NCBI GenBank assembly: GCA_008501585.1
Contig: QQUN01000074.1
Coordinates: forward strand, 1-35,832
Source of the DNA: Pseudomonadota bacterium
GTDB lineage: Bacteria; Pseudomonadota; Gammaproteobacteria; Burkholderiales; Rhodocyclaceae
Direction: 5' to 3'
DNA: 35,832 bases
Position numbers and translations under genes: made by a program. Below are positions 1-35,832 of the stretch, piece after piece (within the stretch, counting starts at the first letter, position 1; every line of letters starts with the position of its first letter). The notes beneath the pieces were generated by a model, which had not been told where the DNA came from, made no database searches, and saw only the letters and a list, made by a program, of their open reading frames with translations.

Positions 1-1
1 G

Positions 2-247
2 GGCAACCCCCCCGGCGGCATGACGACCTATGCCATGGACCGGGCCATTCCGCACGGCGCCACACCGCCACGGGCGGCCTGGGTGGCCCGCCGGGGCGCG
101 CCGGTGCTGCTGCTGGCCTGGGCGCCGCTGGTCGGCGACGCGCTGTGCGCCGCCGCCGGCTGGCTGCGCCTGCCGGCCCTCGCCTGTGCCGGCTGGATGG
201 CGCTGGGCAAGCTGCTGCGCTACGCCCTGATCCTCGCGGCGAGCTGA
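2..247 (+). CDS. YqaA/DedA-like inner-membrane protein (C-terminal part)
   Basis: The reading frame is open to the left edge, so only the last ~82 residues are present. They read GNPPGGMTTYAMDR, then a charged turn, then WVARRGAPVLLLAWAPLVGDALCAAAGWLR and a final hydrophobic helix. The GN-x-GG-x-TTY element and the RxGAPxLLLxWxPxxGD motif are typical of small YqaA-type proteins of the DedA/SNARE-associated superfamily, which sit in the inner membrane and are linked to lipid or membrane homeostasis. An ATG at 20 lies inside the conserved motif and is therefore not the true start. The gene ends 115 bases before pelA and is probably not functionally tied to it. Confidence 0.75.
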   Translation, partial: GNPPGGMTTYAMDRAIPHGATPPRAAWVARRGAPVLLLAWAPLVGDALCAAAGWLRLPALACAGWMALGKLLRYALILAAS

Positions 248-327
248 ACCGCGGCCGATTTAACACTTGTTTTAGCGATTCAGCGGCCAGCGTGCATTTG
301 GTCATGCTCCCGGCGTAACCGGCTCCC

Positions 328-333
328 TATACT
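328..333 (+). promoter_or_regulatory. possible -10 element of the pel operon promoter
   Basis: TATACT matches the sigma-70 -10 consensus at five of six positions and lies 30 bases before the pelA ATG. No good -35 lies at 16-18 bases; TTGGTC at 298-303 is 24 bases away. A short dyad, GCAT-N6-ATGC at 294-307, sits just upstream and could be an activator or repressor site. In Pseudomonas the pel promoter is controlled by FleQ and c-di-GMP, but no convincing FleQ box is visible here. Weak call. Confidence 0.3.
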
Positions 334-362
334 TGGCGTTCCGCCTGCCTGCAAGCCGAACG

Positions 363-3128
363 ATGCCCCGCGCCCTCGCCCTTTTCCTCACCCTGCTGTC
401 CTGTCTTGCCGGGTCGGGAAGCGTCCAGGCCGCCGCGTTCTCCATCGCCTTCCACTATGGCGCCACGCTGCCTGTCGACGGCCTGCGTGCCCACGACATC
501 GTGGTGGTCGAGCCCGACCACGGCCACGCCCCCGGCGCCCTGGGCCCGGATACCGAGCTGTTCGCCTATGTCAGCGTGGGCGAGGTCCACCCCCAGCGCG
601 CCTACCTGGCCGACATCCCCGCCGCGCTCAAGCGCCAGACCAACGCCGACTGGGGCAGCATCGTCATCGATGTCAGCCAGCCGGCCTGGGCTGCGTTCAT
701 GGCCGAGCGCATCGTCGGCCCGCTGTGGCAGCGCGGCTACCGCGGCTTCTTCCTCGACACGCTCGATTCCTACCGCCTGCTGGCCGACGTCGACCCGGCC
801 GCCGCGCAGCGCGGGCTCGAGCAACTCATCACCACGCTGACCGCGCGCTACCCCGGCATCCGGCTGATCCTCAACCGCGGCTTCGAGCTGCTGCCGGCCG
901 TGCACACGCAGGTCTTCGCCGTCGCCGCCGAATCGGTGCATCGCGGCTGGCACGCCGGCTCGGGCCGCTATGTGGCGGTGCCCGAGGCCGACCGCCGCTG
1001 GCTGCTCGAGCGCTTCGACGACGTGCGCCAGCGCTATGCCCTGCCGGTGATCGGCATCGACTACCTGCCCGCGGGGGCCCTCGACGAGGCCCGCGCGCTG
1101 GCCCGCCGCCTGCTGGCCGAGGACATCATCCCGTGGATCGCCGAGCCCTCGCTCACCACGCTGGGCACCGGCGCCATGGAGGCCCTGCCGCGTCGCGTGC
1201 TGGTGGTGTACGACGCCGCCGAGGCCAGCGCGGTGAACTACACCAACGCCCACCGCTACATCGAAATGCCGCTCAACTACCTCGGCTACGTGGCGGACTA
1301 CCTCACCCCTGACGCCCCCCTGCCCGACCGGCTCGACCCGCGCATCCACGCCGGCATCGTCACCTGGATGACCGGCGGCATCGCCCAGGGCACGCGCCTG
1401 CACCGCTGGCTGCAGGCACAGATCGACGCCGGCACCCGGGTCGCCGTCTTCGACGACTTCGGCTTCGAACTCGGCCAGCGCGGCGCTGCCCGCCTCGGCC
1501 TGGCGCTCGCACCGCCGCCGCAGGCCCCGCTGACCCTCAGCGCCAGCGACCCGATCATCGGCTTCGAGATGACCCCGCGCCCGCGCGCCAGCACCCTGCT
1601 GCCGATCACCGTCAGCCACCCCGACGGCAAACCCCTGGCCGAACTCACCGACGCCGCCGGCCAGCGCTACCACCCGGCGGCGATCATGCCCTGGGGCGGC
1701 TACCTGCTCGATGCCTTCGCCGTCACCGAACTGCCCGGCATCGAAGGCCAGAGTCGCTGGGGGGCCGACCCCTTCGCCTTCCTGCAACGCGCCCTGCGCC
1801 TGCCCCCGCGTCCGGTCCCCGACCCCGCCACCGCCAGCGGCCGCCGGCTGCTGATGGCCCATATCGACGGCGACGGCTTTCCCTCGCTGGCCGAGTTCCC
1901 CGGCTCGCCGCTGGCCGCCCAGGTGCTGCTCGACGACGTGCTCAAGCGCTACCGCTTCCCCCACGCCATGTCGGTGATCGAGGCCGAAGTCAGCCCCGAG
2001 GGGCTCTACCCCGCACTGGCCACAAAGCTCGAAGGCATCGCCCGGCAGATGTTCGCCCTGCCGCATGTCGAGATCGCCAGCCACACCTACTCCCACCCCT
2101 TCAAGTGGCGCAAGGTGTTCGACACACGCGACGACGACCGCGCCGCCGACTACCACCTCGAGATTCCCGGCTACACGCCCACCCCCGAGCGCGAGATCCT
2201 CGGCTCCATCGACTACATCCGCACGCGCCTCGCCCCACCCGGCAAGCCCGTGCGCCTGCTGCTGTGGAGCGGCAATGCCGCGCCCGACGCCGCCACTCTC
2301 AAGCTGATCGAAGAACACGACCTGCTCGACATGAACGGCGGCAACACCACCATGAGCCGCCGCCGCCCCACCGTCGCCGCCGTCTCACCCATCGGCGTGC
2401 ACCAGGGCCCCTACTTCCAGCCCTACGCGCCGATCATGAACGAGAACGTCTACACCAACGACTGGACCGGCCCCTACTACGGCTTCCGCGACGTCATCGA
2501 CACCTTCCGCATGACCGGCGAGCCGCGCCGCCTCAAGCCGATCAACATCTACTACCACACCTATTCGGCCAGCAAGCTCGCCGCCCTCAAGGCCCTGCAC
2601 ACGGTCTATGACTGGACCCTGGCACAGCCGACCCAGGCGGTGTTTCCCAGCGACTACATCGCCATGGCCCACAACTTCAACACCCTCAGCCTGGCCCGCG
2701 CGCTCGACGACCCCGACACCCTGCACATCCGCCACGCCGACGCCCTGCGCAGCCTGCGCCTGCCGCCCGGGTTCCCCGCCCCCGACCTTCGCCACAGCGC
2801 CGGGCTGGCCGGCTGGGCCGACGGACCCGACGGCCGCTTCGCCACCCTCGCCGCCTCCCGCGCCAGTCTGCGCCCCGCACGGCCGGGCGCGCCCGTGCCG
2901 CACTTCGTCTCCGCCAATGCCCGCCTGACCCACTGGCAACGCCACCCGGCCGGCATCGACTTCACCCTGGCGGGCCACACCCCGCTCGAACTCACCCTCT
3001 CGCACCCCGGCCACTGCCGGCTGCAGGCCAACGGGCGCGCGCTCGCCGCCGCCCGACACGACGGCCCGACCCACCACTACCGCCTCGACGCCACCGATGC
3101 CCGCCTCGCCCTCCGCTGCCCTGCCTGA
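363..3128 (+). CDS. pelA: PelA, periplasmic Pel deacetylase / glycoside hydrolase
   Basis: Processes Pel, the cationic GalNAc/GlcNAc-type exopolysaccharide, in the periplasm: it partially deacetylates the polymer and can cleave it. The 921-residue product starts with a signal peptide (residues 1-23, ending VQA). An N-terminal GH166-type domain (about 25-275) carries GFFLDT with D132 and AAESV with E190. A middle reductase-like domain follows. The deacetylase domain starts near 495 with HIDGDGF (D502) and has SHTYSHP (H574, H578). The offset to the published P. aeruginosa residues is constant (D160/E218, 28 apart; D528/H600/H604, 26 apart), so both active sites look intact. A C-terminal beta-rich region follows. 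ATG 363 is chosen because the upstream in-frame TTG at 333 overlaps the likely -10 and would spoil the signal peptide. The 3' end overlaps pelB by 32 bases. Confidence 0.95.
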   Translation: MPRALALFLTLLSCLAGSGSVQAAAFSIAFHYGATLPVDGLRAHDIVVVEPDHGHAPGALGPDTELFAYVSVGEVHPQRAYLADIPAALKRQTNADWGSIVIDVSQPAWAAFMAERIVGPLWQRGYRGFFLDTLDSYRLLADVDPAAAQRGLEQLITTLTARYPGIRLILNRGFELLPAVHTQVFAVAAESVHRGWHAGSGRYVAVPEADRRWLLERFDDVRQRYALPVIGIDYLPAGALDEARALARRLLAEDIIPWIAEPSLTTLGTGAMEALPRRVLVVYDAAEASAVNYTNAHRYIEMPLNYLGYVADYLTPDAPLPDRLDPRIHAGIVTWMTGGIAQGTRLHRWLQAQIDAGTRVAVFDDFGFELGQRGAARLGLALAPPPQAPLTLSASDPIIGFEMTPRPRASTLLPITVSHPDGKPLAELTDAAGQRYHPAAIMPWGGYLLDAFAVTELPGIEGQSRWGADPFAFLQRALRLPPRPVPDPATASGRRLLMAHIDGDGFPSLAEFPGSPLAAQVLLDDVLKRYRFPHAMSVIEAEVSPEGLYPALATKLEGIARQMFALPHVEIASHTYSHPFKWRKVFDTRDDDRAADYHLEIPGYTPTPEREILGSIDYIRTRLAPPGKPVRLLLWSGNAAPDAATLKLIEEHDLLDMNGGNTTMSRRRPTVAAVSPIGVHQGPYFQPYAPIMNENVYTNDWTGPYYGFRDVIDTFRMTGEPRRLKPINIYYHTYSASKLAALKALHTVYDWTLAQPTQAVFPSDYIAMAHNFNTLSLARALDDPDTLHIRHADALRSLRLPPGFPAPDLRHSAGLAGWADGPDGRFATLAASRASLRPARPGAPVPHFVSANARLTHWQRHPAGIDFTLAGHTPLELTLSHPGHCRLQANGRALAAARHDGPTHHYRLDATDARLALRCPA

Positions 3129-6100
3129 GCGCCCCCGCGTCCTCTCGCTGCGCGCGCTGATGGTCTTCGGCGCGCTGGCCGGCGCCGGCATGGTGCTGCT
3201 CTTCCCCTACGACACCCTGGTCAAGGCCTCGCTCGACGCCCGCCAGGGCGACGCCCTCGCCGCCGCCTACCTGCACAACCTGCTGCGAACCGACACCGAC
3301 AACGCCCGCATGCGTTTCGCCCTCGCCGCCCAGCACGCTGCCCGGCACGACTTTCCTGCCGCGCGCCAGGCCATCGCCCCGCTTGTCCGCCACGCCGACC
3401 CCGCCGTCGCCGCCCGCGCCCGCTGGCTCGACTGGCGCTTTGCCGCCGACCAGACCCCGGCCGACGCCCCCGCGCACGAGGCCGACCTGCACGCCCTCGC
3501 CGGCGACCCCGCGCTGGCCACCGCCGACCGACTCAGCCTCGTCGCCTACGCCGCACGCGGCCGCCACGGCGACAGCGCTGGCCACGCCCTCGACACCCTG
3601 CGCAGCGCCGCCGACCTCGACACCGTCGCCGCCCAGTCACTCGCCGACCACCTGCGCCAGACCGGCCACCCCCACCTGGCCGCCCGCGCCTACCTGCTCG
3701 CCCGTGACCGCGCCACCGCACCGGCCGAGCAGCGCGCCCACTTCCTCGCCGCGCTGCGCACCCTGCAGGCGGTCAGCGACTTCGACGCCGCCCTCGCGCT
3801 GGCCGACCGCGAACTCGGCCCGCTCGCCACCGACGCCCCCACCCTCACCTTCCTCATCGGCCTCGCCCGCGCCGCCAACCGCCCCGAGCGCGCCGCCGAC
3901 TACGCCCGCCGCCTGATCCGCACCAGCCTGCAAGAACAGCTCGACGGCGCCATCCGCCTGGTAGCCCTCAGCGCCGACGCCGACCTCGCCCTGCCCTTCG
4001 ACGACGCCCGCTACCGCCTCGCCTACGACACCTTCCTCGGCGCCGGCGCCCTCGCCGACGCCTACGCCCTCAGCGCCTCCGCCGTCCGCCAGGCCCCCGA
4101 CAGCGCCGACTGGCGCCGCCGCCTCGCGCAAGTGGCCGAGTGGCACGGCCAGCCCGCCGAGGCCCTGGCCCAGTGGCACCACCTGGCCCGCCAGGGCGAC
4201 AGCGCCGCCTGGGCCCAGGTGCTGCGCCTGGCCCCCGGCCTGTTCGCCCACCGCCCGCTGCTCGACGCGAAGCAGCACCAGCTGCGCCAGCACCCGGCCG
4301 ACGACGCCCTGCTGCACGACATCGCCCGCCTGTACGAACGCCTCGGCGAGCCCGACGCCGGCATCGCCTTTCTCCAGGCCCACGCCACCCGCCACCCGAG
4401 CCCCGCCGCCCTCGACGCACTGGCCACCCTCGCCGAACGCGCCGGCCGCGGCGCGGTGGCCGATGCCGCCCTGGCCGAGCGCGCGCAGCGCTTCGGCAAC
4501 TCACCGGCGCTGAGCCAGCGCCGCGCCGCCGGTCTCATCGCCCGCGGCCACCTCGACGCCGCCATGGCCGCGCTCGACAGCGCCCATGGCGACGCCCCCG
4601 ACACCGCCACCGACTACTGGCAGCTGCGCGCCTCGCTCGCCGGCCTGCTGCAAGCGCGCAGCGCCCAGCGCGACGCCTTGAGCCGCCTCGTCGCCCAGCC
4701 CGGCGCACGGCCGGAGGACTTCGCCGACCTCGTCGAGCTGCTGCGCCCGGCCCACCCCGACCAGGCCGCCCGCCTCGCCACCCGCGCGTGGGACCGCTAC
4801 GCCCGCCCCGACTGGCTGCTGCGCAGCCTCGACCTGCACCTGGCCACCCGCAACTACGCCGCCATGGGCGCCCTCATCGACGCGCTCGATGCGCCACGCC
4901 TGCGCCCCCTGGAAACCGACGCCACCTTCCTGCGCCTGCGCGGCCAGTGGCAGCAGGGCACCGGCCAGCACGACGCCGCACAGGCCGACTTCGAAGCCGC
5001 GCTGGCCCGCGACCCCGCCAGCGCCGCCACCCGCGCCGCCCTGCTGTGGCTACTCATCGACACCGCCAAGGCCGACACCCTGGCCGCCCTGCTAGCCCGC
5101 CACGAAGCCGACTGGGCCGCCGACGGCGAACTGCACGACGCCCTCGCCGCCGCCTGGTCCACGCTCTCCCGCCCGCAGCGCGCGCTCGACCGCTACCTGC
5201 TGCCGCACGCCCACCGCCACCGTGACGACTTCCTGTGGATGATGGGCCTGGCCGACACGCTCGAGCAGGCCGGCGAGGTCGACCGCGCCTGGCAACTGCG
5301 CGAGCACCTGTGGCGCCAGCGACGCACCGCCGCCCCGGCCACCAGCGCCGAGGCCGCCCCCCTGGCGCGCCGCGCCGCCGAGGCCCGCCTCGCCCGCCAG
5401 CAACGCCCCGGCGACGCCAGCGACCGGCTGCTGCGCGCCCTGATGCGCCAGGACGGCCCGACCGACCCGCTCGACACCCCCGTGCTGCGCGACCTGGCCA
5501 TGAGCTGGCTGCTCGACCAGGGCGACATCGATGGCGCGCGCGGCTTCCTGTGGGAGCGCTATGCCCGCGCCCTGACCCGCCCGCACTGGGCCGACGCCGC
5601 CATCGCCCTGGCCGGCGACGACCGCAGCACACTGGCCGAGATCCTGGCCCGCCACGACACCGCGCTACCGGCCGCGCAGCGCGCCGAAATCGCCGAGCGC
5701 CTCGGCCGCCCCGAGCAGGTCGCCAGCGCCCTCCACGCCGTTGCCGACGACGCCCGCCACGGCGACGACCTCCACCTGCAACTGAGCGACGCCCTGCTCG
5801 ACCAGGCCCACCGCCTGCGCCTCGATGCCACCGCCCGCCGCCTCGACGCCCTCCGCGAAACCGAACGCCGCGCCGAGCTGCGGCTACGCCTCGCCCCCCG
5901 GCTCAAGCTCAGCCTCACCCTGGGCAGCCTCCAGCGCCGCCCCCGCGGCGGCACACTGGCCACCGCGCCCGACGAGCGCCAGGTCGGCGTCGAGCTCGCC
6001 TGGACCCACGACGCCGGCCTCACCCGCCTCGGCGTCGCCCGCCGTCACGGCCTCGCCGACACCACCCCGGTCTGGCTCGGACACGATGTCCAGTTCGACC

Positions 6101-6720
6101 CGCGCTGGGCCTTCGGCCTCGACCTCGGCACCCAGCTGGCCGCCACCGAAAGCAGCGCGCTGCGCGCCGCCGGCATGAAGGACGAGCTGCTCGCCAGCGC
6201 CGCCTACGGCCTCAGTTCGCGCGAACGCCTGGCCCTGCAGTGGGCGCACAGCCGCTACAGCAGCCAGCACGGCCTGGCGCTCGGCCGCGCCGACCGCTGG
6301 CAACTCGACTACAGCTACCGCCTGACCCGCGGCCGGCCGGAACTCGAGGCCGGCGTGTATGCCGGCGGCTACCGCTTCCGCGCCGATGTGGGCGGCGATG
6401 CCGGCGACCGCGCCGCGCTCGCGTCGATCCTGCCCGGCGGCCTGGCCCCGCTGCTGCCCGACAGCTACCTGTTCCGCGGCGCCCGGCTCACCGTCAACGC
6501 CCGCCAGCGCCATGGCCTGCAACGCGCCCTGGTGCCCTACGCCACACTCGACCTCAACCATGTCAGCGGCCGCGGTTATGGCTACGGCGTCGAGCTCGGC
6601 CTCAGCGGTCGGGTGCTCGGCGCCGACCAGCTGCTGCTCGGCCTCCAGCACGACAAGGGCGGCGAGGGCGATGCCGGCCGCAGCAGCGCCTTGTTCCTCG
6701 ACTACCAACTGTTCTTCTGA
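3097..6720 (+). CDS. pelB: PelB, outer-membrane Pel export porin with TPR scaffold
   Basis: Final export channel for Pel. The product is 1207 residues, close to the ~1190 of P. aeruginosa PelB. Residues about 15-36 form one membrane anchor (LMVFGALAGAGMVLLF). A long Ala/Leu/Asp-rich helical region of TPR-like repeats (about 45-900) follows, which in the family binds PelA in the periplasm. The last ~280 residues alternate polar and hydrophobic residues as in a 16-strand beta barrel and end LFLDYQLFF, with the terminal Phe typical of BAM-inserted proteins. The start at 3097 lies inside pelA and has no clear Shine-Dalgarno site, so translation is probably coupled. An ATG at 3160 would cut into the anchor. 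Confidence 0.93.
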   Translation: MPASPSAALPERPRVLSLRALMVFGALAGAGMVLLFPYDTLVKASLDARQGDALAAAYLHNLLRTDTDNARMRFALAAQHAARHDFPAARQAIAPLVRHADPAVAARARWLDWRFAADQTPADAPAHEADLHALAGDPALATADRLSLVAYAARGRHGDSAGHALDTLRSAADLDTVAAQSLADHLRQTGHPHLAARAYLLARDRATAPAEQRAHFLAALRTLQAVSDFDAALALADRELGPLATDAPTLTFLIGLARAANRPERAADYARRLIRTSLQEQLDGAIRLVALSADADLALPFDDARYRLAYDTFLGAGALADAYALSASAVRQAPDSADWRRRLAQVAEWHGQPAEALAQWHHLARQGDSAAWAQVLRLAPGLFAHRPLLDAKQHQLRQHPADDALLHDIARLYERLGEPDAGIAFLQAHATRHPSPAALDALATLAERAGRGAVADAALAERAQRFGNSPALSQRRAAGLIARGHLDAAMAALDSAHGDAPDTATDYWQLRASLAGLLQARSAQRDALSRLVAQPGARPEDFADLVELLRPAHPDQAARLATRAWDRYARPDWLLRSLDLHLATRNYAAMGALIDALDAPRLRPLETDATFLRLRGQWQQGTGQHDAAQADFEAALARDPASAATRAALLWLLIDTAKADTLAALLARHEADWAADGELHDALAAAWSTLSRPQRALDRYLLPHAHRHRDDFLWMMGLADTLEQAGEVDRAWQLREHLWRQRRTAAPATSAEAAPLARRAAEARLARQQRPGDASDRLLRALMRQDGPTDPLDTPVLRDLAMSWLLDQGDIDGARGFLWERYARALTRPHWADAAIALAGDDRSTLAEILARHDTALPAAQRAEIAERLGRPEQVASALHAVADDARHGDDLHLQLSDALLDQAHRLRLDATARRLDALRETERRAELRLRLAPRLKLSLTLGSLQRRPRGGTLATAPDERQVGVELAWTHDAGLTRLGVARRHGLADTTPVWLGHDVQFDPRWAFGLDLGTQLAATESSALRAAGMKDELLASAAYGLSSRERLALQWAHSRYSSQHGLALGRADRWQLDYSYRLTRGRPELEAGVYAGGYRFRADVGGDAGDRAALASILPGGLAPLLPDSYLFRGARLTVNARQRHGLQRALVPYATLDLNHVSGRGYGYGVELGLSGRVLGADQLLLGLQHDKGGEGDAGRSSALFLDYQLFF

Positions 6721-6735
6721 GCCCAAGGGAGCCCC

Positions 6736-7263
6736 ATGAACACCTTGCTTGCCCACCCCCTCCTGCGCCTCCTGTGCCTGGTCACGCTGCTCGGCGGCTG
6801 TGCTGTCACCGACCGCGTTCCCGAGCGCACCGCCAGCGCCCAGGCCCGCTGGGCCGTGCTCACGCTGGAAAACACCACCACCACGCCCATGGCCGGCGCC
6901 CGCGCCGAGGCCGTGGCCCGCGCCCTGCTCCACACCCTGGGCGTCAATGACGTGGTGCGCCCGCCCGCACCGACGCGCGACGCGCTGTTCGACCCCGCCC
7001 CGGCGGCCGACACCGAGGCGGCCATCGCCTGGGCACGCGGCGCCGGCGTGCGCTACCTGCTCACCGGCACGGTCGACGAATGGCAGTACAAGGTCGGCGT
7101 CGATGGCGAGCCGGCCGTGGGCCTGGCCCTGCACATCATCGACGTCGAAGACGGCAGCACGCTGTGGAGCGGCGTTGGCGCACGCACCGGCTGGGGGCGC
7201 GACTCGCTCGCCGCCGTCGCGCAGACGCTGATCAAGTCGCTGCTCGCCCCGGTTGTCCGCTAG
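6736..7263 (+). CDS. pelC: PelC, outer-membrane lipoprotein of the Pel secretion complex
   Basis: 175 residues with a lipoprotein signal peptide and lipobox LLGGC (acylated Cys22). PelC of Pseudomonas forms a dodecameric ring on the periplasmic face of the outer membrane that funnels Pel towards PelB. The fold is the TolB-N-like domain: WAVLTLENTT, then AWARGAGVRYLLTGTVDEWQYK and DGSTLWSG. The Trp in ARTGWGRD probably corresponds to the membrane-contacting Trp of the family. AAGGGA-like ribosome site (AAGGGAG) just before the ATG, 15 bases after pelB. Nothing unusual. Confidence 0.93.
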   Translation: MNTLLAHPLLRLLCLVTLLGGCAVTDRVPERTASAQARWAVLTLENTTTTPMAGARAEAVARALLHTLGVNDVVRPPAPTRDALFDPAPAADTEAAIAWARGAGVRYLLTGTVDEWQYKVGVDGEPAVGLALHIIDVEDGSTLWSGVGARTGWGRDSLAAVAQTLIKSLLAPVVR

Positions 7264-7270
7264 GCCCCGC

Positions 7271-8614
7271 ATGTCCGTCACCCGCCTGTTCGCCCCCCAC
7301 CGGGTTGCGCCCCACGCGCTGGCCGAAGCCCTCGTCGTGCCGCTGCTGCTGCTCGCCCTCGCCTGGTGGGTCAACCCGGCCGACCCGCTGTTCGCCTGGG
7401 CCAGCTTCCCCTGGCCGGTGCTCGGGCCGGTGCTGATCGCCCTGCGCTACGGCCCGCTGCTCGGCGTGCTCGGCGTCATCGCGCTGCTCGCCGGCTGGCT
7501 GGCGCTGCTGGCCAGCGGGCAACTCGACGCCGCCACGCCGCAACTGTATTTCCTCGGCACACTGGCGCTGGTGATGATCGGCGGCGAATTCGCCTCCATC
7601 TGGCGCAGCCGCGTCCGCCGCGCCGACACCCGGGCCCACTACCTGCAGGAACGGCTCGACCAGCTCACCCGCCAGCACTACCTGCTGCGCGTCTCGCACG
7701 ACCGCCTCGAGCAAGACCTGATCAGCCGGCCGGTGTCGATGCGCGATGCGCTCACCGGCCTGCGCGAACTGGCCTCGGGCGACGACGCGCACGCCGGCGC
7801 CGACGACCTGCTCAAGCTGCTGGCCCAGTTCTGCCAGGTCGAACGGGCGGCCCTCTTTCCGCTCGCCGCCAACGGCACGCCGGCGGCGACGCCGGCCGGA
7901 CGCCTCGGCGCCCCCTTCCCCCTCGTTGCCGACGATCCACTGATCCGCGCCGCCGATACCGAAGGCGGCCTGTGCCATGTGGCCAGCGACGCCCTGCCCG
8001 ACGACCACGGCAGCCAGTACCTGGTGGTCAGCCGCCTGCGCGACCTGCGCGGCACCGACCACGGCCTGCTGGTGATCGAATCGATGCCCTTCGTCGCGCT
8101 GCATGCCGACACCCTGCAGGTGATCAACCTGCTCGCCGGCTACTACGCCGACAGCCTCGCCAGCCGTGACATCGTCCGCCCCGTCCACGCCGTGGCGCCG
8201 CACTGCCCGCCCGAATTCGCGCTCGAGCTGCAACGGATGTGGCATGCCAGCCGCGACAGCGGGCTGCCCGGCGCCATCGTCGCGCTCACCTATGCCAGCC
8301 GGCCGGTACTCGACGACCTGCCGCTGCAATGGCACCGCCTGCAGCGCACGCTCGATGTCACCTGGCACACCCGCGAAGGCCCGCGCGAAGCCTTGCTGGT
8401 GCTGATGCCGCTGTCCGGCGCCGCGGCCATCGAGGGCTACCTCGACCGCCTCGACGCCTGGCTGACCCAGCACCTGGACGCCCCGCCCGGCGAGCTGGGC
8501 ATCGCCCTGCACGCCTACCGGCTCGACACCACCCCTGCCCCCGACCTGTTGCGCACCCTGCTCGAGGATTGTCATGTTTGCCCTGCTGCTCAGTCTGTCG
8601 GCGTTGTCGCTTGA
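7271..8614 (+). CDS. pelD: PelD, inner-membrane c-di-GMP receptor
   Basis: 447 residues. About four membrane helices in residues 15-115 are followed by a coiled segment (YLQERLDQLTRQHYLLRVSHDRLEQDL), a GAF domain (about 160-310) and a degenerate GGDEF domain (about 320-447). In P. aeruginosa the RxxD inhibitory-type site of this domain binds c-di-GMP and switches on Pel synthesis; here R359-T-L-D362 sits at the matching place. No GGDEF signature is present, so it is a receptor and not a cyclase. The SRPVSMRDAL segment before the GAF domain resembles the family's third ligand Arg region. The ATG at 7271 is 7 bases after pelC; an in-frame TTG at 7253 would overlap pelC. The 3' end overlaps pelE by 41 bases. 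Confidence 0.93.
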   Translation: MSVTRLFAPHRVAPHALAEALVVPLLLLALAWWVNPADPLFAWASFPWPVLGPVLIALRYGPLLGVLGVIALLAGWLALLASGQLDAATPQLYFLGTLALVMIGGEFASIWRSRVRRADTRAHYLQERLDQLTRQHYLLRVSHDRLEQDLISRPVSMRDALTGLRELASGDDAHAGADDLLKLLAQFCQVERAALFPLAANGTPAATPAGRLGAPFPLVADDPLIRAADTEGGLCHVASDALPDDHGSQYLVVSRLRDLRGTDHGLLVIESMPFVALHADTLQVINLLAGYYADSLASRDIVRPVHAVAPHCPPEFALELQRMWHASRDSGLPGAIVALTYASRPVLDDLPLQWHRLQRTLDVTWHTREGPREALLVLMPLSGAAAIEGYLDRLDAWLTQHLDAPPGELGIALHAYRLDTTPAPDLLRTLLEDCHVCPAAQSVGVVA

Positions 8615-9566
8615 AGGCCTCGCGCTCGGCGTGCTCGGTAGCGCCGACACGGGCGAGGGCCTGCTGGCGGCCTTCCTGCTGCCGCACCTGGCCGCCAGCG
8701 CCCTGCTGGCGCTGGCCGGGCGGGCGCTGATGCCCTCGCTCACCGCGCGCGCGCCCGGCGCCAGCGTGGCGCTGATGTTCGCGCTCAGCGCCTTCATCCC
8801 GCTGCTGGGTTTCCTCGGCGTGGCCACCGGGCTGTGGATCGGTCGCTACCGCCGCGCAATGCGCGGCCCGCGGGGGCTGCGCACCCTCGCCCTGCCGCCG
8901 CTCGACCCCCACCAACGCGCCCGCGCCGGCGTCCACCCGACCGGCGTCAGCGGCTTTCTGCGCAACCGGCGGGTGCCCACCCCGCAGCGGCTCAAGGCGC
9001 TGGTGGCCTTGCAGCATGTGCCCGGCCGGGTGGCCAGCCCGCTGCTGCGCAACCTGCTCGGTGACGACAGCGAAGACTTGCGCCTGCTCGCCTACGGCAT
9101 GCTCGACCGCAAGGAGAAAGGGCTCAACGCACAAATCCATGCCGAGCACCGCCGGCTCGCCGCCAACCCCGGCCCCACCGCCCAGTTGCTCGCCCATACC
9201 CGGCTGGCCGGCCTGTACTGGGAGCTGATCTACCAGCAACTGGCCCACGGCGACCTGCGCACCCATGCCGCCGACACCGGCCTGTTCCACGCCCGCGCCG
9301 CGCTCGCGCTGCGCCCATCGGCCGCCGGCATGCATCTGCGCTGCGGCCAGTTCCTGCAGACACTCGGCGATGCCGACGGCGCCGAAGTGGCGCTCGAAGC
9401 CGCCCGCAGCGCCGGCCTGCCCGACCACCGGGTGCTGCCCCACCTGGCCGAACTGGCCTTCCTGCGCCGCGACTTTGCCGCCGTGCGCCGCCTGCTGGCG
9501 CCGCTGGGCCACTGGCCGGGCACCACCGGCATGCACAAGGTGGCGCAACTGTGGAGACCGCGATGA
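8574..9566 (+). CDS. pelE: PelE, inner-membrane TPR protein of the Pel synthase complex
   Basis: 330 residues: two or three hydrophobic helices (residues 1-100), a basic linker, then a cytoplasmic helical region with TPR-like repeats (about 190-325: LAHTRLAGLYWELIYQQL, ALALRPSAAGMHLRCGQFL). In the family PelE joins PelD, PelG and PelF in the inner-membrane synthase complex and is thought to recruit PelF. The start has a GAGG ribosome site inside pelD. The stop overlaps the pelF start as ATGA, indicating coupled translation. Confidence 0.9.
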   Translation: MFALLLSLSALSLEGLALGVLGSADTGEGLLAAFLLPHLAASALLALAGRALMPSLTARAPGASVALMFALSAFIPLLGFLGVATGLWIGRYRRAMRGPRGLRTLALPPLDPHQRARAGVHPTGVSGFLRNRRVPTPQRLKALVALQHVPGRVASPLLRNLLGDDSEDLRLLAYGMLDRKEKGLNAQIHAEHRRLAANPGPTAQLLAHTRLAGLYWELIYQQLAHGDLRTHAADTGLFHARAALALRPSAAGMHLRCGQFLQTLGDADGAEVALEAARSAGLPDHRVLPHLAELAFLRRDFAAVRRLLAPLGHWPGTTGMHKVAQLWRPR

Positions 9567-11110
9567 CCGCCCGCCCACCGCGCGCCACCGAGGCCGACAT
9601 CGCCCTGCTGCTCGAAGGCACCTATCCCTTCGTCTCGGGCGGGGTGTCGTCCTGGACCCACCAGATCATCCAGGCCCATCCCGAGCTGCGCTTCGCGCTG
9701 GTGTTCCTCGGCAGCCGCCGCAGCGACTACCCCGAGATGCGCTATACGCTGCCGCCCAACGTGGTGCACCTGGAGACCCACTTCCTGCACGACACGGCCG
9801 GCGAGGCACGCCCCGGCGCCCCGCGCGGGCGGCCCGGCAACACCGCCGCCTTTGCCGATATCGACGCCCTGCACCACGCCTTCCGCCACGGCAGCTCGGT
9901 GGCACCGGCCACCGTGCACGCCGCCTGCGCACACCTCAAGCCCGGTGGCGCCCTGCCCGAGGCCGACTTCCGCCATTCCGAAGCCGCCTGGCAACGCATC
10001 ACCGCACACTACCGCCAGCACTGCGCCGATCCCAGCTTTGTCGACTATTTCTGGTCGGTGCGCATCATGCACCAGCCGCTGTGGCAGCTCGCACGCATCG
10101 CCGACCAGCTCATCCCGGCGCGCGCCTACCACAGCATCTCGACCGGCTATGCCGGCTTCCTCGGCGCCCTGCTGACCCACGCCACCGGCCGCCCGCTGAT
10201 CCTCACCGAGCACGGCATCTACACCAAGGAACGCAAGATCGACCTGTTCCAGAGCGAGTGGATCAGCGACAACCGCAACGCCTTCCAGCGCGACCCGACC
10301 GAGCTGTCCTACTTCCGCCAGCTGTGGATCCGCTTCTTCGAGTGGATGGGCCGGCTGAGCTACGACGCCGCCGACCCGATCATCTCGCTCTACGAAGCCA
10401 ACCGCACACGGCAGATCGCCGACGGCGCAGCGGCCGCACGCACCCAGGTGATCCCCAATGGCGTAGCCCTCGAGCGCCTCGCCCCGCTGCGCACCCAACG
10501 CCGTACGGACGGCCCGCCGGTGCTGTGCCTGATCGGCCGCGTGGTGCCGATCAAGGATGTGAAGAACTTCATCCGCGCCATGCGCTCGGTGCGCACCCGC
10601 CTGCCCGAGGCCGTGGGCTGGATCGCCGGTCCGCTGGACGAAGACCCCAGCTATGTCGCCGAATGCCGCAACCTGATCGACAGCCTCGGCCTGGGCGAGG
10701 CCGTGCGCCTGCTCGGCATGCAGCGCATCGACACGCTGCTGCCCAAGGTCCGCCTGGTGGTGCTCAGCTCCATCTCCGAAGCGCTGCCGCTGGTGGTGCT
10801 CGAAGCCTTCGCCGCCGGCGTGCCCTGCGTGAGCACCGATGTCGGCGCCTGCCGCGAGCTGATCGAGGGCCAGGACGCCGCCGACCGCGAGTTGGGCCAC
10901 GCCGGCGCCGTGGTCGGCATTGCCGACCCGCAAGCCCTGGCCGACGCGGCGCTCACCCTGCTGGCCAGCCCGGCCCGCTGGCAGGCGGCCAGCGAGGCCG
11001 GTGTGCGGCGCGTCGAAGCGCGCTACAGTGACGCCCTGATGTTCCAGCGCTACCGCACCGTCTATGAGCGTGCGCTGGCCCCCTCCCCCTGCAAGGAGCA
11101 CTCCCCATGA
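9563..11110 (+). CDS. pelF: PelF, cytosolic Pel glycosyltransferase (GT4)
   Basis: 515-residue retaining GT-B glycosyltransferase that polymerises Pel from UDP-sugar. The N-terminal lobe begins LLLEGTYPFVSGGVSSW, the PelF signature, with a long acceptor-side insertion. The C-terminal lobe has VLCLIGRVVPIKDVKNFIRAM and the nucleotide-sugar motif SEALPLVVLEAF, giving the E-x7-E pair E406/E414. ATG 9563 has GGAG nine bases upstream and overlaps the pelE stop. A GTG four codons earlier is open but has no separate ribosome site. The stop overlaps the next gene, an Rid-family gene and not pelG, again as ATGA. Confidence 0.94.
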   Translation: MTARPPRATEADIALLLEGTYPFVSGGVSSWTHQIIQAHPELRFALVFLGSRRSDYPEMRYTLPPNVVHLETHFLHDTAGEARPGAPRGRPGNTAAFADIDALHHAFRHGSSVAPATVHAACAHLKPGGALPEADFRHSEAAWQRITAHYRQHCADPSFVDYFWSVRIMHQPLWQLARIADQLIPARAYHSISTGYAGFLGALLTHATGRPLILTEHGIYTKERKIDLFQSEWISDNRNAFQRDPTELSYFRQLWIRFFEWMGRLSYDAADPIISLYEANRTRQIADGAAAARTQVIPNGVALERLAPLRTQRRTDGPPVLCLIGRVVPIKDVKNFIRAMRSVRTRLPEAVGWIAGPLDEDPSYVAECRNLIDSLGLGEAVRLLGMQRIDTLLPKVRLVVLSSISEALPLVVLEAFAAGVPCVSTDVGACRELIEGQDAADRELGHAGAVVGIADPQALADAALTLLASPARWQAASEAGVRRVEARYSDALMFQRYRTVYERALAPSPCKEHSP

Positions 11111-11457
11111 GCCTGACCCGCTATGGCACCACCACCCGCTATTCCGACATCGTGGTGCACAACCAGACCCTGTACACCGTCGAAGTGCCCGCCAGCATCG
11201 ACACCAACATCGAGACCCAGACCAGCGAAATCCTCGGCAGCATCGATCGCCTGCTGGCCCAGGCCGGCAGCGACAAGTCGCGCATCCTGATGGCCACCAT
11301 CTACCTCGTCGACATGGACGACTATGCCGGCATGAACGCGGTGTGGGACGCCTGGCTGGCCGAAGGCACCGCCCCCTGCCGCGCCTGCGTGCAAGTGGCC
11401 GGCCTGGCACAGCCGGGCTGGCGGGTCGAGATCGCGCTGACTGCCGCGGTAGACTAG
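11107..11457 (+). CDS. RidA/YoaB-like Rid family protein inside the pel operon
   Basis: 116 residues. The sequence follows the YoaB branch of the RidA (YjgF/YER057c/UK114) family: RYSDIVVHNQTLY near the N terminus, MNAVWDAW in the middle, and PCRACVQV near the end. R92 matches the Arg that binds the imine/enamine acid carboxylate in RidA, and E108 matches the conserved C-terminal Glu, so a deaminase-competent site is plausible. Rid proteins are trimers that hydrolyse reactive 2-aminoacrylate-type intermediates. The ATG overlaps the pelF stop (ATGA), with AAGGAG just upstream, and pelG starts 10 bases after its end, so it is co-transcribed and probably coupled. Canonical pelABCDEFG lacks such a gene; its role in Pel synthesis is unknown. 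Confidence 0.9.
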   Translation: MSLTRYGTTTRYSDIVVHNQTLYTVEVPASIDTNIETQTSEILGSIDRLLAQAGSDKSRILMATIYLVDMDDYAGMNAVWDAWLAEGTAPCRACVQVAGLAQPGWRVEIALTAAVD

Positions 11458-11467
11458 AGAAAGCGAC

Positions 11468-12838
11468 GTGGCCGGCATCGGTTTCGAGCTGCGCAAGCTC
11501 TTGCGCAAGGACAGCCTGCTCGGCCTGGTGCAGGCCTATGCCTACGCCGGGGTGATCGGTTCGGGGCCCTGGGTGCTGTCGATCGTCGGCATCCTGGCCA
11601 TCGGTCTGCTCAGTTCGGCGCTCGACGCCCCGTCGCTCGGGGTGACGCAGTTCCAGGTATCGGTCACCTGGCTGATCGCCAGCTCGCTGATCCTCACCGG
11701 TGGCGTGCAGCTGGCCTTCACCCGCTATGTGTCGGACCGCCTCTTCGAGCAGCGCCACGAGGTCGTGCTGCCCAATCTGCACGGCGTCCTGTGCCTGGTG
11801 CTGGTTGCCGCGGGGGGGCTGGCCACGGTGCTGGCTTTCACCGTGTTTGCCGGCGAAGGGGTGCGCTACCGGTTGCTGATGATGGCCGGCTTCACCGAGC
11901 TGTGCGCCATCTGGGTGCTGACCATCTTCCTGTCCGGGCTCAAGCGCTACCGCGCCATCCTGGCCATGTATGCGCTCGGTTACGGCATCACCGTCGGGGC
12001 CGCGCTGCTGGCGCGCGCGTGGGCGCTCGAAGGCCTGCTCGCCGGCTTCGTGCTCGGCCACTTCGCCCTGCTGTGCGGCATGTGGTGGCTGACGGTGCGC
12101 AGCTTCGGCGCCACCGAGGCAATACGCTTCGATTTCCTCCAGCCCGGCCAGCGCTACCCCAGCCTGCTGATCATCGGCGTGCTCTACAACCTCGCAGTGT
12201 GGGCCGACAAGCTGGTGTTCTGGCTGTATCCGGAGACCTCGGCCGCCATCATCGGGCCGCTGCGCGCCTCGGTCATCTACGACCTGCCGGTGTTCATGGC
12301 CTACCTGTTCATCATCCCCGGCATGGCGGTGTTCCTGGTGCGCATCGAGACCGACTTCGTGGACGACCACGAGCGCTTCTACACCGCCGTGCGCGAGGGC
12401 GGCAGCCTGGAGACCATCGAGGCCATGCGCGACGAGATGGTGCTCGCCATCCGCCAGGGCTTTGCCGAAATCGCCAAGATCCAGACCCTGGCCCTGCTGG
12501 CCGCCATCGTCGTCGGCCCCACTGTGCTGGCGGCGCTGGGCATCTCGGCGCTGTACCTGCCGCTGTTCCATGTGCAGACGCTCGGCGCCAGCCTGCAGGT
12601 CGGTCTGCTCGCCCTGCTCAACGTGTTTTTCTATCTCGACCAGCGCGCGCTGGTGCTGCGCCTGTGCGCGCTGCTGTGCGTGAGCAACCTCGCCCTCACC
12701 GCGTTGTCGCTGCAGCTCGGCGCCGCCTTCTACGGCTACGGCTACGCCGCCGCCGTGCTGCTGACCCTGCTCTACGGCCTGTTCGCGCTCGACCGCAAGC
12801 TGCACCGCCTGGAATACGAAACCTTCATGCTGCGCTGA
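11468..12838 (+). CDS. pelG: PelG, inner-membrane Pel exporter (PST/MOP flippase family)
   Basis: 456 residues with about twelve hydrophobic helices. It opens MAGIGFELRKLLRKDSLLG, the PelG N-terminal signature, and belongs to the MOP/PST transporters. It moves the growing Pel chain across the inner membrane with PelD, PelE and PelF. A soluble stretch near residues 300-330 (RIETDFVDDHERFYTAV) is also seen in other PelG proteins. The start is GTG at 11468 with AGAGAAAG upstream; no ATG lies nearby. It is the last gene of the operon. Confidence 0.93.
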   Translation: MAGIGFELRKLLRKDSLLGLVQAYAYAGVIGSGPWVLSIVGILAIGLLSSALDAPSLGVTQFQVSVTWLIASSLILTGGVQLAFTRYVSDRLFEQRHEVVLPNLHGVLCLVLVAAGGLATVLAFTVFAGEGVRYRLLMMAGFTELCAIWVLTIFLSGLKRYRAILAMYALGYGITVGAALLARAWALEGLLAGFVLGHFALLCGMWWLTVRSFGATEAIRFDFLQPGQRYPSLLIIGVLYNLAVWADKLVFWLYPETSAAIIGPLRASVIYDLPVFMAYLFIIPGMAVFLVRIETDFVDDHERFYTAVREGGSLETIEAMRDEMVLAIRQGFAEIAKIQTLALLAAIVVGPTVLAALGISALYLPLFHVQTLGASLQVGLLALLNVFFYLDQRALVLRLCALLCVSNLALTALSLQLGAAFYGYGYAAAVLLTLLYGLFALDRKLHRLEYETFMLR

Positions 12839-12880
12839 GCCGCACCGCCGGTCGCTCGCGCTGCGCACAGCGGGCTGCGG

Positions 12881-12899
12881 ATGCAGTAAATTGATGCAT
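12881..12899. promoter_or_regulatory. 19-bp dyad (operator candidate) before the split-barrel/GAF genes
   Basis: ATGCA (12881-12885) and TGCAT (12895-12899) form a perfect inverted repeat around the AT-rich spacer GTAAATTGA. It lies 19 bases before the ATG at 12919, in DNA otherwise rich in GC. The core CAGTAAATTGA also resembles the FleQ box as I remember it (GTCAnTAAAtTGAC), matching about ten of thirteen defined positions. TAAATT may additionally serve as a -10. Operator function is inferred from symmetry and position only. Confidence 0.4.
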
Positions 12900-12918
12900 T
12901 CCGTTGCGCTTCGCCGTC

Positions 12919-13422
12919 ATGCCCTCGCCCGCCATTCTCACCCCCGAGCTGGTGCGCTTCGTGACCAGCCACCTGTCGATCCACATCGCCGCCAGCGACG
13001 GTGGCGGGCAGGCCACGCTGGTGCGCGGGCTGGGCTGCCGGGCGGATCCGGCCGTGGCCGGCGGCCTGCGACTGCTGGCGGCCCGCCCGCAGGCCGAACC
13101 GGTGCTGCGCGGCATCGCCGCCGACGGGCGGGTTGCGGTGGTGTTCAGCGAGCCGGAAACCCATCGCACGGTGCAGCTCAAGGCGCGCGATGCCCGCGTC
13201 CTCGCCCCCGACGACGATGACACCGCCCTGCTCGCCCCCTACACCGACACCCTGGTCACCCGCCTGGCCTGCGTCGGCACCCCCGAGCCTTTCGTGCGCG
13301 CCCTGCTGGCCTGTCCGCCCGACGAGCTGATCGTGGTCTGTGCCACGCCGGACGAAGTCTTCGGCCAGACCCCGGGGCCCCTGGCCGGCGAACGCCTCGA
13401 CGCGGCGCACCCGCTGCCATGA
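12919..13422 (+). CDS. pyridoxamine-phosphate-oxidase-like (flavin split-barrel) protein
   Basis: 167 residues. TPELVRFVTSHLSIHIAASDGGGQATLVRGLGCR, followed by VAVVFSEPETHRTVQLKARDARVL, follows the beta-strand order of the FMN-binding split barrel of pyridoxamine 5'-phosphate oxidase-like proteins. The cofactor (FMN, F420 or heme) and substrate cannot be read from the sequence. ATG 12919 is preferred over an in-frame TTG at 12904 because it leaves room for the upstream dyad. The stop overlaps the next gene as ATGA, and that gene also begins with a split-barrel domain, so the two products probably act together, perhaps as a heteromer. Confidence 0.65.
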   Translation: MPSPAILTPELVRFVTSHLSIHIAASDGGGQATLVRGLGCRADPAVAGGLRLLAARPQAEPVLRGIAADGRVAVVFSEPETHRTVQLKARDARVLAPDDDDTALLAPYTDTLVTRLACVGTPEPFVRALLACPPDELIVVCATPDEVFGQTPGPLAGERLDAAHPLP

Positions 13423-14780
13423 GCCCGCTGCGTGGCGTCGACACCCTGCGCAGCTGCCTCGAAGGCATCCTGCCGGCGGGGCTGGCCACCTGTGCGCCGG
13501 ACGGCACGCCCAACGTCACCTATGTCTCGCAGCTGATGTATGTCGACCCCGAGCATGTCGCGCTGTCCTTCCAGTTCTTCAACAAGACGCGCGAGAACAT
13601 CCTGGCCAATCCGCACGCCACGGTGCTGATGATGGATCCGGACACCGCCACGCGCTACCGGCTGAGCATCCGCTACCTGCGCACCGAGACCGCCGGCCCG
13701 CTGTTCGAACGCATGAAGGCCACGCTCGCCGGCATCGCCTCGCACACCGGCATGGCCGGCGTGTTCCGGCTGCGCGGCGCCGATGTCTACCGGGTGCTGG
13801 CCATCGAAGCCGTGCCCGGCCGCAGCCTGCCGCCCCCGGAGGCGCGCGCGCCGCTGCTGCCGGCGCTGCGCCGCAGTGTCGACGCGCTGTCCGGCTGCCG
13901 CAGCCTGGAACACCTGATCGACACCCTGGCGCTGTGCCTCGAACGCCATTTCGGCATCGCCCACCAGATGCTGCTGATGGCCGACGCCCTCCGCCAGCGC
14001 CTGTACATCGTCGCCAGCCGCGGCTATGCCAGCTCCGGCGCCGGCGCCGAGATCCCCTACGGCGTCGGGGTGATCGGCGTGGCGGCGCGCGAGCGCACCC
14101 CCATCCGCATCATCTTTCCGGCTGCCGAATACGCCTACAGCCGCGCCATCCGCGAGCAGCTCGAAGGCGGCGCGCTGGCCGACCGGCTCGAAGCGGGCAT
14201 CCCCCTGCCCGGCCTGCCCGACCCCTCCAGCCAGCTCGCCGTGCCGGTGCACGCCGGCGACCGGCTGATGGCCGTGCTGTATGTCGAGAGCGACCAGCAA
14301 TACCGCTTCAACTACGACATGGAAGACGCGCTGGTGGCCCTGTGCGCCATGCTCGGCCCGTGCATGTGTGCGCTGCAGTCCGAGGCCCTCGAGGACGACG
14401 CCGCGCCCGCCACGCCGGCCCAGCCGCCGCCCGACGCCAGCGCACCGCCGCTGCGGGTGCGCTACTTCGCGCAGGACGGCAGCGTCTTCCTCGACGATGC
14501 CTACCTGATCAAGGGCGTGGCCGGCAGCATCCTGTGGACCCTGCTGCAAGACCACCAGACGCTGGGGCGCTGCGAGTTCTCCAAGCGCGAGATGCGCCTC
14601 GACTCACGCCTGCGCCTGCCCGAGGTCGTCGACAACCTCGACGCCCGGCTGATCCTGCTCAGCCGCCGGCTGGCCGACCGCCAGGCCGACCTGCGCATCG
14701 AAAAAGCCGGCCGCGGCCGTATCCGCCTGGCGCTGACACGGCCGGTCAGCCTGATCGCCGGCGGCACCCAGGCCGCCTGA
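13419..14780 (+). CDS. split-barrel + GAF + winged-helix-like sensor/regulator
   Basis: 453 residues in three parts. Residues 1-140 form a flavin split-barrel domain (LPAGLATCAPDGTPNVTYVSQLMYVDPEHVALSF..NKTRENI). Residues about 148-320 are a GAF domain (CRSLEHLIDTLALCLERHFG.., ending AVPVHAGDRLMAVLYVES). After a Pro/Ala-rich linker, residues about 355-445 (SVFLDDAYLIKGVAGSILW, GRCEFSKREMRLDSRLRLPE, GRGRIRL) resemble a winged-helix module of the type found at the end of some GAF proteins. This suggests a one-component sensor that couples a flavin or small-molecule signal to DNA or protein binding. Coupled to the preceding gene by ATGA. The product is not a known named regulator; the DNA-binding role is inference. 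Confidence 0.7.
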   Translation: MSPLRGVDTLRSCLEGILPAGLATCAPDGTPNVTYVSQLMYVDPEHVALSFQFFNKTRENILANPHATVLMMDPDTATRYRLSIRYLRTETAGPLFERMKATLAGIASHTGMAGVFRLRGADVYRVLAIEAVPGRSLPPPEARAPLLPALRRSVDALSGCRSLEHLIDTLALCLERHFGIAHQMLLMADALRQRLYIVASRGYASSGAGAEIPYGVGVIGVAARERTPIRIIFPAAEYAYSRAIREQLEGGALADRLEAGIPLPGLPDPSSQLAVPVHAGDRLMAVLYVESDQQYRFNYDMEDALVALCAMLGPCMCALQSEALEDDAAPATPAQPPPDASAPPLRVRYFAQDGSVFLDDAYLIKGVAGSILWTLLQDHQTLGRCEFSKREMRLDSRLRLPEVVDNLDARLILLSRRLADRQADLRIEKAGRGRIRLALTRPVSLIAGGTQAA

Positions 14781-14805
14781 CGCCGGGATCATCGCGGCCG
14801 GCGTC
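14779..14805. terminator. hairpin between convergent genes (bidirectional terminator candidate)
   Basis: GACGCCGG (14779-14786) pairs with CCGGCGTC (14798-14805) around an 11-base loop. It begins in the stop codon of the upstream + gene and lies just past the end of the - strand cytochrome gene. No T tract follows on either strand, so intrinsic termination would be weak. Confidence 0.4.
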
Positions 14806-14810
14806 GGCGC

Positions 14811-15308
14811 TCAGCGCGTAGCCGCGGCGCTGGCCACCGTGGTCGGCGGCTGCGGCACGAACACGAAATGGGCGGTGGGGATCGGCGCGCCCGGGGCCAC
14901 GGCCTGCGGGGCCGCCACGCCGGCCGGGCCGAGCGCGCGCAGATAGGCGTAGATGGCGTTCAGGTCCGGGTCGGTCATCGCCTTCAGCGCCGGCCACGGC
15001 ATCGGCGGCAGGCCCCCGGCACGGGCGCGCACCCGCCACTCGCCCTCGCTCATGCCGGCCACCGACAGGCGCAGGTTGGCCGGATAGCTCACGCCCCACG
15101 GGCCGCTGAAGCCGACAGTCATGCCGGTCAGCCGCTGGGCCTCGGGCACGGCCCCGCCGGACTCGGCAAAGCCGGCGGTGTGGCAGCCGTTACAGTCGGC
15201 CACCTCGACCAGGTAGCGTCCGCGCGCTACCGGATCGGTCGCCTCGGCCAGGGCCGGCGTGGCGGCGCAGGCGGCCGCGGCAAGGATCGCTGTTGCAAAC
15301 TGGTTCAT
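14811..15308 (-). CDS. periplasmic mono-heme c-type cytochrome
   Basis: 165 residues with a signal peptide ending about residue 21 (ALA) and one heme site, CNGCH (C39, C42, H43), in the context GRYLVEVADCNGCHT, which is typical of class I cytochrome c domains of alcohol-dehydrogenase and gluconate-dehydrogenase subunits. M103 in GLPPMPWPALKAM is the likely sixth ligand. The C terminus is Ala/Pro-rich and unstructured. A single domain without a fused dehydrogenase suggests a small electron carrier. The start has GGAG eight to nine bases upstream. No obvious redox partner is adjacent; the DUF3683 dehydrogenase is divergent from it and could be one. Confidence 0.85.
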   Translation of the reverse strand: MNQFATAILAAAACAATPALAEATDPVARGRYLVEVADCNGCHTAGFAESGGAVPEAQRLTGMTVGFSGPWGVSYPANLRLSVAGMSEGEWRVRARAGGLPPMPWPALKAMTDPDLNAIYAYLRALGPAGVAAPQAVAPGAPIPTAHFVFVPQPPTTVASAAATR

Positions 15309-15493
15309 GCTGAACTCCGTTGATTGACTCGAGTGGCCAGCTTACGAAGGCGGCCGGCGAGCCGCTCTTAAGAGTTGCATCACCAAAGCTTCAAATTTTG
15401 CTAAAGCCCCTGCACGCCCAGATAAGCGCCGAAAATCAAAGCCTTGTTCGGCCCAGGGTCTTTTTTTGGGCTGCATGGTGCACCGCAGTTCGA

Positions 15494-15499
15494 TAGAAT
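15494..15499 (+). promoter_or_regulatory. possible -10 element for the DUF3683 dehydrogenase
   Basis: TAGAAT matches the -10 consensus at five of six positions, 37 bases before the chosen ATG. A TTGGGC at 15466-15471 is 22 bases away, too far for an ideal -35. The stretch 15370-15500 between the divergent genes is AT-richer than its surroundings, as expected for a promoter region. Confidence 0.3.
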
Positions 15500-15535
15500 G
15501 TGCAGTTCCCCCCAACGCCACCGCAAGACACGCCG

Positions 15536-18500
15536 ATGACCCAGCGCCTGCGAGAGATTCCCTATAACTACACCTCCTTCTCCGATCGCGAGATCGTGAT
15601 CCGCCTGCTCGGCGAGGAGAGCTGGCAGGTGCTCGACGCCCTGCGCAGCGAGCGCGTCACCGGCCGCTCGGCGCGCATGCTGTACGAGGTGCTCGGCGAC
15701 ATCTGGGTGGTGCAGCGCAACCCCTATCTGATGGACGACCTGCTGTCCAACCGCGATCGCCGCGGCGCCCTGGTCGGCGCCCTGCGCCACCGGCTGACCG
15801 AGATCGACAAGCGCCGTGTCGACGCGCAGGACGAAGACCATGACCGCAGCGACAAGGTCGAGCAGCTGGTACGCGCCGCCCGCGAGGCGGTGGCCCGCTT
15901 CGAGGTGCAGTTCGAGGAAACCATCGACCTGCGCCGCCAGGCCACCCGCGTGCTGTCGCGCCATACCCGCAAGGACAACATCTGCTTCGACGGCCATGCC
16001 CGCGTCTCGCATGTGACCGACGCCACCGACTGGCGGGTCGAGTACCCCTTCGTGGTGCTCTATCCGGACACCGAGGCCGAGATCGGCCACCTGGTGCGCG
16101 ACTGTATCGAGCTGGGCCTGACCATCATCCCGCGCGGAGGCGGTACCGGCTACACCGGCGGCGCCGTGCCGCTCGATGCGCGCTCGGTGGTGATCAACAC
16201 CGAGAAGCTGATCGACATCGGCCCGGTCGAGGAGACCGTGCTGCCGGGCCTTGATGGCCCCATGACTGAACCCTACGCCACCATCCGCACCAGCGCCGGC
16301 GTGGTCACCGCGCGCGTGGCCGAGGCCGCCTCGGCCGCCGGCCGGGTGTTTGCGGTGGACCCGACCTCGGCCAGCGCCTCGTGCATCGGCGGCAACGTGG
16401 CCATGAACGCCGGCGGCAAGAAGGCCGTGCTGTGGGGCACCGCGCTGGACAACCTGGCGTGGTGGAAGATGGTCACGCCCGACGGCAACTGGCTGGAGGT
16501 CGAACGCCTCGACCACAACTTCGGCAAGATCCACGAGCAGGACGTGGTGCGCTTCCGCCTCAAGCGCTTCGACGCCTCGGGCACCCGGTCGCTCGGCGAC
16601 GAGGTGCTGGAGATGCCCGGCGCGGCCTGTCGCAAGGTGGGCCTGGGCAAGGACGTGACCGACAAGTTCCTCGGCGGCGTGCCGGGCGTGCAGAAAGAAG
16701 GCACCGACGGCATCATCGTCGCCGCCCGCTGGGTGCTGCACAAGATGCCGCCGGTCACGCGCACGGTGTGCCTGGAGTTCTTCGGCCAGGTGCGCGAGGC
16801 GGTGCCGGCCATCGTCGAGATCACCGACTACTTCAAACCGGGCGGCGAAGGCCATGCGCTGGGCGTGCAGCTGGCCGGCCTGGAACACCTCGACGAACGC
16901 TATGTGAAGGCGGTCGGCTACACCACCAAGGCCAAGCGCCACGGCCGGCCCAAGATGGTGCTGATCGGCGATATCGTCGGCCATGACGAAAAGGCCGTCA
17001 TGCAGGCCACCTCCGACGTGGTGCGCATGACCAACGCACGCGGCTCGGAAGGCTTCATTGCCGTCAGTGACGAACAGCGCAAGAAGTTCTGGCTCGACCG
17101 CTCACGCACGGCCGCCATCTCGCGCCACACCAACGCCTTCAAGATCAACGAAGACGTGGTCATCCCGCTGCCGCGCATGGGCGACTACTGCGACCATATC
17201 GAGCGCATCAACATCGAGCTGTCGACCCACAACAAGCTCGCGCTGTGCGACGCGCTCACCGAGACGCTGTCCGGCGAGCTGCCCCTGCACACCCAGGACG
17301 ACGACATCGACGCCGCCGAGATCATCGGCGACCGCCGCCAGGCCGCGCTCGATTACGTGAGCCGCATCCGCGCCCGCTGGCAGTGGCTGCTCGACAACCT
17401 CGACACCCCGCTGGCCGAGGCCGAGGCGCGCTTTGCCGAGTTCGGCATCAGCGCCGGCGAGCTGACCAACACCGCCACCGACCCGGTGCTCTTCCACCGC
17501 CTGCAGGACTACTCGGTGCGCACCTCGTGGAAGACCGAGCTGCGCGCCCGCCTGATCAAGATCTTCGACGGCGACGTGTTCCGCCCGGTGCGCGAGAAGA
17601 TCGACGCCGCCCATGCGCAGGTACTGCGCGGCCGGCTGTTCGTGGCCCTGCACATGCACGCCGGCGACGGCAACGTGCACACCAACATCCCGGTCAACTC
17701 CGACAACTACGCCATGCTGCGCACCGCCGAGGAGACGGTCGAGCGCATCATGGCCATCGCCCGTTCGCTCGACGGCGTGATCTCGGGCGAGCACGGCATC
17801 GGCATCACCAAGCTCGACTTCCTCACCGATGACGAGATGGCCAACTACTGGACCTACAAGCAGAAGGTCGACCCCGAGGGCCGCTTCAACCGCGGCAAGC
17901 TGCAGCGCGGCGCCAACCTCGACCGTGCCTACACCCCCAGCTTCGGGCTGATGGGCCACGAATCGCTGATCATGGAGCAGACCGATGTCGGCGAGATCGC
18001 CAACGACATCAAGGACTGCCTGCGCTGCGGCAAGTGCAAGCCGGTGTGCTCCACCCATGTGCCGCGCGCCAACCTGCTCTACAGCCCGCGCAACAAGATC
18101 CTGTCCACCTCCTCGCTGATCGAGGCCTTCCTCTACGAAGAGCAGACCCGTCGCGGCGTGTCGCTGGCGCACTGGGCCGAGTTCGAAGACGTCGCCGACC
18201 ACTGCACCATCTGCCACAAGTGCGAAAAGCCCTGTCCGGTGGACATCGACTTTGGCGATGTCTCCATCAAGATGCGCAACCTGCTGCGCAACCAGGGCAA
18301 GAAGTCCTTCAACCCCGGCAAGGCCGCGGCCATGGCCTTCCTCACCGTCAAGGACCCGGCCACCATCAAGCTGATGCGCAAGGGCATGATCGAGTGGGGC
18401 TACAAGGCGCAGCGCTGGGCGCACAAGACCGCCAAGTCGCTCGGCCTGATCCAGGGCCAGGTCAAGCAGCCGCCGGCCACGCTGCACAAGGCGCCGATCA

Positions 18501-19426
18501 AGGCGCAGGTGATCCACTTCATCAACAAGCCCATGCCGGGCAACCTGCCCAAGCGCACCAGCCGCGCGCTGATGGACATCGAGGACGACAAGATCATCCC
18601 AGTGATCCGCAACCCGCAGATCAAGCGCGACGCCTCCGAGGCGGTGTTCTACTTCCCAGGCTGCGGCTCCGAGCGCCTGTTCAGCCAGGTCGGCCTGGCC
18701 ACCCAGGCCATGCTCTACCATGTCGGCGCCACCACCGTGCTGCCGCCGGGCTACCTGTGCTGCGGCTACCCGCAGACCGCCGCCGGCGAGGAAGACAAGG
18801 GCCAGAAGATCACCACCGACAACCGCGTGCTCTTCCACCGTGTCGCCAACACGCTCAACTACCTCGACATCAAGACCGTCGTGGTGTCCTGCGGCACCTG
18901 CATGGATCAGTTGATGAAGTACCAGTTCGACAAGATCTTCCCCGGCTGCCGGCTCATCGACATCCATGAATACCTGATGGAAAAAGGCGTCAGGCTGGAG
19001 GGCATCACCGGCCAGAAGTACATGTACCACGAGCCCTGCCACACCCCGATGAAGATCCATTCGGGCATCAAGGTGGCCAACGAGCTGATGGGCACCCGCG
19101 TCGACCTCAACGACCGCTGCTGCGGCGAATCGGGCACCCTGGCCGTCGCCCGCCCGGACGTCTCCACCCAGGTGCGCTTCCGCAAGCAGGAAGAAATGGA
19201 ACAGGGCGCGGCGGCGCTGCGCGAGGGCGACGCCAGCGCATCGGTGAAGATCCTCACCTCCTGCCCCAGCTGCCTGCAGGGCCTGTCGCGCTACGCCAAC
19301 GACGGCGGCGGCATCGAGGCCGACTACATCGTGGTCGAGATCGCCAAGCACCTGCTGGGCGAGAACTGGCTGCCCGAGTATGTCGACCGCGCCAACAAGG
19401 GCGGTATCGAGCGGGTGCTGCTGTAA
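15536..19426 (+). CDS. DUF3683 fused FAD dehydrogenase with Fe-S and CCG domains
   Basis: 1296 residues joining units that are separate subunits elsewhere (compare glycolate oxidase GlcD/GlcF or D-lactate dehydrogenases). Order: DUF3683-type N-terminal region (1-~150); FAD_binding_4 domain with [14 protein letters not shown] near 199; FAD-oxidase C-terminal domain with [12 protein letters not shown] near 706 and GEHGIGITK near 751; two ferredoxin-like clusters, [11 protein letters not shown] from 828 and [12 protein letters not shown] from 890; two CCG (heterodisulfide-reductase-type) domains with PGCGSE near 1041, CCGY, CHTP, RCCGESG and SCPSC. It probably oxidises a D-2-hydroxy acid and passes electrons to quinone; the substrate is not readable. 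A GTG 12 codons upstream overlaps the -10 candidate, so ATG 15536 is preferred. Confidence 0.9.
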
Positions 19427-19433
19427 ACACCCC

Positions 19434-19471
19434 CTGACCGACACGCGGGCGACGCCCCGCGTGTCGGTCAG
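19434..19471. terminator. 16-bp perfect hairpin between convergent genes
   Basis: CTGACCGACACGCGGG pairs perfectly with CCCGCGTGTCGGTCAG around a six-base loop. It starts seven bases after the DUF3683 gene stop and its right arm includes the TGA stop codon of the convergent gene. There is no T tract on either side, so it may act with Rho, as a 3' stabiliser, or as a bidirectional terminator. Confidence 0.65.
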
Positions 19472-20115
19472 GAATGAATCAGTTTGCCGAGCAGCCAGCG
19501 GATCAGCTGCACGCGCGTAGTGCGCCCCTCGCTCACCCCGCTGATGAACGTCCCACCGTTTTTGGCGATCTGCTGCTCGCTCATCCAGTAAACGGTGTTC
19601 CACTGCAAGGGATTGAGGTCCGGGTCGCGATTGTAGAAAACCGCACCCTGCGCCAGCTGCCACCCCTCGAGCCGCTGATCGCCGGACGGAAAGGTCTGGC
19701 GACCGGTCGGACGGCCGTAGCGTGCGATCAGGCGGCGTTCCATGGCGGCATGCCACCACCAGGGGACATCAATCTTCATGCTCGCCAACTGGCCCTCGCG
19801 CAAGAAGAACGCGACAAAGTGCGCCCCGTACCCATCGAAGCGTTTCGCATAGTTGTAGCAGACCCTGTCCCCCAGGTTCTGGATGGATGCCGGCGCCGCC
19901 TGGCAGCGCAGGTCCAGCTCAGGGAATCGCCGCAACACGTCAGCCTCGGTCAAGGAACCCGACAGGGTGTTCAAGTCAAGCGCGAACGATGCCGTGCCAC
20001 GTCGCCAGCTCGCCACGTTGTCCAGAAACAGGTTCTTGTTGACCAACAGAAAGATGGCGATCCCGAGCAGCCCCAGCAGAACCATCAATCGGACACCGTT
20101 TGGTGCTTTTGACAT
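19468..20115 (-). CDS. membrane-anchored protein of unknown function
   Basis: 215 residues, not recognised. One N-terminal membrane helix (about residues 9-27, LMVLLGLLGIAIFLLV) is followed by a soluble domain with AALDLNTLSG-like text, LRCQAAPASIQNLGDRVCYNYAKRFDGYGAHFVAFFLREGQLASMKIDVPWWWH, and a C-terminal basic helix. Two Cys (in LRCQ and RVCYN) could form a periplasmic disulfide. The ATG at 20115 has GGAGGG eight bases upstream; an ATG 13 codons earlier has none. Base composition is less GC-biased than its neighbours, which may indicate different ancestry. It converges on the DUF3683 gene. Confidence 0.7.
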   Translation of the reverse strand: MSKAPNGVRLMVLLGLLGIAIFLLVNKNLFLDNVASWRRGTASFALDLNTLSGSLTEADVLRRFPELDLRCQAAPASIQNLGDRVCYNYAKRFDGYGAHFVAFFLREGQLASMKIDVPWWWHAAMERRLIARYGRPTGRQTFPSGDQRLEGWQLAQGAVFYNRDPDLNPLQWNTVYWMSEQQIAKNGGTFISGVSEGRTTRVQLIRWLLGKLIHS

Positions 20116-20358
20116 CGCCGACCCTCCGAAAGCGGAAATGCCGGAAATATACATTACGCATCACCATGAATGCCATAAGACTAAACACGCAGCAGCCATG
20201 CGCGAAAGCGTCGTGCCTTTGACGCCGCCCAAGACACGTCTATCCTGAAAATCGACACCCGCGCACCGACCATTCGTCGGCGCCGTGTCGATCCGGCCAT
20301 CCGGCCGTCGACCAGTGGATGACGGCGCCTTGCCGTCGGCCCGACCCAGGAGACGCTC

Positions 20359-21492
20359 ATGGCCGCCCCCCTTCCCGTCCTGTTCATCGCCACCCGCAAG
20401 GGCGCCTGGCTGCTGCATGGCGACGCCGAGCGCCGGCGCTGGCGGCTCGATGGCCCGCACTTTCTCGGCCAGATCATCAACCACCTGGTGCTCGATCCGC
20501 GCGACGGCCAGACCTTGCTGGCCGCCGCCTCGACCGGCCACCTCGGCCCCACCCTGTTCCGCTCCACCGATCTGGGCGCGACCTGGCAGGAAGCCGCGCA
20601 ACCGCCGGCCTTCGCCCCCAGCGCCGACGGCAGCGGGCGCAGCGTCAAGCACACCTTCTGGCTGACCCCCGGCAGCGCCGACGAACCCGGCGTGTGGTAT
20701 GCCGGCACCTCACCGCAGGGGCTGTTCCGCTCCGAAGACGGTGGCAACCGCTGGGCACCGTTCTCCTGCCTCAACGACGATGCGCAATACCGCGAATGGA
20801 TGGGCAGCGAACAGGATGGCACACCGGATGGCCCCAAGCTGCACTCCATCCAGATCGACCCGCGCGACCCCGCCCACCTGTACATCGCCATGTCCAGTGG
20901 CGGCGTGCATGAATCCACCGACGGCGGGCGCAGCTTCGCGCCACTGCTCGACGGCCTGGCGGTGGTGGCGGGCTTCCCGCGCGACCAGCCGACCTTTCAC
21001 GACCCGCACTGCGTGCGCCTGTGCCCGACCCTGCCCGATCGGCTCTACCAGCAGAACCACTGCGGCATCTACCGGCTCGACCGCCCCGCCACCACCTGGC
21101 AGCGCATCGGCGAAGCGATGCCGGCCGAGGTCGGCGACATCGGCTTCCCGCTGGTGCTGCATCCGCGCGACCCGGACACGCTGTGGGTCTTCCCCATGAA
21201 TGGCGACGATGTGTGGCCACGCACCAGCCCGGACGGGCGGCCGGCGGCGTATTGCAGCCGCGACGGCGGTGCGAGCTGGCAGCGGCAGGACCGCGGCCTG
21301 CCCGCCGAGCAGGCGTGGTGGACCGTCAAGCGCCAGGCCATGTGCGCCGACGCCGGCGAACCGCTAGGCCTCTACCTGGGCACCACCAGCGGCGAGATCT
21401 GGGGCAGCGCCGACGAGGGCGGGCACTGGGTCTGCCTGGCCCGCCACCTGCCGGAGGTCTACGCGGTAGAGATCGGCTATCCGCGGGCCTGA
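20359..21492 (+). CDS. Asp-box (BNR) beta-propeller protein, sialidase-like fold
   Basis: 377 residues with no signal peptide, so probably cytoplasmic. Five Asp-box repeats (S-x-D-x-G-x-x-W/F) occur at 69-76, 125-132, 186-193, 300-307 and 350-357, spaced as blades of a six- or seven-bladed propeller. Such proteins are often annotated exo-alpha-sialidase or VPS10-like, but the catalytic Arg triad and Asp/Tyr/Glu of sialidases are not evident, so enzymatic activity is doubtful. GGAGA ribosome site before the ATG. The MoaD-like gene follows after three bases, so the two are co-transcribed and probably functional partners. Confidence 0.8.
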   Translation: MAAPLPVLFIATRKGAWLLHGDAERRRWRLDGPHFLGQIINHLVLDPRDGQTLLAAASTGHLGPTLFRSTDLGATWQEAAQPPAFAPSADGSGRSVKHTFWLTPGSADEPGVWYAGTSPQGLFRSEDGGNRWAPFSCLNDDAQYREWMGSEQDGTPDGPKLHSIQIDPRDPAHLYIAMSSGGVHESTDGGRSFAPLLDGLAVVAGFPRDQPTFHDPHCVRLCPTLPDRLYQQNHCGIYRLDRPATTWQRIGEAMPAEVGDIGFPLVLHPRDPDTLWVFPMNGDDVWPRTSPDGRPAAYCSRDGGASWQRQDRGLPAEQAWWTVKRQAMCADAGEPLGLYLGTTSGEIWGSADEGGHWVCLARHLPEVYAVEIGYPRA

Positions 21493-21495
21493 GCC

Positions 21496-21753
21496 ATGCA
21501 CGTACTGATCCCCTCGCCGCTGCACGACTACACCCATGCCCCACGCGTGGACGCCCACGGCGCGACGCTGGCCGCGCTGCTCGACGATCTCGACCGGCAG
21601 TTCCCCGGCATCCGCTTCCGCATGGTCGACGAACAGGGGCGCATCCGCCGGCACATGCGCTGCTTTGTCGGCGGCGAGCAGATATTTGCACTGTCGCACC
21701 CGCTCGACGGCGCAGCGGAGGTGATGTTCGTACAGGCACTCAGCGGCGGCTGA
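21496..21753 (+). CDS. MoaD/ThiS-like ubiquitin-fold protein ending in GG
   Basis: 85 residues with the beta-grasp pattern of MoaD/ThiS: an initial strand, ATLAALLDDLDRQFPGIRFRMVDEQGRIRRHMRCFVGGEQI, and the C-terminal tail VMFVQALSGG. The terminal Gly-Gly is the residue pair adenylated and thiocarboxylated by an E1-like enzyme (MoeB/ThiF) in sulfur transfer to molybdopterin, thiamine or cysteine. No moeB, moaE or thiG gene is nearby; the only operon partner is the Asp-box propeller gene. It may supply sulfur or conjugate to a target. Function unknown beyond the fold. Confidence 0.8.
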   Translation: MHVLIPSPLHDYTHAPRVDAHGATLAALLDDLDRQFPGIRFRMVDEQGRIRRHMRCFVGGEQIFALSHPLDGAAEVMFVQALSGG

Positions 21754-21768
21754 GCGTCGCCGGGGGGC

Positions 21769-23160
21769 TTACTGCCCGTTCTCGAGCACCCACTCGAACG
21801 CCTGCAAATGCAGGCGGCGGGCCGTCTCCACGGTCAGGTCGAGGCGCGCGCAGGCGGCCGCCACCGCCGCACTGTCGCCCGCGTCCCAGGCCCGGGCCAG
21901 CGCCAGGTAGGGGGTGTAGGGGCTGTCCGTGGCGTCGTCGCGCAAGGCGGCGCGGATGGTGTCGCTCATCGGCAAGGTGTCGAGCACCCGTGTGGCGGGC
22001 ACCTGCAGCACGGTATCGAGCAGCGACAGCATGCCGAGCACGAACAGTTCATCGCGCTGCGACACACTCAGCGCCTGCCCGAGCAGCTCCATGAAGCGGG
22101 CACGCACCAGGGTGGCCTCGCCACGCACCTCGCTCAGCGCCGCCTTCGGGGCGCCGGCCAGCAGCAGGAGCATCAGCCAGCGGTACAGGGGCCGCCGGCC
22201 GAGCATGAGCATGGCCTGCTCGATCGAGCTGATCGGCGTGGTCAGGCCCCAGGCAGCGGCATTCACATAACGCAGCAGCCGGTAGGACAAGGCCACGTCC
22301 TGCTTGAGCACGCCGGCCATTTCGCGGATCTCCGCGCCCTGGCGCAGCTTGCTCAGCAAGGACGCCACACGCAGGCCGTCGGGCGAGAAGCGCCCGCCAA
22401 GGTACGCGCCGCGCTCGCTGACAAAGGCCCCGGTAACCTGGACACAGCCCAGCTTGCGGGCCAGCGCCAGGTCGTCCTGGGTCGGCACGTCGAGCGCGCA
22501 CCACGGCAGACCGGGATAGCGCCGGCGCAGACCGGCCACGACCTGCTCGATACGCTCGGGCGCCTCAGCGCCGACCCGCACGGCCAGGCCGTCGGCCGGT
22601 GTCGCCAGCGACGCCAGCCAGGGGGAATCGTCCGTCGCCTCGAACAGCAGCCGGAAGCCCTGCGCGCGCAGGGCATGCAGCTGGTCGGACACCGGCTCGG
22701 CCGCCGGCGCGCGGGTGTCGTCGGCATGGACAATCAGCGTGACGCCGGTGCCGCCCAGGCGCGCCAGTCCGGCCGGGTCCAGGGTCTCGGCGTCCAGACG
22801 CAGGAAGAGCTGCCGGTGCTTTCGCCAGGCCGGCGACACCGCGGCCACCTGGCTGACCAGCATGGCATCGAGAAACCGCCGCACCCGCACGCCACCCCGC
22901 ACCTTGAGGGTGGCCGCGTCGGACAGGAAGAAGCGGTAGCCCACCGACTGCCCGCGCTCGCCGAGCACGGCCTCCCAAACCAGCACGCCAACCGCCGCGG
23001 CATCGACGCCGGGCGGCACCGCCACCGCCAGTGGCGGTACGGCGGCATTGTCCGGCGCCGCATCCTGCGCCGCCTCATCTCGCGCCGGCCGCGGCGGCAC
23101 CTCGGCGCCATGCGCCGCATCCGGCTCGCTACGCCCCAGCCATCGTTGAAGCCAGCCCAC
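21769..23160 (-). CDS. degenerate EAL + HDOD signalling protein
   Basis: 463 residues. After an Ala/Pro-rich N-terminal linker, residues about 70-250 match the EAL-like half of YuxH/CdgJ-type proteins (VLGERGQSVGYRFFLSD), but the EAL, DDFGTG and metal motifs are missing, so it should not hydrolyse c-di-GMP. The C-terminal half is an HDOD domain (LLSKLRQGAEIREMAGVLKQDVALSYRLLRYVNAAAWG, with SSIEQAMLMLGRRPLYRWL). Such proteins control motility, attachment or stress through protein contacts. The GTG at 23160 (MGWLQRWLGR) is chosen because GAGGGAGGG lies six bases upstream; an ATG 16 codons earlier at 23208 has no ribosome site. Confidence 0.85.
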   Translation of the reverse strand: MGWLQRWLGRSEPDAAHGAEVPPRPARDEAAQDAAPDNAAVPPLAVAVPPGVDAAAVGVLVWEAVLGERGQSVGYRFFLSDAATLKVRGGVRVRRFLDAMLVSQVAAVSPAWRKHRQLFLRLDAETLDPAGLARLGGTGVTLIVHADDTRAPAAEPVSDQLHALRAQGFRLLFEATDDSPWLASLATPADGLAVRVGAEAPERIEQVVAGLRRRYPGLPWCALDVPTQDDLALARKLGCVQVTGAFVSERGAYLGGRFSPDGLRVASLLSKLRQGAEIREMAGVLKQDVALSYRLLRYVNAAAWGLTTPISSIEQAMLMLGRRPLYRWLMLLLLAGAPKAALSEVRGEATLVRARFMELLGQALSVSQRDELFVLGMLSLLDTVLQVPATRVLDTLPMSDTIRAALRDDATDSPYTPYLALARAWDAGDSAAVAAACARLDLTVETARRLHLQAFEWVLENGQ

Positions 23161-23384
23161 GATCGCCCTCCCTCGATCATCGCGTGGTAACAACAGGCTT
23201 AACGGCATGTCGACACACAAATTTAACGCCCGCGACGCATACCGTTTCCGGCGTGCGCCGTTCGTCTGCCCCAAGGTCATAGCTTGTGTCATACCCTTGG
23301 CGGCCCCACGGCGGGGCGCTAAGGTGGTCACACTGAGATGTCGCGGTGCGCCCACATGCCGGCCCGCCGCGTTCTGGAGGCTTC
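23161..23384. other. divergent intergenic region between the EAL-HDOD and STAS-like genes
   Basis: 224 bases without a supported gene. It holds the ribosome sites of both flanking genes and a small hairpin, GCCCC-ACGGC-GGGGC at 23303-23317. AT-rich stretches around 23215-23225 and 23270-23300 probably include both promoters, but I could not assign -35/-10 pairs. Confidence 0.4.
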
Positions 23385-23780
23385 ATGGGTCATACCGTCT
23401 TTTTATCCGACTGCGGCCGCTTCGTCGGCTGTCGCGTGCACGAGGACGTCACCATCGAACGCGCCCGGCGCTTCACCGAAGACACCGTGGCCTTCGGCAA
23501 GGCCCGGCGGATCACGCTGTTCCTGTACGACGTGCGTGGGGCACGCAATATCGAAACCGTGTTCCACAACTATCGCTTCGCCAATGAAGACATGGCGCGC
23601 CTGAACGTGAATCGCGCCGGCAGCGTCGCCGTGGTCACCGACCCGGACGACCACTCGCATGATTTCGTGGAAACCGCCGTCCGCAATGCGGGCTACGATG
23701 TCCGCATGTTCGGCGACTACGACAGCGCCGTCTGCTGGCTGCTCACGCGCCAGCGCCCCGCCCTGGGGGCGCAGCAGTAG
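23385..23780 (+). CDS. small STAS/SpoIIAA-like fold protein
   Basis: 131 residues. The pattern VFLSDCGRFVGCRVHEDVTIERARRFTEDTVAFGKARRITLFLYDVRGARN, then VAVVTDPDDHSHDFVETAVRNAGYDVRMFGDYDSAVCWL, follows the strand-helix order of STAS/SpoIIAA-like proteins, which act as protein-binding regulators. The sequence motif SHDFVETAVRNAGY is conserved in related hypotheticals as I recall them. GGAGG five bases before the ATG fixes the start. It diverges from the EAL-HDOD gene, so the two may share regulation. The specific role is unknown. Confidence 0.65.
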   Translation: MGHTVFLSDCGRFVGCRVHEDVTIERARRFTEDTVAFGKARRITLFLYDVRGARNIETVFHNYRFANEDMARLNVNRAGSVAVVTDPDDHSHDFVETAVRNAGYDVRMFGDYDSAVCWLLTRQRPALGAQQ

Positions 23781-23904
23781 CGGCCGGAAGTTCCGCCACC
23801 CGCGTAAGCATCCGCCCCGCCACCCGGTCTGACTCCCTGACAGCGCGACAACGCGCCGGCGACCGCCTCCTCGCGGCCCGCCGTCCTGAGCAGGAGCCAC
23901 CGCC

Positions 23905-24369
23905 ATGAACCCCCGCCATCTCCCCCACACACTCACCGCCGCCGTGCTGGCCGCCGGCCTCGGCTCCGCGCACGCCGCCGCCGACCCCACGGTGATTCCG
24001 CTGACCCAGGTCGGCTGCCAGTTCCTGGAGAGCGAACACGGCACCAACCACGGCTACACCCCGGCAACGGCCGACGACTGCCGCCGCATCAACGCCGAGA
24101 ACGGCGACCAGCGGCTGAGCCAGGCCAAGGTGCTGACGCTCACGCCGGGACGCTACGTGTTCCGGGTCAGTAACCAGAACGTGCCCTACGAACTGGGCTT
24201 CTGGCTGCGCGGCGACGGGCTGGCGGCCCGCGCGCTGCTGCCCAGCGTGTCGGGCGGCGGCCTGGTCACGGGCAAGACGCAGGACTACGAGATCGAACTC
24301 AAGCCCGGCGAGTATGTGTACTCCTGCCCGCTGAACCCGACCCCCGACTACAAGCTCGTGGTGCGCTGA
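23905..24369 (+). CDS. periplasmic cupredoxin-like protein
   Basis: 154 residues with a clear signal peptide (cleavage after AHA, about residue 25). The mature part ends in the beta-sandwich pattern LTLTPGRYVFRVSNQNVPYELGFWLRG..., KTQDYEIELKPGEYVYSCPLNPTPDYKLVVR, where GEYxYxCPLNP resembles the metal-ligand loop of cupredoxins. The usual His and Met ligands are not in this loop; only the Cys is in place. Two more Cys (VGCQFL and DDCRRI) could form a disulfide. Copper binding is therefore possible but unproven. GGAG nine bases before the ATG. The gene converges on the DUF6969-like gene with a gap of 14 bases. Confidence 0.65.
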   Translation: MNPRHLPHTLTAAVLAAGLGSAHAAADPTVIPLTQVGCQFLESEHGTNHGYTPATADDCRRINAENGDQRLSQAKVLTLTPGRYVFRVSNQNVPYELGFWLRGDGLAARALLPSVSGGGLVTGKTQDYEIELKPGEYVYSCPLNPTPDYKLVVR

Positions 24370-24383
24370 ACCCGGCGCGGCGC

Positions 24384-25115
24384 TCAGCGCAGCGACTCGG
24401 TCAGCGCCTCGGCGAAGGTATCGACGGCGATCGGCAGGTAGCCGATCACGTCGATGCGCCGGTCCTCGTACACATCCTCGTCCGGGCGGTCGGCCTGGCA
24501 TTCGGCCATCACCGCATCGCGGTGGCGCAGCAAGCCTTCGATCTGCGGGCCGTAGAGCCGCAGCATGGCGCTCAGCCAGCGGTTGGTCGGCCACGACGGA
24601 AAGGCGTGGTCGATCTCGAAGTGCGGCAGGATGGCGATGGCGTCCTCGGCAGCAAACCAGGACTCGTCGGTCACCCAGCGATTGGTGGTGAACAGCCCCG
24701 ACGGGTAGCCCCAGCCGTCCATCGACACGGCGACCAGATGGCAGATCGCGTCGTCGCCGGCCGGCCGGGCCTCGCTGGCATGCGCCACCGTCAGCGGCGC
24801 ACAGCCATCGGGAATGCCGCCGGCGCGCACGAAGGTATGGAAATGCCCATGCTCGGCATCGACACCCCGGTGAGCATGGTAGTAGTACTGGGCGTGGCTG
24901 TCGCCGTCAAAAACATCGTCAGCCGGATAGTGGTCCATCTCGACAAACTCGCCGCCACCGCGCAACACCTCGCCCACCACATTCAGGCCGCCCTTGCGCA
25001 GTACCCGGTAGCACTCCGCGATCTCGCGGGCGGCGGCCTGCATCTGCATGCGCCGGGCGCGCGGCACGCCTGCCAGCTCGGGCAGGAAATCGTCCAGTCG
25101 AAGCATCTCGGCCAT
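24384..25115 (-). CDS. DUF6969-like conserved protein
   Basis: 243 residues without a signal peptide or membrane segment. It has RKGGLNVVGEVLRGGGEFVEMDHYP, SHAQYYYHAH, EHGHFHTF, HLVAVSMDGWGYP and LFTTNRWVTDESW. The His-rich middle is strongly patterned and may bind metal, but no catalytic role is known to me. The assignment to the DUF6969 family is from memory. GGAGGG upstream of the ATG. It is the last gene of a possible - strand run with the Cys-rich protein, but 375 bases separate them, so an independent transcript is likely. Confidence 0.75.
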   Translation of the reverse strand: MAEMLRLDDFLPELAGVPRARRMQMQAAAREIAECYRVLRKGGLNVVGEVLRGGGEFVEMDHYPADDVFDGDSHAQYYYHAHRGVDAEHGHFHTFVRAGGIPDGCAPLTVAHASEARPAGDDAICHLVAVSMDGWGYPSGLFTTNRWVTDESWFAAEDAIAILPHFEIDHAFPSWPTNRWLSAMLRLYGPQIEGLLRHRDAVMAECQADRPDEDVYEDRRIDVIGYLPIAVDTFAEALTESLR

Positions 25116-25490
25116 GGCAGGCCCTCCCGTACAACGGGCGCCCGCAGGCGCCCGGTTTTGGCACCCGAGGGCACCTGGTGTTCAGCTCGCCGTCACATCG
25201 ACAATAGCGGCGACGGCCCTCAGGGGCAAGCGCTGCGAGGCGTCGCCGCACGCGGACTCGCGGCACGGGAGGCCTGTCCTGGCCGCCTCGCGGTCGCGTG
25301 CGCGACACCGGCGTCACGGCCCGACGGCCGATACAGCGCCACCGCTGGCCAACCGCCGGACCGCCAACATGGCCGCGGTCAGGGCACGAGGGGGAAAGCT
25401 TGGGTCATGGGCGCCGCCCGCGCGCGACGAAGCGGTGGACGGCGCCTGGGTGGGGCAGCCCGCCGCGCCACGGCGGGCCGGATCGTCACA
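25116..25490. other. 375-base gap without a supported gene
   Basis: Between the Cys-rich gene and the DUF6969-like gene. Open frames on both strands have Arg/Ala/Pro-rich shadow composition and no ribosome sites. Apart from the hairpin near 25458 and the ribosome site at the right edge of the DUF6969-like gene, I see nothing definite. It must contain the promoter of the DUF6969-like gene if that gene is transcribed on its own. Confidence 0.5.
25458..25478 (-). terminator. hairpin after the Cys-rich gene
   Basis: GCCCGCCG and CGGCGGGC form an eight-base-pair stem with a five-base loop, 12 bases past the stop of the Cys-rich gene. No T tract follows on the - strand, so it is a terminator candidate only. 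Confidence 0.4.
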
Positions 25491-25760
25491 TCACATCTTC
25501 TTGGCCGCGCACGGATTCTTGGCTGCGCACGGGTTTTTCGCCGCGCACGGATGCTTCGCGGCACACGGGTTGGCGGCGCACGGGTTCTTGGCCGCGCAGG
25601 GATTTGCCGCGCACGGGTTCTTCTTGGCGGCACACGGATGCTGCGCCGCGCACGGGCCCTTCCTCGGGGCGCAGGTGGCGTAGGCCATGCTGCCGGCGGC
25701 CATCAGGCCAGCGGCGACAAAGGCGGTGGCAAGCTTGCGGGCGGTCGGGTTCTTGGTCAT
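25491..25760 (-). CDS. exported Cys-rich PCAA-repeat protein
   Basis: 89 residues. A Sec signal peptide (1-28, cleavage after AYA) is followed by a 61-residue mature part with ten Cys (30, 37, 43, 50, 55, 61, 66, 72, 78, 84) in nine near-identical units of (N/H/G)-P-C-A-A-(K/N/Q), spaced five to seven residues. There is no acidic residue in the mature chain; Lys, Asn and Pro fill the rest. The repeat is reminiscent of other exported Cys-repeat peptides, such as the HvfA/bufferin precursors modified by MNIO enzymes and linked to copper, but no MNIO (DUF692) or partner gene is in the window. ATG 25760 has GGAGA nearby; longer frames to 25916 lack one. A 7-bp hairpin (25815-25832) lies upstream. 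Metal or thiol buffering is inference. Confidence 0.75.
   Translation of the reverse strand: MTKNPTARKLATAFVAAGLMAAGSMAYATCAPRKGPCAAQHPCAAKKNPCAANPCAAKNPCAANPCAAKHPCAAKNPCAAKNPCAAKKM
25500..25680. repeat. tandem imperfect 15-18 base repeats encoding PCAA units
   Basis: About nine copies of a unit such as GCCGCGCACGGGTTCTTG, reading CAAGAACCCGTGCGCGGC on the coding strand. Units are 15 or 18 bases depending on whether a Lys codon is present. Synonymous differences between copies show that the protein repeat is maintained by selection, while length differences suggest slippage or unequal exchange. Confidence 0.8.
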
Positions 25761-25866
25761 GGGAATCTCCAGGTCTCTGTGTTGTGATGGGCGGACGATG
25801 TGTTCCGCACTCGCCCACTGCCGATGCAGCGGACTCACCCACCAGACCGTGGCCTCTCGCCAATCC

Positions 25867-26757
25867 TTACATCGGCGGGTCGCGGACCAGGCGCAGCCAG
25901 AACACGCGGCCGTCATCGAGCGTCAGGCGCCAGCGGTCGGCGCCATCGGCCTGCAAGGCGCTGTCGATCCGTGCCGGCAATGCCACGCTCGCCAGCGTCT
26001 GCCACTGGCCGTCCCAGCGCAGCAGTTGCAGGCGCCGGTGGCGCTGGTCGGGCACCAGCAAGGCATCGCGGTCGCCCATGCGCACCACCTGCCCCAGGCC
26101 CAGCGCCGTGCTGCCGAGGCGGTGGGTGCTGACATCGCCGGTGCGGGCGAAGGGCGTCAGCCGCGGCGGGGCGATGTGGTAGAGCGTCAGCACGCCGCCG
26201 AGGTGGGGGGTGACCACGGCAGCGAGGTCCAGCTGCCCGTCGCCGTCGAAATCGCCGGCCCCGAGCGGATTGAGCCAGCGATTGGGCTGCCCGATGAAGT
26301 CGCTGGCCGCATGGCGTACCAGCCCGGCCCCCTCGACACGCCAGAGGGTGAGCGCGGCGCCGGCAGCGGCGTCGCTCTCGACCACCATCACCGCATCGTC
26401 GCCTGCGCCCGCCAGGGCCACGAGGCGCGGCACGAGATCCTCGAACACGCGCGTCGCCGGCAGGGTGGCCACATGGGTGTGGCCGTCCGCCGAGTCGATC
26501 CGCAGTTGCGCCGCTTCGAGCCCGTCGCCGAGCACAGCATGCGCATAGCGGTCGGTCGGCGCCGCCAGCCAGGCCGCGCGGATGGGACCGCGCCCGAGCG
26601 CAACGCGGCTGTGCGGCAGCTGGTCGGGACGCACCGCCGGTGTATCGGCCGGCGCGGTGTGCACCGCCGCCTCCAGGGTCAGCTCAAGGGCGTTGGCCGG
26701 GACCTGGCCGGCGAGGACGGCCAGGACGAGCAAGTACTTCGGCGCGTGACATGGCAT
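25867..26757 (-). CDS. exported FG-GAP/VCBS-like repeat protein
   Basis: 296 residues with a signal peptide (1-23, cleavage after ANA). A clear FG-GAP/VCBS unit is GAGDFDGDGQLDLAAVV, with the Asp-rich calcium loop DFDGDGQLD; weaker units (ALVALAGAGDDAVMVV, VVRMGDRDALLV) suggest a whole beta-propeller. Such proteins are periplasmic or surface-bound and bind proteins or carbohydrates; the partner is unknown. ATG 26757 has a strong GAGGAG site. The frame stays open upstream to 27033, inside the MFS gene, but has no coding character there. The MFS stop is 148 bases upstream, so read-through co-transcription is possible. Confidence 0.75.
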   Translation of the reverse strand: MPCHAPKYLLVLAVLAGQVPANALELTLEAAVHTAPADTPAVRPDQLPHSRVALGRGPIRAAWLAAPTDRYAHAVLGDGLEAAQLRIDSADGHTHVATLPATRVFEDLVPRLVALAGAGDDAVMVVESDAAAGAALTLWRVEGAGLVRHAASDFIGQPNRWLNPLGAGDFDGDGQLDLAAVVTPHLGGVLTLYHIAPPRLTPFARTGDVSTHRLGSTALGLGQVVRMGDRDALLVPDQRHRRLQLLRWDGQWQTLASVALPARIDSALQADGADRWRLTLDDGRVFWLRLVRDPPM

Positions 26758-26905
26758 GCGCTTCTCCTCAGCGCCTGAGCGCTTTTCGGGGGTGGCCGAG
26801 CGGCGCCCCGAGGACGGCCTGATCGAGGCGCAAGGCACCGCCACAGCTCGGGCGATGGCGAGCAGGTCGGCTTTGGGGGGGCGAGCGGACATGAACGAAA
26901 GACGC

Positions 26906-28111
26906 TCAGGCGCGTCGGCTGGCCGGGCGCACCCACAACAGATAGCTGAGCAGCGAACCGCCCATGCCGGCCGAGATGGCCGCGGCGACCGGCACGGTCG
27001 AATCGACGAAGGTGTGGCCGACAAAGATACCAAACAAGGCCGCCAGCGCCATCTGCGTAAAGCCCATCAGCGAGGCCGCCGCACCCGCCATGGTCGGCCA
27101 CGGCGCCAGGGCGATGGCCGTGGCGTTGGGCATGATGAAGCCGATGCCGCAGGTGACCAGCCACATCGGCACCATGATGGCGGCCGGATGCTGCCAGCCG
27201 GTCAGCGCCAACACCAGCATGACCACCCCGCCCAGGCTCCCGACGGCCACGCCGGCGGTGAGGATCGCATCGGGCCCGAGACGCGAGGCCAGCCGGCCGG
27301 AGGACATGGTGCCGGTGATGAAACCGGACACCATCAGCCCGAAGGCCAGGCCCATGGCCTGCGGGCTGAAGCCGAACAGGTTGATGAACACGAAGGGCGC
27401 GCCGGAGATGAAGGCGAACATGCCGGCATAGGCCAGGCCGTTGCACAACAGCACGCCGCGGTAGGTGGTGTCGCGCAGCAAAGTGGCGTAGTTGGCGAGG
27501 ATGCGCCGCGGCTGGATGGCGGTGGGGTCGGGCAGATGGTTGCTTTCGGCCAGTACACGCCAGGTGGCCACGGTCTGCAGCGCGGAGTAGATGACCAGGA
27601 ACACGAAGGTGGCGCGCCAGCTGAAGGCCTCCGACAGCCAGCCGCCAAACACCGGCCCGACCAGCGGCGCCAGCGCCATGGCGGCCGAGATGTAGGAGAG
27701 CATGCGCGCCGAGTCCTTCGGCCCGTAGAGGTCGCGCACCACGGTGCGTCCCAGCACCGGGCCGGCACAGGCGCCGATGGCCTGCACGCAGCGGGCGGCG
27801 ATCAGCGTCTCGATGTTCGGCGCCAGCGCACAGGCGATGCTGGCGAGGAGGAAGATGGCCAGCCCGGCGAGCATCAGCGGGCGGCGACCGAAGCGGTCGG
27901 ACAGCGGGCCGTAGAACAACTGGCCGACCGCGAAGCCGCCGAGAAACACCGACAGCGTCAGCTGGGTGTGGGCCACGTCGGTGCCCAGCGCGACGGTCAT
28001 GGCCGGCAGCGAGGGCAGGTAGAAATCGGTCGACAGCGGGCCCAGCGCCACCAGCGTGGTGAGCAGGACGGCAACGCCCAGGCCGGGCGCGCCGGCGATC
28101 TTACTCGGCAT
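26906..28111 (-). CDS. Bcr/CflA-type MFS drug efflux transporter
   Basis: 401 residues with about twelve membrane helices. The Bcr/CflA signatures are present: LGPLSTDFYLPSLPAM in helix 1, GQLFYGPLSDRFGRRPLMLAGL between helices 2 and 3 (the MFS motif A), RCVQAIGACAGPVLGRTVVRDLYG in helix 4-5. It exports toxic or drug-like compounds with proton antiport. The start overlaps the maiA stop by 11 bases, so it is in the catabolic operon. There it may export a toxic pathway substrate or intermediate, though this is inference. Confidence 0.88.
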   Translation of the reverse strand: MPSKIAGAPGLGVAVLLTTLVALGPLSTDFYLPSLPAMTVALGTDVAHTQLTLSVFLGGFAVGQLFYGPLSDRFGRRPLMLAGLAIFLLASIACALAPNIETLIAARCVQAIGACAGPVLGRTVVRDLYGPKDSARMLSYISAAMALAPLVGPVFGGWLSEAFSWRATFVFLVIYSALQTVATWRVLAESNHLPDPTAIQPRRILANYATLLRDTTYRGVLLCNGLAYAGMFAFISGAPFVFINLFGFSPQAMGLAFGLMVSGFITGTMSSGRLASRLGPDAILTAGVAVGSLGGVVMLVLALTGWQHPAAIMVPMWLVTCGIGFIMPNATAIALAPWPTMAGAAASLMGFTQMALAALFGIFVGHTFVDSTVPVAAAISAGMGGSLLSYLLWVRPASRRA

Positions 28112-28745
28112 CGGCCTGCGCGCCGGGGGCCGCCGCCTGGAAGGCCGGCAGGCCTTCGCAGGCTTCGACGATGCGCATCACCGTGGGCACATGATCGAGC
28201 CGGCAGTTGAAACGGCGGGCGTTGTACACCTGCGGCACCAGGCAGCAGTCGGCTAGGCCCGGGGTGTCGCCATGGCAGAAGCGGCCGGTATCGGGGTGCC
28301 CGGCCAGCAGGGCCTCGACCGCGGCCAGGCCGGTATCGACCCAATGGCGATACCAGGCGAGCTTCTGGTCTTCGCTCACGCCCAGCGTGCCGGTCAGGTA
28401 CTGCAGCACCCGCAGGTTGTTGATCGGGTGGATGTCGCAGGCGATGGCCTGGGCAATGGCGCGCACCCGCGCACGGGCGATCAGGTTGGCCGGCAGCAGG
28501 GGCGGCTGCGGGCGCATCTCGTCGAGGTATTCGATGATCGCCAGCGACTGGGTCAGCGTGGTGCCGCGGTCTTCGAGCGTCGGCACCAGCTCGGACGGGT
28601 TCACCGCACGGTAGGCGTCCGAATGCTGCTCGCCGCCATCGCGGGCCAGGTGCACCGGCACCGCCTGCCAGGGCAGGCCCTTGAGGTTGAGCGCGATCCT
28701 CACCCGGTAGGCGGCCGAGGAGCGGAAATAGGTGTACAGCTTCAT
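28101..28745 (-). CDS. maiA: maleylacetoacetate/maleylpyruvate isomerase (zeta-class GST)
   Basis: 214 residues. The N-terminal thioredoxin-like domain has YFRSSAAYRVRIALNLKGL, the SSxxxRVR glutathione motif of zeta-class enzymes, then NPSELVPTL and TQSLAIIEYLDE. The helical C-terminal domain has RAIAQAIACDIHPINNLRVLQYL and PGLADCCLVPQVYNARRF. The enzyme isomerises cis to trans double bonds of maleylacetoacetate (homogentisate route) or maleylpyruvate (gentisate route) using glutathione; the sequence does not separate these. With the FAH-family hydrolase in the same operon, it makes a complete isomerase-hydrolase pair. GGAG before the ATG; 21 bases after dctM. Confidence 0.88.
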   Translation of the reverse strand: MKLYTYFRSSAAYRVRIALNLKGLPWQAVPVHLARDGGEQHSDAYRAVNPSELVPTLEDRGTTLTQSLAIIEYLDEMRPQPPLLPANLIARARVRAIAQAIACDIHPINNLRVLQYLTGTLGVSEDQKLAWYRHWVDTGLAAVEALLAGHPDTGRFCHGDTPGLADCCLVPQVYNARRFNCRLDHVPTVMRIVEACEGLPAFQAAAPGAQADAE

Positions 28746-28766
28746 GTCAGTCTCCAGTGCCGGCCA

Positions 28767-30092
28767 TCAGCCACCGAGCAGATGCACCAGCCACAGGGCG
28801 ATGCCGGGGAAGAAGGCGATCAGCACGATGCGCAGCAGGTCCGAGGCGAGGAAGGGCAGCACGCCGCGGAAGGTCTCCTTCATCGGGATGTCGCGGGCCA
28901 GCGAATTGATGATGAACACGTTCATGCCCACCGGCGGCGTGATCAGGCCGATCTCGACCACCATCAGGGCCAGAATGCCAAACCAGATCGCCTTGTCGCT
29001 ATAGCCCAGACCCCAGTAGTCCAGCCCCATGATGATGGGCAGGAAGACCGGGATGGTGAGCAGGATCATCGACAGGCTGTCCATCACGCAGCCGAGCACC
29101 AGATAGGCGAGGATCATGGCGAACAACACCACCATCGGCGGGTAGCCGCTGGCCAGCACCCAGTCGGCAATCGCCACCGGCATCTGCGACAGCGCCAGGA
29201 AGGCGTTGAGCACGTCGGCGCCGAGCAGGATCAGAAAGATCATCGCTGTCGCCTCGGCCGCACCGAGCACCGCGGCGACGAACTCGCGCCAGCGCATCTC
29301 GCGCGAGATCACCGCCAGCGCAGTGGTGGCAAAGGTACCCACGGCGGCCGCCTCGGTGGGGGTGAAGATACCGCCGTAAATACCGCCGATGACGGTGATG
29401 AACACCGCCAGGATCGGCCACACCCGGCCCAGCGCCCGCAGCCGCGCGCCCCACGGCAGCGGCGCCGAGGCCGGGCCGCTGCCCGGCACCATGCGGGCGT
29501 ACAGGCTGACCACGACCATGTAGCCGACCATGGCGATCAGGCCGGGGATCAGCGCGGCCATGAACAGCGCGGCCACGTTCTGCTCGGCCAGGATGGCGTA
29601 GATCACCAGCACCACCGAGGGCGGAATCAGGATGCCGAGCGTGCCGCCGGCGGCCAGCGCGCCGGTGGCCAGCGCCGGCGAATAGTGGCAGCGGCGCAAC
29701 TCGGGCAGGGCCACCTGGCCCATGGTGGCGGCGGTGGCCAGCGAGGAACCGCAGATGGCGCCGAAGCCCGCGCAGGCACCGATGGCGCTCATCGCCACGC
29801 CGCCCGGATAGTGGCCGAGGAAGGCGTTGGTGGCCTCGAACAGCCGGCGCGACAGGCCGCCCTTGGAGGCGACGTTGCCCATCAGCAGGAAGAGCGGCAC
29901 CACCGACAGGTCGTACACCGAGAAGCGCCCGTAGGCCAGGTGCTTGAAGTAGCTCATCAGCGGATCCCAGCCCGACACCAGCACATAGCCGATCGAGCCG
30001 CCCAGCAGCATGGCCATGCCGATGTGCACCCGCAGGGCGAGCAGCACCAGGGTGAAGGCGCCGATGGCAAAACCGATCTCGACGCTGCTCAT
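28767..30092 (-). CDS. dctM: TRAP transporter large permease (DctM)
   Basis: 441 residues, about twelve membrane helices, with LLGGSIGYVL, the GxxCGSSLATAATMGQVALPELRR segment and LGILIPPSVVLVIYAILAEQNVAALFMAALIPG typical of DctM. It uses the sodium gradient to drive uptake of the ligand delivered by DctP. The ATG at 30092 overlaps the dctQ stop (ATGA), showing coupling; a longer frame upstream has no coding character. Confidence 0.94.
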   Translation of the reverse strand: MSSVEIGFAIGAFTLVLLALRVHIGMAMLLGGSIGYVLVSGWDPLMSYFKHLAYGRFSVYDLSVVPLFLLMGNVASKGGLSRRLFEATNAFLGHYPGGVAMSAIGACAGFGAICGSSLATAATMGQVALPELRRCHYSPALATGALAAGGTLGILIPPSVVLVIYAILAEQNVAALFMAALIPGLIAMVGYMVVVSLYARMVPGSGPASAPLPWGARLRALGRVWPILAVFITVIGGIYGGIFTPTEAAAVGTFATTALAVISREMRWREFVAAVLGAAEATAMIFLILLGADVLNAFLALSQMPVAIADWVLASGYPPMVVLFAMILAYLVLGCVMDSLSMILLTIPVFLPIIMGLDYWGLGYSDKAIWFGILALMVVEIGLITPPVGMNVFIINSLARDIPMKETFRGVLPFLASDLLRIVLIAFFPGIALWLVHLLGG

Positions 30093-30631
30093 TCCATACC
30101 CTCCTCGGCGTGCAGCGTGCCTTTCCAGGCGGTGTAAGCGGCGGTCAGGCCAAGCAGGAAGAAGCCGGGGCCGAGCGTGGTGTAGGACCACCACAGCGGC
30201 CAGCCGAGCAACATGGTGGTCTCGCCGGTCTCATAGGCCTCCCAGGCACCGACGAAGCTGCGCCAGGCGATGACGAAGGCCAGCACCATGAGGATGACGG
30301 CGGCGATGCGGTCGAGCACGCGGCGCACGGCCGGCGAGGCGCTGTGGGTGAAGAAGTCGACGATCACATGGGCGTTCTTCATCTGCGCCCAGGGCAGGAA
30401 GGCGGCCACGGCGAGCGCGCAGCCCATCTGCACCAGCTCGACATCGCCGAGCACCGGTTCGTCAGTCAGCCAGCGGCCGACCACGCTGTACACCGACACC
30501 GCGCAGATGCCGAACAGCACCAGGCTGCCGCCCACGGCGGACAGCATCGACCAGCTGTAGAGGAAGCGTCCGACGGGGTCGCGCGGACGCGGATCCGGTG
30601 CATCACCGGACCGGGGGAGTGCTTCTGCCAT
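30089..30631 (-). CDS. dctQ: TRAP transporter small permease (DctQ)
   Basis: 180 residues with four membrane helices: about 24-50, 60-80, 100-125 and 145-170. The motif VLGDVELVQMGCALAVAAFLPWAQMKNAHVIVDFF matches the DctQ family. It pairs with DctM as the membrane part of the transporter. The start is ATG 30631 with a weak GAGAGA site. A hairpin lies 48 bases upstream in the dctP-dctQ gap. Confidence 0.92.
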   Translation of the reverse strand: MAEALPRSGDAPDPRPRDPVGRFLYSWSMLSAVGGSLVLFGICAVSVYSVVGRWLTDEPVLGDVELVQMGCALAVAAFLPWAQMKNAHVIVDFFTHSASPAVRRVLDRIAAVILMVLAFVIAWRSFVGAWEAYETGETTMLLGWPLWWSYTTLGPGFFLLGLTAAYTAWKGTLHAEEGME

Positions 30632-30679
30632 GGGCGTTCTCTCGGTCAGCGGCGCGCCCGGCGGACGCGCTGGCGATTC

Positions 30680-30712
30680 GCCGGGCAGAGCCTTTCGCAG
30701 GCTCCGCCCGGC
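30680..30712 (-). terminator. dctP-dctQ intercistronic hairpin (attenuator/stabiliser)
   Basis: On the - strand transcript GCCGGGC-G-GAGCCT pairs with AGGCTC-T-GCCCGGC: a 14-bp stem with a single G-U pair and a five-base loop, GCGAA. On the opposite strand that position is an A-C mismatch, so the structure favours the operon's RNA. It lies seven bases after the dctP stop. No U tract follows, so it probably slows decay or partly stops transcription, giving more binding protein than permease. Confidence 0.7.
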
Positions 30713-30718
30713 GTCGTC

Positions 30719-31747
30719 TTATTGTGCGTTGGCTTTCTGGATCAGCGCCTTGGCGCCGTCGAGCATGGCCTGGCCCTGGTAGCCCTTGCCATCCATTTCC
30801 TTGACCCAGGAGGCGGCCAGCTTGTCGGTGACCTTGCGCCACTTGGCCAGTTCCTCGGCCGAGATCATGGCGAATTCGTTGCCGCGCTCGACCGCCTTCT
30901 CGCGTGCCGGCGGGGCGGACACGTCCCAGGCCTTGCCGATCGCGGCCGAGAAGTCGGCGCCCGAGTTGGCGTCGATGACCTTCTTGAGGTCGTCCGGCAG
31001 GCTGTCGTACTTGGCCGGGTTCATGGCCACGATGAACAGCGCGGTGTACAGCGAGGGCATCGACTTGTCGGTTTCGGAGTGGAACTTGGTCATCTCGTGC
31101 AGCTTGACCGCCGGGATCACCTCCCAGGGCAGCACGTAGCCATCGACCACGCCCTTGGACACCGCCTCGGCCACGGCCGGCAGCGGCATGGCCACCGGGG
31201 TGGCGCCGAAGGCGGCGATCATCTTGTTGGTCAGGCGGGTCGGCGCGCGCATCTTGAGGCCGCGGAAGTCGCTCAGCTGGGTGATCGGGCGCTTGTTGTT
31301 GTGCACATAGCCTTCGTCATGCACATGGAAGGCCAGCGGCTTGATCTGGGCGAAGTCTTCCTTGCCGAACTGCTCGTAGTAGTGCCAGGCGGCGCGGCTG
31401 GCCGGCTCGGCGCGGTTGGTCATGAAGGGCAGCTCGAAGACCTCCATCGACGGGTAGCGGCCGGCGGTGTAGCCGGGCAGCGTCCACACGATGTCGGCCA
31501 CGCCGTCCTGCGCCTGCTGAATCAGCTGCGGCGGCGTACCACCGAGCTGCATGGCCGGGTAAATCTGACACTTCATGCGGCCGGCCGATTCCTGCTCGAT
31601 CTTGGCGCACCACGGCTCCAGCACCTTTTGCTGGCTCATCGCGGTGGGTGGCCAGAAGTGCGCCACCTTGAGAATGATCGGCTCGTCGGCCAGCGCGGCG
31701 GTGCTGCCAAGCAGCGCGACGGCTGCGGTGATCAGGGTCTTTTTCAT
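30719..31747 (-). CDS. dctP: TRAP transporter solute-binding protein (DctP)
   Basis: 342 residues with a signal peptide (cleavage near ALA, residue 20). It has LKVAHFWPPTAMSQQKVLEPWCAKIEQES, LGGTPPQLIQQAQDGVADIVW and DFRGLKMRAPTRLTNKMIAAFGATPVAMPLPAV. The Arg in KMRAP is the one that binds the ligand's carboxylate in this family. It therefore takes an organic acid, not identifiable from sequence alone; the neighbouring catabolic enzymes suggest an aromatic or dicarboxylic acid. AGGTGG ribosome site before the ATG; 37 bases after the FAH-family gene. Confidence 0.93.
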   Translation of the reverse strand: MKKTLITAAVALLGSTAALADEPIILKVAHFWPPTAMSQQKVLEPWCAKIEQESAGRMKCQIYPAMQLGGTPPQLIQQAQDGVADIVWTLPGYTAGRYPSMEVFELPFMTNRAEPASRAAWHYYEQFGKEDFAQIKPLAFHVHDEGYVHNNKRPITQLSDFRGLKMRAPTRLTNKMIAAFGATPVAMPLPAVAEAVSKGVVDGYVLPWEVIPAVKLHEMTKFHSETDKSMPSLYTALFIVAMNPAKYDSLPDDLKKVIDANSGADFSAAIGKAWDVSAPPAREKAVERGNEFAMISAEELAKWRKVTDKLAASWVKEMDGKGYQGQAMLDGAKALIQKANAQ

Positions 31748-31784
31748 GTCTCGTCCACCTTTTTTATGTTGGGTTGCTGCAGTG

Positions 31785-32801
31785 TTACGACGCGCTGGGC
31801 GTCACCACGGTGTTATCGATGTCGCCGAAAATGCTGTTGCCGGCGGCGTCCTTCATCTCGATGCGTACCCGGTCGCCGGGCTGCATGAAGGGTGTCACCG
31901 GCTTGCCTTGCTCGATGGTCTCGTACATCCGCACTTCGGCCAGGCAGCAGTAGCCCACGCCGCCGTGATCGATACTCGAGCCCCACAGGTCGCCCTGCTT
32001 GTTGGAGATCGTGCCCGAGCCGATGATGGAGCCCGCTTCCAGCTCACGCGTCTTGGCCACATGCGCAACCAGCTGACCGAAGTTGAAGGTCATGTCGACA
32101 CCGGCGTTGGGCTTGCCGAAAGCCTTGCCGTTGAGTTCGACCAAGAGCGGCAGATGCAGCTTGGCGCCCTGCCAGGCCTCGCCCAACTCGTCGGGCGTTA
32201 CCGCCACCGGGCTGAAGGCGGAGGCGGGCTTGGACTGGAAGAAGCCGAAGCCCTTGGCCAGTTCGTTGGGGATCAGGTTGCGCAGCGACACATCATTGAC
32301 CAGCATCACCAGGCGGATCGCCGCGGCGGCCTCGGCCGGGCTCGCGCCCATCGGCACATCGCCGGTCACCACGGTCACTTCGGCCTCGAAGTCGATGCCC
32401 CAGGCCGGGTCGGCCACCACCGTGTCGCGCGGGCCGATGAAGCTGTCCGAGCCGCCCTGGTACATCAGCGGATCGGTGTAGAAGGACTCGGGCAGCTCGG
32501 CGCCGCGCGCCTTGCGCACCAGTTCCACATGGTTGATGTAGGCCGAACCGTCGGCCCACTGGTAGGCGCGCGGCAGCGGCGAGTGGCAGGCCGCCGCGTC
32601 GAAGGGCTCGGCATGGCGCGCCGCGCCGTTGTTGAGCGCTTCATACACCGCGGCCAGCTGCGGCGCGGTATCGGCCCAGTTGTCCAGCGCCTGCTGCAAG
32701 GTGGCGGCCACCTCGGGCACGCGCTGGCAGCGGGTGAGGTCGCGGTTGACCACCACCAGCGTGCCGTCGCGCCCGCCGGCTTTCAGGGTTGCGAGTTTCA
32801 C
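31785..32801 (-). CDS. fumarylacetoacetate hydrolase family protein
   Basis: 338 residues. Begins KLATLKAGGRDGTLVVVNRDL and has PLPRAYQWADGSAYINHVELVRKARGAELP, WGIDFEAEVTVVTGDVP, VMLVNDVSLRNLIPNELAKGFGFFQSKP and GSGTISN, all typical of the FAH fold. The EAEVTVV and related acidic residues provide the divalent metal site. It should hydrolyse a C-C bond in a fumarylacetoacetate- or fumarylpyruvate-like ring-cleavage product. GTG at 32801 is chosen: it overlaps the stop of the VOC gene (GTGA) with GGAG 12 bases upstream, while the open frame further upstream lies inside that gene. Substrate is inferred only from family and the maiA-like gene. Confidence 0.9.
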   Translation of the reverse strand: MKLATLKAGGRDGTLVVVNRDLTRCQRVPEVAATLQQALDNWADTAPQLAAVYEALNNGAARHAEPFDAAACHSPLPRAYQWADGSAYINHVELVRKARGAELPESFYTDPLMYQGGSDSFIGPRDTVVADPAWGIDFEAEVTVVTGDVPMGASPAEAAAAIRLVMLVNDVSLRNLIPNELAKGFGFFQSKPASAFSPVAVTPDELGEAWQGAKLHLPLLVELNGKAFGKPNAGVDMTFNFGQLVAHVAKTRELEAGSIIGSGTISNKQGDLWGSSIDHGGVGYCCLAEVRMYETIEQGKPVTPFMQPGDRVRIEMKDAAGNSIFGDIDNTVVTPSAS

Positions 32802-33346
32802 TTGAACATCTCCACATAACTGCCGTCGTGCATCCAGGCGGCGTGCTTGGGCGCCTTCTTGGTCTTGGACCACTCTTCGAGCATGTCCCACTTGACCTTG
32901 TCGAGCGCCTCGAGCATGCCCGGGCGCAGGGTATTGGCGGCCAGCTCCAGGCGGTGGCCGTTGGGGTCGAAGAAGTAGATCGACTTGAACAAGGCATGGT
33001 CGGTCGGCCCGATCACCTCGATACCGGCCGCCTCCAGCCGGGCCTTGGCGGCCATCAGCGTGTCCATGGAGTCGACCTCCAGCGCCAGGTGCTGGGTCCA
33101 GTTCGGCGTGTTCTCGTCGCGCCCCATCGGCGCGCAGGTCGGCAGCTCGAAGAAGGCCAGCACGTTGCCCATGCCGGCGTCCATGAAGATGTGCATGTAG
33201 GGGTCGGGCGCGCCGGTCGAGGGCACGGCGTCCTCGGCGATCGACAGCACCAGCTTCATGTCGAGGTGCTTTTCGTACCAACGCGCGGTCTCCAGCGCGT
33301 CCTTGCAGCGGTAGGCTACGTGATGGATTTTCTGGACCAAGCTCAT
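32798..33346 (-). CDS. VOC (glyoxalase/dioxygenase) family metalloprotein
   Basis: 182 residues: one VOC domain (about 5-140) plus a C-terminal extension. Metal ligand positions are H9 (IHHVAYR), E67 (AFFELP), H86 (TQHLALEV) and E134 (GHRLELA), the H-E-H-E set of glyoxalase I and not the H-H-E set of extradiol dioxygenases. It may be a lyase, isomerase or ring-cleaving enzyme; none can be chosen from sequence. First gene of the catabolic operon, divergent from lysR, with a strong AAAGGAG ribosome site. Its product's position before an FAH-family hydrolase suggests a step on the same pathway. Confidence 0.85.
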   Translation of the reverse strand: MSLVQKIHHVAYRCKDALETARWYEKHLDMKLVLSIAEDAVPSTGAPDPYMHIFMDAGMGNVLAFFELPTCAPMGRDENTPNWTQHLALEVDSMDTLMAAKARLEAAGIEVIGPTDHALFKSIYFFDPNGHRLELAANTLRPGMLEALDKVKWDMLEEWSKTKKAPKHAAWMHDGSYVEMFK

Positions 33347-33481
33347 CGTGCTGTCTCCTTTAGGCGGACCTGACCGGTCTCTGCGTGTTTCAGGCCGATG
33401 CCACTGGCCGATGTGTCCATTACAGCCCGGAACGATCTATCATGCAAACAGCTTTTTCAGATCAATTTACCGGATGATCTT
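33347..33481. promoter_or_regulatory. divergent lysR / VOC operon control region
   Basis: 135 bases between divergent starts, AT-richer than the flanks from 33430 onward. A dyad, GATCT (33434-33438) and AGATC (33459-33463), separated by 20 bases, with a further GATC at 33476-33479, could be part of the LysR-type binding site. The TTTAGGCGGAC side carries the VOC gene ribosome site. Exact -35/-10 elements could not be assigned. Confidence 0.45.
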
Positions 33482-34396
33482 ATGAACATCACCCTGCGGC
33501 AGCTGCGCGCCTTCATCGCCGTGGCGCGCACCGGCAGCTTCACCCTCGCCGCCGAGAGCCTGTTCATCACCCAGTCCGCGCTGTCCGGGCTGATCAAGGA
33601 GCTGGAAGCCTCGCTCGGCCTGCGCCTGGTCGACCGCAGCACCCGGCGCATCCAGCTCTCCGACACCGGCCGCGAGCTCTATCCGCTGGTCGAGAAGATC
33701 CTCAACGACCTCGACAGCGTGCTCGACGAAGTGGCCAACCTCAAGGCACTCAAGAAAGGCACGGTGCGTGTCGCCGCCCCGCAGCTGATGGCCTGCACCC
33801 TGCTGCCGGAGGTCATCGCCGCCTATGGTGCCGAGCACCCGGACGTGCGCATCCGGCTGGTCGACTGCGCGGTCGAAAGCGTGGTCTCGCGCGTATTCTC
33901 CGGCGAGGTGGACTTCGGCGTCGGCCCCGAGCGCGACCCCAACTCCGACATCGACGCCACCACGCTGTTCGAGCTGCCCTTCATGGCCGTCTTCCCGCCC
34001 GGCCACGCCCTCGCCGCGCAAGACACGGTCCGCTGGACCGAGCTTGAAGCCTGGCCGCTGATCGCCCTGCAAGGCCAGTTCACCGAACGCCTGTCGGTCG
34101 ACCTGCACACTGCCATGCGCGACAAATCGCTCGACCCCAACACCACCGTCGCCTTCATGTCGACCGCGCTGAGCATGGTCAGCGCCGGCCTCGGCATCAC
34201 CGTCTGCATCCCCTACGCCGCCTCGCTGGTGCGCCTCTACGGGCTGGAAATGCGGCCGCTGGTCGAGCCGGTGGTGACGCGCCGCTTCTACACCTTCAGC
34301 CGCAACGGCCGCTCCCTCACCCCGGCCTCGCAGAGCTTCCGCGATTTCCTGTTCCGGCACATCGGCGCCCATCCGCAACTGGGCGCGGGTGCGTGA
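33482..34396 (+). CDS. LysR-type transcriptional regulator
   Basis: 304 residues. The winged-helix domain is MNITLRQLRAFIAVARTGSFTLAAESLFITQSALSGLIKELEASLGLRLVDRSTRRIQLS; the co-inducer domain follows (GTVRVAAPQLMACTLLPEVIAAY, with VDFGVGPE). It is divergent from the VOC-FAH-TRAP operon, the usual arrangement of a LysR activator responding to a pathway compound. ATG 33482 begins the conserved DNA-binding domain; an ATG-less extension to 33398 has no family match. The inducer is unknown. Confidence 0.92.
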   Translation: MNITLRQLRAFIAVARTGSFTLAAESLFITQSALSGLIKELEASLGLRLVDRSTRRIQLSDTGRELYPLVEKILNDLDSVLDEVANLKALKKGTVRVAAPQLMACTLLPEVIAAYGAEHPDVRIRLVDCAVESVVSRVFSGEVDFGVGPERDPNSDIDATTLFELPFMAVFPPGHALAAQDTVRWTELEAWPLIALQGQFTERLSVDLHTAMRDKSLDPNTTVAFMSTALSMVSAGLGITVCIPYAASLVRLYGLEMRPLVEPVVTRRFYTFSRNGRSLTPASQSFRDFLFRHIGAHPQLGAGA

Positions 34397-34408
34397 CGCG
34401 CCCGGCCC

Positions 34409-35832
34409 TCACGCCTCGTCGTCAGGCGCCTCGCCGGTCCGCCCGGCCGTATCAACCAGGGCATCGAGCGCCCGCAGCGCGGCCTTGAAACGCAAGCCCG
34501 ACACGGCCTGCGCCAGGGCCTGGCCCGCCGCGTCGTGCGCCGAGCCCTGGAGTTGCCGCAGCAGCTGATCGCACAAACCGAGCGCGCTCATCTTCTGGTC
34601 GGCAAGATCGCGGCGCAGGCGCGCGATCAGCGGTTCGAGTCGCTCCAGGTCGACCTGCGCCACGGCCGGCGCCGGCGTCGCCGCGGTCGCCGTCCAGACC
34701 GATACCGCCTCACCCAGCCGCGCCACCGCCGAGGCAAACCGCTCGAACAAGGCCCGGTCCAGCGTGCGCCCGGCCCGTGCCGACCGTTCGATCTGCCCGG
34801 CCAGCCGGGCCAGCTCGCCGGCGCCGATATTGCCCAGCTGGCCATGCAGCTTGTGCGCCCGGTCGGCCACCCCGGGCAGCTCACCGCGCCCGGCCAGGGT
34901 GTCGATCTCGTCGAGCACCGTCGCAAATTCCCGCGCGCAGGCCTGCATCAGCTGGCGAAACAGCGCCAGGTCGTTGCCCAGGCGCGCACGGACCGCGTCG
35001 ATGTCGATCCCCGGCAGCTCGGGCCACGCCCCCGTGTCGGCGCTGTCGGCGTCGCGCGGGTGCAGTGGCAGGGGCTCGCCGCGGTTGGCCTCGATCTGCT
35101 CACGCAGCGTCCGCACCAGGCGCACCGGATCAACCGGCTTGCTCAGGAAGCCGGTCATGCCGGCCGCGTCGGCACGCGCCTTTTCGGTGGTCGTTGCCCC
35201 GGCTGTCAGCGCAATCACCGGCAGGCGCCGGCACCCCGGCAGGCGGCGGATCGCCCGGGTGGCTTCACAGCCATCCATGCCGGGCATCTGCAGGTCCATC
35301 AGCACGGCGTCGAAATGCGCGGCATTCGCCGCCAGCACCGACACCGCCTCGTCGCCCAGTTCGCAGCAGATGGCGATGGCGCCCTCGTGCACCAGGATCC
35401 GGCTGACGACATCGAGGTTCATCCGGCTGTCGTCCACCACCAGCACGCGCGCGCCCTTGAGCCACAGGCTGTGGCTGACATCGACCCGCGTGCCGAGAAT
35501 GACCTGGGACAGATCGTGGCGTTCGACATACACCGCTTCGTTGACCGTGTTGAACAAGGCAGAGGGGTTCACCGGCTTGGTCAGGACGCCGTGGGGACGC
35601 ACTTCGGCCGCCGCACGGATCAGCGCATCGCGGTCGTAGGCGGTCACCATGATGACCACCGGCATGCGTTCGGTGTCGAGCCAGTCGCCCAGCCGCGCGA
35701 TCGCCTCGATGCCGTCCATGCCCGGCATGCGCCAGTCGAGGAGGATGCAGTCGATCTGGCCGCCGCCGACCACCCGCGCCAGACAGGCATCGACCAGCGC
35801 CTGTCCGCCCTCGACCCCCGTGGCCGCCCAGC
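34409..35832 (-). CDS. hybrid sensor kinase, C-terminal part (REC-REC-Hpt)
   Basis: The frame is open to the right edge, so the N-terminal sensor and kinase domains lie outside. Present are a receiver domain (IDCILLDWRMPGMDG phospho-Asp; TKPVNPSAL Lys), a second receiver (VLVVDDSRMN, VLMDLQMPGMDG, LTAGATT, SKPVD) and a Hpt domain (DRAHKLHGQLGNIGAGELARLAGQIE; His in AHKLHG is the phosphoacceptor). The product is a multi-step phosphorelay kinase, probably inner-membrane. A GTG at 35773 lies inside the first receiver and is not a real start. It ends 12 bases from the convergent lysR stop. Partner regulator unknown. Confidence 0.9.
   Translation of the reverse strand, partial: WAATGVEGGQALVDACLARVVGGGQIDCILLDWRMPGMDGIEAIARLGDWLDTERMPVVIMVTAYDRDALIRAAAEVRPHGVLTKPVNPSALFNTVNEAVYVERHDLSQVILGTRVDVSHSLWLKGARVLVVDDSRMNLDVVSRILVHEGAIAICCELGDEAVSVLAANAAHFDAVLMDLQMPGMDGCEATRAIRRLPGCRRLPVIALTAGATTTEKARADAAGMTGFLSKPVDPVRLVRTLREQIEANRGEPLPLHPRDADSADTGAWPELPGIDIDAVRARLGNDLALFRQLMQACAREFATVLDEIDTLAGRGELPGVADRAHKLHGQLGNIGAGELARLAGQIERSARAGRTLDRALFERFASAVARLGEAVSVWTATAATPAPAVAQVDLERLEPLIARLRRDLADQKMSALGLCDQLLRQLQGSAHDAAGQALAQAVSGLRFKAALRALDALVDTAGRTGEAPDDEA

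Follow-up and report, generated by a model that had tools for sequence, protein, structure and literature searches.

A family of exported Cys-array peptides linked to DUF6969, viewed from a Rhodocyclaceae locus

The closest described counterparts of the locus studied here are small exported Cys-rich peptides and the periplasmic thiol partners of SoxA-type cytochromes. According to the available portion of the paper on the MNIO landscape (PMC12452194), bufferins chelate copper and are Cys peptides that the cell exports. In TsdA, the heme-ligand Cys forms an S-thiosulfonate, which SoxAX is thought to hand to a carrier thiol, and SoxA-family enzymes more generally join thiosulfate to another thiolate (PMC4423706, in the portion available). 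We analyzed a stretch of 35,832 nucleotides from a member of the Rhodocyclaceae (here called the window), which carries a gene for an exported peptide with many Cys next to a gene of the family DUF6969. Words starting with PCAA or NPC are absent from the available main text of PMC12452194, and the strings NPCAAK, NPCAAN, NPCNPC, and PCAAK appear in the literature searched only in papers with unrelated titles. Within titles and the beginnings of abstracts, literature on MNIO and bufferins, YeeE, SoxA and TsdA, exported RiPP precursors, and Denitromonas contains no description of the array family or of DUF6969.

The Cys-array peptide and its family

The peptide gene occupies 25491..25760 on the minus strand and encodes 89 amino acids plus a stop codon, an assignment based on the ORF, homologues, and the codon pattern. 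The N-terminal part of the translation is MTKNPTARKLATAFVAAGLMAAGSMAYA, followed by 61 residues beginning TCAPRK. Read by eye, residues 1 to 28 (25677..25760, minus strand) form a Sec signal peptide cut after AYA, which precedes a Cys-rich core, the mature array of residues 29 to 89 (25494..25676, minus strand). Counted on the translation, the mature peptide contains 10 Cys (16%), 10 Pro, and no Asp or Glu, with successive Cys-Cys spacings of 7, 6, 7, 5, 6, 5, 6, 6, and 6. The core is built of [N/H]PCAA(K) units; over the whole array, the units are mostly GPC, HPC, or NPC followed by AA and in some cases K, with 5 to 7 residues each. The initial annotation had described an exported 61-residue peptide with ten Cys in PCAA repeats, about 16% Cys at five- to seven-residue spacing, and no acidic residues, and translation and counting confirmed all of this, with the signal peptide judged by eye. 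The peptide (P0001) matched no NCBIfam family up to an E value of 1 and no Pfam family up to 0.01.

Because further frames are open across the same bases, including a plus-strand ORF of 421 aa, openness alone is no proof of coding, and other evidence carries the claim. A GGAG that is the likely ribosome-binding site (25767..25770, minus strand) lies 6 bases ahead of the peptide ATG, and codon differences between relatives are mainly synonymous: 17 synonymous and 3 amino-acid-changing differences separate the window from the related genome G001 over 90 codons, and 21 synonymous and no amino-acid-changing differences separate the relatives G004 and G009 over 85 codons. On these two grounds, we regard the frame as coding. 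The array is also beyond chance, given that the two-unit PC[A/G]A DNA pattern, which occurs five times in the peptide's own genome, has zero occurrences in 353 of the 369 class genomes sampled (the own genome is among the 369). Directly upstream on the same strand, 25867-26739 encodes an FG-GAP-like protein (E value 8.5e-6, just under the cutoff), a gene that close relatives have as well.

The peptide is a member of a conserved and wide family. Matches were found in 10 of 41 genomes comprising its own and relatives; of the ten genomes in its genus, its own among them, nine have a match. A genome-wide pattern scan returned at least 594 matches, at least 482 of them encoding relatives of the array. 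The initial annotation had proposed a homologue search for PCAA repeats, and the many homologues found keep the Cys spacing. We retained 79 array loci from among the matches listed in the scan; among these listed matches, the loci come from beta-, gamma-, alpha-, and deltaproteobacteria, Rokubacteria, Nitrospinota, cyanobacteria (Acaryochloris and others), and tube-worm endosymbionts. All 79 have an ORF with at least four array units. An array protein with CxxCH is encoded at 53 of the 79 loci, and an array protein without it likewise at 53. Arrays are joined to more than one type of domain: in a Rokubacteria MAG (L029:15181-15720) and in the MAG ODZ_NOB7a (L034:7344-8024), NPCAA or NPCGG arrays surround a different small domain without CxxCH. 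In a cyanobacterial MAG (L068:7986-8657), an NPCAAK array is followed by a YHS domain (Pfam E value 9e-7, just under the cutoff); PF22308, the DUF6969 family, was not found in that genome.

DUF6969 and its pairing with Cys-repeat peptides

The next gene downstream of the peptide (24384..25115, minus strand) encodes a 243-aa DUF6969 protein (PF22308, E value 8.3e-83, 277.3 bits against a gathering cutoff of 27). No signal peptide is visible in it by eye, so the protein should remain cytoplasmic. We know of no activity for DUF6969, and the family is not named in the literature searched. Among 106 loci with a match, removal of near-duplicates and fragments left 71 sequences, in which 11 residues are invariant: H80, H82, E88, G90, H91, F92, H93, H126, G136, N145, and W147. 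The set reads HxH...ExGHFH...H...NxW, six of the 11 are His or Glu, and the window protein retains every one. DUF6969 is a candidate enzyme. No other Pfam family occurs in more than three of the 71 members, and sequence and PDB profile searches found no related solved structure, only weak matches to ApbE in another part of the protein. Cupin and cysteine dioxygenase were rejected as relatives: in a comparison of profiles rather than folds, hhalign probabilities were 0.1% for cupin and 0.2% for cysteine dioxygenase (four sequences only), which equals the baseline of 0.1 to 0.6% from nine unrelated families, with a positive control at 100%.

Counting from the array side, DUF6969 is present at 56 of the 79 loci; the array gene is upstream and on the same strand in 50 of these 56, and within 1.5 kb in 49. 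We also searched for PF22308 in 39 genomes behind 40 of the 79 loci, chosen to cover all 23 loci without DUF6969 nearby. It was present in 23 of the 39 genomes and not found in 16, many of which are MAGs of unstated completeness. Six of the 23 loci belong to genomes that have DUF6969 elsewhere, and 17 to the 16 genomes in which it was not found, which indicates that the array does not always need DUF6969.

Counting from the other side, 30 of the 369 class genomes and 11 of the 299 phylum genomes have a PF22308 match, with the own genome in both counts. The sample for this reverse test consisted of 39 DUF6969 loci, each at most about 3.6 kb long and each from a different genome; these 39 genomes were not chosen for arrays and exclude the own genome. 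As controls, we used 93 windows of 3.6 kb from 20 stretches hand-picked in 20 of these genomes; one stretch (L190) was shortened to 5 kb because its end reaches a known array. Our criterion was a Cys-centered tripeptide repeated within 60 residues. At three or more repeats, 26 of the 39 DUF6969 loci were positive (ORF within about 1.5 kb) compared to 4 of the 93 controls, and these four resemble wrong-frame readings (motifs ACA, RCR, and TCR). At four or more, the counts were 19 of 39 and 0 of 93; two or more repeats gave no separation (38 of 39 and 68 of 93). Inspection by eye added six loci with low-copy PC peptides (L114, L122, L124, L128, L131, and L143), one genome (G635) with the array about 1.2 kb past DUF6969 on the opposite strand, and one (G477) with DUF6969 at a contig end and the array on another contig. 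By criterion and eye together, 34 of the 39 loci or genomes have an array peptide, the control figures being those of the criterion alone. No array peptide was found for the other five (L112, L113, L132, L134, and L139) in the wider stretches looked at, and an array profile, which would miss other repeat types, matched in two of eight genomes searched. The repeat criterion had been devised after a looser one, any exported Cys-rich ORF, had given too much noise to serve as a test. With two thresholds, on the Cys count and the Cys fraction of each candidate ORF, the looser criterion gave 32 DUF6969 loci versus 47 controls at two or more Cys, 31 versus 35 at three, 29 versus 26 at four, and 19 versus 18 at its strictest (n = 39 and 93 throughout). 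Taken from both directions, these counts make it very probable that the array peptide family and DUF6969 are partners.

The peptides beside DUF6969 differ in their repeats. In addition to NPCAAK, we found NPCAPSAR (L118 to L120), NPCAPG (L110), NPCGP (L141 and L142), TCAA (L116), CCG (L117), GCCAAE (L140), and, at 13 loci, a [S/N]PC[G/S]L[D/N]-like repeat behind a conserved N-terminal segment ending [I/V/L]DHT[R/S]. Repeat type goes with DUF6969 clade: the SPC-DHTRH type accounts for 11 of 12 members of one clade (support 0.998), NPCAPSAR for all three members of another (1.0), and the CCG and TCAA loci pair (0.998). Twelve of the labels on this tree were set by hand and one locus is unlabeled; the NPCAA loci had been picked for their arrays, while rows L104 to L132 had not. 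The small peptides of L121 to L131, L133, and L143 have a near-constant hydrophobic segment with an IDHTRH-like end and variable SPC repeats, and they adjoin DUF6969 and, mostly, genes for YeeE and rhodanese; this operon merits attention in itself. At L135:213-1358, a large array protein of different make, with a CHACH heme motif near its C-terminus, adjoins DUF6969 on the downstream side. A candidate leader motif, N[PR]x[AP]..[RK], was found in 14 of the 107 different N-termini taken from loci at which DUF6969 is not known to be missing (L009 and L010 unchecked) and in 0 of 24 others, and was rejected as too weak and not general.

The array cytochrome and other neighboring genes

In the relatives listed, the usual gene order is an array peptide, an array cytochrome, or both, then DUF6969. 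The array cytochrome, encoded at 53 of the 79 loci, has NPCAA arrays on either side of a domain with one CxxCH. The one example scanned (L036) matched Pfam SoxA-TsdA_cyt-c (PF21342) with 44.3 bits against a cutoff of 27 (E value 1.8e-11), and in NCBIfam the match to SoxA was under the cutoff, at 35.7 of 110 bits. Across 20 aligned array cytochromes, the CxxCH and one more Cys are invariant, and weak hits (E values 0.022 and 0.032) place the latter opposite a Cys in SoxA chains of known structure. At L097:6759-7631, a protein of the FGE type (PF03781, a family with Cys-oxidizing members) adjoins an array cytochrome.

The window lacks the array cytochrome gene at its usual place. Within the compared stretch of 24001-26500, positions 24161-25158, 25181-25231, and 25483-26500 align to G001 at 88 to 91%. 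The intervening 25232..25482 has no match in the 11 relative loci compared; at this site, G001 and others encode the SoxA/TsdA-like cytochrome with arrays on either side. The window keeps the genes for the peptide and DUF6969. The own genome has a single array gene, with no second one found, and no match to PF21342, a weak negative in that the control genomes were also all without a match.

We counted neighbors at the 79 array loci with HMMs built from these same loci, and found ECF sigma factors at 24, YeeE at 23, multiheme cytochromes at 21, DUF302 at 17, cupredoxin-like proteins at 16, DUF3179 at 15, zf-HC2 anti-sigma factors at 13, TlpA at 8, FGE at 7, DoxX at 4, MNIO at 3, and rhodanese at 2. 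One representative each of the YeeE, multiheme, DUF302, FGE, and rhodanese clusters was scanned; the ECF sigma, zf-HC2, DUF3179, TlpA, DoxX, and MNIO clusters are what we take them to be from their sequences, as are the genes presumed to be MerR-like (8) and MerT-like (5) among 80 clustered neighborhoods. YeeE is present at 12 of 13 SPC-type loci. YeeE or rhodanese was found at 19 of the 39 DUF6969 loci and in 2 of the 93 control windows, both from one stretch, a comparison with some circularity since two of these loci supplied the rhodanese profile, and array loci the YeeE profile. In the window, a cupredoxin-like gene (23905..24369, plus strand; PF13473, E value 0.0076, under the cutoff) is convergent with DUF6969, and no metal-resistance family matched among the 10 window proteins scanned.

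Possible roles and comparison with described systems

Our preferred reading, offered tentatively, is that the peptide may be the precursor of a periplasmic Cys array that works with DUF6969, that DUF6969 acts on its Cys, and that a sulfane-sulfur carrier would be the most likely product. DUF6969 would be a metal enzyme of the cytoplasm whose target is the Cys in the x-P-C motif, which it would either modify or load with sulfur, and the Sec system would then export the chain. The exported array would be a thiol carrier with many sites, its cargo most likely being sulfane sulfur that originates in thiosulfate or sulfide. Many relatives also encode a SoxA/TsdA-like cytochrome with arrays of its own, which would exchange sulfur and electrons with the peptide; in the window genome, where that gene is missing from its place, the peptide and DUF6969 would remain. 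Action on Cys before export is suggested by the pairing of DUF6969 with many unlike Cys peptides, by invariant residues of the kind seen in metal sites, and by its predicted cytoplasmic location; on this evidence, modification or loading of Cys by DUF6969 is a finely balanced proposal that we hold with some reserve. The SoxA/TsdA-type cytochrome, YeeE, and rhodanese point to the handling of sulfane sulfur, and we lean slightly toward a role in sulfur rather than metal chemistry. A broader and more doubtful proposal is that DUF6969 could be a new class of metal-dependent RiPP enzyme acting on exported Cys-repeat precursors, mostly with x-P-C motifs (NPCAAK, NPCAPSAR, and SPCGLD; also TCAA and CCG), and perhaps inserting sulfur from YeeE and rhodanese. 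Its products, alone or fused to SoxA-type cytochromes, could constitute an undescribed periplasmic system for sulfur or soft metals in several phyla.

The strongest alternative, although we consider it unlikely, is that the arrays carry sulfur without being modified, like a SoxYZ with many arms: cytochromes of the SoxA kind would couple sulfur from thiosulfate or sulfide to the array thiols, and DUF6969 would handle cytoplasmic sulfur and never touch the peptide. In its favor, relatives have a SoxA/TsdA-type cytochrome flanked by arrays, and 53 of the 79 loci encode an array cytochrome; SoxA-family enzymes do couple thiosulfate to another thiolate (PMC4423706, in the portion available), YeeE and rhodanese genes adjoin DUF6969, and 16 array genomes are without a DUF6969 that could be found. 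However, DUF6969 is tied to very unlike Cys peptides even where a 14-kb stretch contains no array cytochrome (L160 and L162), and no array cytochrome was detected in the window genome, either by the search for array genes or by the PF21342 search, the latter weak for want of matching controls.

A role in buffering copper, mercury, or another soft metal in the periplasm is slightly less likely; plain or modified thiolates would bind the metal, in the way that bufferins bind copper (PMC12452194, in the portion available). The initial annotation had likewise suggested that the peptide could chelate copper or another soft metal. Ten Cys in 61 residues would suit such a buffer, as would the cupredoxin-like genes at 16 of the 79 loci and the presumed MerR-like and MerT-like neighbors, but such genes turn up at fewer loci than do YeeE (23 of 79) and the array cytochrome (53 of 79), and none of the 10 window proteins scanned matched a metal-resistance family. 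It is very improbable that the ORF is a product of chance or a decaying relic of cytochrome gene loss: several frames are open over the repeat and the operon lacks a gene that relatives have, but the synonymous pattern, the conserved N-terminus, the GGAG before the ATG, and the intact DUF6969 all argue against it. Least probable of all is the reading in the initial annotation of a RiPP of the bufferin/HvfA kind modified by an MNIO enzyme encoded elsewhere, which fits an exported Cys-rich peptide and the MNIO gene near 3 of the 79 loci, but which is contradicted here, unless the assembly misses the gene, by a PF05114 search that found nothing in the own genome, which is 99.99% complete, while 2 of 14 control genomes matched, and disfavored by 25 of the 39 array genomes searched being without MNIO and only 14 having it. 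The idea that the enzyme lies elsewhere may itself be wrong, as a candidate enzyme, DUF6969, is encoded by the next gene downstream, within the window.

Returning to the preferred reading, the analysis connects DUF6969, whose invariant residues resemble those of enzymes, with a broad group of exported peptides and cytochromes that bear Cys arrays. Should DUF6969 modify the arrays, exported Cys peptides could be made without any MNIO enzyme; should it load sulfur, the array would be a periplasmic sulfur carrier to study in sulfur oxidizers and denitrifiers.

Compared to bufferins and other MNIO RiPPs (Buf1, Buf2, EGKCG/oxazolin, and CxxxxC types), the system shares a small Sec-exported Cys-rich peptide that varies in repeat number and length, and an adjoining gene for a cytoplasmic candidate enzyme; it differs in that this neighbor is DUF6969 and the own genome is without MNIO. 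The array system may work like the bufferin system but is not a member of it, because the defining enzyme was searched for and not found. As with SoxYZ and SoxAX, the array would be a periplasmic thiol partner for a SoxA-type cytochrome, but it has many Cys where SoxYZ has one reactive Cys, and it also occurs fused to the cytochrome. The array cytochrome exceeds the Pfam cutoff for the SoxA/TsdA family (PF21342) in the one protein scanned; unlike TsdA, which has two hemes, it has one CxxCH and NPCAA arrays on both sides, and it was not found in the window genome. Finally, SPC-type loci resemble thiosulfate uptake by YeeE/TsuA and YeeD in that a YeeE-like gene adjoins a gene for a Cys protein, but here that gene encodes a small peptide of SPC repeats whose N-terminal segment is hydrophobic, and the genes for DUF6969 and, mostly, rhodanese come after it.
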